Made by a program: the position numbers and the translations under genes. Under the pieces are notes generated by a model. The model saw only the letters and a program-made list of their open reading frames with translations, made no database searches and had not been told where the DNA came from. 53,871 nucleotides of DNA from Eubacterium sp. (GTDB lineage: Bacteria; Bacillota; Clostridia; Peptostreptococcales; Anaerovoracaceae), in NCBI GenBank assembly GCA_017511535.1, contig JAFWJS010000022.1:1-53871 (forward strand), given 5' to 3'. Positions 1 through 53,871 of this stretch are shown here, piece after piece (within the stretch, counting starts at the first letter, position 1; each line of letters opens with the position of its first letter).

Positions 1-247
1 CATCCTTTTAACATCTTAAAAAAACTGCTGTTTATCATGTGTCTTAAATATCACATTCCACCCACATAGAACCATCAAAATCCTTTTTTTAGTACCACAA
101 AGGTATACCACAGAGATAAGTTTATCAGGCTATATCCAGACAGGTGTCACATTATTAAGAGAAAATCCCAAAAGAAAAATCCCGGAAACTTTCGCTCCCG
201 GGGTTTTTGATTTGAAATCATATACGAGCTGATCTCCACTGTCAAAA
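1..247. other. Left-edge intergenic region, no gene seen
   Basis: This AT-rich stretch lies downstream of rpsI. I find no plausible reading frame with a ribosome binding site. It holds the rpsI terminator near 175-208. Around 30-60 there is a TGTCTTAA motif that also occurs in the intergenic region near 15.97 kb. Nothing else can be supported. Confidence 0.6.
175..208 (-). terminator. Intrinsic terminator of rplM-rpsI
   Basis: On the minus strand a stem with a CCCGG/CCGGG core, extended by A-T and G-T pairs, is followed by ATTTTTCTTTT. It lies about 40 bases past the rpsI stop codon. The plus strand also carries a short T-run, so it may stop transcription in both directions. Confidence 0.75.
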
Positions 248-649
248 CTAACGCTTTGAGAACTGTGAAGCCTTTCTCGCTTTCTTGAGTCCGTACTTCT
301 TTCTCTCCTTCATGCGGGAATCTCTTCTGAGGAATCCTGCCTGCTTGAGAGGTGTTCTGTACTCTTCTTCGTCAGCTGCCGCAAGAGCTCTTGAGATACC
401 ATGTCTCAGTGCTCCTGCCTGACCTGTCATACCGCCGCCCTGTACGATAGCGATAACGTCGAATTTACCTTCGCAGTTCGCTACTGAGAACGGTCTCATG
501 ACTTCCTGCTTAAGAAGCTCTGCTTCGAAATAATCATCAAGATCCTTCTTGTTGATCGTTACTTTTCCAGTACCAGGGAGTAATCTAACTCTGGCGACTG
601 AACATTTTCTGCGGCCTGTGCCGAGGTACTGTATCTTTGCCTTAGCCAT
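248..649 (-). CDS. rpsI: 30S ribosomal protein S9
   Basis: Small-subunit ribosomal protein S9, whose C-terminal tail reaches the tRNA in the P site of the ribosome. The 133-residue product has the usual family length. It starts with the [16 protein letters not shown] segment, carries the [18 protein letters not shown] core near residues 70-90, and ends in the diagnostic basic tail [12 protein letters not shown]. The ATG at 649 is preceded by GGGAGG. It follows rplM by 18 bases on the same strand, the standard bacterial L13-S9 operon, so both are expected to be controlled from the leader upstream of rplM. Nothing odd is seen. Confidence 0.99.
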
Positions 650-667
650 TTTTCATTCCTCCCTTTC

Positions 668-1096
668 CTAGATCTCCAGCATTTCAGGTTTCTGAGCCTC
701 ATGATTGTGCTCAGGTCCTGCATAGACTTTAAGCTTCTTGAACATCTGACGGCCAAGCTTCCCATCCGGGATCATGCCCTTGACTGCGTGTCTGATGATC
801 TCTTCCGGCTTCTTTGCCTGGAGTTTCTCCAGGGAAACTTCCTTCTTCCCGCCTGGGAATCCGGATACAGTCGTATAGACCTTGTCAGTTCTCTTCTTGC
901 CTGTGACCTTGACTTTCTCAGCGTTGATCACGATGACATAGTCTCCGCAGTCGACATGCGGTGTGAACGTCGGCTTGTTCTTGCCTCTGAGGATAGCTGC
1001 TACCTGGGATGCGAGACGTCCGAGAGTCTTGCCCTCAGCGTCGACGACATACCATTTACGCTCTACCTCAGCAGGTTTTGCGATAAATGATTTCAT
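668..1096 (-). CDS. rplM: 50S ribosomal protein L13
   Basis: Large-subunit ribosomal protein L13, an early assembly protein of the 50S subunit. The 142 residues match the family length. Visible hallmarks are the N-terminal [17 protein letters not shown] segment, the [15 protein letters not shown] segment, and the [37 protein letters not shown]-terminal signature (given here in pieces: [29 protein letters not shown]). It is the first gene of the rplM-rpsI operon. A long structured 5' leader precedes it, as expected for autoregulated ribosomal protein operons. Confidence 0.99.
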
Positions 1097-1429
1097 ACAA
1101 AATCTCCCTTCTGCCTACTGGGTTGCCGGCACTCCCTGCTTCCTGCGTCCGAAGACGCCCTCCGCTTCCGTTCGTGCAGCAACTGTTTCGGTCCTGCCTA
1201 CTCAGTTAAGATTCACGGGAAAACCGGTAGTGTCGCTCTGCTGACTCGCTCTGCAGTCTGTGAGACTGTTTCACAAGGTGCTTCAACGCAACATTTCGAG
1301 GAATGCTTAACGCTTTCGGTGATACTAAAAATAACTCTCAGCCCGCGTGAGCTGCCGGCCGTAAGGCCTGCCCGCGGAATTTCCGCCGCGAAAAAGCGCA
1401 ATAAAATAAAAACGCACCTCTATGCGGCG
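1097..1429 (-). promoter_or_regulatory. Long structured 5' leader of rplM-rpsI
   Basis: About 330 nt separate the predicted transcription start from the rplM ATG, with no credible ORF. The minus strand can form many stems: a CCGCCGC/GCGGCGG pair near the 5' end, GGCC-rich hairpins, a CAGTCT-CAC-AGACTG hairpin (1254-1268), and a GCGTC-TTCG-GACGC tetraloop hairpin about 60 nt before the gene. AGTAGGCAG occurs twice, flanking the last domain. Firmicutes are known to have L13-binding leaders here (the L13-leader family). I infer an equivalent but did not match it to a consensus. Confidence 0.5.
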
Positions 1430-1435
1430 GACTTC

Positions 1436-1464
1436 ATTATAAGCCATTACTATAATAAAATCAA
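1436..1464 (-). promoter_or_regulatory. Sigma-A-type promoter of rplM-rpsI
   Basis: On the minus strand, TTGATT (1459-1464) and a perfect TATAAT (1436-1441) are separated by exactly 17 bases. Transcription would start near 1429. Confidence 0.7.
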
Positions 1465-1488
1465 TAGGTAATTATACAGAAGAGCATA

Positions 1489-1791
1489 TCAATCGATCCG
1501 TTTAGGGACACCTTTATATGGTTCCTCTTCATCCGGCTTTTTCTTCTTAGCCAGACTGTCGCCTATGAGGCCTTTGCCCAGGACGAGAAACAGGTGTACC
1601 GCCATTACGGCGCCGGTCACTGCCATCGTCTGCACAGGGAAGAAGATGAACGCGGCAGCATACAGCGCGAGGCCAAGCGTCCCGCCCGGTCCGAAAAAGC
1701 AGAGCCCCGCGAAGACCGCATATAAGATCTCCGGTATGACGACATACCAGTAAGCTGACATATTCGCGATGAGTCTGTTTAGTATCTCCAT
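1489..1791 (-). CDS. Small integral membrane protein, unknown function
   Basis: A 100-residue protein that I do not recognise. It has two or three hydrophobic segments (about residues 12-35, 40-52 and 56-75) and a charged cytosolic-type tail with KKKKPDEEEP. The ATG at 1791 is preceded by AGGAGC at good spacing, and it begins 26 bases after the stop of the HAD hydrolase gene on the same strand, so the two probably form one transcript. No catalytic motif is visible. A membrane location is supported by composition; the role is unknown. Confidence 0.65.
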   Translation of the reverse strand: MEILNRLIANMSAYWYVVIPEILYAVFAGLCFFGPGGTLGLALYAAAFIFFPVQTMAVTGAVMAVHLFLVLGKGLIGDSLAKKKKPDEEEPYKGVPKRID

Positions 1792-1817
1792 AATACGCTC
1801 CTGCTTCCGGAAGCATG

Positions 1818-2642
1818 TTACTGCTGCCTCATGCTTTCTGCCTTGAGCTTCTCCATGGCAGCGATCCCGTCGATGATCGTGAAGACTGTTTTCTCCAGCT
1901 TTCTGCCTGCGCGGTAATCAGCAGGGAACGCGAAATCGACGCGGCCTTCGTGTATGAGTTTAGACGCCTCTTCCTCATCGTCCTGATATACGGCGATCGA
2001 GTGGCCGCCGTTCACCTTAGTCAGCTTCATGCACGGCACGTCAGTATCTCCGTCGCCAAAATATATCATGTTGGTGAACGGGACGCGGCGTTCTTTGTCA
2101 GGCACATATCTGTTCAGGCTGTGCTGGTCAGTTACGTCAAGCACGCCTTTGTTCACACGGTACAGGAACTGCGTTTTGCTCGTGAAATTGACAGCCATCG
2201 CCGGCCACTCCGCCAGCCCGTTCTCGCCGTAAAGGAACTCCGCCGCGTAGATCTCCCTGAATTCCCCCGCGATCTCTGTTCCTTCGATTATTTCTTTAAG
2301 GCCGGATGAGATAATATAGTGCTCGCATTTCAGCCCCTTATCTTCGCAGTATCTGTTGATACGTGAAAACCAGCTTCTTACCCCCGGGAACAGCTTCACG
2401 CTCCTTCCCAGCGCGTTGAAGTTCTCACGCCTCGTAAGCATGCTGCCTCTTCCCTTCTCAAGCATCATATACATATATGACAGTATGCTGTCCATGTTGT
2501 TTTTCTTAGTCAGCCTGGTACATCCCGCCCAGAACTCATCCGCGCTCATGCCGAGGCCTTCCATGAAGCCGTAATCCTGCATGTTTTTCGGCGAAAGTGT
2601 CTTATCAAAATCATACATAAGCGCAACTACAGGTCTTGCCAT
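1818..2642 (-). CDS. HAD-superfamily phosphatase (SerB-like)
   Basis: Haloacid-dehalogenase-fold hydrolase, probably a cytosolic phosphomonoesterase. The N-terminal motif MYDFDKTLS has the nucleophile/acid pair (Asp11 and Asp13 from the chosen start). Motif II is in the IISSGLKEII stretch and motif IV in YFGDGDTDVPCM. A helical cap follows the first motif. A longer frame starts 12 codons upstream, but the ATG at 2642 has AGAGGTGG just before it and directly precedes MARPVVALMYDFD, so I chose it. The length (274 residues) is in the range of SerB-like phosphatases. The substrate cannot be read from the sequence. It is followed by a small membrane protein gene in the same transcript. Confidence 0.85.
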   Translation of the reverse strand: MARPVVALMYDFDKTLSPKNMQDYGFMEGLGMSADEFWAGCTRLTKKNNMDSILSYMYMMLEKGRGSMLTRRENFNALGRSVKLFPGVRSWFSRINRYCEDKGLKCEHYIISSGLKEIIEGTEIAGEFREIYAAEFLYGENGLAEWPAMAVNFTSKTQFLYRVNKGVLDVTDQHSLNRYVPDKERRVPFTNMIYFGDGDTDVPCMKLTKVNGGHSIAVYQDDEEEASKLIHEGRVDFAFPADYRAGRKLEKTVFTIIDGIAAMEKLKAESMRQQ

Positions 2643-2751
2643 ATGCCACCTCTTTATAAAGATCCCATTATTACCCATTCGGTCCTGATTGATATATAAT
2701 GATTATAGCACAAGTGATGTCATACTGAAGAGTCAACACGGGAGGAATAAC

Positions 2752-3081
2752 ATGATAATAGACTTTGATAACATTGAAGAAGAGGCCAAGCCCTGTTTTA
2801 AAGGCGGCAAAGGCACAGCTTATCTGAAAAAATTTGAAAACGAGCTCGGAAAGATCATGATGGGAAGACTTATGCCGGGATCCTCCATCGGCCTTCATAC
2901 GCATGAGGACGAAAGTGAGATCATATATATACTGAGCGGAAAGGCTGACTTCATATATGACGACGGGACTGAGTCTGTCGGCGCAGGCGGATGCCATTAC
3001 TGTCCTAAAGGGCACACCCATTCCATGATAAACAACGGGGATGAAGATCTGATCATATTCGCGACGATACCTAAGCAGTAA
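2752..3081 (+). CDS. Small cupin-domain protein
   Basis: A 109-residue single-domain cupin, a metal-binding beta barrel. Cupin motif 1 is GLHTHEDESEIIYILSG, with the two His and one Glu metal ligands. Motif 2 is the CHYCPKGHTHSMIN segment with the last His. GGGAGGAATAAC sits right before the ATG at 2752; an upstream in-frame start lacks such a site. Such small cupins are sugar isomerases, dioxygenases or ligand sensors, and nothing here decides between them. It is a single-gene unit, divergent from the HAD gene and closed by a hairpin. Confidence 0.85.
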   Translation: MIIDFDNIEEEAKPCFKGGKGTAYLKKFENELGKIMMGRLMPGSSIGLHTHEDESEIIYILSGKADFIYDDGTESVGAGGCHYCPKGHTHSMINNGDEDLIIFATIPKQ

Positions 3082-3477
3082 TGCTCCGGTCGCAGGAACA
3101 TGAAAACGACACGAAAAAGCAGGGACCGCCGATAAGCCCCTGCTTTTCTACTGTTTCTTGCCAGGCCCCGGCAGGGCTCATGACAGATCTGCAAACTAGC
3201 ACGCAGCTTTTATGCAGACACGGTATATGCCTGCAGCCTGACAAGATGGTCCGCCGCTTCTCAAACAAGCCCTGATGATCTGTCACGCTCTGCCTTCAAC
3301 AATAAACTAACAAACCTGTAGATATAAAATCTTGCACATTTGTAATATTTATGGTATTTTTGTATAAGAATTTTAGTTTAACTTATAGTTGATACCTTTT
3401 GTAATAGTTTCAGCATAGAAACAGACTTTGCCGCATGATTACCCTTGCAGAGAATGAAACCGGAAAGGACCGTGAAA
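3082..3477 (+). promoter_or_regulatory. Intergenic region with terminator and AraC-gene promoter candidates
   Basis: About 400 bases without a convincing gene. It opens with the cupin terminator (3114-3147). The last 150 bases are AT-rich and hold two possible sigma-A promoters for the downstream regulator: TTGCAC-17-TATTTT and TTGTAT-17-TTATAG. Short frames on both strands in the GC-richer middle lack ribosome binding sites. Confidence 0.4.
3114..3147 (+). terminator. Terminator after the cupin gene
   Basis: AAAAGCAGGG and CCCTGCTTTT form a perfect inverted repeat with a 12-base loop, and the 3' arm supplies the T-rich end. It begins about 30 bases past the cupin stop codon. The symmetry could let it act in both directions. 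Confidence 0.7.
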
Positions 3478-4671
3478 ATGAGATCCAAAGTCATAGAAAT
3501 AGCGAAAACACTGAATAATCTAACTTCCATAACGACCAGATGCTACAGAAGCGGCAGACGGACAGCATATTATCCGTCCAACGCAGAACTGAAAGGGATG
3601 AAGGATTCATTCGCTCCGTATAGGAAAGAGATGTTAAGTTTCAAAGAGCCGATCGGCTGTATCACCACACCGTCCGGCTTCATCTTCGGCTTCGTGAAGA
3701 ACGGAAACGAGAGCCTCGTGCTTGGCCCTGTAAAAAAGTTTCCCGCACCAAAGGCAGTACTTGAGAACGCCGCATCTAAGCTTGATCCATCCGGTAAATA
3801 CCGGGACGCTCTTATCGCCGCGCTGAGAGACTGTCCCAGACTTTCTGTCTACTCTCTGGTCCCGCTTATCGCCGAGGCATACGAGCTTCTCAATTTTGAC
3901 AAATACCCAGGCGATGACAGGAACGCCAACCTTATCTCTTCGACCGTCATCGACATCACCTTCTACGATGGCTCGATTGGAGATCTCAGCAGCCATAGAC
4001 AATCGCTCGGCGCTATGCTGGAAAGTCTGATAGAAAAAGGCGACGTGGACGCCGTAAGGGAATGGATGTCCATTAATCCTAAAGTGCATTTCTACGCAGA
4101 GGTCACCGACGACCGGCTGAGAAATACTAAAGACAGCTTCATCCTCGCTTCGACACTTTACGGTCAGGCGGCGTCGCTCGGCGGCCTGGAACGGAGCTAT
4201 ATACTGCCACTCCTTCTTGACGCGATAAAGGCGGTCGAGAAAATGGACGATCCCGGCGAGATAGGGATACTACAGAGCAGCCTCGCGCTCCGCTTCGCAG
4301 AAGACGTTAAAGAGAGCAAAAGGGCAAATACCTCCAGACTGATCAGAAAAGCCGCGCAGATAATACAGCGTGATATCTTCAAACCTGTTAAAGTCAACGA
4401 TGTCGCAGAAGAACTGGGAGTAAGCCGCGGATACCTGTCGAATCGCTTCCGTGAAGAGACAGGAATGACCTTTAAAGACTACATAATCAAAATGAAAATA
4501 CGTGAGGCTAAAGGCCTCATAGAAAGCTCCAGCAAGACCCTCATCTCTATCAGCACGGCTCTCGGCTTCAGCTCACAGAGCCACTTCACACGCGCGTTCA
4601 GAAAAGAGACCGGCATGACGCCGAAAGAATACAGCGAAAGCATGCCGGCAGGAAGATCTGCTGATCTATAG
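3478..4671 (+). CDS. AraC-family transcriptional regulator
   Basis: DNA-binding regulator of about 397 residues. The C-terminal 100 residues hold two helix-turn-helix units: KVNDVAEELGVSRGYLSNRF, then the family signature ISTALGFSSQSHFTRAFRKETGMTPKEY. The long N-terminal part has no cupin ligand-binding pattern. It resembles a sensor plus a helical linker and I do not recognise it. ATG 3478 follows GGAAAGGACC at good spacing; in-frame TTG and ATG codons upstream are possible. Its stop codon overlaps the stop of the convergent alpha-galactosidase gene by three bases. A role in controlling that gene is plausible from position only, since the two promoters lie at opposite ends. Confidence 0.85.
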   Translation: MRSKVIEIAKTLNNLTSITTRCYRSGRRTAYYPSNAELKGMKDSFAPYRKEMLSFKEPIGCITTPSGFIFGFVKNGNESLVLGPVKKFPAPKAVLENAASKLDPSGKYRDALIAALRDCPRLSVYSLVPLIAEAYELLNFDKYPGDDRNANLISSTVIDITFYDGSIGDLSSHRQSLGAMLESLIEKGDVDAVREWMSINPKVHFYAEVTDDRLRNTKDSFILASTLYGQAASLGGLERSYILPLLLDAIKAVEKMDDPGEIGILQSSLALRFAEDVKESKRANTSRLIRKAAQIIQRDIFKPVKVNDVAEELGVSRGYLSNRFREETGMTFKDYIIKMKIREAKGLIESSSKTLISISTALGFSSQSHFTRAFRKETGMTPKEYSESMPAGRSADL

Positions 4672-6900
4672 ATGTTCTATCAGGTGGATCCTTCTGATAG
4701 GGAAGTCCCCTCTCATCATATCGAGCCTCAGCCCGTTATACATAAGAGCCGCGCCGGAAACAGTGACGTCTGTTCCAGCGATATGATACGTCATATCAGG
4801 ATCCAGACCGTCAGGTCTGATAAGCTGGAACGGCGCGTTTGCCTCGACAGACAGCGCGGCGACGAATACGAACGCCTCACTTCTGTCATCTGATACGAAC
4901 TCCCACGCCTGGAAATCCAGTGACGGGAGTCTCTCCGCGCTGAACCTTGATGGATCAGCTCCTCCGATGTTCAGCCTGAAATATCTGCCGCTCTGTATTA
5001 CTTTCCTGTAAATACGATATTCCCTGATCTCCTGTCGTATCTCTTCCTTCTCTTCTTCCGTGAGCCTGGAAGGATCCAGCTCATATCCGAATGTGCCGGA
5101 CATGGCTACAGCAGCTCTCGTCTCAAGAGGCGAGTGTCTCCATGTAAGCTGATTCGGCGATTCAGACACATGGCTCCCAATAGCGCTTACCGGATACCCG
5201 TAAGCTGTGCCTCTCTGTATCTTCAGCCTGTTGATCGCGTCTGTATTGTCAGAGCACCAGATCTGCGGACAGTAGAAAAGCATACCTGCGTCGAAACGCC
5301 CGCCGCCTCCGCAGCATCCCTCGATCATGACGTCCGGGAACGCCTTCGTCACTCTGCCGAGCAGGTCGTACATCCCGAGCACATATCTGTGTGAGACTTC
5401 ACCCTGCCTGTCCTCCGGAAGAGCGTTGGAGTAGAGGTTGTCCAGTCCTCTGTTGTTATCCCATTTCACATATTCTATGTTGGCGCTGCTCAGTATCTCG
5501 CTGATACAGTTGAAAAGATATTCTCTCACATCTTCGCGTGTCATGTCGAGCACGAGCTGGTTCCTTGCCATGACAGGTTTCCTGTCCGGATCGGTGAGCG
5601 CCCATTCCGGATGTGCTCTGTAGAGGTCTGAATCTTCTGATATCATCTCAGGCTCCATCCAGATGCCGAATCTCAGACCCTTATCATTGATCTTTCTGAC
5701 CAGCTCAGGAAGCCCGCACTTTATCTTGTTCAGGTTCACAAACCAGTCGCCCAGTCCCGAGTTGTCGCTGTCACGGTCGCCGAACCATCCGTCGTCCATA
5801 ACGACCATCTCTATCCCGAGATCTTTCGCGCCGTCCGCCAGCTCGAGCATCTTCTCGTCGTTAAATTCCATATAGCACGCTTCCCAGCTGTTCAGGAGCA
5901 CAGGCCTTTCGCTATTAAGGTATTTACGGTCGATCACGTTCTCTCTGATTATCCTGTGGAATTTCCTAGTCAGCTTGCCCAGGCCTTTATCAGAAAACGT
6001 CATTATGACCGCCGGTGTCTGGAATGTCTCTCCCGGCGTCAGCTTCCAGCGGAATTCATCGTTATTTACGCCTGTCACCAGCCTTACGCTCCCGGTCTGG
6101 TCTTTCTCTATCTCTGTCTTGTGGCTTCCCGAGTACATGAGCATGTATCCGTAACAGCTTCCATGATCTTCGCCTGCATCATGGTCGCAGATTATGACGA
6201 ACGGATTATGATGGTGGCTGCTTATGCCTCTTCCCGACTGCACCGAGAATACCCCTGTAGGGACAGGAAGTCTCTCCGGCTGGCGTTCCATACAGTGCCT
6301 GCCGTGGAAATGGATTATGTCAAAGTCACCGTATTGGTGATCTACGCACACAGACGCCGCTTTGTTCAGGAAAAGGGTCCTGTCTGAATCGTTAGTCAGC
6401 CTTACAGCCCTTTCGATAACGTCTTTCTCGCTAAAGACCGTGTATATCAGCTCTGCCGTCAGATCCGTCACTGCGTCGCGCATCAGGATCCTCAGCGTTT
6501 CCTCCTGCGCAGCATCCTCATCCGGCCTGACGTGTGGGAGCCCTTCCGGCTCATATACGCCCTTCTCTGCCCGGTAGCTTTCATATCTCAGATCTGTGGC
6601 CCTGCTTCCTTCTTCAGTCTCAGCTTCTGCGGCGTATACTCTGTGGTCGCCTGTCCCATGGCAGCTGTACTCCTGCGGGATCGTATCAAAAGAATATCCT
6701 CTGTCCAGTTTTTTCTCATATGGGTTCCCTGAAAATCCTCTGTCGCAGCCTGCCTGAAGAAAAGTCAGATCCTTGTCCGGGACCGACGGTCCATAGTAAA
6801 GATGGCGAAGGCACCCCGTATCGTCTGCCTTTATCATATATGTGCTGTGTTTCGTATTCAGGATGAAGATCTTCTCCTGCTCGTTGATCTCAATACTCAT
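4666..6900 (-). CDS. GH36 alpha-galactosidase
   Basis: Glycoside hydrolase family 36 enzyme that removes terminal alpha-1,6-galactose from melibiose- or raffinose-type sugars with retention. At 744 residues it has the standard size of the Firmicutes RafA/AgaN type. The beta-sandwich N-domain is followed by the TIM barrel with MVVMDDGWFGDRDSDNSG, the nucleophile Asp481 in YVKWDNNR, the CCGGGGRFDAG loop, and the acid/base Asp551 in WCSDNTDAINR. There is no signal peptide, so it acts in the cytosol on imported oligosaccharides. AGAGG lies before the ATG. No sugar transporter is in the window. The 3' end abuts the AraC regulator tail to tail. Confidence 0.95.
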   Translation of the reverse strand: MSIEINEQEKIFILNTKHSTYMIKADDTGCLRHLYYGPSVPDKDLTFLQAGCDRGFSGNPYEKKLDRGYSFDTIPQEYSCHGTGDHRVYAAEAETEEGSRATDLRYESYRAEKGVYEPEGLPHVRPDEDAAQEETLRILMRDAVTDLTAELIYTVFSEKDVIERAVRLTNDSDRTLFLNKAASVCVDHQYGDFDIIHFHGRHCMERQPERLPVPTGVFSVQSGRGISSHHHNPFVIICDHDAGEDHGSCYGYMLMYSGSHKTEIEKDQTGSVRLVTGVNNDEFRWKLTPGETFQTPAVIMTFSDKGLGKLTRKFHRIIRENVIDRKYLNSERPVLLNSWEACYMEFNDEKMLELADGAKDLGIEMVVMDDGWFGDRDSDNSGLGDWFVNLNKIKCGLPELVRKINDKGLRFGIWMEPEMISEDSDLYRAHPEWALTDPDRKPVMARNQLVLDMTREDVREYLFNCISEILSSANIEYVKWDNNRGLDNLYSNALPEDRQGEVSHRYVLGMYDLLGRVTKAFPDVMIEGCCGGGGRFDAGMLFYCPQIWCSDNTDAINRLKIQRGTAYGYPVSAIGSHVSESPNQLTWRHSPLETRAAVAMSGTFGYELDPSRLTEEEKEEIRQEIREYRIYRKVIQSGRYFRLNIGGADPSRFSAERLPSLDFQAWEFVSDDRSEAFVFVAALSVEANAPFQLIRPDGLDPDMTYHIAGTDVTVSGAALMYNGLRLDMMRGDFPIRRIHLIEHL

Positions 6901-6998
6901 CTGGTTTTCCTCTCATATACGTCATACCGTGACATCTGACCGCCGTACCGTAAATTTCTGTATATTCAGAATACCACAAAGTCACTCCGCCTGTATAC

Positions 6999-7026
6999 AA
7001 AAAAAAGACGGGACTTCTGTCCCGCC
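6999..7026 (-). terminator. Terminator of greA-lysS
   Basis: On the minus strand a perfect CGGGAC-AGAA-GTCCCG hairpin is followed by TCTTTTTTTT. It lies about 40 bases after the lysS stop codon, a textbook intrinsic terminator. Confidence 0.9.
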
Positions 7027-7065
7027 ATTCTCTGTATGTGTATCAGGCATTAAAAGTGCTGTCCC

Positions 7066-8691
7066 CTAGTCAATCGGCTTCATCACCGGGAAGAGCTGTA
7101 CGTCTCTTATCGTCGCGCTGTCAGTGATCAGCATCACCAGACGGTCGATACCGATACCGATACCTCCGGTAGGAGGCATGCCTACTTCGAGAGCGTTAAC
7201 GAAATCTCTGTCCATAGGATGTGCTTCATCGTCGATACCGAGGTCAAGCTCTCTCTGCTGCTCAGCGAATCTCTCGTACTGGTCGATAGGGTCGTTCAGC
7301 TCTGAGAACGCGTTTGAGAGCTCCCAGCCGTTTATGTACGCTTCAAATCTCCTTGTGATCCTCGGATCCTTCGGATCTTTCTTGGCGAGCGGTGAGATAT
7401 CGACAGGGTGCCCTGTCAGGAACACAGGCCCGTCCAGGAGTCCCGGATAATCCTCGCAGTAATCGTCGAACATCTCAGCGATTATCTTGCCGCGTGTCCA
7501 CTCCTTCACCTCGTCCGGATCCATACCATATTTAATAGCAGCTTCTCTTGCTTCTTCGTCGGTCTCTATCTGGCTGAAGTCGATCTTCGTGATCTCGCTT
7601 ACTGTCTCAGTCATATCGATCTTCTTCCACGGCGGAGTCACATCGAACTCTTTACCTTCATATCTTATGATCGGACTGCCGTTAACTGCCATCGCGCACT
7701 TGTATGTGATCTGCTCCATGAGCTCTTCCATGCTTTCCAGGTTTCCATACGCCTGATAGCATTCCATGGATGTGAATTCAGGGCTGTGGTTCTTGTCCAT
7801 GCCTTCGTTTCTGAAGACTTTGCCCATCTCATATACTCTGTCCAGACCTCCTACGATGAGCCTCTTCAGCTCGAGCTCGAGTGAGATCCTCAAATGGAGA
7901 TCAAAGTCCAGCGCGTTGTGATGTGTGTTGAAAGGTCTTGCGTTGGCGCCGCCCGCTATAGTCTGGAGAACAGGTGTCTCGACTTCAAGGAAGCCGTAGT
8001 CGTCTTCCAGCACCTTACGGACTGTGCTGATGATCCTGGCCCTGTCTCTGAACGTCTTACGGACGTCTTCATTCATGATGAGGTCTACATAGCGCTGTCT
8101 GTAGCGGAGATCCATATCCCTTAAGCCGTTCCATTTCTCCGGAAGTACCTGGAGTGACTTGGTCAGAAGGACGAGCTTCTTGACGTGTACCGAGATCTCC
8201 TCTGTCTTGGTCTTGAATACGAATCCCTGGATGCCGACGATATCGCCGATGTCATATTTCTTGAACCACTGGTATTCATCAGGACCGATATCGTCTCTCT
8301 GTACGTAGCACTGGATCTGTCCCTGCTTATCCTGGATATGGAAGAATGACGCCTTGCCCATGACGCGCTTGCTCATGATACGGCCGGCCATGGATACCTC
8401 TTCTCCGTCCAGAGCATCGAAGTTCTCCTTCACGTCCATGCTGTGCGCCGTCACGTCCCATGTCTCGATGACATATGGGTTCCTGCCGGCATCAACGAGC
8501 ATCTTCAGCTTATCGCGGCGGATCTGCCTCTGCTCGGAAAGCTGTACTTCCTCAAGCTTCTTCAGCTGTTCGTCCGCTGCTGTTTTTACGGCTTCCGCAA
8601 CGTCGTCTACTGCCGCGGCTGCCGAAGCTGCCGCTTTGGCCAGATTCTCTTTTGCTGATTCGGCGCGCTCTTTGATTTCCTCGTTACTCAT
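7066..8691 (-). CDS. lysS: Lysyl-tRNA synthetase, class II, with N-terminal extension
   Basis: Charges tRNA-Lys with lysine. Visible parts are an N-terminal OB-fold anticodon-binding domain (about residues 95-190, including GRIMSKRVMGKASFFHIQD) and a class II catalytic core with motif 2 (VFRNEGMDKNHSPEFTSME) and motif 3 (GGIGIGIDRLVML). At 541 residues it is longer than most bacterial LysS. The extra length is an Ala- and charge-rich helix of about 50 residues before the conserved RRDKLKMLVDAGRNPY. The start at 8691 leaves only a 3-base gap to the greA stop codon, so the two genes are co-transcribed and probably translationally coupled. GreA-LysS pairing is common in Firmicutes. Confidence 0.97.
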   Translation of the reverse strand: MSNEEIKERAESAKENLAKAAASAAAAVDDVAEAVKTAADEQLKKLEEVQLSEQRQIRRDKLKMLVDAGRNPYVIETWDVTAHSMDVKENFDALDGEEVSMAGRIMSKRVMGKASFFHIQDKQGQIQCYVQRDDIGPDEYQWFKKYDIGDIVGIQGFVFKTKTEEISVHVKKLVLLTKSLQVLPEKWNGLRDMDLRYRQRYVDLIMNEDVRKTFRDRARIISTVRKVLEDDYGFLEVETPVLQTIAGGANARPFNTHHNALDFDLHLRISLELELKRLIVGGLDRVYEMGKVFRNEGMDKNHSPEFTSMECYQAYGNLESMEELMEQITYKCAMAVNGSPIIRYEGKEFDVTPPWKKIDMTETVSEITKIDFSQIETDEEAREAAIKYGMDPDEVKEWTRGKIIAEMFDDYCEDYPGLLDGPVFLTGHPVDISPLAKKDPKDPRITRRFEAYINGWELSNAFSELNDPIDQYERFAEQQRELDLGIDDEAHPMDRDFVNALEVGMPPTGGIGIGIDRLVMLITDSATIRDVQLFPVMKPID

Positions 8692-8694
8692 TTC

Positions 8695-9189
8695 CTAGTC
8701 CTCTTTTTTTGATTCCTCTATCTTTGTTACTCTGAAGTGACGGAGTCCGCTTGGTACTGTTACCTCTACTTCGTCTCCAACAGCTTTGCCGTTGAGGGCG
8801 CTTCCTATCGGTGACGAGCTGGAGATCTTAGGCGGCTGTGAGAACGGGTCTACGTCTACTCCGACGATCGCGAATGACATCTCCTGATCTGCGTCGAGAT
8901 CCTGCACAGTCACGGTAAGTCCCAGTCCGACCTTGCTTGTGTCGATGGTGACTACTACAGCGTTCCTGATCTTCTCTTCCAGAGCCTGCAGCTCTTCATG
9001 GAACTTGGCTTCATTTTCTTTTGCCGCGTCATATTCGGCGTTCTCAGAAAGGTCTCCGTATGAACGTGCTTCTCTCAGCGCGTCAGCGATCTCTTTCTGC
9101 TTTACTTTTACCATCTCCGAATACTTAGCCTGGAGTTTATCAAACTCCTCCTGGGTCATCTGGTTGTCTTTCAAATCATTCTCAGGCAT
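8695..9189 (-). CDS. greA: Transcription elongation factor GreA
   Basis: Binds the RNA polymerase secondary channel and stimulates cleavage of backtracked RNA. The 164 residues comprise the N-terminal coiled coil with the conserved tip region (ARSYGDLSENAEYDAAKENE, about residues 40-60) and the C-terminal FKBP-like domain (SSSPIGSALNGKAVGDEVEV). AAAGGAG precedes ATG 9189. It is the first gene of greA-lysS and has a near-consensus promoter upstream. The first nine residues before MTQEEFDKL are slightly longer than usual. Confidence 0.97.
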   Translation of the reverse strand: MPENDLKDNQMTQEEFDKLQAKYSEMVKVKQKEIADALREARSYGDLSENAEYDAAKENEAKFHEELQALEEKIRNAVVVTIDTSKVGLGLTVTVQDLDADQEMSFAIVGVDVDPFSQPPKISSSSPIGSALNGKAVGDEVEVTVPSGLRHFRVTKIEESKKED

Positions 9190-9267
9190 TTGTTACATTT
9201 CTCCTTTATACAAAACTAAACAAAACAGCTTTTGCCGGGTCTCCTCGTCAAATGCCGTTCGATAGCA

Positions 9268-9296
9268 ATTCTACTCCTACGGCACCCTGATGTCAA
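9268..9296 (-). promoter_or_regulatory. Sigma-A-type promoter of greA-lysS
   Basis: On the minus strand a perfect TTGACA (9291-9296) and TAGAAT (9268-9273) are 17 bases apart. This gives a leader of roughly 70 nt before greA. It is among the best promoters in the window. Confidence 0.8.
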
Positions 9297-9318
9297 GAAT
9301 CCGTAAAGGCCGCTGCCT

Positions 9319-9462
9319 CTATTTGACAGTCACCTTTATCTTTTTTGATACTCCGTTATGACCGTACGCATATACATAGCAGGTGCCTTTGCCGACTCCT
9401 TTTATGACGCCCTTCTTTGTCACTTTCGCAACTTTCGTATCTGTGCTCAGGTCTGTGATCAT
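9319..9462 (-). pseudogene. Remnant of a Big_2 (bacterial Ig-like) surface protein
   Basis: A 47-codon frame that matches the end of a Big_2 domain: STDTKVAKVTKKGVIKGVG, then GTCYVYAYGHNGVSKKIK, ending VTVK and a stop. Intact Big_2 domains are about 80 residues; this keeps only the second half. The same fold, and similar wording (KKIAKVSQSGKVTGV), occurs in the secreted proteins at 14.2 and 22.3 kb. There is a stop codon immediately before its first ATG and no ribosome binding site, signal peptide or upstream domain. It starts 5 bases after the racemase stop. I read it as the residual 3' end of a lost surface-protein gene. Confidence 0.5.
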
Positions 9463-9466
9463 TTAT

Positions 9467-10564
9467 TTATATATACTTTATCGTCACGTTTCTGCTCACC
9501 GTGACGAACACCATGGAAGCGTAGTCGATCCCGAATGTCAGAACATCGCCTACTTTCAGGCTTCGGTCACTGTCTTCTACGTCGAGGATCGTATGATCAC
9601 TGGAAGCTCCGATGACTTTAATGCCAGAATCAAGCGGGAAGATCTCGTCCTCGCTTCCGTAATCAACTTTACCGCCCGCACATATCGCACGCATCCTGTT
9701 TCCTCTGTCTATGTACTCGGGTTCATGCCCGAATGCGTCCCTCCCCATCGTACCGCTCGGGTATGTTGGTTTGTTCTTCAGTTCGACTATCTCCAGTTTC
9801 AGCCTGAATATATCCTGATTCATGAAGCTCAGGTCGCACCCATAGAAAAGCGGCAGATCTCTCGCCAGCAGTATCGCTTCGCCGATCCTGAGGTGGTTGA
9901 TCCGTTCCGGTATGCTGTCATCCAGTACTCTCATCAGGCTCGATGTCGCGCCGCCCGATAATATGTCTAGCTTACGTCCTATCGCATCCTCTACCTGCTC
10001 TGCTCGTGCCACGAATTCCTCAAGCTTTTCCTTCGTTGGAAGTATCGATCCATAGCAGCCGACGTTCATGCCGACTCCCGCGAGATACAGCCCGTCAAGC
10101 TCGTTTTCTACTGTCAAAGCCGCTTCTGTCAGCTCGTCTCCGACAAAGCCTTCTCTTAAGTCTCCCATTTCGGCCATCAGTATGACTTTATGGACTTTGC
10201 CCTGTCTGAGAGCTTCACTGCTCAAAGCCCTTAAGACTTCCTCCTCACTCTCGAGAGAATAGTCGCAGTACTTCACGATCTCAGGCACTTCGCTCAGCAT
10301 CGGGATCCTGATCATGAGCGTCGGCTTTCTTAACTCCGGTTCAGCTTCACCGATACTGATCGCGTCTTTGAGCTGCTCGATCCTGGACGAACCGATCATC
10401 GTAACGTCACTTGCAGCATAGATCCTGGTGAGTTCCGGAAGCCCGTTCATTCCTTTGATGACTCCGGCCACAGAAATACCCTTCTCGGCGCACCGCGAAG
10501 TCACTTCTTCTATATTGTGTGAAAGCTTACCCTTATCTATCACAAGCTGTGGATATGAATGCAT
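9467..10564 (-). CDS. PLP-dependent alanine/ornithine racemase-family protein
   Basis: Fold-type III PLP enzyme of the alanine-racemase N-terminal superfamily, closest by eye to the alanine/ornithine racemase (Orr-like) group. The PLP lysine is Lys37 in ISVAGVIKGMNG, and DVTMIGSSRIEQLKDA matches the group's strand-3 signature. A HEP/EDE-rich C-terminal beta domain follows. I chose ATG 10564, with AAGGAG five bases upstream, giving 365 residues. A longer frame would overlap the preceding synthetase gene. The gap to that gene is 37 bases, so they are probably one operon. The substrate (Ala, Orn, Lys or other) cannot be decided here. Confidence 0.8.
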   Translation of the reverse strand: MHSYPQLVIDKGKLSHNIEEVTSRCAEKGISVAGVIKGMNGLPELTRIYAASDVTMIGSSRIEQLKDAISIGEAEPELRKPTLMIRIPMLSEVPEIVKYCDYSLESEEEVLRALSSEALRQGKVHKVILMAEMGDLREGFVGDELTEAALTVENELDGLYLAGVGMNVGCYGSILPTKEKLEEFVARAEQVEDAIGRKLDILSGGATSSLMRVLDDSIPERINHLRIGEAILLARDLPLFYGCDLSFMNQDIFRLKLEIVELKNKPTYPSGTMGRDAFGHEPEYIDRGNRMRAICAGGKVDYGSEDEIFPLDSGIKVIGASSDHTILDVEDSDRSLKVGDVLTFGIDYASMVFVTVSRNVTIKYI

Positions 10565-10601
10565 ATGATCTCCTTGTGGATCAGAGACGGTTCCGGCCGT
10601 C

Positions 10602-13600
10602 TCACAGTCTTCCGGTGATATAGATATAGTTATCATCGTCGACGCAGCCGAGATCTCCTGTGTGGAGCCAGCCGCCTTCCAAAGCCGCAGACGTGGCTTC
10701 TTCGTCTTTATAGTACCCCTTCATGACATTCTCGCCCTTAAGGCAGATCTCTCCGATGCCCTCGTGGTTTTTGTTCACGACTTTCACCTCAAGGCCAGGC
10801 ACAAGATGACCGCATGATCCGATCCTTATCTTGTCTTTATCTGACGGATCTACTGCCGCGATCGTAGCGCACTCTGTGAGCCAGTAGCTCTGAAGCGCCG
10901 TCATACCGAACATACGGAGTTCTTCCATGGCGTCCTTATCGACTTTGCTCCCGCCTGTCATGATCATGCGCACCTTTCCGCCTACTACGTCTCTCGACGC
11001 CTGCGCGAACGGAGCCACAATATTCAGCCCTATCTTGCTGGTATATTTGTTTGCGTTCATTATTGAATAGATCGCGTTGCTCCCGCGTCTGTCGTCTACG
11101 GTATCCTTGAACATCTGACGGATCATCCTCATGTCCGCAGGCGTCATGACGAGCACGGTCGGATGAGTATCGCGCATCTCTTTGCACATTTCCTCTGCCG
11201 ACGCAGTCTTGACCTTTCTGGACCTGTGGATCGCGCCTGCTCCCGTATATGCTCCGCGCCATGTGCTGACGATCGACGCACCTCTGTAAAGAGGCAGCAG
11301 CAGACCGCATGTTATTTCATATATTATATGTGCAGGCAGTGTGGAATAGACCACGTCATACGGGTCTATCCTGACAGAGGCGGCAGCAGACATGACGCCG
11401 TACGCTATGTTCGCCTGCGTGAGCTCTACTGTCCTCGCCTGCCCTGTTTCGCCTGAAGTATAGACTATCGCGGCGGTATCGTCGCCTGATATCATCTTGT
11501 CTATATACTGTCTGTCACCCTGTGAAACGCTTCTCTTTCCTTCTTCGATAAGGTCGTTCCAGTTAAGGATGCCTTCTTCTGACGCGTCACCGCTTTCCTC
11601 TGTATGGATCTCGTCTGAGCTGTAGTCATACTCTATCAGCACTTCCAGAGGGGTCGTGCCGAGCGCCTTGATCGTGAGGAACTTGTCTCTCAGCGCTGAT
11701 TCGAAGATCGCCACTCTGACTTCTGCTTCGCTCAGCCGTCTCTCCAGCTCTTCAGTGCTCAGGTCATACTCGACCGGCACCACAGTACCGACTCCTGACA
11801 CGATAGCAAGGTATGACATCTGCCACTTATATCCGTTACGCCCTATCACGGCGACGTTGCTTCCTCCGAGGTCACGGTCGATCAAAGCTGTTCCGAGGCC
11901 GTCCATATCAGCAAGAAGCTCCTTATATGTGACTTCCACATACTGCCTGGAATTGTTTACTGTTTCGTTTCCGCCGGCTTCCGGCTCGAGTTTTCTTATG
12001 AACGCCTTGTTCTTTTCAAATCTGTCGCAGCTTAAGTAGATGAGGTTTTTGATATCTGTCACAGGACGGATATCTTTCGCTTCTATGTAGCCGCTCTTAT
12101 CTCTCTTTATCTGGTCCACGAGTTCTCTCGCGCGGCTCTCTTCAAGGCGCTTCTTCTCGTGCTCGTCGAGGCTCCCGCCTGACTGCGGACCGCCGCCGAG
12201 CTTGTTGCCGAAACGCTTGATCTTGCCTGTAGTGGTTTTTATGAACGGCTCTTTACGGATGTTCACACGCTTGACCTGCTTGTATGGCGGGAGTCCTTTG
12301 TTGAACTCGTCGACGAGATCCTTGAACAGATAGTAGATCTCGCTTTCACCGAGGTCGCCCTTCTGGCGCTTCACCTCTTCGAAGTTCGGATAGATGTCGG
12401 CTGTGATCATCACGTTCCCTACTCGGTCGTCTGCAACTCCGTGCACGATGACTTCCTGCACAAGCTCGCTCTCCATGAGGACTGCTTCAACTTCTTCAGG
12501 GAATATGTTCTTTCCGCCCTTGGTGACGATGACAGTCTTGGCTCTTCCCGTGATATGAACGAATCCATCCTCATCCATATAGCCGAGGTCTCCTGTATGG
12601 AGCCAGCCGTTTCTCAGAGTCTCTTTTGTAGCTTCTTCATTCTCGTAATATCCCATCATGACCGACGGGCCCTTTACGATTATCTCGCCTATGCCGTCTT
12701 CATCCTGATCGACGATCCTGACTTTGGTGCCCGGCACCGGCTTCCCTACGGCGTCTGCCTTGCGGTATCTGTCAGGATTCAGGCAGATGATCGGCGCGCA
12801 TTCGCTCATTCCGTATCCCTGGATCATCGGGATGCCCATCGCTTCAAACTCCTCAATTATATATGGATCCGCAGCGGCGCCTCCGACGATGAAGGCCTGC
12901 ATCGCTCCTCCGAATGAATTATGTATCGCCTTGAACAGTCTCTTTATGACCATCTTGTTGTTATACAGCTTGAGGCGCTTGGAAAGATCTATAGCGCGGC
13001 GCAGTTTCTGGTCCTCGCCGCGGCGCTTGGCCTGTTTCCACATGCCCTTGTACATCTTTTCGAATACGAGAGGCACGCCCAGCATTACGTTGGCCTTGAC
13101 CTCTTCCATGTTTTTCTGTATGTATTTGATGCCCTCACAGATGGCGATCGTCTTCCCCTGGTAGAACGTTGTGAATATATCGCACGTCATCTCATATACG
13201 TGATGGATAGGCAGGATCGAAAGCACGATGCCCGGCTCAGGGATCTTGAAGAACATGGAGAGCTGCATGCAGTTGGCAGCTATGTTCCTGTGTGAGAGCA
13301 TGACGCCCTTTGCTGCCCCTGTCGTTCCTGAAGTAAAGAGCAGAGTGGACATCTGATCAGGGTCCACGTCTATGTCTGTATATGAAGCGTCTCCCTGTTC
13401 AAGCAGCTCACGCCCCTTTTCAACGAGCTCCGGAAGCGACAGCTCCTGCTCAGAGGCCGTCTCCTCTTCCATTGAGATGAAATACTGTATGCTCTTCGGA
13501 TCGCCGAAGAGTGCCTCGATATTCTTACGGCATTTATTCGAATACACTATCGCGGCGGCTCCTGACCTTTCGACAAGACCGATAAGCTCTCCCGACGGAA

Positions 13601-13916
13601 GATTCTTGTCCAGCGGAACTATGACACCGACGCCGCAGACGACTGTGAAATATGTGAGTATCCAGCTCACACTCGTCTCTCCGATAACTGCGATCTTCTT
13701 ACCGGAAAGACCCATCTTGATCATTTCCGTACCCAGCGCGTCCATATCCTGCTTGACTTCGCTGTATGTCACAGGCTCGAACTTCCCGCTCTCTTTACTT
13801 TTCTGGAGATATGCGGGGTGATCCCCGAACAGCTCCGCGCTGGAACAGATCAGTTCTTTGATGTCCTCGATCTTACGGAATTTGTGATATACGCCGTCGT
13901 ACTTTTTATCGTTCAT
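10602..13916 (-). CDS. Tandem acyl-CoA synthetase with truncated, degenerate second half
   Basis: A 1104-residue protein made of two ANL-superfamily (AMP-binding) modules. Module 1 (about 1-610) looks active: P-loop LLFTSGTTGAAKGVMLSHRN (191-210), YGMSECAPI, GWLHTGDLGYMDEDGFVHITGRAK, and the catalytic lysine Lys565 in TTTGKIKRF. It resembles long-chain fatty acyl-CoA synthetases. Module 2 (about 625-1104) is homologous but has a changed P-loop (SGETGQARTVELT, near 820) and stops at ITGRL, before the hinge/C-terminal lid and its catalytic lysine. The stop is not a simple frameshift, because no lid domain is encoded downstream. There are no membrane segments. The leader has a promoter at 13989-14017. 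The racemase-like gene follows in the same transcript. Confidence 0.88.
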   Translation of the reverse strand: MNDKKYDGVYHKFRKIEDIKELICSSAELFGDHPAYLQKSKESGKFEPVTYSEVKQDMDALGTEMIKMGLSGKKIAVIGETSVSWILTYFTVVCGVGVIVPLDKNLPSGELIGLVERSGAAAIVYSNKCRKNIEALFGDPKSIQYFISMEEETASEQELSLPELVEKGRELLEQGDASYTDIDVDPDQMSTLLFTSGTTGAAKGVMLSHRNIAANCMQLSMFFKIPEPGIVLSILPIHHVYEMTCDIFTTFYQGKTIAICEGIKYIQKNMEEVKANVMLGVPLVFEKMYKGMWKQAKRRGEDQKLRRAIDLSKRLKLYNNKMVIKRLFKAIHNSFGGAMQAFIVGGAAADPYIIEEFEAMGIPMIQGYGMSECAPIICLNPDRYRKADAVGKPVPGTKVRIVDQDEDGIGEIIVKGPSVMMGYYENEEATKETLRNGWLHTGDLGYMDEDGFVHITGRAKTVIVTKGGKNIFPEEVEAVLMESELVQEVIVHGVADDRVGNVMITADIYPNFEEVKRQKGDLGESEIYYLFKDLVDEFNKGLPPYKQVKRVNIRKEPFIKTTTGKIKRFGNKLGGGPQSGGSLDEHEKKRLEESRARELVDQIKRDKSGYIEAKDIRPVTDIKNLIYLSCDRFEKNKAFIRKLEPEAGGNETVNNSRQYVEVTYKELLADMDGLGTALIDRDLGGSNVAVIGRNGYKWQMSYLAIVSGVGTVVPVEYDLSTEELERRLSEAEVRVAIFESALRDKFLTIKALGTTPLEVLIEYDYSSDEIHTEESGDASEEGILNWNDLIEEGKRSVSQGDRQYIDKMISGDDTAAIVYTSGETGQARTVELTQANIAYGVMSAAASVRIDPYDVVYSTLPAHIIYEITCGLLLPLYRGASIVSTWRGAYTGAGAIHRSRKVKTASAEEMCKEMRDTHPTVLVMTPADMRMIRQMFKDTVDDRRGSNAIYSIMNANKYTSKIGLNIVAPFAQASRDVVGGKVRMIMTGGSKVDKDAMEELRMFGMTALQSYWLTECATIAAVDPSDKDKIRIGSCGHLVPGLEVKVVNKNHEGIGEICLKGENVMKGYYKDEEATSAALEGGWLHTGDLGCVDDDNYIYITGRL

Positions 13917-13988
13917 TTCGAATACCTCTTATCTGCGGGGCCCCGCATACGGCCGCGTCGATCCGGCTGTATGCTGACTATAATAATC

Positions 13989-14017
13989 CTTATATATATT
14001 AACAGATTTTATTGCAA
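13989..14017 (-). promoter_or_regulatory. Promoter of the tandem acyl-CoA synthetase gene
   Basis: On the minus strand TTGCAA (14012-14017) and TATAAG (13989-13994) are 17 bases apart. It sits right after the terminator of the upstream gene. Confidence 0.55.
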
Positions 14018-14020
14018 ATG

Positions 14021-14065
14021 AAAAGACCGCCGCTCCGGGGGGTGGGTATGAGATGGAGCAGCGGC
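14021..14065 (-). terminator. Terminator of the NlpC/P60-like gene
   Basis: On the minus strand CCGCTGCTCC pairs with GGAGCGGCGG (one wobble) across an 18-base loop, followed by TCTTTTC. It lies about 125 bases after the stop codon at 14189. The intervening 14066-14188 has no recognisable gene. Confidence 0.6.
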
Positions 14066-14188
14066 CAAGGGGCTTTCCGCGCCTTTCGGAGGCTGCAGCC
14101 TTGTGCTGTAAGCTGTGTCTCCGTGGGAAGACGGCGCGGTATTGGTGATTACGTCGAATCGTAAGTTATTTACTTGTTCAGTTACCGG

Positions 14189-15778
14189 CTATTTGCCGAT
14201 ATTTCCGTAGTAACGGTATACTTCGTTATATCCTGTCCAGGAGGTGTTCACGCTGACTTCACGTCCGCTTGAGTCTCCTGATCTTCCGTCGTAGTTGTTA
14301 TGCGCGCCTACGTCGAGTCCGTTTCCTGCGTGGATCTGGATGTGGCAGGAACAGTTGAGCACGATATCCCCGCGCTTGAGTTCCTTGACGTACGGCTTGC
14401 TGTAATAGTACTTTGTTTTTCCGTTCTTCTTGTATGAGCGCTTGATCAGGACTTTCTTCCATCCGTTTTTGACGAGACGGTCTCTTACGCCGCGGACCAC
14501 AGGCGACGGCTTGACTGTAGCGTCCATGAAGTCTTTGCCCATCCCGCTGAATGCCAGCGCGGCGTTTACGAATGTTGCGCAGTCATAGTCCTTGGAAGCT
14601 CCGCTGTTTGTGTACGGGCAAAGCCTGTCCAGGCCGCGTCCTGTATATACTCCCATACTGTATCCGTATGAATCGTCTGCGGCTACTTTCTCAGCCCATT
14701 TGACCACGGCTTCTGATCCGACTCCGCAGTAATAGATCTCGTCTCCGTAGGTCAGCGATATAGTGCTGCCTTTGGAAAGGCTGGCTCCGGCCTTCTTGTT
14801 CTGCTTCATGATCTTGCCCATCTTGACGCCGGGATACTTTTTGTTCATATCCTTTTTCTTGATGAAGACCTTCTTGACAGATACCTTGAACCCGGCTGCG
14901 GTCGCCACCTTCTTCGCCTTTGACGGTGAGAGGTTGGTAAGATCCGGCACAACGCTCGGCGTTATCGTCTTTACTGTGACCTTCTTTGTTACTGTGAAGC
15001 CGGCGTGTGACCTGGCCGTGATCTTCGCGGTACCGTTTGCGACTCCCGTGACTTTACCTGACTGTGAGACCTTGGCGATCTTCTTATCGGAAGAAGTCCA
15101 TTTGATCTTGTATGTCTTGAGCATGGATGCTGTGGTATCTACCTTGAACTGTGATGTGAATCCTGTATAGATGACAGATTCCGAAGCGCTGAACTTGATC
15201 TTGGTCGCGTTCACATAGTCGCCGTATCCCGGCCAGATAACGACTGATTCTGAAATGTTGCTCTGATTGTCGCCGTTCATACCTGCGACCGCCAGGAACA
15301 CTTCTCTGTTGTTCTTGAAAAGCATCTTCCTGGAATTTTTCTTGACAGGCTTCTTGTAGATCCTGTAACCCTTATCAGTCTTGTACTTATAGTAGATCTG
15401 ATACTGTTCGCAGTTTTCAGCCTCCGCCCACTTCAGTGTGACGTAGCGCTTGCCGACCTTGACGTTGTCTGCGGAAATGCCGCTCGTGGATACTGAAGTC
15501 GTAACAGTAAGTCCGGACGGTACTCCCGGGATCCTGGACTCTTTTTCTATCTGTTCGTCTACTGTTTCCTGAGCTGCGTCCTGATCGGTCTGACGCTGAG
15601 CCATCATCTGCTGTTCTTCAGCTTTCTGTTCAGCGATCATCTGCTGCTTCTGAGCTACGCTAAGAGCGCCGGCGTATGATGAAACCGTACCGGCACATAG
15701 AATGACAAATGTTGCTGCAAGGGCTGCCGCAGCACAGCGGGCCGCCTTGCCTGATACCATATCTAATCTCATACCCAT
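14189..15778 (-). CDS. Secreted multidomain NlpC/P60-like wall protein
   Basis: Exported protein, probably a peptidoglycan peptidase or amidase. In order it has: a signal peptide (about residues 1-36, ending SSYAGA), a Gln-rich helix (QKAEEQQMMAQRQ), a fibronectin-like domain (VTLKWAEAENCEQYQIYYKY), a Big_2 domain (IKWTSSDKKIAKVSQSGKVTGV), a PASTA-like domain (VPDLTNLSPSKAKKVATAAG), and a C-terminal cysteine-peptidase-like domain. The likely nucleophile is Cys400 in DYDCATFV, with His479/His483 in CHIQIHAGNG. ATG 15778 has AAAGGAG before it; a TTG six codons upstream is less likely. The PASTA domain suggests binding to uncrosslinked peptidoglycan. It is a monocistronic unit with an unusual upstream region. 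Confidence 0.8.
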   Translation of the reverse strand: MGMRLDMVSGKAARCAAAALAATFVILCAGTVSSYAGALSVAQKQQMIAEQKAEEQQMMAQRQTDQDAAQETVDEQIEKESRIPGVPSGLTVTTSVSTSGISADNVKVGKRYVTLKWAEAENCEQYQIYYKYKTDKGYRIYKKPVKKNSRKMLFKNNREVFLAVAGMNGDNQSNISESVVIWPGYGDYVNATKIKFSASESVIYTGFTSQFKVDTTASMLKTYKIKWTSSDKKIAKVSQSGKVTGVANGTAKITARSHAGFTVTKKVTVKTITPSVVPDLTNLSPSKAKKVATAAGFKVSVKKVFIKKKDMNKKYPGVKMGKIMKQNKKAGASLSKGSTISLTYGDEIYYCGVGSEAVVKWAEKVAADDSYGYSMGVYTGRGLDRLCPYTNSGASKDYDCATFVNAALAFSGMGKDFMDATVKPSPVVRGVRDRLVKNGWKKVLIKRSYKKNGKTKYYYSKPYVKELKRGDIVLNCSCHIQIHAGNGLDVGAHNNYDGRSGDSSGREVSVNTSWTGYNEVYRYYGNIGK

Positions 15779-16188
15779 ATCAATCTCCTTTGACAATGAC
15801 CATTTTATTAAGAAATACTTAAGAACTCAACAAGAATCTTAATATCTCTTTATTATTTACGATCATTGTCAGAAGGCCTGCACAATATGTAGTTGCAACG
15901 GGTCTGGCTGTACCACTATTTTCATTTCTTAAGAGATCTAAAGATATTGGGTCAGAAAATCTTAAAATGTCTTAAGGACACAATATGTGGTGGTCGCCTC
16001 CCTGTATATGGGGTAGTTGGGTTTACAATAACAGCCAAAATTAATTATTCTTAAAACTTTTCCTGATGCACCTTAAGAAACTACTTCATGCATGCAGTGG
16101 ATGCTTCTGTCCGGGTGTTGTTAGAGGGATCTCCTTGTGCTAATATTGAATGCAGTCAGACCGGAAACTATATAGAAGTGAGATAGAA
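15779..16188. promoter_or_regulatory. Divergent intergenic region with CTTAAG cluster
   Basis: About 400 bases between the divergent wall-protein and flavin-reductase-like genes, without a gene. TTAAG/CTTAA occurs eight times (near 15808, 15818, 15838, 15928, 15961, 15971, 16050 and 16072), and four of these are perfect CTTAAG palindromes. CACAATATGT occurs twice, at 15881 and 15979, each followed by a GT-rich run. This looks like an operator array for one or both genes. No factor can be named. Confidence 0.45.
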
Positions 16189-16839
16189 ATGAAGACAAAG
16201 AAAATAAGAAAAGACAAAAAAACCGACGGACCATCGAAACCTGCCGTCAGGCGGCCGCACCGGAAAGTATTGTTCGACAAGCCCGGCAACTTCCTTTACC
16301 CGATCCCTGCCGTGATGGTCAGCTGCGGCACGATGGAAAAGCCCAACATAATAACTATCGCATGGACAGGTACGATATGTTCGGACCCTCCGATGGTCTC
16401 GATATCTGTCAGGCCGGAAAGATATTCTTACGGCATTATTAAAGAGTCCGGCGAATTCGTGATCAACCTGACCACAAAGAAGCTTTCCAGGGCGTGCGAC
16501 TACTGCGGCGTAGTCAGCGGAAGAGACGTCGATAAGTTCGCCGAGACCGGACTTACCCCCGCAGAGTCCAGGACCGTGGCGTGCCCTTCGATCCAGGAAT
16601 CGCCTGCCAGCATAGAATGCAAAGTAAGGGATGTCATACATCTCGGCAGCCACGACATGTTCACTGCAGAAGTAACAGGGGTCACTGTAGACAGCGCCTA
16701 TATTGATTCGAAAAACAGATTCCAGATGAACAAAACAGACCTCGTGGCTTATTCACACGGAACATATCTCACACTTGGAAAAGAACTCGGGACATTCGGT
16801 TTTTCCGTAAGAAAAAAACCGGCGAAAAAACGCCGGTGA
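16189..16839 (+). CDS. Flavin reductase-like FMN-binding protein
   Basis: Split-barrel FMN-binding protein of the flavin reductase-like family, about 216 residues. Typical features: a basic N-terminus, then YPIPAVMVSCGTMEKPNIIT, AWTGTICSDPPMVSISVRPERYSYGII and GEFVINLTT. Members are FMN reductases or flavoproteins of anaerobic metabolism; the electron partner is unknown. GAAGTGAG lies before ATG 16189. An in-frame ATG at 16150 would add 13 residues but lacks a site. The C-terminus is a very basic tail (RKKPAKKRR), partly encoded by a CCGGCG/CGCCGG hairpin. It is a single gene with a strong terminator. Confidence 0.85.
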   Translation: MKTKKIRKDKKTDGPSKPAVRRPHRKVLFDKPGNFLYPIPAVMVSCGTMEKPNIITIAWTGTICSDPPMVSISVRPERYSYGIIKESGEFVINLTTKKLSRACDYCGVVSGRDVDKFAETGLTPAESRTVACPSIQESPASIECKVRDVIHLGSHDMFTAEVTGVTVDSAYIDSKNRFQMNKTDLVAYSHGTYLTLGKELGTFGFSVRKKPAKKRR

Positions 16840-16863
16840 TGATCTGTCACGATCTGTCATTAT

Positions 16864-16893
16864 CCGCGGCCATCCGGCCGCGGTTTTTCTTTC
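16864..16893 (+). terminator. Terminator of the flavin-reductase-like gene
   Basis: CCGCGGCC-ATCC-GGCCGCGG is a perfect 8-bp stem followed by TTTTTCTTTC. It ends exactly where the convergent glycosyltransferase gene stops. Confidence 0.9.
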
Positions 16894-18173
16894 TATTCAT
16901 GCTTTCTGATAAATGATACGACTTTACCTGCCGTGCGGCCGGTAGGAGAGCGCTTCAGCTTACGGACCGCTGCTTTTACGTGGATCTTCAGCCTGCTTGC
17001 CCTGGACTTTACGGGCCTTCCGCCCGCGCCTTCAGCGAGCAGTTCCTTATATATGCCCTCCATCGTTTCAGCGAAGGCCGCGACAGAGAACTTCTCTCCT
17101 GTAGCAAGAGCTGCCCTGCGCATATCCTCATGACTGTCTTTGTTCTTTATGAACCACCTGAGGTGCTCTTCAAAGTCATCGCGGTCTGTGAATTCCCATC
17201 CGTTCACACCCGGATCGACGACTCCTTCAAGACATTCATCCTGCCTTACGAGAAGCGGAAGTCCGCATGAGAGCGCCTCAAAAAATGTGAGCCCCTGCGT
17301 CTCGCTCGTCGACGCGCTTACGAACAGATCTCCCAGATGATAATACTTGCTGACTTCCGGCGGAGGTACCGCGCCGTAGAAGATGATCTGGTCCCGCGGG
17401 ACGCCTTTCTCTCCGGCTTTCTTCTCCAGAGCGTCACGGTACGGTCCGTCCCCCACTATGAGGAGCGTCACGTTCTCGCCCGCGAAAGCCTTCATATAGC
17501 TTATCAGTTCTTCCAGGTTCTTTTCCTTTGCAAGTCTTCCTATGGATATCGCGACGACATTTCCCTCCGGTATGCCGCACTCTCTCCGCATCTCTGCTAT
17601 GTCAAAGATGGCTTCGCCTGAGAATTTATCCTGGTCGATACCTGTCGGGACGACTTTCAGCGGGGTCTCGATCTCATAACGCTTCAGGATATTCAGCACC
17701 TTGGTCGAAGGCACGATCACAGTGTCCGTCCGGTCCGCCACGAGCTTGGAAAGCCTCTTCACGACGCCCCTGCCCACACGTTTGCTCGGCGAGAAATAAT
17801 GCGTATAGTCCTCGTACACCGTATGATACGTATGCACCAGAGGCGCCCCTGTCCGCTTTGCTATCTTCATGGCGATAAAGAACGTCGACATCTCGCAGTT
17901 ACTGTGTACGATGTCCGGCTTCCATTCTATCAAAGCCCTTACCAGCGGGTTGGCGAATGCTGTCCTGAGCCTCGCTCCCGGATATACTTTCCCCGCGTTT
18001 ATAGCGCCTATATATGTAACGTCGCCGTCAACATATGAATGCACAGTCGGTGAAAGCGTTATCACCTTCACCTCATGTCCTCTGGCCTCAAGTCCCTTCT
18101 TAAGATTGAGCACAGAGGCGACCACGCCGTTGATCGCCGGCACATACCAGTCTGATGTGATAAGGATCTTCAT
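16893..18173 (-). CDS. GT4-family glycosyltransferase
   Basis: GT-B-fold glycosyltransferase of family 4, 426 residues. The N-terminal half begins MKILITSDWYVPAINGVVASVLNL, the acceptor-side glycine-rich loop. The C-terminal half carries ISIGRLAKEKNLEELI and the nucleotide-sugar-binding EX7E region SETQGLTFFEALSCGLPL. The overall pattern is that of Firmicutes diacylglycerol glucosyltransferases, which build glycolipid anchors at the inner membrane face, and the basic C-terminal tail (KAAVRKLKRS) would suit membrane association. The substrate is inferred, not shown. GGAGATGG precedes the ATG. It is convergent with the flavin-reductase-like gene and divergent from the tRNA-Val gene. Confidence 0.85.
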   Translation of the reverse strand: MKILITSDWYVPAINGVVASVLNLKKGLEARGHEVKVITLSPTVHSYVDGDVTYIGAINAGKVYPGARLRTAFANPLVRALIEWKPDIVHSNCEMSTFFIAMKIAKRTGAPLVHTYHTVYEDYTHYFSPSKRVGRGVVKRLSKLVADRTDTVIVPSTKVLNILKRYEIETPLKVVPTGIDQDKFSGEAIFDIAEMRRECGIPEGNVVAISIGRLAKEKNLEELISYMKAFAGENVTLLIVGDGPYRDALEKKAGEKGVPRDQIIFYGAVPPPEVSKYYHLGDLFVSASTSETQGLTFFEALSCGLPLLVRQDECLEGVVDPGVNGWEFTDRDDFEEHLRWFIKNKDSHEDMRRAALATGEKFSVAAFAETMEGIYKELLAEGAGGRPVKSRASRLKIHVKAAVRKLKRSPTGRTAGKVVSFIRKHE

Positions 18174-18254
18174 GTAAGTCCCATCTCCCTTTACAATACA
18201 TAGCAGATCGCATGCTGCCGCTTACCGTTGTCCGCTTTCATTATATCATATCTC

Positions 18255-18284
18255 TTTACTTTTACTAAATCATTGTGATAAAAT
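18255..18284 (+). promoter_or_regulatory. Promoter of tRNA-Val
   Basis: TTTACT (18255-18260) and TAAAAT (18279-18284) are 18 bases apart, 12 bases before the mature tRNA 5' end. Confidence 0.5.
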
Positions 18285-18296
18285 AGGAACGTGCCC

Positions 18297-18369
18297 GGTC
18301 TGTTAGCTCAGCTGGGAGAGCGCATGGGTCACAACCATGATGTCGTGGGTTCGAGCCCCGCACAGACCA
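18297..18369 (+). tRNA. tRNA-Val (anticodon CAC)
   Basis: Cloverleaf read by eye: acceptor GGTCTGT with ACAGACC, D-arm GCTC/GAGC, anticodon stem CATGG/CCATG around the loop GTCACAA (anticodon CAC, codon GUG), and T-arm GTGGG-TTCGAGC-CCCGC with one G-T pair. The discriminator is A. The 3' CCA is not encoded. Position 32 is G, which is unusual for a loop that normally has a pyrimidine there. Confidence 0.93.
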
Positions 18370-18375
18370 TTAATG

Positions 18376-18407
18376 AAAAAGGAATGGAGTTTTCCATTCC
18401 TTTTTTC
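18376..18407 (+). terminator. Terminator of tRNA-Val
   Basis: AAAAAGGAATGGA and TCCATTCCTTTTTT form a long perfect stem with a 4-base loop and a built-in T-run, seven bases after the tRNA. Confidence 0.9.
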
Positions 18408-18425
18408 ATTGCATAGTATGTACAC

Positions 18426-18443
18426 CGGGGCTCGAACCCCGAC
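18426..18443 (-). repeat. Inverted copy of the tRNA-Val T-arm
   Basis: CGGGGCTCGAACCC (18426-18439) is the exact reverse complement of 14 bases of the T-arm of the tRNA-Val gene (18347-18360), and the following CGAC also resembles the flanking GTCG. It lies between the tRNA terminator and the 3' end of the convergent MATE gene. It is self-complementary and could form a short hairpin at the end of the MATE transcript. It parallels the arrangement after tRNA-Arg. Confidence 0.7.
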
Positions 18444-18444
18444 T

Positions 18445-19788
18445 TTATTCCGGCAGAAGATGATATCCGTACTTCTTCCTGTAAATGATCAGGAATGCAG
18501 CGGTTACTCCGACCGCAGCCACATCTGAAGCGACAAGCGTGTACCATATCCCGGACAGCCCGAAGATCACCGGAAGTGTATACAGGAAGATGATCTGGAA
18601 GATCAGCAGCCTGCTTGCCTCGATCAGCGCAGACAGCGTGCCGTTTCCGAGAGCCGTGAAGAACGACGACCCGCAGACGTTGTATCCGTATACGAGATAT
18701 GTTATAGAGGTCACGCGGAACGCTGTACGAGTCATTACCATGAGGTCATCATCGTAGCTTACGAACAGTCTCGCGACCGCATCAGAAAGAAGCTCCGCGG
18801 CCCCGAACATAAGGACTCCCGCGACAGCCATCACAACGATGTTCCTCCGGATCACATTCGATACCTCTTCCATGTTCCTGGCGCCGTAATGAAAACCTAT
18901 GATAGGCGACGTAGCCATGCCATATCCGACCATGACCGCACTGAACAGAAGGTAAACATACATAACGACACCAAAGGCAGAAACGCCGTTCTCTCCCGCA
19001 TACTTCAGAAGCTGTATATTATACAGGATCGACACGATCGACGCGCTCACATTTCCCATGAATTCTGACAGACCGTTCCAGCAGGCGTGTACGAACACCC
19101 TGGGTTCAAAAGTCGTCTTCGTCATACGGAGAAGGCTGTCGTTCGGCATGAAGAAGTATATCAGCGGTATAGCGCCGCCAAGATATTCACTCACTACAGT
19201 AGCCCAGGCTGCCCCTGCCAGACCGTACCCAAGCGCACCTACGAAAATAAAATCGAGGACTATATTTGCTCCGCCTGAGATCACAGTGATAAGAAAGCCG
19301 AGCTTTGGCTTTTCCGCAGTGTTGAAGAATGTCTGGAACATCACCTGCAGGACAAGCATCGGCGTGGAAAGAAGCACGACTCTGGCGTAGATAAGCGTAT
19401 CTTCGAATATCTTTCCTTCCGCGCCCAGAAGTCTTGAGATCTGAGGAAGGAAGATCTGCGCGAGCACCGTCAGCGTAATTCCGAGCACGATCGCCGCATA
19501 GACGAACATTGAGAAATACCGCTGAGCACGCTTGTTATCCCCTTCGCCCAGAGTTCTGGCGACTACCGCGCTTCCTCCTGTTCCGACCATGAATCCGACC
19601 GTGGATATGAGCATGATGACAGGATAGATCAGGTTCAGCGCCGCGAACGGCGTCTTGCCGCAGTAATTGGACACAAAAAATCCGTCGACTATCGCATATA
19701 TAGATGTAAATAACATCATGCAGATAGCCGACACTGAATACCTGAGAAGGCGTTTATAGTCGAAATGGTCTGAAAGCTTTATCCTCAT
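18445..19788 (-). CDS. MATE-family multidrug/organic cation exporter
   Basis: Multidrug and toxic compound extrusion transporter in the cytoplasmic membrane, normally driven by Na+ or H+. The 447 residues contain about twelve hydrophobic segments in two similar halves. The N-terminal half has the typical IYAIVDGFFVSNYCGKTPFAALN and GTGGSAVVARTLGEGDN segments. It follows the transglutaminase-like gene by about 20 bases on the same strand. The substrate cannot be inferred. Relatives in Clostridia are annotated NorM/DinF-like. Confidence 0.92.
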   Translation of the reverse strand: MRIKLSDHFDYKRLLRYSVSAICMMLFTSIYAIVDGFFVSNYCGKTPFAALNLIYPVIMLISTVGFMVGTGGSAVVARTLGEGDNKRAQRYFSMFVYAAIVLGITLTVLAQIFLPQISRLLGAEGKIFEDTLIYARVVLLSTPMLVLQVMFQTFFNTAEKPKLGFLITVISGGANIVLDFIFVGALGYGLAGAAWATVVSEYLGGAIPLIYFFMPNDSLLRMTKTTFEPRVFVHACWNGLSEFMGNVSASIVSILYNIQLLKYAGENGVSAFGVVMYVYLLFSAVMVGYGMATSPIIGFHYGARNMEEVSNVIRRNIVVMAVAGVLMFGAAELLSDAVARLFVSYDDDLMVMTRTAFRVTSITYLVYGYNVCGSSFFTALGNGTLSALIEASRLLIFQIIFLYTLPVIFGLSGIWYTLVASDVAAVGVTAAFLIIYRKKYGYHLLPE

Positions 19789-19808
19789 CCGCCTTTTACT
19801 GATACGCT

Positions 19809-20522
19809 TTATTTCAGCTTATAGATCTTCTTATCTTTATATTCAACTTTGAAATTTTCCGGATTCTTCTTTATATCATCATAAGTCTTGAAGAAGAATT
19901 TGAGTTTACTGCTTCCGGTGCGCAGCCTGTATGAATTGTCGTAAGACGCGTCGAGGACTTTGCTCCCGACTGTTACCCAGCAATGCTCGGTCATCTTGTC
20001 GGATTTCTTCCTTCTCGCCTTGCCGAGGTGGAGCTTGACATTACCATATCCCATGGCGCGCGCGGCGACAGCGGTCAGGCTCGCGAACCCGTAACATTTG
20101 CCGCCCTTGTTGTATGCCATGTTTTTCGCTTCGCCGTAATACCAGCCGCTCTTAGACGAATCCGGCTCCGGCGTCGGCAGGTATGACAGTTTGACGATAT
20201 ACTGATAGCAGCGCTTCATCTTCCCTTTTTTGCTGAGCTTTGACGTGAATTTGACACTGTCTATCACCTTTGACATGGCTTTGTTGCCGTTTTTGTTCAG
20301 CAGCGACCTGAAGCCGCGCCCCTTCGGCGAGAAATGATACCAGGTCCCCTTGATCTTCACGTTCGTGTCGGTGACTTTCTTCCCGCTCTTGTAGTAGTAC
20401 ATGTAGCCGTCTTTCTTCACGACTCCGTTCGCCGCGGCGTAAGAGTGCTCCTCCGGCGCAAAGCCTGCTGCCATGCACACAAGAAGCACTGCCGTCAAAG
20501 CAATACCTGTGATCCTCTTCAT
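19809..20522 (-). CDS. Secreted transglutaminase-like protein
   Basis: Exported 237-residue protein with a transglutaminase/papain-like core. A signal peptide covers about residues 1-29. A short aromatic repeat (GVVKKDGYMYYYKSGKKV, then VKIKGTWYHFSPKGRG) resembles cell-wall-binding repeats. The catalytic triad is readable as Cys143 (GGKCYGFASLTAVAARAMGY), His180 (TEHCWVTV) and Asp191 (VLDASYD). Such proteins act as peptidases or crosslinkers at the envelope; the substrate is unknown. ATG 20522 begins MKRITGIALTAV. It lies between an M15-type peptidase and a MATE exporter on the same strand. Confidence 0.82.
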   Translation of the reverse strand: MKRITGIALTAVLLVCMAAGFAPEEHSYAAANGVVKKDGYMYYYKSGKKVTDTNVKIKGTWYHFSPKGRGFRSLLNKNGNKAMSKVIDSVKFTSKLSKKGKMKRCYQYIVKLSYLPTPEPDSSKSGWYYGEAKNMAYNKGGKCYGFASLTAVAARAMGYGNVKLHLGKARRKKSDKMTEHCWVTVGSKVLDASYDNSYRLRTGSSKLKFFFKTYDDIKKNPENFKVEYKDKKIYKLK

Positions 20523-20587
20523 TTTTTCATCCCCCTGAAATGATTTCCCGGGTCCCCTTTACGACCCTTTATACCCCTTATTATATA

Positions 20588-21532
20588 TTATTTCTCAAAA
20601 TGCTGATAGTCCCTTGTTCCTGTTTCTCCCAGCCACCTGAATCCATGCTTCCTGAATATCCTCGTGATATCGCTGTCTGCGAAGATCATGTGCGGCTTCC
20701 TGACGGATCTGTTAGCGTATTCCGCGCTTCTGCTCTGGTTCGGATAGATCCTGCCGCCGGGGCACCACGGGTTCTCAAACGGATTGACATCTATCGCCCG
20801 GCCGTACCCATGCGTCGATACCGTGCTCGTCCCCGCGACCATGCGGTAATTGAACCCCGTAGTATTGTCGTCGTTCATCGACGCCGTGTCGGCAGCGCTG
20901 CCTGCCTCATTGCCGGAAGCGCCGCTCTTCGGATAGTATTTATCTATGAGCGTCATCCTCCTTATCTGATATTCTTCCTTGAACAGCTCGCGGAATACGG
21001 CTTCGGTGTCTTTCGCGATCGATCTGTTAACGATGATCTCGCCTGTGCGTATCTTTCCGCTGAAATCATAGTAGAGTGTTGTGATGTACCTCAGGTCTTT
21101 ATAGCTGATGACCGGGTTCTTCCTGTATGACTTCCCGTTGATACGTCTGTACACGCGGTCGTTCTTCTTTATCTTATATATGCGGAACCAGCGCTTCACG
21201 CCGCCTGTCTTTTTCAGTTCCTTATGCGTCAGCCTCGTGCCGGCCTTCAGGGTGTACACCGATCTTCGTGTAACAAAACCCTTCTTATCGATGCGGATCT
21301 TTTCCCCATGCTTCAGCTTGAGCTTCTTCTGCCTCCCGCTCCCTGCCTTGCTGCTCTTCTCTTTCTTCTGAGACGCAGCGGCGTCCGTAGTCTGTGAAGT
21401 CCCGGAGCCCTGATCCCCTGCGTTGCCGCCTTCGTCTTTGCCGGCGCACGATGCCGCAGAGAAAGCCAGAATGCATGCAAATAAAAGCACGAATGTCATG
21501 TATATACTTCTGCAGATACCCGTCTTCTTCAT
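20588..21532 (-). CDS. M15-family D-Ala-D-Ala/L-Ala-D-Glu peptidase, lipoprotein
   Basis: Exported peptidoglycan peptidase of 314 residues. The N-terminus has a lipobox-like FSAASC after a hydrophobic stretch, so it is probably membrane-anchored. Next comes a Ser/Gln/Lys-rich linker, then a Lys-rich beta segment (KLKLKHGEKIRI). The C-terminal M15C-type domain carries the zinc ligands in HGYGRAIDVNPFENPW and the closing TRDYQHFEK. The family cleaves peptide stems in the wall. AGGGATAG precedes the ATG. The transglutaminase-like gene follows 65 bases downstream. Confidence 0.85.
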   Translation of the reverse strand: MKKTGICRSIYMTFVLLFACILAFSAASCAGKDEGGNAGDQGSGTSQTTDAAASQKKEKSSKAGSGRQKKLKLKHGEKIRIDKKGFVTRRSVYTLKAGTRLTHKELKKTGGVKRWFRIYKIKKNDRVYRRINGKSYRKNPVISYKDLRYITTLYYDFSGKIRTGEIIVNRSIAKDTEAVFRELFKEEYQIRRMTLIDKYYPKSGASGNEAGSAADTASMNDDNTTGFNYRMVAGTSTVSTHGYGRAIDVNPFENPWCPGGRIYPNQSRSAEYANRSVRKPHMIFADSDITRIFRKHGFRWLGETGTRDYQHFEK

Positions 21533-21624
21533 TACTATCCCTGTATATCCTGGTTTGCATGCTTATACGTACATTATTCTAACATACCTTATGGATAAGC
21601 GCATGAAAATCCGAGTCAAATCAC

Positions 21625-21653
21625 TTGAAAAACAAGGCTGATGATGATAATAT
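21625..21653 (+). promoter_or_regulatory. Promoter of tRNA-Arg
   Basis: TTGAAA (21625-21630) and TAATAT (21648-21653) with a 17-base spacer, 12 bases before the tRNA 5' end. Confidence 0.6.
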
Positions 21654-21665
21654 AATGATTGCTAT

Positions 21666-21741
21666 GCACCAGTAGCTCAGGGGATAGAGCGTCGGTTTCC
21701 TAAACCGTGCGTCGGGTGTTCGAATCGCCTCTGGTGCACCA
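21666..21741 (+). tRNA. tRNA-Arg (anticodon CCT)
   Basis: Acceptor GCACCAG pairs with CTGGTGC, D-arm GCTC/GAGC, anticodon stem TCGGT/ACCGT around the loop TTCCTAA (anticodon CCT, codon AGG), T-arm GGGTG-TTCGAAT-CGCCT with two weak pairs. Unlike tRNA-Val, the 3' CCA is encoded. Its last 19 bases recur 202 bases downstream. Confidence 0.94.
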
Positions 21742-21943
21742 TCAGAAAAGCCACTCCTTCGGGGGTGGCTTTTCTGATATCTGCAATCAAAGCTGAGGCG
21801 ATTCGGACACGAAAGTGCACGAGCGTTGAGCGAAGATGTCCGGTGGACATCTGAGTAGCGAGTGGCTCAAGCATCCTGCGAAGAGGATGCGCAGAGCGGC
21901 AGATTGCTGAAAGCAATCTGCGTAAATCGCCTCTGGTGCACCA
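21723..21943 (+). repeat. 202-bp structured module bounded by tRNA 3'-end direct repeats
   Basis: AATCGCCTCTGGTGCACCA, the tRNA-Arg 3' end, occurs identically at 21723-21741 and 21925-21943. Between the copies lie a UUCG-capped terminator hairpin (21741-21778), an inverted copy of the T-arm (GAGGCGATTCG, 21795-21805), and three perfect hairpins: AGATGTCC/GGACATCT (21834-21852), GCATCCT/AGGATGC (21871-21890) and GCAGATTGCT/AGCAATCTGC (21899-21921). GAGGCGATT (21795) and AATCGCCTC (21925) enclose the whole as an inverted repeat. No ORF with a ribosome binding site is present. Frames on the opposite strand look spurious. Confidence 0.8.
21741..21778 (+). terminator. UUCG-loop terminator hairpin after tRNA-Arg
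   Basis: ATCAGAAAAGCCAC and GTGGCTTTTCTGAT are perfectly complementary over 14 bp, extended by CC-TTCG-GG. It begins at the last base of the encoded CCA. The T-run is internal to the 3' arm. Confidence 0.75.
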
Positions 21944-21982
21944 AAAATGCCGTGATTCAAACGTTTTGGAACACGGCATTTT
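21944..21982 (+). terminator. Second terminator hairpin after the tRNA 3'-end copy
   Basis: AAAATGCCGTG and CACGGCATTTT are a perfect 11-bp stem with a T-rich 3' arm, immediately after the second copy of the tRNA 3' end. It looks like the original terminator of the tRNA gene. Confidence 0.7.
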
Positions 21983-22252
21983 GTATTATTTACATATTTT
22001 TTCATATCGGGTTTATTAGTTCGCCTCAATTATCTGTTACAACCCGGCTAATGCTCTTTTCAACAAAAATGTGCAGAAGTAAGGATATGTGTATATATCG
22101 TTCGCAAATCCAACGTTCTGATCAGCAAATTTGATCCCATGATGTATATCACTGTATACCTCCTTACAGACAACCTCATATATCAAATTCCGTAAATTTT
22201 CAACATATTATTCCCGTGATTTTCAATTTCTAACGCTTAAACTGTACCATAA
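21983..22252. other. AT-rich intergenic region with one doubtful small ORF
   Basis: No established gene. On the minus strand a 30-codon frame at 22060-22152 starts with GTG behind a perfect AAGGAGG (six-base spacing) and encodes a hydrophobic-leaning peptide beginning with IYIMGSNLLIRTLDL. The start codon sits in the loop of a GTATA/TATAC hairpin. With no family to compare it to, I do not count it as a gene. Confidence 0.3.
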
Positions 22253-22284
22253 TAAAAGGAGAGCGAGGTTACCCCGCTCTCCGG
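22253..22284 (-). terminator. Terminator of the papain-like protease gene
   Basis: On the minus strand GGAGAGCG and CGCTCTCC pair around a GGGTAACCT loop, followed by TTTTATT. It lies about 60 bases past the stop codon at 22346. Confidence 0.85.
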
Positions 22285-22345
22285 TATCAGTTTTATTTGC
22301 AATCCGGCACGCTGCAGCCAGGCCCGCAGTCCCGCATTCGCAGTA

Positions 22346-25144
22346 TTACTTGACTTTGACCGTGAATGTCACTGCCTTCGAGAACTTCTTATAGTTCTTG
22401 CTGCCGGCCGCCTTAACATTTACTTTAACTTTATATGTACCCTTCTTCAGGCCCTTCTTAATGGTGACTTTGCCGTTCTTCCTTACGACGATCTTCTTGC
22501 TGCCGCTCTTTCTTGAATACGTAACTTTGCCGACAGCATTGCTGACTTTGATCACCTTTGCAGGCTTCACCGTCATGTTCTTCTTTTTCAGCGTTGCTGC
22601 CTTGACGGCGAGTGTCCTGCCTTTGATCTTCGCTTTCTGTTCTGCCTTGATCACCTTGACGTGTACCTGTTCTTCTGCACCGTTCGGATCAGACACCCTG
22701 ATTATCGTTTTTCCGATACCTACAGCTTTAACGATACCCTTTGCTGATACAGTCGCGATCTTCTTATTGTCTGACTTGTACGTGAAAGTCCCCTTCGGTA
22801 CGTCGCTCCCGTCTACGTTGTTGATCCAGAGGCCGGTCTTGTCGCCGTAGAAGATCTCTCCTATATCCCAGACATTGTACCAGCCTCTCTTCGGTACGTT
22901 GATACGTACCACCTGTGTGCCGATGCTTATCTCTTCCTGCTCGCCCGGAGCACCGTCTGCCTTATCGATCATGCCCTTTGCAGAAACGGACAGATATCCG
23001 ACGCCCGGCTTACGCGCCTTAACGGTAACTGCCGCAGGATTCTTCTCGTCCGGGATCATTTCGAATATGTCTTCACTTCCTTCTGCGATCTTCCAGTCGA
23101 TCTGAGGATGTGCAGGCATCTTCGCTCCGGTGCCTCTCCTGAAGCCTACTGTGATGTTCTCTGAGACATCTTCATATTCGAAGAACACTTCGCGGTACCG
23201 CGGCAGCTCTATCACATTGCCGCCCGGCAGATACATTTTCAGATCCTGCACCTTGCTGCAGTATCCTTTGATAGGGAAATTGTCCAGACTGAAGAAGTAA
23301 TGCATGTTATCGAATACTTTCTTTCGGAAATCGTCATCAGAGTAATCATACCATTTCCCATTCAGGTTCACGAAACTTTCCCCTGGATTTACGATACCTT
23401 TCTGCCAGCACGGATCGCCGAACAGTTCTGCCATTTCCTTCAGCGTTCCCGTCTGGATATTTATATTATATTTATTCTCCGGCGTCTTCTGAGTGACGAT
23501 GATCGAATAGTACTGACCCTTCTGGATGATGACATCGTCCTCGACAGGGATCTTATGAAAACCGCCGTACTGGAACGGCTCCTTTGATGTGCCTGAAGCC
23601 AATTTCACTCCATCCTGCGGGTTTTCATATCCCGGCCTGAGGATATATACTTCATATTCCACCGTCGTGCCAGGCGCTGCTGTCTGGCATGAGATATAGT
23701 CAAGCTTCTGATTGCCTTCAGCCTGGAAGACATTGGACATAGACACCTTATCCGGAAGATCTGCCGTCTGGATATCGTTCACAGGCATATAATCGTACTG
23801 ATCGAGGTAGTATCCTTCACCCGGGACTTCCTTGATGAACTTCAGCGCTTCAGGAGAATCAAGGCTCTGGTCATAGTATGACAGCCAGAAGTAGCCCGTA
23901 TGCTTTCCTGTCTCCTCGTCGACTATGCCCCATGTGGCAGGACCTTTGTTCGGGAATTCTCTTTCTCCGGAGCCCCAGCTGTTCTTGACGAGCCACGCGC
24001 CGTCTTCAGGCGGAAGCGGCGCTTCCTTGACTGACTGATTGCCTTCTTCGTCCTCGAACACAGCCAGATGTCTGAAATTCTCTTTGCTGTAATTGTCATC
24101 CCATCCTACGATAGTTACCGCGTGGTTGGCCTGATCAGGTATAAATGTATAGTGAGCCCAATTGTCACTAATATACTGTGTCTTCTCTTCCTGGCCCGGC
24201 ATGGAGGTGTCGGCGCAGAAAGCGATCTCCACAGCACGCTTGTTGACCAGCTCTGTCTTTATGGCTTCCGTACCGAGCGGATCATATTCATATACCGGAT
24301 CATCTCCCGGGTGATCCTCATCCTGTACCCTCTTGGCAGGACTAGGAAGGAGATACGACTCATCCAGAGTATATGACTGATTGAATCTCAGGCTCTCAGG
24401 CATGCTCCAGTCATCCCCGTCGCTGTAGCAGTAATCTTCATATCCATCATCTGTCTTCCGCTGTTCGATATCTCCGGCAAGTCCTTTATATACAAATATA
24501 TCTTCCGGCAGACCCTCAGCCACTGTGCGGTCTTCTCTGTCAGGCCCCATTCCGGAAGCAAAGAGGCCTGTTGCATATATCGACAGCCCGCCGAGATTGA
24601 ATCTGTCTGTAAGCTTGACGTTATCCTTCACATACTGCATACCTTCTCCGTTCTGTGAGCTGTCCGGATCATTGATCGGAGTTACCAGGAAGTTTATCAG
24701 ATGTTTCTCGGAAAGATCCAGCTCCTTTACGCCGTTTTCAGGATCTGCTTCAGCAGCGTATCCCGGCGCGATACCGTCTCCGATTATACTGGTCTCCGCC
24801 GCGGCGATCGCCGCGAATCCCCAGCATGAGCCGAACGGGTTCTGGAACTTGACAGGAGTGACATATGAAGTCTCGTCACCGTCCTTCATGAACTTGGCAC
24901 TAAGATCGAACTGCGGCATACTGATATCAGCGTTCAGCTTCAGTCCTTTTCCGGTGCTGCCGCGGAACGCGAACGGATCTTTGCCGCTGTCAGCAAACTG
25001 CCTTGCGATCTCTTTGATCATCGCTCCGCTGTTGTCTGCCTTGTCGTTACCTGCCGCAAAAGCAGTGCCTTCAGTCATGACCATTCCTGCAGTCATGACC
25101 AGTGACAGGACCAGCGCAAGCGCTTTCCTTGAATACTTTCTCAT
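22346..25144 (-). CDS. Secreted papain-like (C1A) protease with Ig-like and basic C-terminal domains
   Basis: Exported cysteine protease of 932 residues from the chosen start. A signal peptide (about 1-31, ending AFA) is followed by the C1A catalytic domain: Cys107 in PFGSCWGFAA, His341 in NHAVTIVGWD and Asn388 in LVKNSWGSG. A large beta-rich region follows, then a Big_2 domain (FTYKSDNKKIATVSAKGIVK) and a very basic tail rich in Lys (KKGLKKGTYKVKVNV), which probably holds the protein on anionic wall polymers; no LPXTG or membrane anchor is seen. GGGAGG lies seven bases before ATG 25144. A TATAAT at 25200-25205 may be its -10 box. It is monocistronic. Confidence 0.88.
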   Translation of the reverse strand: MRKYSRKALALVLSLVMTAGMVMTEGTAFAAGNDKADNSGAMIKEIARQFADSGKDPFAFRGSTGKGLKLNADISMPQFDLSAKFMKDGDETSYVTPVKFQNPFGSCWGFAAIAAAETSIIGDGIAPGYAAEADPENGVKELDLSEKHLINFLVTPINDPDSSQNGEGMQYVKDNVKLTDRFNLGGLSIYATGLFASGMGPDREDRTVAEGLPEDIFVYKGLAGDIEQRKTDDGYEDYCYSDGDDWSMPESLRFNQSYTLDESYLLPSPAKRVQDEDHPGDDPVYEYDPLGTEAIKTELVNKRAVEIAFCADTSMPGQEEKTQYISDNWAHYTFIPDQANHAVTIVGWDDNYSKENFRHLAVFEDEEGNQSVKEAPLPPEDGAWLVKNSWGSGEREFPNKGPATWGIVDEETGKHTGYFWLSYYDQSLDSPEALKFIKEVPGEGYYLDQYDYMPVNDIQTADLPDKVSMSNVFQAEGNQKLDYISCQTAAPGTTVEYEVYILRPGYENPQDGVKLASGTSKEPFQYGGFHKIPVEDDVIIQKGQYYSIIVTQKTPENKYNINIQTGTLKEMAELFGDPCWQKGIVNPGESFVNLNGKWYDYSDDDFRKKVFDNMHYFFSLDNFPIKGYCSKVQDLKMYLPGGNVIELPRYREVFFEYEDVSENITVGFRRGTGAKMPAHPQIDWKIAEGSEDIFEMIPDEKNPAAVTVKARKPGVGYLSVSAKGMIDKADGAPGEQEEISIGTQVVRINVPKRGWYNVWDIGEIFYGDKTGLWINNVDGSDVPKGTFTYKSDNKKIATVSAKGIVKAVGIGKTIIRVSDPNGAEEQVHVKVIKAEQKAKIKGRTLAVKAATLKKKNMTVKPAKVIKVSNAVGKVTYSRKSGSKKIVVRKNGKVTIKKGLKKGTYKVKVNVKAAGSKNYKKFSKAVTFTVKVK

Positions 25145-25229
25145 ACTTTTTCCTCCCTTCAGCATGCATGCTCGCCGCTTGCTGTTTATGCCTGCCTACA
25201 TTATACTATATCGCCTGATCAAAATATAT

Positions 25230-26534
25230 TTACTTTACTATCTTTTCCTTCTTACGGAACCTGGCTCTGTTAGATGAATCCCCGGCGCCTGTCTTTATCT
25301 CGCCTGCCTTCGTGAGTGCTATGCGAGTGAGCTGCGGTCCCGCAAGCTCGTATATCAGCACGCTGAACAGTATGATGTTCCGTATCATACTGCCCATCTC
25401 CTCACCCAGATCCTGCGCTGTGACCACCATTCCGAGCGCTACGCCGGCCTGCGGGAACAGCGTGACCCCAAGGTATTTACGCACTGTGTCTCCGCAGCCC
25501 ATGACAGTGCTGCTCACATGTGCTCCGAAGTACTTTCCGATGCACCGTGCAATTATATATACGACGCCGATCATGATGTTGACAGGATGGCTGAACACCC
25601 CGAACTCAAGCCCTGCTCCCGAGAGCACGAAGAACGTCGCGTACAGCGGCGCCGTCCACCTGAGCGACCTCTCCATTATATCCACAGAATACTCACTCAT
25701 GTTGCAGAACACTGTTCCGAGCATCATGCATACTAGAAGCGAAGAGAATGAGATCCTGACGCCTCCTCCCAGCTCGAACTCTCTCGACGCCATCGCTATC
25801 GTCATAACGACAAAGGATATCGTGAGCGAGAGGCGGTTGGAGTTGGAGAAGAAGATCTTCTCGACCTGCGTGAGAATGAATCCCATGACGGTTCCCAGTA
25901 TCAGCGAGAAAACGATCTCCAGAAGCGGATCGATCACGACAGTCACAGCGTCGATCTCGCCGCCCTGCAACGCGTGCGCTATCCCTATGGAGACCGAAAA
26001 CACCACGAGCCCCACCGCGTCATCCAGCGCTACGATAGGCAGAAGGAGCTCTGTTACGGGGCCCTTCGCCTTGTACTGTCTGACTACCATCAGGGTCGCC
26101 GCCGGAGCCGTCGCCGAAGCTATGGCGCCGAGCGTGACTGCCACAGGAAGCGGCATCACCTCAGGACCCATCACGATATACATTGCTATCAGTACGGCAT
26201 CTACGAGGACAGTTGCGAGAAGCGACTGAACGACGCCTATAACGAGAGCGGTCCTGCCCGTCTTCCTGAGCTGGGCAAGCCTGAACTCGTTACCTATATC
26301 AAAAGCTATGAATCCGAGGGCGACGTCGCTCAGGAACGAAACGCTCCCGAGATCCTCCATCGACGTGAAACCTATTCCGTGTATCCCGAATCTCCCCAGT
26401 ACATACGGCCCGACTATCACCCCTGCTATGAGGAACGCGGTAACGTCCGGGAAATTCAGCTTGCAGTATTTAAATAGGCGGGTCATCATGAGACCCGCAA
26501 ATAAAGCCAGTGCTGTTGCCAATAATAAATGCAT
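25230..26534 (-). CDS. CPA2-type cation:proton antiporter
   Basis: Monovalent cation/proton antiporter of the Na_H_Exchanger family, 434 residues, with about twelve membrane segments. Typical segments are FPDVTAFLIAGVIVGPYVLG, FIAFDIGNEFRLAQLRKTGR and the GAIASATAPAATLMVV / VALDDAVGLVVF pair that contains the conserved Asp. There is no C-terminal TrkA-N regulatory domain; the protein ends in a short basic tail. It follows cardiolipin synthase by 37 bases on the same strand. The ion (Na+ or K+) cannot be read. Confidence 0.9.
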   Translation of the reverse strand: MHLLLATALALFAGLMMTRLFKYCKLNFPDVTAFLIAGVIVGPYVLGRFGIHGIGFTSMEDLGSVSFLSDVALGFIAFDIGNEFRLAQLRKTGRTALVIGVVQSLLATVLVDAVLIAMYIVMGPEVMPLPVAVTLGAIASATAPAATLMVVRQYKAKGPVTELLLPIVALDDAVGLVVFSVSIGIAHALQGGEIDAVTVVIDPLLEIVFSLILGTVMGFILTQVEKIFFSNSNRLSLTISFVVMTIAMASREFELGGGVRISFSSLLVCMMLGTVFCNMSEYSVDIMERSLRWTAPLYATFFVLSGAGLEFGVFSHPVNIMIGVVYIIARCIGKYFGAHVSSTVMGCGDTVRKYLGVTLFPQAGVALGMVVTAQDLGEEMGSMIRNIILFSVLIYELAGPQLTRIALTKAGEIKTGAGDSSNRARFRKKEKIVK

Positions 26535-26571
26535 AATACCTCACACTTTTAAATCATATGTTTTTTTCGTA

Positions 26572-28134
26572 TTACAGAAGCGGCGCTATGAAGCGGAGCA
26601 CATGCATCAGGAAGCTCTGTCCGGCCGTCGGAGCTTTGTAGGTCTCAGTAACTTCCCGGCACTCCGCCATAGTATTCTCAAAGTCACGCCTCGTATCTGT
26701 CACGGCCTCGCAGTCCGCGTACAGGCAGCTGTTCTCGAAATGGTGATACAGGCTGCGGTAGTCAAGGTTGATCGTTCCGCAGGCCGCCAGCATGTCGTCA
26801 GCCACACTCATCTTGCAGTGGCAGAATCCCGGCGTGTACTCATAGATCCTTACTCCGTTCCTGACAAGGCTGTGATAGTAGGATCTCGTGACTGCATATA
26901 CCAGCTTCTTGTCAGGGATACCCGGCGTGATCACTCTGACATCCACTCCTCTCTTTGCCGCGAGGCCGAGCGCGTGGATCATCTCATCGGTAAGGATGAG
27001 ATACGGAGTGATATACCATACATAGTCCTTTGCGTATTCAGCCATGGAGATATACACGTCCTCGCCGACATGCTCGTTGTCGATAGGAAGATCACCGTAC
27101 GGGGCTATGAATCCGTTTCCTTTTGCTTCTTTATTCTCTGCGTCAGGAAGAAACTGTGCGTAATCTGTATCATTATCGTCGTCTCCCCTGATCGCGTTCC
27201 ACATCTCAAGGAACATGACGGTAAGACTCTTCACAGCGTTCCCCGTTATCTTCACTCCGGTATCCTTCCAGTGACCGTACGGGTGCGTGATGTTGAAGTA
27301 TTCGTTCGCCAGATTGTATCCGCCGGTAAAGCCGACCTTTCCGTCGATGACCGTTATCTTTCTGTGGTCTCTGTTATTCATGAACAGATGGAATCCCTTC
27401 AGGAAAGGATTGAACACTCTGCAGCGGATCCCCTTTGATTCCAGCTGTTTGACAAAATCCATATTTATGAAGCCGATGCTTCCCATGTCGTCATAGAACA
27501 CTCTTACCTCGACTCCCGCCTTCACGCGGTCTTCCAGGATATCCTGTACACTCTTCCAGCTCTCCGCGTTCTCGATAGCGTGGTATTCCATGAAGATGAA
27601 CTTTTCCGCCTTGCGTAGCTCTTCCTTCTGTGCCTCTATACCCTTCGTCGCGTCGTCATAATATTCTATCTCAGAATCGTCATATACCGGAAAGCCCGCC
27701 TTGGAATAGACGTATCTCATCAGATTTCCCGCACGGCCGTCTTTCGAACAAAGCCCTTCAAAGGCTCCGGTATTCTCAGGAAGCAGCGGGAACAGCTCTT
27801 TATCTACCGCAGCGTATTCTCTCTTCATCTTCCCTGTGCCGATACCCATGCCGAGCAGCAGATACAGCGTGACGCCGAATAACGGAAGTATCATGATGAG
27901 TACGATCCACGGCATCTTCACAGATGCCGTCTTAGGCTGGCTGTAGATGTTCAGCACAAGGATGGCCCCGATCAGATGGACCGCGATCTCTATCCACCAG
28001 AAATAATTTCTAAGCCACAGGACTATATAGATGGTCAGCGCGATCTCTACGATAAGCGACAGACCGATCAGTATAAGTCTGCTTATGCCGTTGCTGGTGC
28101 TCTCTTTGCCTTCTACTGTGTTCTCTCTGCTCAT
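26572..28134 (-). CDS. cls: Cardiolipin synthase (phospholipase D family)
   Basis: Condenses two phosphatidylglycerols to cardiolipin at the cytoplasmic membrane. The 520 residues hold two N-terminal membrane helices (about 20-75) and two PLD catalytic motifs: HRKITVIDGKVGFTGGYNL, and HCKMSVADDMLAACGTINLD near the C-terminus. Length and order match bacterial Cls. It starts 11 bases after the SSS symporter stop codon, so it may be read from the ior operon, though it has no obvious link to aromatic metabolism. Confidence 0.94.
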   Translation of the reverse strand: MSRENTVEGKESTSNGISRLILIGLSLIVEIALTIYIVLWLRNYFWWIEIAVHLIGAILVLNIYSQPKTASVKMPWIVLIMILPLFGVTLYLLLGMGIGTGKMKREYAAVDKELFPLLPENTGAFEGLCSKDGRAGNLMRYVYSKAGFPVYDDSEIEYYDDATKGIEAQKEELRKAEKFIFMEYHAIENAESWKSVQDILEDRVKAGVEVRVFYDDMGSIGFINMDFVKQLESKGIRCRVFNPFLKGFHLFMNNRDHRKITVIDGKVGFTGGYNLANEYFNITHPYGHWKDTGVKITGNAVKSLTVMFLEMWNAIRGDDDNDTDYAQFLPDAENKEAKGNGFIAPYGDLPIDNEHVGEDVYISMAEYAKDYVWYITPYLILTDEMIHALGLAAKRGVDVRVITPGIPDKKLVYAVTRSYYHSLVRNGVRIYEYTPGFCHCKMSVADDMLAACGTINLDYRSLYHHFENSCLYADCEAVTDTRRDFENTMAECREVTETYKAPTAGQSFLMHVLRFIAPLL

Positions 28135-28145
28135 TGCCTTCTCCT

Positions 28146-29696
28146 TTACGCTTCTTCGTCGTCCGAGAGAGCTTCTCTCTGATATACAGTGACTTTTTTG
28201 TTGTAGCTCTCGAAAGCATTGTTCACCAGCGCCTGGTCAGGCTTCTTTGTGAAGAGCGAGACGGCAGGCACTATCACGAGCCCTGTCAGCATGCAGAAAG
28301 CGCCCGCGTTGATCGGCGACTGCAGAAGCAGAGGGAACTTGTCCCTGATCAGCATGTTGAGGATCATGAACACCGTCGCGAAGATGAAATTCACCCAGCA
28401 CGCCGCGGAAGTCGTCTTCTTATTATATAAGCCGTACAGGAACGGAGCGAGGAACGCGCCGGCAAGAGCGCCCCAGGAAACTCCCATCAGCTGTGCGATG
28501 AACGTCACGTTCGACTTGTACTGTATCAGCGCTATGATGACTGAGATCACGATGAACACCACGATTAGAAGGCGCATGGTCATGACCTGTTTCTTCTCGT
28601 CCATATCCTTTTTCAGATGATCACGAATCAGGTCAAGCGTGAGCGTCGAGCTGGAAGTCATTACAAGCGATGACAGCGTCGACATGGATGCTGACAGCAC
28701 CAGTACCACGACTACCGCGATCAGGATATCCGGAAGCCCGGAAAGCATAGCCGGGATGACAGAGTCGAATCCGTTGGCTTCTATGTCCACCATGTCCGAG
28801 AACAGACGTCCGAAACCTCCGAGGAAGTAGCAGCCTCCTGCTACGAGGAAAGCGAATACTGTGGAGATAACTGTACCTGTCTCAACAGACTTTTCACTTC
28901 TGATGGCGTAAAACTTCTGTACCATCTGAGGAAGCCCCCATGTGCCGAGTGAAGTCAGGATGACTACTCCGAGCAGGTTCAGCGGATCAGGTCCGAAGAA
29001 CGACGCGAACACGCCCGGCGTCGAGCTTATCGTTTCATCCGTGACACGGCCCATGCCGTCAAGCGCAGCCATGAAGCCGCCTTTGCTCATCAGTACGGCA
29101 CCGACGACTGCAACGATACCGACGATCATGATCAGTCCCTGGATGAAGTCGTTTATCGCCGTCGCCATATATCCTCCGGCTATTACGTAGATTCCCGTAA
29201 GTACTGCCATTACGACGACGCAGACGCTGTAGTCGATATTGAACGCCATTCCGAAAAGACGGGACAGGCCGTTATACAGCGACGCTGTGTACGGGATCAG
29301 GAATATGAACGTTATGATAGACGCCCCTATCTGGAGCGATTTGTTGTCGAATCTCTTTCCAAAGAAGTCCGGCATGGTCGCCGAGTCGAGATACTGAGTC
29401 ATTATCCTGGTCCTTCTTCCGAGGATCCTCCACGCCATGAGAGACCCGATGAGCGCGTTTCCTATGCCGATCCAGGTCGCGGCGATACCGTATTTCCATC
29501 CGAACTGTCCGGCATATCCGACGAATATTACCGCCGAGAAGTAAGATGTTCCGTAAGCAAAGGCCGTGAGCCACGGTCCGACCGAGCGGCCTGCAAGAAC
29601 AAAGCCGTTAACATTGGTTGCGTGGCGCCTGCAGTATAGACCTATACCGATCATGACGCCGAAAAAGATGATCAGTAACAATACCTTGATAAACAT
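28146..29696 (-). CDS. Sodium:solute symporter (SSS family)
   Basis: Na+-coupled importer in the cytoplasmic membrane, 516 residues with about thirteen hydrophobic segments. Family signatures are GIGLYCRRHATNVNGFVLAGRS near the N-terminus, GGYMATAINDFIQGLIMIVG and SASMSTLSSLVMTSSSTLTLDL (the Na+-site helix 8 region). It closes the iorA-iorB-paaK-ACT series, 18 bases after the ACT gene. Known SSS members include phenylacetate and other organic-acid permeases, so arylacetate uptake is a reasonable inference. Proline/pantothenate-type substrates remain possible. Confidence 0.85.
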   Translation of the reverse strand: MFIKVLLLIIFFGVMIGIGLYCRRHATNVNGFVLAGRSVGPWLTAFAYGTSYFSAVIFVGYAGQFGWKYGIAATWIGIGNALIGSLMAWRILGRRTRIMTQYLDSATMPDFFGKRFDNKSLQIGASIITFIFLIPYTASLYNGLSRLFGMAFNIDYSVCVVVMAVLTGIYVIAGGYMATAINDFIQGLIMIVGIVAVVGAVLMSKGGFMAALDGMGRVTDETISSTPGVFASFFGPDPLNLLGVVILTSLGTWGLPQMVQKFYAIRSEKSVETGTVISTVFAFLVAGGCYFLGGFGRLFSDMVDIEANGFDSVIPAMLSGLPDILIAVVVVLVLSASMSTLSSLVMTSSSTLTLDLIRDHLKKDMDEKKQVMTMRLLIVVFIVISVIIALIQYKSNVTFIAQLMGVSWGALAGAFLAPFLYGLYNKKTTSAACWVNFIFATVFMILNMLIRDKFPLLLQSPINAGAFCMLTGLVIVPAVSLFTKKPDQALVNNAFESYNKKVTVYQREALSDDEEA

Positions 29697-29714
29697 ACTG
29701 TTTTATTTCCCCCT

Positions 29715-30146
29715 TTACAGATCAGCCATGTCTTCCTGGCTGAGGACTTTGATGCCGTTTGATACAAGCGCCGCTGACGCCTTCGCGTCGTCGTGCACTT
29801 TGAAAATCATATAGGCGTTGCTGCCTTCTGCTGAAAGGATCGCGTACATATACTCAAGATTGATATTGTTGTCTGTGAAGATCTTCAGGACTTTGTTGAG
29901 GGCTCCCGGCTCGTCAGGGATCTCAGCCGCGACTACAGGAGTCAGCCTGCTGATATATCCTTCCTCGTTCAGGATCGTTACTGTCTCAAGCACATCGTCT
30001 ACGATGAATCTCGCGATGCCGAAATCTGTGGTCTCAGCGAGTGAAAGAGCTCTCAGGTCCACGTTGTGATCCGAAAGCGTCTCGGTCAGCTGATTCAGCT
30101 GGCCCGGTTTATTCTCCAGAAATACGGAGATCTGTTTAACTGACAT
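29715..30146 (-). CDS. Tandem ACT-domain protein
   Basis: A 143-residue protein made of two ACT domains, about residues 3-70 (ISVFLENKPGQLNQLTETLSDHNVDLRAL) and 72-140 (VVAAEIPDEPGALNKVLKIFTDNNINLEYMYA). ACT domains bind amino acids allosterically. Genes of this type are commonly found beside paaK and iorAB. It lies between paaK and the symporter gene, so sensing an aromatic amino acid and adjusting the pathway enzymes is a fair inference. No enzyme domain is attached. Confidence 0.88.
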   Translation of the reverse strand: MSVKQISVFLENKPGQLNQLTETLSDHNVDLRALSLAETTDFGIARFIVDDVLETVTILNEEGYISRLTPVVAAEIPDEPGALNKVLKIFTDNNINLEYMYAILSAEGSNAYMIFKVHDDAKASAALVSNGIKVLSQEDMADL

Positions 30147-30196
30147 TTCTATTCTCCTTTACAAAATCATTCTCAAACCTGTCCCCGGGTGTGACA

Positions 30197-31498
30197 TTAT
30201 ATTTTACGCTTGTCGATGACACGGACTGCCTTGCCTTCGCTTCTCGCGATCGTCTTAGGCGCTACGAGCGTTACGTTGGCCTTGATGCCGAGCATGGACT
30301 TGAGTCCATCGACGAGCTCATGCTGACGCTCGGAGATCTCGCCCAGGTTGTCTGTGAACATTTCCTGGGTCATTTCGACCTGAACGTCCAGTGTGTCGGT
30401 ATTGTTCACGCGGTCAACGATGATCTGATAGTTGGCCGGATAGCCTTTGTTCAGGAGCACTGTCTCGATCTGCGACGGGAATACGTTGACGCCGCGGATG
30501 ATCAGCATGTCATCTGTACGTCCTCTCGGTCTGGACATCTTCACGAACGTACGGCCGCATGAGCACTGCTTTCTGGAAAGTGAGCATATGTCGCGCGTAC
30601 GGTATCTGAGGAGAGGGAACGCTTCCTTATCGAGTGATGTGAACACGAGCTCTCCCATTTCGCCTTCCGGCAGGACCTCTCCTGTCTCAGGATCGATGAT
30701 CTCTGCTATGAAGTGGTCTTCATTAACGTGCATACCGCTCTGCTCCGAGCATTCGAACGAGACGCCCGGCCCTGACAGCTCTGTCAGTCCGTAAATGTCA
30801 TATGCCTTGATACCCAGTGTGTTCTCGATGTCGTGGCGCATCTCTTCACTCCATGCTTCAGCTCCGAAGATTCCTGCCTTCAGAGGAATGTCCTCCGGCT
30901 TCATTCCCATCTCTTTCATGGATTCGCCGAGATAGGCGGCATAGCTCGGAGTGCAGCAGAGGATAGTCGCTGACAGGTCTTTTATGAACATGATCTGACG
31001 CTCTGTGTTGCCGGAGCTTGTCGGGATAGTAAGGCATCCCACTTTGTGGCTCCCGCCGTTCAGCCCCGGGCCTCCTGTGAAGAGGCCGTAGCCGTACGAT
31101 ACCTGGCATACGTCTTCTTTGGTCCCGCCTGCGGCTACGATAGCTCTCGCGCAGCACTCTTCCCACAGATTGATGTCATGCTGTGTGTAGAACGCTACGA
31201 CGCGCTTCCCCGTAGTTCCTGATGTGGACTGGATACGTACACAGTCCTTCAGAGGCTTGCCGAGCAGACCGTATGGATATGCCTCTCTGAGATCCGCTTT
31301 ACTGAGAAAAGGCAGCTTGTGCAGGTCGTCTATAGACTGGATATCGTCAGGCGTAAGGCCTGCTTCTTCCATTTTCTTCCGGTAATATGGAACGCTGTCC
31401 CATACGTGCCGGACCTGCTTTACGAGCTTTTCGTCCTGGATCTTTTTCAGTGCTTCTCTCGACGCACACTCGATCTTTTTCTGGAAATACTTAATCAT
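30197..31498 (-). CDS. paaK: Phenylacetate/arylacetate-CoA ligase
   Basis: ATP-dependent ligase forming aryl-acetyl-CoA (phenylacetyl-, 4-hydroxyphenylacetyl- or indoleacetyl-CoA). At 433 residues it has the short PaaK form of the ANL superfamily. The P-loop is IQSTSGTTGKRVVAFYT (about 90-106), followed by YDIYGLTELSGPGVSFEC and the hinge segment SRPRGRTDDMLIIRGVNVFPSQIE. The C-terminal domain ends EGKAVRVIDKRKI. It is third in the operon after iorA and iorB, separated by about 96 bases that include a hairpin holding its AGGGAG site in the loop (31504-31521). ADP-forming alternatives are excluded by the fold. Confidence 0.95.
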   Translation of the reverse strand: MIKYFQKKIECASREALKKIQDEKLVKQVRHVWDSVPYYRKKMEEAGLTPDDIQSIDDLHKLPFLSKADLREAYPYGLLGKPLKDCVRIQSTSGTTGKRVVAFYTQHDINLWEECCARAIVAAGGTKEDVCQVSYGYGLFTGGPGLNGGSHKVGCLTIPTSSGNTERQIMFIKDLSATILCCTPSYAAYLGESMKEMGMKPEDIPLKAGIFGAEAWSEEMRHDIENTLGIKAYDIYGLTELSGPGVSFECSEQSGMHVNEDHFIAEIIDPETGEVLPEGEMGELVFTSLDKEAFPLLRYRTRDICSLSRKQCSCGRTFVKMSRPRGRTDDMLIIRGVNVFPSQIETVLLNKGYPANYQIIVDRVNNTDTLDVQVEMTQEMFTDNLGEISERQHELVDGLKSMLGIKANVTLVAPKTIARSEGKAVRVIDKRKI

Positions 31499-31594
31499 TG
31501 TTCAATACCCTCCCTGGTATTCTTCATCCGGTATTCCAAGCTGTCTTTCCTTTTTTCTGCTTACGCGGATCTTACATCAGTTGAAACTTATTTA

Positions 31595-32170
31595 TTACAT
31601 AGCGTCACGCCCGAGAGCGAACGCTTTTCTGTTGAGCTCAAGGAACTTCTCAGGCACATTGGCCTCAAGAGCCTTCATCCACGCCTCTTCAGGAAGGTCG
31701 AAATAATGTGACAGCCTTCCCATGAGCACGAGGTTCACCGCCTTGACAGATCCTGCTTCCTCAGCAAGCTTCACGCAGTCGAGGGCATCTACTCTGGCGC
31801 CGCTCTCCTTAAGCTTCTCCACGAGGTTTTCCGGATATTCCGCGGCGCCTGTGATGACAGGCATCGGATCTATCTGCTGGATGTTGGTCACGATCCTGCC
31901 GTCTGCCTTAAGGAACGGCAGCCATCTCGCGGCTTCCAGAAGCTCGAACGATACTATGAAATCTGCTTCACCTTTATCTACCACAGGCGAGTAGACTTTA
32001 TCGCCGTATCTTACATAGGTCACTACTGAGCCGCCGCGCTGCGACATGCCGTGTACCTCGGATACTTTTACGTCATACCCTTCGGCAAGAAGGAGCGACC
32101 CCAGCATTTTGCTTGCGAGCAGACTTCCCTGTCCGCCCACGCCGACTATCATAATGTTTCTGGTTTCCAT
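31595..32170 (-). CDS. iorB: Indolepyruvate:ferredoxin oxidoreductase, beta subunit
   Basis: Small subunit of the enzyme that interconverts aryl-2-oxo acids (indolepyruvate, phenylpyruvate, 4-hydroxyphenylpyruvate) plus CoA with aryl-acetyl-CoA, CO2 and reduced ferredoxin. The 191-residue POR-gamma-type domain begins IMIVGVGGQGSLLASKMLG and has SEVHGMSQRGGSVVTYVRYG. ATG 32170 is two bases from the iorA stop codon, so the subunits are translationally coupled. Confidence 0.96.
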   Translation of the reverse strand: METRNIMIVGVGGQGSLLASKMLGSLLLAEGYDVKVSEVHGMSQRGGSVVTYVRYGDKVYSPVVDKGEADFIVSFELLEAARWLPFLKADGRIVTNIQQIDPMPVITGAAEYPENLVEKLKESGARVDALDCVKLAEEAGSVKAVNLVLMGRLSHYFDLPEEAWMKALEANVPEKFLELNRKAFALGRDAM

Positions 32171-32172
32171 GG

Positions 32173-33942
32173 CTACTCCTCCCTTCCTGTTTCAGGTGTC
32201 TCGACCGCCGGTTTCGCGGTGGATTCAAAAGCGCCGGCCTTACAGAGCTGGCTGCAGACTTTACAGCCTACGCAAAGCGTATCGTCTACATGTGCTTTTC
32301 CGTCTTTTATCGAGATCGACGGGCAGCCGATCTTCATACACATCCTGCATCCTACGCATTTATCTGTATTGACTTTAAGAGGCGCGTCGTGCTTTACATA
32401 TTTCAGCAGCGTACATGGACGCCTTGAGATTATGACTGAAGGCTCCGGCGCAGCAAGCTCTTCTTTGATCGCTTTGTCTACAGCTTCAAGGTCGTATGGG
32501 TCCACGACTCTCACGCGGTTTATTCCCATGGATCTGACGAGTGCCTCAAGGTCGATCTTTCCCGCAGGATCGCCTTTGATGTTGTATCCTGTCAGAGGGT
32601 TCTGCTGGTGTCCTGTCATTCCGGTGATCGAATTGTCCAGAACGATGACTGTGGAATTGGACTGGTTGTACGCGATGTTCGCCAGCCCTGTCATGCCGCT
32701 GTGCATGAATGTCGAATCGCCGAGAACTCCTACTGTCTTTCCTTCTGAAGCCCCGCCGGTCGCTGTGTTGAATCCGTGTACCGCTCCGAAAGACGCTCCC
32801 ATGCAGAGTGTCATCTCCATCGCGTTCAGCGGTGCCGTCGCTCCGAGCGTGTAGCATCCTATATCGCCGAGTACGGTGACTTTGTTCTTGGCGAGCTCGT
32901 AGAACAGGCCTCTGTGCGGGCAGCCTGAGCACATTACCGGAGGACGCATCGGGATGGCGTCGTCAAGCGCCTTTCCGGTGTGGGCCTCTCCTCCCAGGGC
33001 TTCCGCCACAAGATTCTGTGAAAACTCGCCGCAGATCGGGAGGACGTCTTTTCCTTCCACTTTCAGGCCCAGTGCTCTGCAGTGGTTCTCGATTATCGGG
33101 TCGAGCTCCTCAACAACGACCAGACGGCCGACTTTCGCGGCAAAATCCTTTATGAGCTTCTCGGGGAGCGGATTGGCCATTCCCAGCTTCAGGACTGACA
33201 CGCTGTCCCCGAATACTTCCTTTACATATTGATATGAGGTGCTGGACGTGATGATGCCCATCTCGGTCCCGCCCATCTCTACGCGGTTGATCTTATCAGT
33301 TTCCGCAAGCTCGATGAGCTTCTTCGTACGCTCCTCTACTATCGGGTGACGCTTCTTCGCCATGCCCGGCATCATCACATATTTCGGGATGTTCTTCTCA
33401 TATTCCTTCTTATGTTCTTCTCTTCCTGTCGGATCAACGATCGACTGGCTGTGTGACACGCGCGTGCACATCTTCAGAAGTACCGGTGTGTCATATTCTT
33501 CTGAGATCTCATACGCGAGCTTGGCAAACTCATATGCTTCCTGTGAGTCTGACGGCTCGAGCATTGGGATCTTGGACGCTATGGCATGATGTCTGCTGTC
33601 CTGTTCATTCTGTGAGGAATGCATTCCTGCATCGTCCGCCACACCGATGACCATTCCGGCATTCACTCCGGTGTATGACATCGTGTAGAGCGGGTCAGCC
33701 GCCACATTCAGGCCTACGTGCTTCATCCCGCAGAACGAGCGCGTTCCGGCAAGGCATGCGCCGAAAGCTGATTCCATCGCCACCTTTTCATTTGGAGCCC
33801 ACTCGCTGTAGACGTCGTCAAATTTCGCGATCTCTTCTGTGATCTCAGTACTCGGCGTCCCCGGGTAGCTTGACGCAAAGCCAAGACCGGCATCGTAGAG
33901 TCCTCTCGCCACCGCCTTGTTGCCTAACATCAGTTGTTTCAT
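32173..33942 (-). CDS. iorA: Indolepyruvate:ferredoxin oxidoreductase, alpha subunit
   Basis: Large, thiamine-diphosphate and iron-sulfur subunit, 589 residues, cytosolic. The N-terminal POR-like domain starts LMLGNKAVARGLYDAGLGFA with SSYPGTPSTEI. The TPP domain includes MCSGCPHRGLFYELAKN, GDIGCYTLGA and GDSTFMHSGMTGLANIAYNQ. Two [4Fe-4S] motifs close the protein: CVGCRMCMKIGCP and CVGCKVCSQLCKAG. It opens the operon iorA-iorB-paaK-ACT-symporter. AAGAGGTGACAG precedes the ATG. Its 5' leader holds a Tyr/Phe leader peptide and attenuator, which bears on whether the enzyme runs oxidatively or reductively here. Confidence 0.97.
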   Translation of the reverse strand: MKQLMLGNKAVARGLYDAGLGFASSYPGTPSTEITEEIAKFDDVYSEWAPNEKVAMESAFGACLAGTRSFCGMKHVGLNVAADPLYTMSYTGVNAGMVIGVADDAGMHSSQNEQDSRHHAIASKIPMLEPSDSQEAYEFAKLAYEISEEYDTPVLLKMCTRVSHSQSIVDPTGREEHKKEYEKNIPKYVMMPGMAKKRHPIVEERTKKLIELAETDKINRVEMGGTEMGIITSSTSYQYVKEVFGDSVSVLKLGMANPLPEKLIKDFAAKVGRLVVVEELDPIIENHCRALGLKVEGKDVLPICGEFSQNLVAEALGGEAHTGKALDDAIPMRPPVMCSGCPHRGLFYELAKNKVTVLGDIGCYTLGATAPLNAMEMTLCMGASFGAVHGFNTATGGASEGKTVGVLGDSTFMHSGMTGLANIAYNQSNSTVIVLDNSITGMTGHQQNPLTGYNIKGDPAGKIDLEALVRSMGINRVRVVDPYDLEAVDKAIKEELAAPEPSVIISRRPCTLLKYVKHDAPLKVNTDKCVGCRMCMKIGCPSISIKDGKAHVDDTLCVGCKVCSQLCKAGAFESTAKPAVETPETGREE

Positions 33943-33989
33943 AATCTGTCACCTCTTAAAATTATTCTGCGCAAAATAATTACAATCCA

Positions 33990-34027
33990 GACAATAAAGA
34001 AAGCCGCACAAGGTATTTGTGCGGCTT
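33990..34027 (-). terminator. Attenuator terminator of the ior operon
   Basis: On the minus strand AAGCCGCACAA and TTGTGCGGCTT form a perfect 11-bp stem with an ATACC loop, followed by TCTTTATT. It ends about 50 bases before the iorA ATG, so it terminates the leader rather than a gene. The 5' arm plus loop (34010-34025) can instead pair with 34062-34077 at 14 of 16 positions, giving a competing antiterminator. Confidence 0.88.
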
Positions 34028-34100
34028 GTCGGTTCTCTATTATTTATCTCATCCGTTACATGCAGCGCAAATACCTTTTACTTTAGTTCTTAAAGTAAAA
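34028..34100 (-). promoter_or_regulatory. Antiterminator and 1:2 hairpin of the ior leader
   Basis: Region 1 (34091-34100, TTTTACTTTA on the minus strand, holding the last Phe and Tyr codons) pairs perfectly with 34076-34085 (region 2 start). Region 2 (34062-34077, AAGGTATTTGCGCTGC) pairs with region 3 (34010-34025). Regions 3 and 4 form the terminator. The three pairings exclude one another in the manner of the enteric trp and phe attenuators. Confidence 0.8.
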
Positions 34101-34145
34101 GTCGAAGTAATATGCGTATGCGTAATCAACGGAATTTCTGATCAT
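34083..34145 (-). CDS. Tyr/Phe-rich leader peptide of the ior operon
   Basis: A 20-codon ORF on the minus strand, ATG at 34145 and TAA at 34083-34085, preceded by AAAGAGGT at about seven-base spacing. The peptide contains YAYAYYFDFYF: five Tyr and three Phe in 20 residues. The last codons (TTT TAC TTT) lie in region 1 of the attenuator and the stop codon is in the loop of the 1:2 hairpin. Ribosome stalling at uncharged Tyr- or Phe-tRNA codons would free region 2 and allow antitermination. There are no Trp codons. Confidence 0.85.
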   Translation of the reverse strand: MIRNSVDYAYAYYFDFYFKN

Positions 34146-34170
34146 TAACTTTACCTCTTTATTCTAGTAA

Positions 34171-34200
34171 AGTTTAGCATCAAACTCTTAACGCTGTCAA
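34171..34200 (-). promoter_or_regulatory. Promoter of the ior operon
   Basis: A perfect TTGACA (minus strand, 34195-34200) and TAAACT (34171-34176) with an upstream TG (extended -10), 18-base spacer. The transcript would start near 34163, giving a leader of about 220 nt that includes the leader peptide and attenuator. Confidence 0.75.
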
Positions 34201-34222
34201 GAGAAAATGTTGGGCATCTCGC

Positions 34223-34286
34223 TGCCTGAAGCCAATTTTTTTAAAAATCCGGTTGCCTGATTACTTTTTTCTTGTGCTCAGGCAAC
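34223..34286. promoter_or_regulatory. TGCCTGA operator candidates between the divergent operons
   Basis: TGCCTGA occurs at 34223-34229 and 34254-34260, and its inverse TCAGGCA at 34278-34284. The latter two lie in a perfect 9-bp inverted repeat (GTTGCCTGA/TCAGGCAAC) with a 17-base spacer. The sites lie just upstream of the -35 box of the acyl-CoA ligase gene and upstream of the ior promoter, so one regulator could serve both. Confidence 0.5.
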
Positions 34287-34301
34287 GAGAACACAGAAGT
34301 C

Positions 34302-34330
34302 TTGATTTGTTCAGCAAATTACAGTAATAT
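34302..34330 (+). promoter_or_regulatory. Promoter of the divergent acyl-CoA ligase gene
   Basis: TTGATT (34302-34307) and TAATAT (34325-34330) separated by 17 bases, about 40 bases before the start codon. Confidence 0.65.
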
Positions 34331-34373
34331 TTAGTAGAATAAATCTATATTAATCTAAAGGAGGCAATTGAAG

Positions 34374-36008
34374 ATGCCTATTACAGACCTTTTGGAAAGG
34401 AACAGTAAATTATATGGACACGAAGTGGCGCTGGTCGAAATCGACCCGGCGGTAACGGAGCGTCAGAGGGTCACATGGAAAGAGTATGAGCTCGTGCAGC
34501 CGACTCGTACTGAGTTCTACCGCCGTGAGATCACCTGGTCGGTATTCGACGAGAAAGCGAACCGTGTTGCAAACCTTCTTCTTTCACTCGGTATACAGAG
34601 AGGCCAGAAGTGCGCGATCCTTCTGATGAACTGCCTGGAATGGCTGCCTATATATTTCGGCATCCTGAAGGCCGGAGCTATCGCGGTACCTCTGAACTTC
34701 CGCTACACTTCAGACGAGATAGAGTACTGCGTCAAGAAAGCTGACGCGGACATCCTCTTCTACGGTCCTGAATTCATCGGCCGCGTGGAGGATATAATCG
34801 ATCATCTTGATAAAGATCATCATCTGTTCTTCGTCGGCGATTCATGCCCGAGCTATGCGGATGACTATTACAGACAGGTATCCAACTGCTCAAGCATAGC
34901 GCCGAAGATCCTGATAGAAGATAAAGACAAGGCCGCGATATATTTCTCGTCCGGCACGACCGGAATGCCTAAGGCGATCCTGCATAATCACCTGGCGCTG
35001 ATGCAGTCCGCACAGATGGAAGCGATGCATCACGCGACTACCAAGAACGACGTGTTCCTCTGCATCCCGCCTTTGTATCACACAGGCGCGAAGATGCACT
35101 GGTTCGGCTCTCTGTACACGGGAAGCCGCGCGGTTCTTCTTAAGGGCAATTCTCCGTCGGCTATCATGAACGCAGTCTCCAACGAAGGCTGCACCATCGT
35201 CTGGCTGCTCGTACCATGGGCGCAGGACCTTCTGATCGCGCTGGACAGCGGCGAGATCAAGCTCGAGGATTACCGTACTTCACAGTGGCGCCTCATGCAT
35301 ATCGGAGCACAGCCGGTTCCGCCTAGCCTTATCCGCCACTGGTTCCAGTACTTCCCGAACCACCAGTACGATACCAACTACGGTCTGTCCGAGTCGACAG
35401 GTCCGGGATGCGTACATCTTGGCATGGAGAACGTGAACAAAGTCGGAGCGATCGGTATCCCCGGATATGGCTGGGAGACCAAGATCGTGGATGAGAACGG
35501 CAAGAAAGTCAAGCAGGGAGAGGTCGGCGAGCTCTGTGTCAAAGGCCCCGGCGTCATGCTTGAATACTACAAGGATCCTGAAGCCACGAAGGAAGTCCTC
35601 AAAAAGGGCTGGCTCTTCACCGGCGACATGGCACAGCAGGATGAAGACGGCTTCATCTTCCTGGTAGACCGTAAGAAGGACGTCATCATAAGCGGCGGCG
35701 AGAACCTGTATCCTGTACAGATCGAGGCGTTCATCAGCGCCATGCCTAAAGTACATGACGTTGCGGTCATCGGACTTCCTGACAAGCGTCTCGGCGAGAT
35801 CGCTACCGCGATCATCCAGATAAAGGACGGTATGGAATGCACTGAAGATGAGATCAATCAGTTCTGCCTGGACCTGCCAAGATACAAGAGACCTCGCAAG
35901 ATCATCTTCGCGGACGTTCCGCGTAACGCGACAGGAAAGATCGAGAAGCCGAAGCTCCGTGAGCGCTATGGCTCAAGCCGTATCGTAGAGATGGAGAACA
36001 AAGGCTGA
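34374..36008 (+). CDS. AMP-forming acyl-CoA ligase
   Basis: ANL-superfamily ligase of 544 residues, one domain pair. The P-loop is IYFSSGTTGMPKAILHNH, followed by YGLSESTGPGCVHLG, GWLFTGDMAQQDEDGFIFLVDRKKDVIISGGENLYPVQIE, and the catalytic lysine in NATGKIEKPKL near the C-terminus. All motifs appear intact. An unusual aromatic-rich stretch (about residues 30-50) precedes the first core motif. AAAGGAGG lies nine bases before ATG 34374; an in-frame TTG at 34368 is closer to the site. It is divergent from the ior operon, so an aryl or branched carboxylate is a reasonable substrate guess, not proven. Confidence 0.9.
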   Translation: MPITDLLERNSKLYGHEVALVEIDPAVTERQRVTWKEYELVQPTRTEFYRREITWSVFDEKANRVANLLLSLGIQRGQKCAILLMNCLEWLPIYFGILKAGAIAVPLNFRYTSDEIEYCVKKADADILFYGPEFIGRVEDIIDHLDKDHHLFFVGDSCPSYADDYYRQVSNCSSIAPKILIEDKDKAAIYFSSGTTGMPKAILHNHLALMQSAQMEAMHHATTKNDVFLCIPPLYHTGAKMHWFGSLYTGSRAVLLKGNSPSAIMNAVSNEGCTIVWLLVPWAQDLLIALDSGEIKLEDYRTSQWRLMHIGAQPVPPSLIRHWFQYFPNHQYDTNYGLSESTGPGCVHLGMENVNKVGAIGIPGYGWETKIVDENGKKVKQGEVGELCVKGPGVMLEYYKDPEATKEVLKKGWLFTGDMAQQDEDGFIFLVDRKKDVIISGGENLYPVQIEAFISAMPKVHDVAVIGLPDKRLGEIATAIIQIKDGMECTEDEINQFCLDLPRYKRPRKIIFADVPRNATGKIEKPKLRERYGSSRIVEMENKG

Positions 36009-36029
36009 TACAGCTTCTGAGAAGAAAAC

Positions 36030-36084
36030 AGGGCTGCTGCACAGAGTATTGACCAGTACTCTGTACAGCAGCCCTTTCTTTTAC
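36030..36084. terminator. Bidirectional terminator between acyl-CoA ligase and YccF genes
   Basis: AGGGCTGCTG...ACAGAGTA and TACTCTGT...CAGCAGCCCT form a nearly perfect 19-bp stem. The plus strand follows with TTCTTTTA, the minus strand with GTTTTCTTCT. It serves two convergent genes. Confidence 0.88.
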
Positions 36085-36110
36085 TGTAGCTTCTTTTTCT
36101 GCAGCTACCG

Positions 36111-36473
36111 CTATTGTTCTATATCCGCGCCGAACGGCATCAGCCAGAGCTTGGCGATCTTGACGAACTGTCCGGCAAACGGTATACCTATTATGCTTAT
36201 GCAGCACAGCACTGCCGCGATCAGATTCGCCGCCGCCATCTCGACACCGATGAAGATCAGCCAGATGATGTTGGCCAGCAGCGATACCGGCCCGCCGCCG
36301 TACTCTATATCCTTCTTGAACGGCATCATGGTGATCGACGCGAACTTGAAGCACTGCAGCCCGAACGGTATCCCGATCACCGTTATGCAGCAGACCACGC
36401 CTGCAAGAAACCATGCCAGCCCGTTAGCCCAGCCGCCGCATATGAACCATATTATATTACCCAGTGTTCTCAT
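36111..36473 (-). CDS. YccF-domain inner membrane protein
   Basis: A 120-residue membrane protein with the YccF repeat twice: GNIIWFICGGWANGLAWFLAG with CCITVIGIPFGLQCFKFA, then ANIIWLIFIGVEMAAANLIAA with CCISIIGIPFAGQFVKIA. Four hydrophobic segments are expected. Its function is unknown in all organisms to my knowledge. The length matches the family. It follows a 51-residue DUF1232-like gene by about 25 bases. Confidence 0.9.
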   Translation of the reverse strand: MRTLGNIIWFICGGWANGLAWFLAGVVCCITVIGIPFGLQCFKFASITMMPFKKDIEYGGGPVSLLANIIWLIFIGVEMAAANLIAAVLCCISIIGIPFAGQFVKIAKLWLMPFGADIEQ

Positions 36474-36498
36474 TTTATATCAGTCCTCTGTTACTATT

Positions 36499-36654
36499 TC
36501 AGTACTTTCTGCTTTTACTGTCAAGCGCTCTCGTACCGATGAATCCGAGCAGTGTGACGAGCAGATCGTCAACTGGCCCCGGCATCCCGTCCACAGGCGA
36601 CACCACGTAGAGCATGATGAGCGCTACCAGAAGTCCTTTAAGAGTCTTGTTCAT
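36499..36654 (-). CDS. Small DUF1232-like membrane protein
   Basis: A 51-residue ORF with the segment LYVVSPVDGMPGPVDDLLVTL. This is the core of the DUF1232 (YkvA-like) family, whose hallmark is a hydrophobic stretch followed by SP-hD-xhP and DD. AGGAGG lies eight bases before the ATG at 36654. It sits between a NERD-domain protein and a YccF protein on the same strand, 14 bases after the former. The family's function is unknown. Its small size makes it easy to miss. Confidence 0.8.
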   Translation of the reverse strand: MNKTLKGLLVALIMLYVVSPVDGMPGPVDDLLVTLLGFIGTRALDSKSRKY

Positions 36655-36668
36655 TATCTTTACCTCCT

Positions 36669-37562
36669 TCATGCAACTTCAGTACCAGGCCTCTTCAGGG
36701 GCCCTTTACCGATCAGATCCCTGATCTTCTTCAGAGCACTTTCACTCTTCCTGCCGGAGCATATGCTCACGAACCAGGAATACTCCTCTGCGATCCTGAC
36801 ACAGTCTACCGGACACGGGACCAGCTCAGGCCTTGTGCTCCGGCGCAGGATACCGCAGATCTCCTGCATCTCTTTTGATGAGATATGGCGTCTTCCGTCG
36901 CTGAATCCTCTTATGTCGCTCAGTACCGTGCTCAGACAGCTTACCGGGATCTTTCCGTACCGGTCTGTTATCCTGATCTTGTTGTCCGGTATGAGCAGGA
37001 TGCTGTAGTACGGCACATTCATATGGTCTTTCAGAACTGTTCTGAGCATCAGCTCTTTACAGTTGATCGTGCCGGCAAGGTCCTCTCCCTGCATGAACCC
37101 TTTCTCGTCCCAGACCGCATCCTGGCCGACATTCCTGACCTCGATCACGAACACCCCGTAAGGCGTAACGACTACAGAATCGATATCAGTATATTCATTT
37201 CCGTCCTGCAGCTCTACTCCGAACAGCGCCTCCATCTCCTCGCCCGGAAGGATCCTGCTGAGTACACGCCTCGCGCGTTCCTCTCCCGCGATCCTGCTCC
37301 ACCACGACGCTATCGTTTCGCTCGCTTTGTCGAGATCACACTTCAGGTCCCGGAACTTTCTGTCTGAAGCCATCCCATATGTATCGGCCACCGCCTGAAG
37401 GTCCTTCGTAAAATACTTCCTGTTCACAAGATCTTTATTGAATCTCGTTCTGAAGTCTCTTATTATCTCATCCTGGAACTCGCAGAGAAGCGCTGCGCCT
37501 TCCTCTCTTGTATACATCTTCCCGGGAACTGTTCCCTTACAATTGATATCAGCTTTCTTCAT
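36669..37562 (-). CDS. NERD-domain protein
   Basis: A 297-residue protein with a nuclease-related (NERD) domain: GEERARRVLSRILPGEEM, then the conserved TDIDSVVVTPYGVFVIEVRN (about 145-165), which resembles the restriction-endonuclease-like D-(E/D)xK core, although here EVRN replaces the usual ExK. The N-terminal 90 residues are helical and charged. There is no membrane segment or helicase domain. Function is unassigned; the altered core may mean it is not an active nuclease. It overlaps the preceding 56-codon gene by 14 bases. Confidence 0.78.
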   Translation of the reverse strand: MKKADINCKGTVPGKMYTREEGAALLCEFQDEIIRDFRTRFNKDLVNRKYFTKDLQAVADTYGMASDRKFRDLKCDLDKASETIASWWSRIAGEERARRVLSRILPGEEMEALFGVELQDGNEYTDIDSVVVTPYGVFVIEVRNVGQDAVWDEKGFMQGEDLAGTINCKELMLRTVLKDHMNVPYYSILLIPDNKIRITDRYGKIPVSCLSTVLSDIRGFSDGRRHISSKEMQEICGILRRSTRPELVPCPVDCVRIAEEYSWFVSICSGRKSESALKKIRDLIGKGPLKRPGTEVA

Positions 37563-37719
37563 TGTTACGTCCGCCTCCTTTCCTTATGTGCGACGAACCT
37601 GTTATATCCTTGTACTGTGTCTGCGTCTGATCCAGAAGCCCGAGCTGCTTTGCGTACTCCGGATCTCTTTCTGCTTCCTCGATCAGCCTGCACCTCATTA
37701 TCCTCTGCGCCGTGGTCAT
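37549..37719 (-). CDS. Small hypothetical protein overlapping the NERD gene
   Basis: A 56-residue charged protein starting MTTAQRIMRCRLIEEAERD and ending GRNNEES. GAGG lies seven bases before ATG 37719. Its 3' end overlaps the start of the NERD gene by 14 bases in another frame, and its last codons encode the AAGGAGG site used by that gene, typical of translational coupling. I recognise no family. The N-terminus is a likely amphipathic helix. Confidence 0.55.
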   Translation of the reverse strand: MTTAQRIMRCRLIEEAERDPEYAKQLGLLDQTQTQYKDITGSSHIRKGGGRNNEES

Positions 37720-37811
37720 TTCATTTCCTCATATCATTCTTTTCCTTTGTGTATATATAGTACAATGCGAAGCTGCCGGGATAAACTTCCGGGAGTGCGG
37801 AATATCTGTGC

Positions 37812-37858
37812 CTAATCCTTTTCCAAAGGAGAATTAGCCGGCTCGTGTATGTTATAAT
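37812..37858 (+). promoter_or_regulatory. Promoter/operator region of the XRE gene
   Basis: TGTTATAAT (extended -10 with a perfect TATAAT at 37853-37858) lies 80 bases before the gene. An imperfect inverted repeat, CTAATCCTTT and AAAGGAGAATTAG, at 37812-37837 overlaps the expected -35 zone and could be an autoregulatory site. Confidence 0.4.
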
Positions 37859-37940
37859 GTGTCATGGAGAACGGCTTTTGACGGCGTCCCTGCCTTAAGC
37901 CGCATCTCCGCCAGCGTATGAACACCGGAGGTATTCCGAT

Positions 37941-38477
37941 ATGGGGAAAAGATCCACGAGAGAAGATAAAAACGTCTATTTCAGGGCGCGTGAAGACGCC
38001 GGTCTTACGAGAGCTGAGGCAAGCGAGGCGACCAGCATCTCGGAGAGCCGCATAGAAAAAATCGAGCTGCAGAACTCAGTCCCGCACCCCGATGAAGTAA
38101 ACGCCATGGCAGAAGCCTACGGCTCGCCGTCCATATGTAATTATTACTGCTCGCACGACTGTGAGATCGGCCAGCATTATGTCCCGGAGATACAGACACG
38201 TCACCTGACACAGGCCGTACTCGAGATGCTCGCTTCACTGAACGACCTCGAGGAGCAGAAGAACCGCCTGATCGCCATAACTGCAGACGGCATCATCGAC
38301 GACAACGAGATCAAAGACCTTGCCAGGATCCAGAACGAACTCGACCGCATCTCAATGGCGATCGACAGCTTCAACCTCTGGGTCGACGATAAAACAGCGG
38401 CAGGCGTGATAGACAAGGATAAGCTGAGCGCAGCCCGCGCCGCAGCTAAAGAAAAGGGCCGCTCTTCAGATCTGTAG
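37941..38477 (+). CDS. XRE-type helix-turn-helix protein with Cys motif
   Basis: A 178-residue protein with an N-terminal HTH_3 domain (YFRAREDAGLTRAEASEATS, SESRIEKIE; about 12-60), then a short Cys/His patch (CNYYCSHDCEIG, about 68-80) that could bind metal, then a long helical region (LEEQKNRLIAITADG, about 95-175), probably a coiled coil. GGAGG precedes ATG 37941. Such proteins occur widely in Clostridia as uncharacterised regulators. It is a single-gene unit convergent with the HD-domain gene. Confidence 0.75.
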   Translation: MGKRSTREDKNVYFRAREDAGLTRAEASEATSISESRIEKIELQNSVPHPDEVNAMAEAYGSPSICNYYCSHDCEIGQHYVPEIQTRHLTQAVLEMLASLNDLEEQKNRLIAITADGIIDDNEIKDLARIQNELDRISMAIDSFNLWVDDKTAAGVIDKDKLSAARAAAKEKGRSSDL

Positions 38478-38509
38478 ACCGCTGTTCTGCAGACCACTAT
38501 CCGGCTGTA

Positions 38510-39022
38510 TCATTTATCTGTTTTCGCCTTACTGCGGTCCTTAGCCCTGTGCTTCGCGACTTCCTTTGCTTCACGCGACGCGCTCGCCTTGTCAGCGATC
38601 ATCACGACCCAGCCGGCGATATGATGCGGCGGGATCATGCATATAGGCCACATATGCCTGTGTATGGCGTTCTGCTGGACTTTGTTCGCGCTGTACTCTT
38701 TCGCAGCTATGAGCCGTCCTTCCACAGGATGAGTGAAAGCTTTGATATACGACGGCCTGGTAAAGACGTTGTCTTCCGTCATCCCGATGTCATGAAGCAG
38801 GCCGGCACGCACTACGTCCTCTTCATTTACATGCACCCCGTGCCTTGCGAGCCACCTCGCGATGATAAGAGAATACCCCGCGACCTCCAGGCTGTGGACC
38901 GCTATATTGTAGTCAACATGATGTCTTACATTCCAGGCTTTCTGGAATCTGTCTGAATGGATGATATCTCCGCCCAGACGGAGGATATCTTTTCTGATCT
39001 CTTCGTTGCCGTAATTTCTCAT
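38510..39022 (-). CDS. HD-domain phosphohydrolase
   Basis: A 170-residue metal-dependent HD phosphohydrolase. The pattern runs HHVDYNIAVHSLEVAGYSL (first His), AGLLHDIGMTED (the HD pair, about residue 75), FTHPVEGRLIA and VVMIADKASAS (last Asp). The substrate is unknown; relatives act on nucleotides or related phosphates. I chose ATG 39022, preceded by GGAGGG at eight bases. The longer frame would overlap the upstream nuclease gene. It is probably co-transcribed with that gene (31-base gap). The C-terminus is strongly basic. Confidence 0.82.
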   Translation of the reverse strand: MRNYGNEEIRKDILRLGGDIIHSDRFQKAWNVRHHVDYNIAVHSLEVAGYSLIIARWLARHGVHVNEEDVVRAGLLHDIGMTEDNVFTRPSYIKAFTHPVEGRLIAAKEYSANKVQQNAIHRHMWPICMIPPHHIAGWVVMIADKASASREAKEVAKHRAKDRSKAKTDK

Positions 39023-39053
39023 CTCAACACCCTCCAGAATATTTCCGGCCGTG

Positions 39054-40085
39054 TCACGGCTTACACATGCCGCACGGCACATATCCCGCTTCTATTGCTT
39101 CTTCGCGGCTCCCATAGAACCACGCTCTGTTATGTTCAAGTATCTCAGCCGCGCCTTTACAGTCTGTCCTGTGGAACCGCATCGTGTTGTTGTTAAGCAC
39201 ATACGTGACGCCTGACGGCACCTCGAGCGCGGGGACAGGATCATGGTCCTCAGCTTCCCGGCCGTTCCGGCTGCCGGCCTCAGTCTCAACATCGTTCTTC
39301 TCTGCCTCTGCAGTTTCCGGAAGCGTTTCCTTATCCAGCCTGTTCCTGCCGGTCCTGTAATCGATCTTCACCCCGGGCTGCACGTTGTAGCAGTACACAT
39401 TATATGATACCCCCTTACCGCCGTCTTCAAGCGAGTAAGCCTCGATCTCCACTCCGCGGGCTACGAGCTCTTTCCCCCTGAACAAAGGCGTAGCTCTGTA
39501 AAGCACGTGGTTCCCTGTGGACCTTACGTACTCCGCGGCCCGATTCTCGAACGGAAGCATGCCCTGTGTGTTCATATATCTCGTGCCTGTGATCAGGTTC
39601 CGTTCTTCCGCGTTCTGTCCTGTCAGCTGCCATCCGATCAGGTGACACCTGTTGTACAGATATCCGCCGTTATCTATGAAGTCATATTTATCCAGCTGCC
39701 ATCCGGAAGGCCGTATCATGCCGATGGACCCCCGCTCTCCTTCAGGCATCGTCTCCGGGCCTATACAGGCGACGGCGCTCCCGCACCTTCCGTATCTGTC
39801 CATCTCCGTAAATATCTCCGGCTCTTTCTCTTCACTTTCCGCCGCGGCGTTTTTCTCTGCCCACCTGATCTCGTCTTTATCAAAATCCGGCCTGTTTCCG
39901 TTTACTTCAATATACGGTTCCCCGCTCCATTCAGGCACCTCGTCCAGAACAACATAGTCCGAATTCTCTCCTGTCGCGGCAGATCTGATCAAAGAGCATC
40001 CTGCCAGAGAGGCTGCAATGATCAAAGCCAGCGCGCAGATGATATATTTATTTTTCACCGTCTGATTTTTCTTCCTCATGCTCAT
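39054..40085 (-). CDS. Lipoprotein DNA/RNA endonuclease with C-terminal Ada-like zinc domain
   Basis: Exported nuclease of 343 residues. A lipobox (ASLAGC) after a hydrophobic stretch predicts a lipid anchor. The central domain resembles the DNA-entry nuclease (EndA/NucA-like) beta-beta-alpha fold: MIRPSGWQLDKYDFIDNGG, LYNRCHLIGWQLTGQNAEER with the catalytic RCH segment, LITGTRYMNTQGMLPFEN. The C-terminal 50 residues (LNNNTMRFHRTDCKGAAEIL, then GYVPCGMCKP) match the Cys/His zinc pattern of the Ada-like metal-binding domain often appended to surface nucleases. It may serve DNA uptake or nutrient scavenging. ATG 40085 starts MSMRKKNQ. Confidence 0.86.
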   Translation of the reverse strand: MSMRKKNQTVKNKYIICALALIIAASLAGCSLIRSAATGENSDYVVLDEVPEWSGEPYIEVNGNRPDFDKDEIRWAEKNAAAESEEKEPEIFTEMDRYGRCGSAVACIGPETMPEGERGSIGMIRPSGWQLDKYDFIDNGGYLYNRCHLIGWQLTGQNAEERNLITGTRYMNTQGMLPFENRAAEYVRSTGNHVLYRATPLFRGKELVARGVEIEAYSLEDGGKGVSYNVYCYNVQPGVKIDYRTGRNRLDKETLPETAEAEKNDVETEAGSRNGREAEDHDPVPALEVPSGVTYVLNNNTMRFHRTDCKGAAEILEHNRAWFYGSREEAIEAGYVPCGMCKP

Positions 40086-40100
40086 ATTATACTACAGTGT

Positions 40101-40167
40101 AAAAAAGACGGTTCTGAAAAGCACACTCTCCGGAAAGAGATCCCGGAAATATGTTTTTCAGAACCGT
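40101..40167 (-). terminator. Terminator of the GNAT gene
   Basis: On the minus strand ACGGTTCTGAAAA and TTTTCAGAACCGT are a perfect 13-bp stem with a 34-base loop that itself folds, followed by CTTTTTTA. It separates the acetyltransferase and nuclease genes. Confidence 0.85.
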
Positions 40168-40210
40168 ATGTTAAACTGTGCGGTGATCCCGCCTGTAAAG
40201 GCGTGCTCTT

Positions 40211-40852
40211 CTAGTCCTGGATCTGGTCTTCTACGTCGTCAGCGTAGATGTAAAGCTCTACGTTGTCGACCGGCCCCAGCGACCCGTTGGAAGGACGGCT
40301 GTCGATCTGGTCCATCCCGCGGTGCACCCCGTAGAACTGATGATATGAGCACTCGTCTGAATGGAGATAGAACTTCTTCACGCCGTTCTTCTTCAGATAT
40401 CTGGCCATGTAATTGAACATGCCGCTCCCGACGCCCTGTCCGCGGTGCTCTTCGTCGTTTATGAAGAGCGCGACCTCGGCGCCGTATCCCTTACCTTCCA
40501 GGACTTCCTCAGACTCATTGAAAACTCTGTTCACGTTAGTCGAGTGTTTCAGATTATCAAGCCCGTCAGGGTCTTTTGCCATCTTCGCGACCGCTTTGGC
40601 CATTTTGAACAGATAGTCCTCATTCATCGGATGGCCGTCTTTGATATCGATCACGCATACTCCGACCGCCTTGCCGCCGTCGTCTGACACGAACGCCTTC
40701 GTCGCGTGGATCAGCTCATAGTAAAGCACCATGTCAGCATAGTGGATGGCTACTCCGGGCTTGGCCTTGACTTTCGGCCCGGCCCACATCTTCCAGATCA
40801 TATCCAGAAGCGCAGGTATATCTGATTCTCTCATTTCGCGGTACGTTATCAT
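40211..40852 (-). CDS. GNAT-family N-acetyltransferase
   Basis: A 213-residue acetyl-CoA-dependent acetyltransferase. The CoA-binding motif is DEEHRGQGVGSGMFNYMARYLKK (in two pieces: EEHRGQGVGSGMF, NYMARYLKK; about 125-150), preceded by the beta-4 strand VALFIN. The N-terminus is MITYREMRESDIPALLDMIWKMW. The acceptor is unknown. The gene has its own promoter at 40885-40913 and its own terminator, so it is monocistronic. Confidence 0.88.
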   Translation of the reverse strand: MITYREMRESDIPALLDMIWKMWAGPKVKAKPGVAIHYADMVLYYELIHATKAFVSDDGGKAVGVCVIDIKDGHPMNEDYLFKMAKAVAKMAKDPDGLDNLKHSTNVNRVFNESEEVLEGKGYGAEVALFINDEEHRGQGVGSGMFNYMARYLKKNGVKKFYLHSDECSYHQFYGVHRGMDQIDSRPSNGSLGPVDNVELYIYADDVEDQIQD

Positions 40853-40884
40853 CGTGTCTTCTCCGTAGTTCTTCTGCTAACTGG

Positions 40885-40913
40885 ATTATATACTTTTATC
40901 GGCGCGGCCGCAA
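40885..40913 (-). promoter_or_regulatory. Promoter of the GNAT gene
   Basis: TTGCGG (minus, 40908-40913) and a perfect TATAAT (40885-40890) with a 17-base spacer, about 30 bases before the start codon. Confidence 0.65.
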
Positions 40914-40967
40914 GATATGTAGTATAATATGATACAGAATGCATAACAGGCCGGAAAGGACAGTGCT

Positions 40968-42566
40968 TTGAAACACTTTACAGAGATAAAAGAGAATCAC
41001 TATACGAGAATATTCACGGCGGCGGCAGTGCTTCTGACCTGCTGTATACTTCTGACTTCATGCGCCAGGGTACGCGACTTTTTCCGGAAGAAGGCAGATA
41101 TCACCTTTGACGCCAACAGCGGTACGGTCGCGGCGAAGTACGTCGAAAAAGAGAAGGACTCCGGCGACAAGACAGTTACCGGCGACGCTGACAGAGTGAC
41201 AGTTAGATGTTTCGTCGGCGACACTCTCCCTGAAGACGTCGTAGAGAAGCCGTACTATACGTTCACCGGATGGTACACGAAAAAAGAAGGCGGCAAGAAG
41301 ATCATAAGCTGCCCGGAGAAGGACGCGACCTGCTACGCGCAGTGGGAAAGCGCGAACCTGAACCGCTTCGTTGAGATAAAGAACATCAAAGTAAGCACCG
41401 AGGCGTCCCCGGCGAACAAGGAGAACCTCGTAAGGATCAGTCCCGACAGCAGCAAGAACAGCGTTACGGTCACGTTCACACTGAGCGAATGGTTTGGCCA
41501 GAGAGTCGCATTCACAGATAAGAAAGGCAAAGTGATCCAGGAGATCGACGTCAGCTCTGCGAACGGCGAAAAGTTCAGCAGCGACCCTGTGACTGTCTCA
41601 TGCAAACTTCCGGACAGGAATTGGATGGACAGGAAATCTTCATCATATTACATCAGGTCTTTCGGAAACGATCATGTGGATAAAGGCGACCCGGTAAGAT
41701 TCAGGATAAAGCTCGACGGACAGTATGAGCACTTCGATAAGCCTGTGGAAGGATCGATGGTCTGGTACGGCGGGGATGAGAAAGCGCCTGAAGACAGGAC
41801 CGCAGTGATCCTGGCGACAGATAAAAACCATGTCTACGCACGTCATGAATCAACGAACGAGACAGAAGACGGAAGCATCATATATAAATGGAAGAAATCT
41901 GACTGCATGATCAATCTGGCGGACGTCAGGACCGATATCGTATACGATATATACAACGCGTACAGCTCCAGATTCTTCCCTATCCGCGGTAAAGCCATGT
42001 ATACGGATAACGGCGGCAAGGGCCTCAAGAGGTATGAGACCGTCAGCAGAGAATCTGCGATGCATAAGAACGATAAGACAGGAAAGACGACCTTCATGGT
42101 GCCGGTCCAGTGGGATTTTGCCGAGAAGATCGCGCTTGCCCAGTCAAGAGCAAGAGACGCGGGAGTGACATTGTATATAGTCGATACGTTCAGGCCGATG
42201 GCCTCCGTCGATCCTGTGGCGAAGAAGGTAAAGGACGCGAGCCTGCTGGCGTACGGCGGTACTTCAGCTCATAACTTCGGAACAGCTGTAGACACAGGCT
42301 GGCAGAGAGTGAACGGGAAAGGCGAGCCTGTCGGCGAACCTTACGTCAAAAACCTCCAGGAGCTCGACAAGAAGAAAGCAGTTAAAGGCCCCCGCGGGAA
42401 TTCGGCTGAGATCTGGTGGCAGGGCGTGCACAAGCTCCGTCAGGAATGGTGGCATTACGGCGATACCAATCTGGATTCTGGATTCAGACCTCACGCGAAG
42501 CGTGTCGCAGAGCTTTATGTGAATCAGGGCAAGTGCCTGTCCGCTAAGAGAAGCACGCTGGATTAA
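40968..42566 (+). CDS. Lipoprotein M15 (VanX/VanY-like) peptidase with InlB-type repeat
   Basis: Exported lipoprotein of 532 residues, probably a D-Ala-D-Ala dipeptidase or carboxypeptidase. After the lipobox ILLTSC (about residue 32) comes a Listeria-Bacteroides (InlB B) repeat: ITFDANSGTVAAKYVE and TFTGWYTKKEGGKKI (about 42-110). A beta-rich middle follows. The C-terminal M15 domain carries YIVDTFRPMASVD, the zinc motif GGTSAHNFGTAVDTGW and QEWWHYGD. The start codon is TTG at 40968 with GGAAAGG eight bases upstream; no nearby ATG fits the signal peptide. MntP follows 31 bases downstream. Confidence 0.85.
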   Translation: MKHFTEIKENHYTRIFTAAAVLLTCCILLTSCARVRDFFRKKADITFDANSGTVAAKYVEKEKDSGDKTVTGDADRVTVRCFVGDTLPEDVVEKPYYTFTGWYTKKEGGKKIISCPEKDATCYAQWESANLNRFVEIKNIKVSTEASPANKENLVRISPDSSKNSVTVTFTLSEWFGQRVAFTDKKGKVIQEIDVSSANGEKFSSDPVTVSCKLPDRNWMDRKSSSYYIRSFGNDHVDKGDPVRFRIKLDGQYEHFDKPVEGSMVWYGGDEKAPEDRTAVILATDKNHVYARHESTNETEDGSIIYKWKKSDCMINLADVRTDIVYDIYNAYSSRFFPIRGKAMYTDNGGKGLKRYETVSRESAMHKNDKTGKTTFMVPVQWDFAEKIALAQSRARDAGVTLYIVDTFRPMASVDPVAKKVKDASLLAYGGTSAHNFGTAVDTGWQRVNGKGEPVGEPYVKNLQELDKKKAVKGPRGNSAEIWWQGVHKLRQEWWHYGDTNLDSGFRPHAKRVAELYVNQGKCLSAKRSTLD

Positions 42567-42597
42567 TTGATCAAAAAGAAAGAACTGGCTTTAAACT

Positions 42598-43185
42598 ATG
42601 GATTCGATTCTGATTTTTATTCTAAACAGCATACTCTTCGGCGTCGGGCTTGCGATGGATGCGTTCTCTGTATCCGCTGCAAATGGGCTCGCGGCGCCGA
42701 ACATGCACATAAGCAAGTCTTTTAAGATCGCCGGGACTTTCGGCGCATTCCAGATGGCGATGCCGCTTATCGGCTGGTTCTGCGTCCATACTGTCGCAGA
42801 GAACTTCAAGGCGTTCCAGAAGTTCATCCCGTGGATCGCTTTGATCCTCCTGCTGTATATCGGCGGGAGCATGCTCTACGAGGGGATCACCAATAAAGCC
42901 GCTGAAGAGGCGCGTGAGGAAGTGCCCGGAGGGACTTTGTTCGTCCAGGGAGTCGCGACTTCGATAGACGCACTTTCCGTAGGTTTCACGATCGCGTCGT
43001 ATACGTGGGCCGAGGCACTGCTGGAGTCGCTGATAATCGGAGTGGTGACATTCGTGATCTGTCTGGTCGGCATAAAGCTCGGCAAGACTCTCGGCATGAA
43101 ACTCTCGGGCAAGGCCGAGATACTCGGCGGAGTGATCCTGATCGGGATCGGGCTGGAGATATTCATAACAGGCGTTTTCATGTAA
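42598..43185 (+). CDS. mntP: Manganese efflux pump MntP
   Basis: Exports Mn2+ across the cytoplasmic membrane. The 195 residues have six hydrophobic segments with the conserved Asp pair in GVGLAMDAFSVSAANG (TM1) and VATSIDALSVGFTIA (TM4). Length and pattern match MntP. It begins 31 bases after the M15 lipoprotein gene, so no room exists for the yybP-ykoY Mn riboswitch that often precedes mntP. The link to neighbours is unclear. Confidence 0.92.
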   Translation: MDSILIFILNSILFGVGLAMDAFSVSAANGLAAPNMHISKSFKIAGTFGAFQMAMPLIGWFCVHTVAENFKAFQKFIPWIALILLLYIGGSMLYEGITNKAAEEAREEVPGGTLFVQGVATSIDALSVGFTIASYTWAEALLESLIIGVVTFVICLVGIKLGKTLGMKLSGKAEILGGVILIGIGLEIFITGVFM

Positions 43186-43254
43186 AACCTGCAGGAACGC
43201 GGTATCCCTGCGGACAGGCATGATCAAAGGACATAAATAAGAAAGAAGGTAGAA

Positions 43255-44427
43255 ATGGAAGGAAGAAAGTTTTTCCCAGAGCTTGATCCGGAGAAGAGAC
43301 TTGCCCTCGGCTGCATGAGGCTCCCCCTCAATGGCAGCAGTGAAGGCGACATCGACATGGAAAAATGCAAGGAAATGGTCGACAGATTCATGGAAGCCGG
43401 GTTCAATTATTTTGATACGGCGAGAGTCTATCACCGCGGAGTAAGCGAGAAGATGATAAAGGAATGCATCTCCGACAGATATCCGCGTGAATCGTTCGTG
43501 CTGACCGACAAGCTTTCAGACGGATGCTTCAGGAACGAAGAAGACATAAGGCCTCTGTTCGAGGATCAGCTGAAGGTACTTGGCGTGGACTATGTGGACT
43601 TCTATCTGATGCACGCGCTCGACAAGGGTAACTACGACAAATATCAGCGCACTCACGCATGGGAGATCGCACAGGAGCTGAAGGCAGAAGGAAAGATCAG
43701 GCATGTCGGCTTCTCGTTCCATGATGACGCTGAATTCCTGGAACAGATACTGAACGACCATCCTGAGACAGAGATCGTACAGATCCAGTTCAACTACTAC
43801 GACATCGACAGCCCGTCCGTACAGAGCGCGAAGCTGTATGAGATCTGTGAGAAGTACGACAAGCCGGTGCTCGTCATGGAGCCGGTAAGAGGAGGCGGCC
43901 TTGCCAATCTTCCTGCCGTCGCCCAGGACGTGCTCGATAAGCTGTATGAGAAACAGTGTGAAGAGGAAGGATGCTCGCCTGAGGATCATCCGTCTGCCGC
44001 GTCATATGCTCTCCGCTTCGCGGCTTCATTCCCTATGGTGTGCATGGTGCTCTCCGGAATGGGAGACATGGATATGATCGAGAATAACATCGATACGTTC
44101 ACAGATTTCTGCCCGATAAGTGAAGATGAGCTCGAAGCTCTGTATAAGGTGAAGGACCTTATGAAGACGCCGGGACTGATACCCTGCACAGCGTGCCATT
44201 ACTGCACAGAGGGCTGTCCGCAGGAGATCAAGATCCCGGATCTCTTCCAGAACTATAACAATAACAAGCTCTTCCCGTCATGGAACAGCACGATGTACTA
44301 TGACATAAACACGCGCGGCGCCGGCAAGGCTTCTGACTGCATCAAATGCGGAAAGTGCGAGAAAGCATGCCCGCAGCACCTCAGGATCAGAGATCTTCTG
44401 GAGAAAGTCGCGGCTGAATTCGAATGA
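43255..44427 (+). CDS. Aldo/keto reductase with C-terminal ferredoxin domain
   Basis: A 390-residue aldo/keto reductase fused to an iron-sulfur domain. The barrel has the catalytic tetrad: Asp and Tyr in FDTARVYHRG, Lys in LTDKLSD, His in YLMHALDKG. The C-terminus holds CTACHYCTEGCP and CIKCGKCEKACPQHL (about 315-375). Such proteins are common in anaerobes and probably take electrons via the clusters rather than only NADPH; substrates are unknown. GAAGGTAGAA precedes ATG 43255. It may be co-transcribed with mntP (69-base gap) and is closed by a strong terminator. Confidence 0.92.
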   Translation: MEGRKFFPELDPEKRLALGCMRLPLNGSSEGDIDMEKCKEMVDRFMEAGFNYFDTARVYHRGVSEKMIKECISDRYPRESFVLTDKLSDGCFRNEEDIRPLFEDQLKVLGVDYVDFYLMHALDKGNYDKYQRTHAWEIAQELKAEGKIRHVGFSFHDDAEFLEQILNDHPETEIVQIQFNYYDIDSPSVQSAKLYEICEKYDKPVLVMEPVRGGGLANLPAVAQDVLDKLYEKQCEEEGCSPEDHPSAASYALRFAASFPMVCMVLSGMGDMDMIENNIDTFTDFCPISEDELEALYKVKDLMKTPGLIPCTACHYCTEGCPQEIKIPDLFQNYNNNKLFPSWNSTMYYDINTRGAGKASDCIKCGKCEKACPQHLRIRDLLEKVAAEFE

Positions 44428-44449
44428 TGCGGTATTGAATCACGCATTC

Positions 44450-44504
44450 AAAAAGCTGCTGTCTTAAGTGCTTATCCGGCACTTAAGACAGCAGCCTGTT
44501 TTTT
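44450..44504. terminator. Bidirectional terminator closing the surface operon and the AKR gene
   Basis: GCTGCTGTCTTAAGTGC and its exact complement form a 17-bp perfect stem with a TTATCCG loop. The plus strand continues CTGTTTTTT, the minus strand TTTTTGAA. It serves both convergent transcripts. Confidence 0.93.
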
Positions 44505-44509
44505 ATGGC

Positions 44510-45484
44510 TCAGCTGTTCTTCTTTTTTCTCCTGAATATGAGGAACAGCAGGATCAAAAGGACCACGAGCCCGGTGCTGCCTGCGACAACGCCGGCGTTA
44601 AGGCCTGTGCCTCCGGATCTGCCTTCTTCAGCGCCGTCGCCGGCATCAGTCTCCGGCACTTCCTCGTCATCGAGATTTGACACATCTCCGGTGTTACCGT
44701 CTTCTGCGGCACTTCCTTCTCCGTCAGCTCCGGGTGTGTTCCAGGCGTTTATTATACGGCCTCCTGCAGCTCCTGCCCTGTTGTCATCGCTGCCGCCGGC
44801 ATTATTGCCGTTTCCGTTTCCGCCGTTTTCATCCCCTGTATCGTTTCCCGTATCATCATCTTCTTCTATCACGTTCGACTTGTAGGTGAACACGAAATGA
44901 TTGTCGTCTTCATCTTCTGTGAGAGTCTTCATCGCGTTGTTTGTGACCGGCGCATAATTCTTTATATGCTTGAACGACACCACAGGCTTGTCTCCCGGCA
45001 TACCGTAATATGTGTCCTCATCTCTGAGCGCGTTACCGTCCTCATCGACATATTCTACGGTATATCTGACCATTCCGCCCTTCATTCCGTAAGCCGCGGA
45101 GAATGAAAGGTCCTCTTTCACGTCAAACGTGTATGTCTGATAATACGCTCCTGCGATCTCGTCGTTATCATGGCCGGAAAGTTTGAGTCCTCTGACATAA
45201 TATTTATCCGGATCCTTGACCTTAATGTCGAGCTCTGAAGCGTCGATGGTACATGTATCGCCATATTTGAACCCTGTGAGCTTCTTTACTGTATTTCCCT
45301 TTTTGCCGAAGTATCCCTCTTTACCGGAATAGATCGTAACAGTGTAGGTATACGCTTCTTCGTCAGCATACGCGTACATCGTTCCCGCGCATACACTCGC
45401 CAGCATGAACGCCGCAAGCAGCGCTGCAGCCGCCAAAGCAGAGGTAAGCAGCATAGTGATCCTGTTTTTATCACTCAGTTTCAT
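44510..45484 (-). CDS. Membrane-anchored surface protein with acidic stalk
   Basis: Exported 324-residue protein. A signal peptide covers about residues 1-42 (ending AYA). Two beta-rich domains follow, the second MucBP-like (VRYTVEYVDEDGNALRDEDT, then MPGDKPVVSFK). A Gly/Asn/Asp/Glu-rich stalk (about 215-290) leads to a C-terminal membrane helix (VVAGSTGLVVLLILLFLIF) and RRKKKNS. The layout is that of a sortase substrate, but there is no LPXTG; the nearest match is GRSGGTG just before the helix. It is last in the operon and overlaps the preceding gene by 14 bases. No enzymatic motif is visible. Confidence 0.72.
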   Translation of the reverse strand: MKLSDKNRITMLLTSALAAAALLAAFMLASVCAGTMYAYADEEAYTYTVTIYSGKEGYFGKKGNTVKKLTGFKYGDTCTIDASELDIKVKDPDKYYVRGLKLSGHDNDEIAGAYYQTYTFDVKEDLSFSAAYGMKGGMVRYTVEYVDEDGNALRDEDTYYGMPGDKPVVSFKHIKNYAPVTNNAMKTLTEDEDDNHFVFTYKSNVIEEDDDTGNDTGDENGGNGNGNNAGGSDDNRAGAAGGRIINAWNTPGADGEGSAAEDGNTGDVSNLDDEEVPETDAGDGAEEGRSGGTGLNAGVVAGSTGLVVLLILLFLIFRRKKKNS

Positions 45485-46262
45485 CTGATTCCCCTCCTTT
45501 ATACTTAAGCACTGCGATAAGCAGTATTATGCCTGTCAGCATGAGTAATACGTATGGCAGGAGCCTTGTATAGTCGCCCGTTCTGACGCCGCTCTTCACA
45601 GCCTTCCTGCCCGGCGATGCAGGAGTGCCTGACGGACGCGACGGCTTTGTGACTGTCTTTGGCTTGTCCACGGCAAACGCAAGCTCTACGGATCCGTCCG
45701 TATCCATGTAATCATTCACTTCTGTCTCACCGTCAAAAGCAATATTCAGCGTTATCTTTCCTGATTCTCCTTTATCAAGGCTCTGCAGATAGAACCACTC
45801 GTCGAGAGCGTTCGTTGCCTGCTCCAGCCCCTGCATGTCGCCCGGCGTTTCTTCTCCTCCGACTTTGCTGTTGGAGAAGATCACTTTGTCTCTGCCCTTT
45901 TTATCCGTATGGATGAGCTCATAAGTGTAGGCGCCGTTTTCCGGCGTCCCTGTGCCCTTTACTTTCTTTCTTGAACTGTTGGCCTTCTCCAGCGTCTGGA
46001 TCACGTCGTTGGTCATATACCAGTCTGTAGGGCCGTCATACTTATTCTTATACCTGACCCTGAAAGTAACGCTGTCTCCCGGCTGCAGGCCTGATATCGT
46101 GTCAGCGACTTTACCGGTCTTGAAAGATGAGGTGATCTTGCTGCCGTCGAACTCTGAAGTACCGTTCAATTTATATGTCTTAGCGGACGATACCGCAGTC
46201 TCTGCTCCCAACATGACAGCCACGGCTATAAGGAGCACGAGTACCGATCTGTATCTTTTCAT
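45471..46262 (-). CDS. Surface protein with camelysin/TasA-like domain and C-terminal anchor
   Basis: Exported 263-residue protein: signal peptide (about 1-27, ending SSA), a beta domain of about 170 residues, a Pro/Ser-rich linker (TVTKPSRPSGTPASPGRK), then GVRTGDYTRLLPYVLLMLTG and a membrane helix with a short KYKGGE tail. The TGD-plus-helix ending resembles degenerate sortase sorting signals. The segment ALDEWFYLQSLDKGESGKI followed by DGETEVNDYMDTDG is, as I recall it, a pattern common in Clostridia beside SipW-type and Cna_B proteins. It starts 12 bases after the upstream gene and overlaps the downstream one, so the five genes are tightly coupled. Confidence 0.7.
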   Translation of the reverse strand: MKRYRSVLVLLIAVAVMLGAETAVSSAKTYKLNGTSEFDGSKITSSFKTGKVADTISGLQPGDSVTFRVRYKNKYDGPTDWYMTNDVIQTLEKANSSRKKVKGTGTPENGAYTYELIHTDKKGRDKVIFSNSKVGGEETPGDMQGLEQATNALDEWFYLQSLDKGESGKITLNIAFDGETEVNDYMDTDGSVELAFAVDKPKTVTKPSRPSGTPASPGRKAVKSGVRTGDYTRLLPYVLLMLTGIILLIAVLKYKGGESDETE

Positions 46263-46274
46263 ATCTCTTCCTCC

Positions 46275-47051
46275 TTAATCCACCGTGATCTTTCCGCCGC
46301 GCACAGCGACGTTCGATACTCCCCACTGGCTCTCCATAGCGTCGTTTGCGTTATGGGTCTGCACAGCCTGGACGTCGGCTTTGATCATGAACGCGCTTCC
46401 GTCGTATCTGTAAACATAAGTATACGTCGTCACGCCCGTTTCCTTATTCTCATCTGTAGTGACTTCATAGTCGTCGGCTATCTTACTGTCGATCACGAGC
46501 CTGTTGAACAAAGGCGCGCTGCTCTTTCCGGCAGGTACTTCTGATCTGCAGTAATACGTGCTCGCTTCAGCTGTGGACTCGTGCTCGTTAATGACCCACG
46601 CGGAGCTGTTGTACTCTTTACCGTCATATGAGAGTCTGATCAGATCAGGTGAAAGGGTCGTGATCTTCTCTTTCGTCTCAGGATCAAGCCAGTATTTCCT
46701 GATCGTCATCCTGACGTAAACAGGTATGTCCTGACCGTTCCCAGCCGCGATCTCTTCCTTATACATCTTTCCCGGCTCAAAACTTCCGAGTTTGTCTTCG
46801 TTTTCATAGCCTAGGTATCCGACAAGCTCTCCTGTGACCTTGCTTTCTCCGTCCAGTGTGTTCTCTCCGCCGCATACGTCGCGGCCGTTCTCCAGAAGGT
46901 GTACCTGGAGATGGTTCATAAAGAACGAAGCTTCATAGCTGTCACTCTCAAAATCCATACCGGATCCCGCTGCAAAGCTCCCTATCGCTCCCGCGACAGT
47001 AAGTACAACTGCAAGGATGATGAGCGCTGTTTTCCTGCTTATCTTCTTCAT
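46275..47051 (-). CDS. TasA/camelysin-like surface protein with signal peptide
   Basis: A 258-residue exported beta-rich protein. The N-terminus is KKISRKTALIILAVVLTVAG, with cleavage near FAAGS, then ESDSYEASFFMNHLQVHLLE, which sits where the TasA/CalY family has its conserved first strand. Further on: VYVRMTIRKYWLDPETKEK, typical of SipW-processed biofilm-fibre proteins. No anchor is seen. Its ATG overlaps the stop of the previous gene (TGATG), indicating coupling. A structural fibre or pilus role is inferred from family and context. Confidence 0.68.
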   Translation of the reverse strand: MKKISRKTALIILAVVLTVAGAIGSFAAGSGMDFESDSYEASFFMNHLQVHLLENGRDVCGGENTLDGESKVTGELVGYLGYENEDKLGSFEPGKMYKEEIAAGNGQDIPVYVRMTIRKYWLDPETKEKITTLSPDLIRLSYDGKEYNSSAWVINEHESTAEASTYYCRSEVPAGKSSAPLFNRLVIDSKIADDYEVTTDENKETGVTTYTYVYRYDGSAFMIKADVQAVQTHNANDAMESQWGVSNVAVRGGKITVD

Positions 47052-47560
47052 CAGTCGCTCACCTCCTCCATACCAACGGCTATATCAGGATAGAGCCAGC
47101 CTTCCGGCTTCACGACTCTGTTCTCTTCTGTACCGTCGTAGATGACTCTGGCGGACTCGTGTGCCACGACTATATCGAAGTCATGTCCGGCTTCATCTGC
47201 CTTGGCCTTATCGATCCTGACGTTGATGACACTGGTCGTGTTCCCTGCCTCAAGGATCTTCTTGTAATACCAGAATCCGTCGCTTCCTTCGACCCAGTCC
47301 TCTGAAGGCGCGTCTATCGTGATGTTATCACCGTAGATACCTACTCTAACGAGAAGATCTGTCTCACCTGTGTTTTCCACCTGCAGGACTTTCCCGTTTT
47401 CGTCCGCTTCCTCATGGACCAGGCTCGAGCCGTTCAGATGAACGTCCGCTCCGCCCTTTGCCTCTTCATAGTCAGTGAAGTACGCATAGCATACAGCCGC
47501 TGACATGACAGCAATAGCTGCCGCGAGGCAAATCAGAATTGTTGATCTCGCCTTTCTCAT
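47051..47560 (-). CDS. SipW-type signal-peptide (TasA/CalY-like) protein
   Basis: A 169-residue exported protein. The signal region RSTILICLAAAIAVMSAAVC is followed by YAYFTDYEEAKG, the hallmark of SipW-dependent TasA/CalY-type proteins. The remainder is a small beta domain with LLVRVGIYGDNI and a C-terminal WLYPDIAVG. Two ATGs (47563 and 47560) follow GAGGAG, itself within the last codons of the adhesin gene. The second has better spacing. It has no membrane anchor. It lies directly after the giant adhesin and is coupled to it. No signal peptidase W gene is in the window; one may lie beyond the right edge. Confidence 0.72.
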   Translation of the reverse strand: MRKARSTILICLAAAIAVMSAAVCYAYFTDYEEAKGGADVHLNGSSLVHEEADENGKVLQVENTGETDLLVRVGIYGDNITIDAPSEDWVEGSDGFWYYKKILEAGNTTSVINVRIDKAKADEAGHDFDIVVAHESARVIYDGTEENRVVKPEGWLYPDIAVGMEEVSD

Positions 47561-47564
47561 CATC

Positions 47565-50500
47565 TTACTCCTCACCGCCTTCGAATCTGACGCCGCTGCC
47601 GTTGTCACTGTAGTTATTGACTATACCACCGTTATCTCCGGTCCCGCTCTCGCCTATATCGTTCTCGAACTCGAACAGCCATACGGTCCTTCCTCTGTAT
47701 CCGCGGTACTCTCCGTCGTACTGCTCGACTTCCTTCTTGGTTATCTCAGCCTGCTTAGGAGTATAGCTGCCGCTGTAGATCTCAGTCACTGTATACTCCG
47801 CGTCTATCGGAACTTTCTTCAGCACCTTGGTCTCAGAAGCTCCGCTCTTCTCGTTAAAGGCAAAGCCCACTGTATTCTGGTAAACGATATTGCCGTCCTT
47901 GTCTTTACCTTCAACACGGAACGCGACTGTCGAGTTCTTTCCTGAACCGGTGCTGAATCTCTCCGGCATCTTCTTGGTGAGCAGAAGATCTATGTAGAGG
48001 CAGCGGTTCGTGATCGTGAACTTTCCATCGCCGGCAGGCGATATTGCCGTCTCATAGTCCGCCACAGGCTGCTCAGAAACAGTATATTTGATCTCATTCC
48101 AGTTCGCGTCTACCTTAGGAAGGTTGGCGAACGTGTGCTTCCAATCCTGCTCCGCAGTGACTTTCACGGTATCAGCGACCTTGCCGTCCGCGAGAAGCTC
48201 CACTGTGATCTCTCCCGGCCTCAGTCCTGCTGAATCGTTATAGTCGTCCCAGTACTTCTCTACGCTGACCTCGGTAAGTTCTATGCTGTTTGTGATCCTG
48301 AATTCCTTATTGATCTGGTCTTCGATCTTGTTGCCTTCATCGTCCAGCACATATTCACCGTTCTCATCGACGACGTACTTCGTTACAGACTCTACGACCG
48401 GCTCTTTGTAATGAGGAACTCGGTCTTCTTCTACGACGTAGTTGATCATGTTGCCCTTGTCGTCTGCCATCATCAGTTGATCGAACCTGAATTCCCAGCT
48501 GCCCTGCGCATCCGGAAGCTTCGCCGTTATTTCCTCATATGTCGGCTTGCCGTTTTCATCAAGTACAGGCTCTCCGTTTTCATCCATGATCTGCCTTGTC
48601 GCAGGGATCAGTACCGGCTTTCCGTTCTCGTCAACGATCTCTTTACCGCTTTCATCGAACTGGTTCCTCATAAGGCGTACAGTTATCTGTCCAGGTCTGA
48701 GTCCCGCCGCATTGTTCTGGTCGTCCCAGACTTTGGTCCCGGTAACTTCCATGTAGTTCAGCGTATTGGTGACGGTGAACGTCGTTACTATGCCTGTGCT
48801 GTCGGTCTCCTGATCGATAGTGGTATCATAGTAGTCTACTTCATCCTCAGTTACCTTGTATTCGATCTTCACGCCGTCTTTGTTGTGGTCCGGAAGATCC
48901 TTGAACAGCTTGCTCCAGTTTCCGTCTTCGTCTTCTTTGATCACGGCAGAATCGATCTCTTTGAAGTCTTCTTCTGCAGGCGCCTCATATACCGGCCTGT
49001 CGTTATCGTCAAGGACCGGCTCGCCCTGATCATCAAGCTTCTGTTTCCATTCTGCCGACAGAAGATGTACTGTGATCTCATCCGGACGGATCTTCGCTAT
49101 ATCGTCTCTGTCATCCCACTTCTTCTCTACATTGATCTCCACATAATTCAATGTATTGGTGATGTTGGACGTCACATTGCCGTTTTCATCTGTCTCAGGG
49201 TCGCTTATTTCTGTGTCATAGTACCGGACCGGTTCTTCTGTAACGGTATAAGTTATATGCGTACCGTCTTCCTTTTCCTTGAGCAGATGCTCGAATTTGA
49301 ATGACCAGCTGCCGTCGTCGTCCGGAGTAAAGTCCTTACTGTCGACTTTCTCGCCGTTTGCAAACAGATTCACCGTTATCTTTTCCGGACGCTTTCCTGC
49401 CTTGTCATCGTTATCGACCCATGTCTTGGTGCCGCTGACATCCACATATTCAGGCTGATATCTGTTATCGGCGACAAGCTGCATCTTTATATCGGTATTA
49501 TTGGCAAATACTGTGTTGTTCTTTTCAAATTTCTTGCCGTCGACAGTTATTGAATCGAACTTGTAATTGTAGTCGCCCATGGAAAGCTCCAGAACAGTGT
49601 ATTTCTGTCCGTTCTTCCACTGCCACGGTATCTTGTTGCCTTCGCTGTCCACTGCGTCTGTGAATGACTCTGTTTCCGCATCATATCTGCTGCAGTGATC
49701 GATAGTCCAAAGGCCGATCTCTTTCTCGCTCTCGCCCTTCTTTATCTCATATGGAAGGTATACAAACTTTATTCCACGTGTAGCGAGGTTCGCCGCTATC
49801 TGATCGTCTGTCAGTTCTGACGGATCATCGAGTTCTCCTATAGGATCGCCTTCATATATAATGAATCTGTATTTCAGATCCTGCTCAGCCTTGTGGGCGA
49901 CTATCTCTGTGACTTCTTCAGTCTCCGGTTCCATGACATCTTCCATCACAGTCTCCATGACAGGATTTCCGCTGTCGTCGGTTATAGGATGCCCTTCTCC
50001 ATCCACTACCTGCCGTTGTACTGGATTACCTTCTTCGTCAAGAACGGGCTGCCTCTTTGGATTACCATTCTCATCAAGGACCGGCTTCATTATGACGTTG
50101 CCGTTTTCGTCTTTCTTTTCAACTGTCCTGGTCACTTCCTCTGACAGTTTTTTCGTAAGCAACGGGGCGTTAGGATATTTCAAACCTACATTAAGCGGCT
50201 GTGCCTCGAGATACCAGGAATCTTTTTCACTCTCATAACCTTCTCTGCTCAGCGGCAGCTGATATTTATATCCGAAGCTGTTCCACGCTATCTGCCCGGG
50301 CTGTGCGTTTTTATCATCTATTTTCGCATTGAATGAAATATGTATCCTGGCCTCTCTGTACAACATATATTTACTTGTATCGGTCTGCCAGGCTTCCGGA
50401 TCCTTTACTACGACCCTGATAGATCTTGCTTTCCTGAGCGCCTCTTTAAGAGCGTCGCCCTCAAGGTCCGCGATATTGGTCCATCCGTCGCCGGTACCGA

Positions 50501-53500
50501 TCCAGTCAGTATTTCTATCAAATTCGGTTTTGTTACTTATATAAACATCATACTGGGATCGGTTCAGTACCGTCTCATTTCCATAAGTGTTGACTCCGCC
50601 GCTCTCACCCGTCTTCCTGGCAAGTGCTACTCTGAGTCCCAGATCGCTCTCCAGGAAGCCGACTTTAAATTCACTCTCTCTTTTATCGTCTTCAACGAAA
50701 GCACTGTGGTCACCTACATGAGGAAGATCGTCTATAATGATCATCTTACTGATCGACGCACTAGGCCCTATTACATACAGGTCATATTTGAAAGTCTTCG
50801 ACTTCTCGCTCAAGACTATGTAGTTTTTGGAATCATCGCTCTTAGCTTTATTTAACGGATCATCTGTCTCGGTTATCTCCTTCCAGCTGGAAGTCATGAA
50901 GCCCTGGTTGAGCATGATGGATGCTCCGGATTGTATACCGTCATTCTTGGTCTCGATAGTACCGTCGTCGTTCATTACCTGCTTGGTCCGGGCTCTTCCC
51001 TGAACAACTGTCGCAGGGTCGTAGTCCTGTTCAGGATACAGTAAAGCGCTATTATACTTAGGCTCACTGATTATGACTTCATCAAGCGTATACATGGTAT
51101 GTACGCACATGTCGATCCAGTAGCCTGCCGGGATAGAATAGCCCGGTCCGGTAAGCTTTATGGTAAGTATTTCTTTGCCCTTTGCGTTCCTTTCCAGTTT
51201 TACTTTGCCGGATTTAGCTCCTGATCCAAATGAAAACCAGTCATCATCGCTGTCGTCTTCGGCGCTTCCGATATTAACGTCCCGGTATCCCGAAGCAGTC
51301 AGGGTATTCCCTGAGCTGAACCTGATTTTTGTATCGCGTCCGGCTTCGTTCTCCGCGATCTTTCTCGAGCCTATGGTGAACAGATATTGAGTAGATTTTG
51401 TGACTTTAGTTCCGCTTGATGAAGTATTACGGTACATATCGTAATAGATTCTTCCGGTAAAGCCAAATGGCGAGTCGACAGTATCTACTATTGTATAGTC
51501 CGTCATCATTCCGTTTGCTTCAGCATTCTTACCCGGCGCCTCATTAAACATCCTGAGTTTCCAGTTGATCACGTCGCTGACTTTGGCTCCGCCTTTATAC
51601 GCTGTACCATACCCTGAAGAAGGACCTTCTATCGTGGTCTCTGTCGGATTACCAGATTTTTCGGACAGGCCTCCAATGGTTTTCTGAAGGCCTGGTGTTA
51701 TCGGTGCACGATGGACTGTAACGGATGACACCATGAAATTCCCATCTGGGTTAGAATTATATGCCTCATCAGCATACTTCGAAACATTCATTCCAAACTC
51801 AGAGCTGACCTGATCTGCTGTCATAAGTTCACACTTACCGTCATTTGGTGTGATCCCGCTTACCGCTCTGGCCTTCTGGATCGCTCCGCCATTACCTTCC
51901 TTATCAGGCACATCAAGGTTGAATCCAGTACCATAATAATCATAATACGGCATAGTGATAGTATTAGTAGCTTCATCATCTGTCTTAGCGTGCCGGTCGA
52001 TCAATACATTGTAGCCAAACCTAACAGCCTCACCTGGATTCAGATAGTATTTGCCTACTTCACTGTCATAACCTACATTGGAGATAGCAAATTTCACATG
52101 TTGTCTGCCGTTGACAGTTCCAGTAACCGTGGCTGTTACCTGTGCGCTTTTATATGTCAGATTATTCCTGTCATAAGGGTCTTTGCTCTTATCTATAGTG
52201 ACCAGTTGATTACCGTAATTCTCTGAATAAACATAATTAGCACGCACTCTATATCCCAGATATCCAGAATATGATGAATTTCCGTCTGAATAGTACCATA
52301 TCGTATCATTTGTATTAGCGGTTGCACACATACTATTGTATGTGAAGCCTCTTGGCAGCTCATCCTCGAGATCACTCAAGTACAGTCTGTCATAACTGCC
52401 GTTATATAAGACTGTGTAATACGTGATGGTCGATGCCTTTAAATCAGGATCACTTACCGAAGCACTTCCAGTACCGTTCTGATACATCAAACGAGTTCCA
52501 TTACTGATATATTGCCCATATTTATAGTTGCTACTGTCTGAATAACTTGGATGCTTGGTCGTTAATCCGTTATCATAGACACCCTTATAGAGTACTGCTT
52601 TGCCCTCGCTCTCGAGCAGATGATTAACTGAAGAATACCGGCTGTCAAGATAAAAAGTATTAGTAAGCTGCTTGCCGGCAAGTTCAGCCACATATTGATC
52701 CCAGGCAGAAACTCCCTCTGTCCTCTCAGGGAATTTAAGGTCAACCAGTATTTTGACATTCCCGCTTACCGGGAAGTGAATATTGAAATTATTGTCCCAC
52801 TTGATCTGCTGTTGACCGGCCGTTGTCGTATTGTTTATACTCCAATAATCATTCGCTGTACCGTCTGTTGGAATATTAACAGCATCGCTTCCTGAACCAT
52901 ACTTGATCTCTACTCCGTCGGAAGCTATAAATCTGAGATTCTTAACATTTACACCTTTCTCCCAGCTGAATACTCCCTTATTATTCGGCAGATTATCATA
53001 TATACGCGTTCCATTAAGCACCGTCGGCGCAGTACTTGTATTATTGATCGTAATCTGATAAGTCACAGTATCCGCCTGTCTGACTCTCGAGAAGTCGGCC
53101 AGCGTCCCGGATTTAGTCAATATTTTTTTGCTGAAACTGTAGACCTGAGTGTAAAAGCCCATGGTATCCCACAGTCTGTGTCCCTGATGGTCGCCGAGCC
53201 ATGCTTTATTTTTCAGATCGTATTGTTTGACCTCCCCCGGGTTGTCAGCACCGGCCAGTCCGGCCTTCTCTGCACTTACAAGAGTCTTGTAATGCATATA
53301 TGTATATGCCGAGGTACCTCCCCAGTTTTCAAACCGGTCCCATATGAATAATGTATTCAGGCCGGTGCGCTTACCTCCGCTGACGCTTTCCGTTACGGTT
53401 ATATCTGCTTTCCAGTTCTGTACTCCATTCCTTTCTGTATTATTGTTGGTGCCTGTTTTCCTGCCGAAAGTAACGTTCTTATACTCGCCTGGTTTATTAA

Positions 53501-53871
53501 GCAGATAATAGGTAACACCATTTGCTGTATATGTATCCAGACTGCTTCCATCTGGCGCCTTCAGATCCGGGTTCTGCAATACTGGAACAAGCGCAACCTG
53601 TGCTCCGGTCATATAGTCAGACATGCCGATGTGATCATATGCCTTACCATTGTAGTTATATGCCTGTAGTGTATTATCGATCACAGATCCATCATTGACA
53701 GAAGAAGACCCACTGATCTGAGAATTATTTAAATAGCCGGTTTTATAAATATACAATTCCGCATTCCACCTGTGGTATACAGGTGTTGTATAGCCATTAG
53801 ATATATATTTATCTGTCAGAAGCGAAACGGTAGCAGTATTTGTGTATCTCCTATTAGTTGAACTATAGTTA
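47565..53871 (-). CDS. Giant Cna_B-domain adhesin, 5' end outside the window
   Basis: The frame is open to the right edge, so the N-terminus is missing; 2101 residues are visible. A TTG at 53756 is in frame but is not a start, because coding continues upstream (for example YTTPVYHRWNAEL). The N-terminal 1400 residues are beta-rich repeats with isopeptide/DUF11-type segments such as RVRQADTVTYQITINNTS. Then follow four Cna_B domains headed GTKTWVDNDD, VEKKWDDRDD, GTKVWDDQNN and VEKYWDDYND (from about 49.45 to 48.0 kb), and a C-terminal FctA-like domain (LLLTKKMPERFSTG). It ends NYSDNGSGVRFEGGEE with neither LPXTG nor a membrane helix. It heads the surface operon. Confidence 0.85.
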   Translation of the reverse strand, partial: NYSSTNRRYTNTATVSLLTDKYISNGYTTPVYHRWNAELYIYKTGYLNNSQISGSSSVNDGSVIDNTLQAYNYNGKAYDHIGMSDYMTGAQVALVPVLQNPDLKAPDGSSLDTYTANGVTYYLLNKPGEYKNVTFGRKTGTNNNTERNGVQNWKADITVTESVSGGKRTGLNTLFIWDRFENWGGTSAYTYMHYKTLVSAEKAGLAGADNPGEVKQYDLKNKAWLGDHQGHRLWDTMGFYTQVYSFSKKILTKSGTLADFSRVRQADTVTYQITINNTSTAPTVLNGTRIYDNLPNNKGVFSWEKGVNVKNLRFIASDGVEIKYGSGSDAVNIPTDGTANDYWSINNTTTAGQQQIKWDNNFNIHFPVSGNVKILVDLKFPERTEGVSAWDQYVAELAGKQLTNTFYLDSRYSSVNHLLESEGKAVLYKGVYDNGLTTKHPSYSDSSNYKYGQYISNGTRLMYQNGTGSASVSDPDLKASTITYYTVLYNGSYDRLYLSDLEDELPRGFTYNSMCATANTNDTIWYYSDGNSSYSGYLGYRVRANYVYSENYGNQLVTIDKSKDPYDRNNLTYKSAQVTATVTGTVNGRQHVKFAISNVGYDSEVGKYYLNPGEAVRFGYNVLIDRHAKTDDEATNTITMPYYDYYGTGFNLDVPDKEGNGGAIQKARAVSGITPNDGKCELMTADQVSSEFGMNVSKYADEAYNSNPDGNFMVSSVTVHRAPITPGLQKTIGGLSEKSGNPTETTIEGPSSGYGTAYKGGAKVSDVINWKLRMFNEAPGKNAEANGMMTDYTIVDTVDSPFGFTGRIYYDMYRNTSSSGTKVTKSTQYLFTIGSRKIAENEAGRDTKIRFSSGNTLTASGYRDVNIGSAEDDSDDDWFSFGSGAKSGKVKLERNAKGKEILTIKLTGPGYSIPAGYWIDMCVHTMYTLDEVIISEPKYNSALLYPEQDYDPATVVQGRARTKQVMNDDGTIETKNDGIQSGASIMLNQGFMTSSWKEITETDDPLNKAKSDDSKNYIVLSEKSKTFKYDLYVIGPSASISKMIIIDDLPHVGDHSAFVEDDKRESEFKVGFLESDLGLRVALARKTGESGGVNTYGNETVLNRSQYDVYISNKTEFDRNTDWIGTGDGWTNIADLEGDALKEALRKARSIRVVVKDPEAWQTDTSKYMLYREARIHISFNAKIDDKNAQPGQIAWNSFGYKYQLPLSREGYESEKDSWYLEAQPLNVGLKYPNAPLLTKKLSEEVTRTVEKKDENGNVIMKPVLDENGNPKRQPVLDEEGNPVQRQVVDGEGHPITDDSGNPVMETVMEDVMEPETEEVTEIVAHKAEQDLKYRFIIYEGDPIGELDDPSELTDDQIAANLATRGIKFVYLPYEIKKGESEKEIGLWTIDHCSRYDAETESFTDAVDSEGNKIPWQWKNGQKYTVLELSMGDYNYKFDSITVDGKKFEKNNTVFANNTDIKMQLVADNRYQPEYVDVSGTKTWVDNDDKAGKRPEKITVNLFANGEKVDSKDFTPDDDGSWSFKFEHLLKEKEDGTHITYTVTEEPVRYYDTEISDPETDENGNVTSNITNTLNYVEINVEKKWDDRDDIAKIRPDEITVHLLSAEWKQKLDDQGEPVLDDNDRPVYEAPAEEDFKEIDSAVIKEDEDGNWSKLFKDLPDHNKDGVKIEYKVTEDEVDYYDTTIDQETDSTGIVTTFTVTNTLNYMEVTGTKVWDDQNNAAGLRPGQITVRLMRNQFDESGKEIVDENGKPVLIPATRQIMDENGEPVLDENGKPTYEEITAKLPDAQGSWEFRFDQLMMADDKGNMINYVVEEDRVPHYKEPVVESVTKYVVDENGEYVLDDEGNKIEDQINKEFRITNSIELTEVSVEKYWDDYNDSAGLRPGEITVELLADGKVADTVKVTAEQDWKHTFANLPKVDANWNEIKYTVSEQPVADYETAISPAGDGKFTITNRCLYIDLLLTKKMPERFSTGSGKNSTVAFRVEGKDKDGNIVYQNTVGFAFNEKSGASETKVLKKVPIDAEYTVTEIYSGSYTPKQAEITKKEVEQYDGEYRGYRGRTVWLFEFENDIGESGTGDNGGIVNNYSDNGSGVRFEGGEE
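48320..50125 (-). repeat. D-E-N-G-x-P repeat blocks in the adhesin
   Basis: A short repeat of the form (V/I)-(L/M/V)-D-E-N-G-x-P, 10-12 residues per unit, occurs in four blocks: about 50125-49905 (five or more units, between the N-terminal part and the first Cna_B domain), 49040-49000, 48660-48540 and 48370-48320 (the last three inserted inside Cna_B domains). Examples are VLDENGNPKRQP, VLDEEGNPVQRQ and IMDENGEPVLDENGKP. The codons vary between units (GAC/GAT, AAC/AAT, GGC/GGA), so this is not a recent DNA slippage product. Confidence 0.75.

What the first reader, a model, noticed from the sequence alone, without database searches (positions are those of the whole stretch)
33990..34200. Tyr/Phe leader-peptide attenuator controls iorA-iorB-paaK
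Seen directly: promoter TTGACA-18-TAAACT, an SD-preceded 20-codon ORF with five Tyr and three Phe codons (YAYAYYFDFYF), a 10-bp hairpin over its last codons (1:2), a 14-of-16 alternative pairing (2:3), and a perfect 11-bp terminator with a T-rich tail (3:4), all in the correct order. This is the trp/phe attenuator design, here before an indolepyruvate oxidoreductase operon. I know of no described attenuator of this type for iorAB; I cannot search.
Basis: partly seen in the sequence, partly recalled or inferred. Interest (0 to 1): 0.93.

Follow-up and report, generated by a model that had tools for sequence, protein, structure and literature searches.

The report
Tyr/Phe attenuator on arylacetate-salvage operon
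A short tyrosine- and phenylalanine-rich reading frame with three mutually exclusive RNA hairpins sits in front of an indolepyruvate-oxidoreductase/phenylacetate-CoA-ligase operon, and it is predicted to switch the operon on when the cell runs short of these amino acids, which suggests that this bacterium, whose shikimate operon lacks the phenylalanine-making step, likely rebuilds them from aromatic acids in its surroundings.

Summary
It is not chance. A covariance model (R2) built only from other genomes has this element as its single match in the genome (E 3.9e-5) and the ortholog as its single match in the nearest relative. The model describes an aromatic amino-acid attenuator family, without a match in Rfam 15 where scanned, with compensatory changes in all three helices. 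Its usual place is before the aroF (shikimate) operon. In one related genus it heads a symporter-paaK-ACT operon, and a Trp-codon version heads a TrpB-like gene. The window's genome and its nearest relative lack prephenate dehydratase (14 of the 17 genus members have it), and there the attenuator is on ior-paaK. Best reading: classical ribosome-mediated attenuation, on at Tyr/Phe shortage, with PaaK and IorAB running from arylacetates to arylpyruvates to Phe/Tyr. Sequence, conservation and folding are shown; starvation response and flux direction are inferred. Before iorA itself the device is rare (2 of 136 loci). New variant of a known kind.

The parts
34171..34200 (-). sigma-70-type promoter-like site TTGACA-18-TAAACT
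   Evidence: G009 has TTGACA-17-TAGTAT at the same place (read by eye). Consensus match only.
34154..34158 (-). Shine-Dalgarno AGAGG of the leader ORF
   Evidence: read
34083..34145 (-). leader ORF MIRNSVDYAYAYYFDFYFKN and stop; Tyr/Phe codons lie between codons 8 and 18
   Evidence: related leaders
34091..34101 (-). segment 1 (pairs with segment 2); overlaps codons Phe16-Tyr17-Phe18
   Evidence: helix covaries in the family
34075..34085 (-). segment 2, part that pairs with segment 1; contains the stop codon
34058..34077 (-). segment 2, part that pairs with segment 3 (antiterminator)
   Evidence: helix covaries in the family
34010..34029 (-). segment 3, antiterminator side
33992..34027 (-). 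intrinsic terminator 3:4 (AAGCCGCACAA-ATACC-TTGTGCGGCTT) and T-rich tail
   Evidence: model R2 matches 33992-34118
32173..33942 (-). iorA, indolepyruvate:ferredoxin oxidoreductase alpha
   Evidence: TIGR03336 708.1 bits, cut-off 650.9
31595..32170 (-). iorB, beta subunit
   Evidence: NF005325 279.4 bits, cut-off 230
30197..31498 (-). paaK-type AMP-forming arylacetate-CoA ligase
   Evidence: TIGR02155 513.1 bits, below its cut-off of 646.3
29715..30146 (-). double ACT-domain protein, possibly an aromatic amino-acid sensor (function inferred)
   Evidence: PF19571 ACT_8 80.7 bits
28146..29696 (-). sodium:solute symporter, likely arylacetate uptake (inferred from operon company)
   Evidence: TIGR00813 171.7 bits, below its cut-off of 184; a homolog precedes paaK in the related genus g65

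Best explanation
A Tyr/Phe-codon leader peptide and three mutually exclusive RNA helices lie upstream of iorA-iorB-paaK-ACT-symporter and are predicted to work as a ribosome-mediated transcription attenuator that would turn the operon on when charged tRNA-Tyr or tRNA-Phe is scarce, likely so that PaaK and IorAB can make Phe and Tyr from arylacetates. Inferred steps: (1) with enough Tyr/Phe the ribosome reaches the stop codon inside segment 2 and leaves, 1:2 and then 3:4 form, and RNA polymerase stops about 50 nt before iorA; (2) at shortage the ribosome stalls on codons 12-18, covers segment 1, 2:3 forms first and 3:4 cannot; (3) the symporter takes up phenylacetate or 4-hydroxyphenylacetate, PaaK makes the CoA ester, IorAB carboxylates it reductively to the arylpyruvate, and a transaminase finishes. 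Shown: the sequence, the related family with covariation, the two predicted folds when segment 1 is free or masked, and that no prephenate dehydratase was found in the genome. Not shown: transcription, termination, response, flux.
For: Anatomy. Fold switch: with segment 1 free the minimum-energy fold is 1:2 plus 3:4; with segment 1 masked it is 2:3 without the terminator, in the window and in G009. Family: model R2, made of 28 rows none of which is from this genome or G009, has this element as its only match in G000 (E 3.9e-5) and the ortholog as the only match in G009 (8.8e-4). Covariation in 27 distinct rows: 1:2 and 3:4, 94.0% of cells paired, 14 of 19 pairs changed on both sides, score 0.409 against 0.167 shuffled, 0 of 500; 2:3, 82.2% paired, 10 of 18 pairs, 0.259 against 0.172, 0 of 500. 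Those rows are fitted to 1:2 and 3:4, not to 2:3. Codons: among 8 related leaders the aromatic block (codons 11-18) differs pairwise by 38 synonymous to 7 other codon changes, codons 2-10 by 26 to 91. Codons follow the product: 6 of 6 leaders before the TrpB-like gene have two or more Trp codons, 0 of 15 before paaK/ior operons, 1 of 18 before aroF (leaders chosen by me, with L131 and L160 left out). Biosynthetic need: no prephenate dehydratase in G000 and G009, aro operon without that domain in both, no PF01817 chorismate mutase in G000, chorismate synthase present in both.
Against: Only 2 of 136 iorA loci carry it. No expression data. In the unfitted 10-row alignment the 1:2/3:4 structure slid by one column has a higher covariation score (0.179 against 0.147), and pairs with both-side changes in 2:3 are reached by 79 of 500 shuffles. 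Folding shows a clean switch only in window and G009 of 7 leaders tried. paaK presence and prephenate dehydratase are not associated across 349 genomes (82 of 124 with paaK and 143 of 225 without have the dehydratase, p = 0.64), and the association for attenuator carriers (12 of 15 lack it against 112 of 334) rests largely on one genus. Three carriers (G018, G200, G220) have both. G000 is 88% complete. G000 and G009 keep a TyrA-type gene and G009 a chorismate mutase, so a Tyr need is less clear there. IorAB direction cannot be read from sequence.
Confidence: 0.85

Rival explanations
1. The attenuator is real but the operon is catabolic: IorAB oxidises arylpyruvates from Phe/Tyr to arylacetyl-CoA, as in amino-acid fermenting anaerobes.
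For: IORs of fermenting organisms run oxidatively, and an IOR is reported to take part in making phenylacetate from Phe in Bacteroides (PMC13285125, passages read).
Against: A starvation-induced attenuator would switch a degradation pathway on when its substrate is missing. The ligase belongs to the PaaK family, AMP-forming (recalled); the same paper argues that AMP-forming ligases favour acyl-CoA synthesis, so that the Bacteroides IOR may be biosynthetic. No prephenate dehydratase in the genome. The same RNA family heads the aroF operon and a TrpB-like gene.
Confidence: 0.08
2. The leader peptide acts as a nascent-peptide sensor (TnaC-like), responding to free amino acid or another ligand rather than to tRNA charging.
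For: Leader tails in one genus share SRVNLRC-like ends, so part of the peptide is conserved beyond aromatic codons.
Against: That stretch overlaps segment 2, where RNA pairing can explain its conservation; the window's leader lacks it. Aromatic identity follows the product of the downstream gene, as codon sensing predicts.
Confidence: 0.05
3. A constitutive terminator next to a chance aromatic ORF; no regulation.
For: Nine of 26 scanner rows in real DNA look accidental.
Against: Conservation in G009, recovery by a model built without it, and covariation of three overlapping helices.
Confidence: 0.02

Closest known systems
Classical ribosome-mediated attenuators of enterobacterial trp and pheA operons (recalled)
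   Same: Leader ORF with regulatory codons, 1:2, 2:3, 3:4 order, U-rich terminator.
   Different: Here in a Bacillota lineage (probably Clostridia) and before an arylacetate (ior-paaK) operon; no match to an Rfam 15 family at the element.
uORFC-13-1 motif (PMC8632094, passages and section 26 read)
   Same: Predicted uORF with at least one Phe codon and a terminator, before aroF.
   Different: Described only from Acholeplasma and environmental DNA, 24 sequences, only before aroF. The section mentions one further base-paired substructure but no 2:3 switch. Homology to the present family was not tested.
Histidine leader peptide before hisS/hisZ in bacilli (PMC2965389, passages read)
   Same: Leader-peptide attenuation in Firmicutes; the authors then knew no amino-acid leader peptide outside Proteobacteria and Actinobacteria.
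   Different: Other amino acid, other genes; relation not tested.
T-box
   Same: Reads amino-acid supply through tRNA before amino-acid genes in Firmicutes.
   Different: No T-box at the element. One relative, G018, has a T-box before the divergent symporter gene beside paaK.

Membership tests
Ribosome-mediated (leader-peptide) transcription attenuator | Short ORF with ribosome-binding site just downstream of the promoter | tested here: met
   the promoter is a consensus match only
Ribosome-mediated (leader-peptide) transcription attenuator | Run of codons for the amino acid(s) made by the operon, conserved | tested here: met
   5 Tyr and 3 Phe. That the operon makes Phe/Tyr is inferred.
Ribosome-mediated (leader-peptide) transcription attenuator | Mutually exclusive 1:2, 2:3, 3:4 helices with compensatory change | tested here: met
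   (covariation in the family, not between window and G009 alone)
Ribosome-mediated (leader-peptide) transcription attenuator | Intrinsic terminator before the first gene | tested here: met
Ribosome-mediated (leader-peptide) transcription attenuator | Terminated leader RNA and derepression on starvation for the amino acid | not testable with these tools
   needs RNA data
Aromatic attenuator family defined here (models R1, R2) | Match to the covariance model in the right place and strand | tested here: met
   R2, E 3.9e-5 in G000, single match; R1 alone was inconclusive, E 0.07, no match
Rfam 15 families, T-box included | Match to the Rfam model | tested here: not met
   nothing at the element up to E = 1
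uORFC-13-1 | Located before aroF | tested here: not met
   the window's element precedes iorA
uORFC-13-1 | Match to the published consensus | not tested
   alignment not at hand; only the section text was read

The most novel reading that the evidence does not exclude
A single Bacillota attenuator scaffold, with its codons retuned, marks which aromatic pathway a species depends on: before the aroF operon where Phe is made de novo, before symporter-paaK or ior-paaK operons where the prephenate-dehydratase step is missing and Phe/Tyr come from arylacetates, before a TrpB-like gene with Trp codons (indole to Trp), and possibly before a tyrosine phenol-lyase-type gene with six Tyr codons (phenol to Tyr). 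Regulation has been handed from the de novo to the salvage operon, and it settles the direction of IorAB-PaaK.
Probability: 0.55. Interest if true: 0.88.

Novelty: new variant of a known kind. Interest (0 to 1): 0.78.

Why it matters
Whether IOR plus an AMP-forming arylacetate ligase degrades or builds aromatic amino acids in gut anaerobes is open (PMC13285125 raises it for Bacteroides; passages). A Tyr/Phe attenuator on such operons says 'build', and makes that testable with one reporter and one tracer. It also adds a leader-peptide attenuator family in Bacillota, where T-boxes are the expected device, and shows codon content tracking pathway product on one RNA scaffold. Rumen Phe synthesis from phenylacetate has long been reported (Allison 1965, cited in PMC7356843, passages read); this offers genes and a control for it.

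Tried and rejected
Scanning 450-500 bases upstream of iorA in 136 loci gave nothing beyond the two known. Three weak combinations, L033, L088 and L100, were judged accidental and not followed; L085, L106 and L108 had under 210 bases upstream; L038 and L136 are one locus; in many loci iorA is not the first gene. The first orientation of loci was wrong and was redone. MAFFT alignment A1 (13 leaders) misplaces segment 1 of the window and G009, so it was not used for pair counts. T-box as the regulator: rejected, no match. paaK-versus-dehydratase association: tested and absent. Before paaK, L150 and L167 scored above 26 but were judged accidental. Leaders L131 and L160 (two in tandem) before paaK are attenuator-like but not matched by R2; their ungapped 2:3 pairing is short (5-6 pairs), so they are left outside the family. 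In one search the script misplaced the leader in loci cut by contig ends (for example L252, L256, L260), so leaders there were not read. Literature searches that found no report of an attenuator for ior or paaK: (open-licence PMC papers only; searches had no hits; for only the top part of the listing was seen).

Full report
What is there. On the minus strand, 34200 to 33992, lie a promoter-like pair of hexamers, a Shine-Dalgarno, a 20-codon ORF (MIRNSVDYAYAYYFDFYFKN), an 11-bp hairpin over its last codons, a 17-of-20 alternative helix and an 11-bp terminator with a T-rich tail. iorA starts about 50 nt further on, followed by iorB, paaK, a double-ACT protein and a sodium:solute symporter on the same strand. 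A divergent acyl-CoA ligase gene lies on the other side (34374-36008).

Is it more than chance. The RNA folds far better than its shuffles (z -5.6, 0 of 200). A scanner for leader ORF plus terminator, run over the window and 228 of the 229 loci then held (L001, the window's own stretch, left out; about 1.6 Mb with overlaps), gave 26 rows at score 31 or more: the window, G009 (twice, as L002 and L137), nine before a symporter-paaK-ACT operon, five before paaK (L123, L131, L163, L160 twice) and nine accidental-looking ones; a block shuffle gave none.

Relatives. The nearest relative, G009 (IorA 88% identical), has the same operon and the same element, with the aromatic block and segments 2 and 3 conserved while the spacer between them diverges. 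Among 136 iorA loci (30, the window included; 26; 80) only these two have it. Scanning before paaK in 178 loci and whole loci found the other leaders named above. In genus g65 of the same family they read, for example, MAKTMNIANAYYYFYFGFTGGQ before symporter-paaK-ACT (for the gene order).

A family. From 10 of these leaders I built model R1. In 349 genomes of the family it matched 35 at E 0.05 or less, G000 and G009 not among them. I fetched stretches around 18 matches, plus the aro operons of G000 and G009. Besides symporter-paaK two further targets appeared: the aroF operon (seen in L279 and L285: DAHP synthase, in L285 a TyrA-type gene, then aroB, aroA, aroC, a chorismate mutase-prephenate dehydratase gene, aroE, aroQ; DAHP synthase of both and the mutase-dehydratase of L279 by NCBIfam, TyrA, aroC and dehydratase of L285 by Pfam position, the rest by eye) and a TrpB-like gene whose leader carries YWWW or YWW. 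The TrpB-like gene itself was seen in L274 and L278 and by tblastn in L245 and L247; NCBIfam was run on L274 only. Of 46 loci from the model searches (some sites twice), the best tblastn match to the query proteins is DAHP synthase in 30, the symporter in 11, paaK in 1, iorA in 1 (the window), and none in 3.

Structure evidence. Realigned with R1, 28 rows (27 distinct; window and G009 not among them) show 94.0% pairing with both-side changes in 14 of 19 pairs for 1:2 plus 3:4, and 82.2% with both-side changes in 10 of 18 pairs for 2:3, each above all 500 shuffles on the covariation score. That alignment leans to 1:2 and 3:4, not to 2:3. In 2:3 some positions pair poorly (65-129: 19 of 27 unpaired; 67-127: 11 of 26; 66-128: 8 of 26). 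The unfitted 10-row alignment gives 94.7% for 2:3 with two pairs changed on both sides (79 of 500 shuffles reach that; score reached by 1 of 500) and 93.7% for 1:2 plus 3:4 with three (20 of 500; score 0 of 500), but there the structure slid by one column scores higher (0.179 against 0.147); the terminator arms of L163 and L123 are out of register in it. Segment 3 thus has to serve two partners, and in the larger set does.

Blind test. R2, built from those 28 rows, was run on 374 genomes drawn from the order: 43 matched at E 0.01 or less, G000 once, at 33992-34118 of the window, E 3.9e-5, and G009 once, at its ortholog, E 8.8e-4. E-values are per genome, from a short calibration. In 109 genomes across the phylum R2 matched G000 and two others, both with Tyr/Phe leaders before DAHP synthase. 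Rfam 15 has nothing at the window's element up to E = 1 and nothing at gathering score at the elements of the 12 other loci scanned.

Switch. With segment 1 free, the minimum-energy fold of window and G009 is 1:2 with 3:4; with segment 1 masked it is 2:3. Of the other five leaders tried, in L200 the antiterminator wins in both cases; in L210, L163 and L123 it wins only before segment 4 is made; in L215 no stable 1:2 was found, the antiterminator-type fold wins with segment 1 free and the terminator with it masked. So equilibrium folding supports the switch in the window and G009 and leaves it to kinetics, or does not support it, elsewhere.

Why this operon. In genus g1 prephenate dehydratase (PF00800) is found in 14 of 17 genomes and not in G000, G009 and G010; G010 also has no chorismate synthase match and may be incomplete. 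In G009 the place of the bifunctional gene, between aroC and aroE, holds a lone chorismate mutase domain (PF01817, 70.4 bits). In G000 about 80 bases remain there, similar to the end of G009's mutase, and no PF01817 match is found in the genome (other mutase families were not searched). Of the 14 congeners with the dehydratase, five have an R2 match at the aro operon (G013, G006 and G003 with DAHP synthase next; G002 and G007 by position), G012 has a match elsewhere, seven are listed without one and G008 is not listed. G009's own aroF operon has no match; G000's is cut by a contig end. Carriers of an arylacetate-operon attenuator (G018 with its tandem pair counted) lack the dehydratase in 12 of 15 genomes, other genomes in 112 of 334 (p 0.0004), but this is not corrected for kinship; paaK alone shows no such link, nor does IorA at E 1e-200 (19 of 37 have the dehydratase against 206 of 312, p 0.10). 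IorA-like genes at E 1e-60 or less are present in 12 of 13 carriers tested, not in G205.

Reading. The simplest account is a classical attenuator on a biosynthetic arylacetate route. Regulation of degradation by starvation would make little sense. How the element came to ior-paaK (moved from the aro operon, or gained otherwise) is not known.

Known work. PMC2965389 (passages), PMC1262725 (passages), PMC8632094 (passages and section 26), PMC13285125 (passages), PMC7356843 (passages), PMC5897657, PMC5171806 and PMC3937554 (passages). None of the passages seen describes this device; searches are named under Tried and rejected, and subscription papers on aromatic regulation in Gram-positives were not available. 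The layout of the enterobacterial trp and phe attenuators is recalled.

Noticed in passing
L274 8207-8344 (-) and L273, L275-L278: Trp-codon leaders (for example MVIIKSMTNGYWWWRSFTTDKL) on the same RNA scaffold, on the opposite strand near the symporter-paaK operon; TrpB-like gene downstream seen in L274 and L278.
   Followed up: partly
L307 about 1471-1655 (+): Leader MMRTNSFAAEYYYYYYHRAEGCCFAV before a tryptophanase/tyrosine phenol-lyase-family gene (1655-2974): possible phenol-to-Tyr salvage.
   Followed up: partly
L272 (leader upstream of the - strand genes 2807-1710 and 1438-443): R1 match with leader MLNRINHRANYYYYYGFNN near a TrpX-type ABC substrate-binding protein (443-1438, 284 bits, below cut-off).
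   Followed up: partly
L160 1034-1391 (+) and 643-895 (-): Two Phe-rich leader-plus-terminator units in tandem before paaK, and a T-box on the other strand before the divergent symporter gene (G018). Specifier codon not assigned.
   Followed up: partly
L131 6804-6893 (+): Phe-rich leader MNKLSNQVFSFTSGYFFSRFFAVPKTDCP with a 15-bp terminator before paaK, not matched by the family model: perhaps an independent attenuator.
   Followed up: partly
L292 about 11900-11930 (-): In G009 a short hairpin with a T run (CCCTGCAGC-AGAT-GCTGCGGGG) precedes aroF without an aromatic leader ORF found by the scan; may be a decayed attenuator.
   Followed up: no
L215 5736-5859 (+): Azaaromatic (yjdF) riboswitch match, 73.9 bits.
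   Followed up: no
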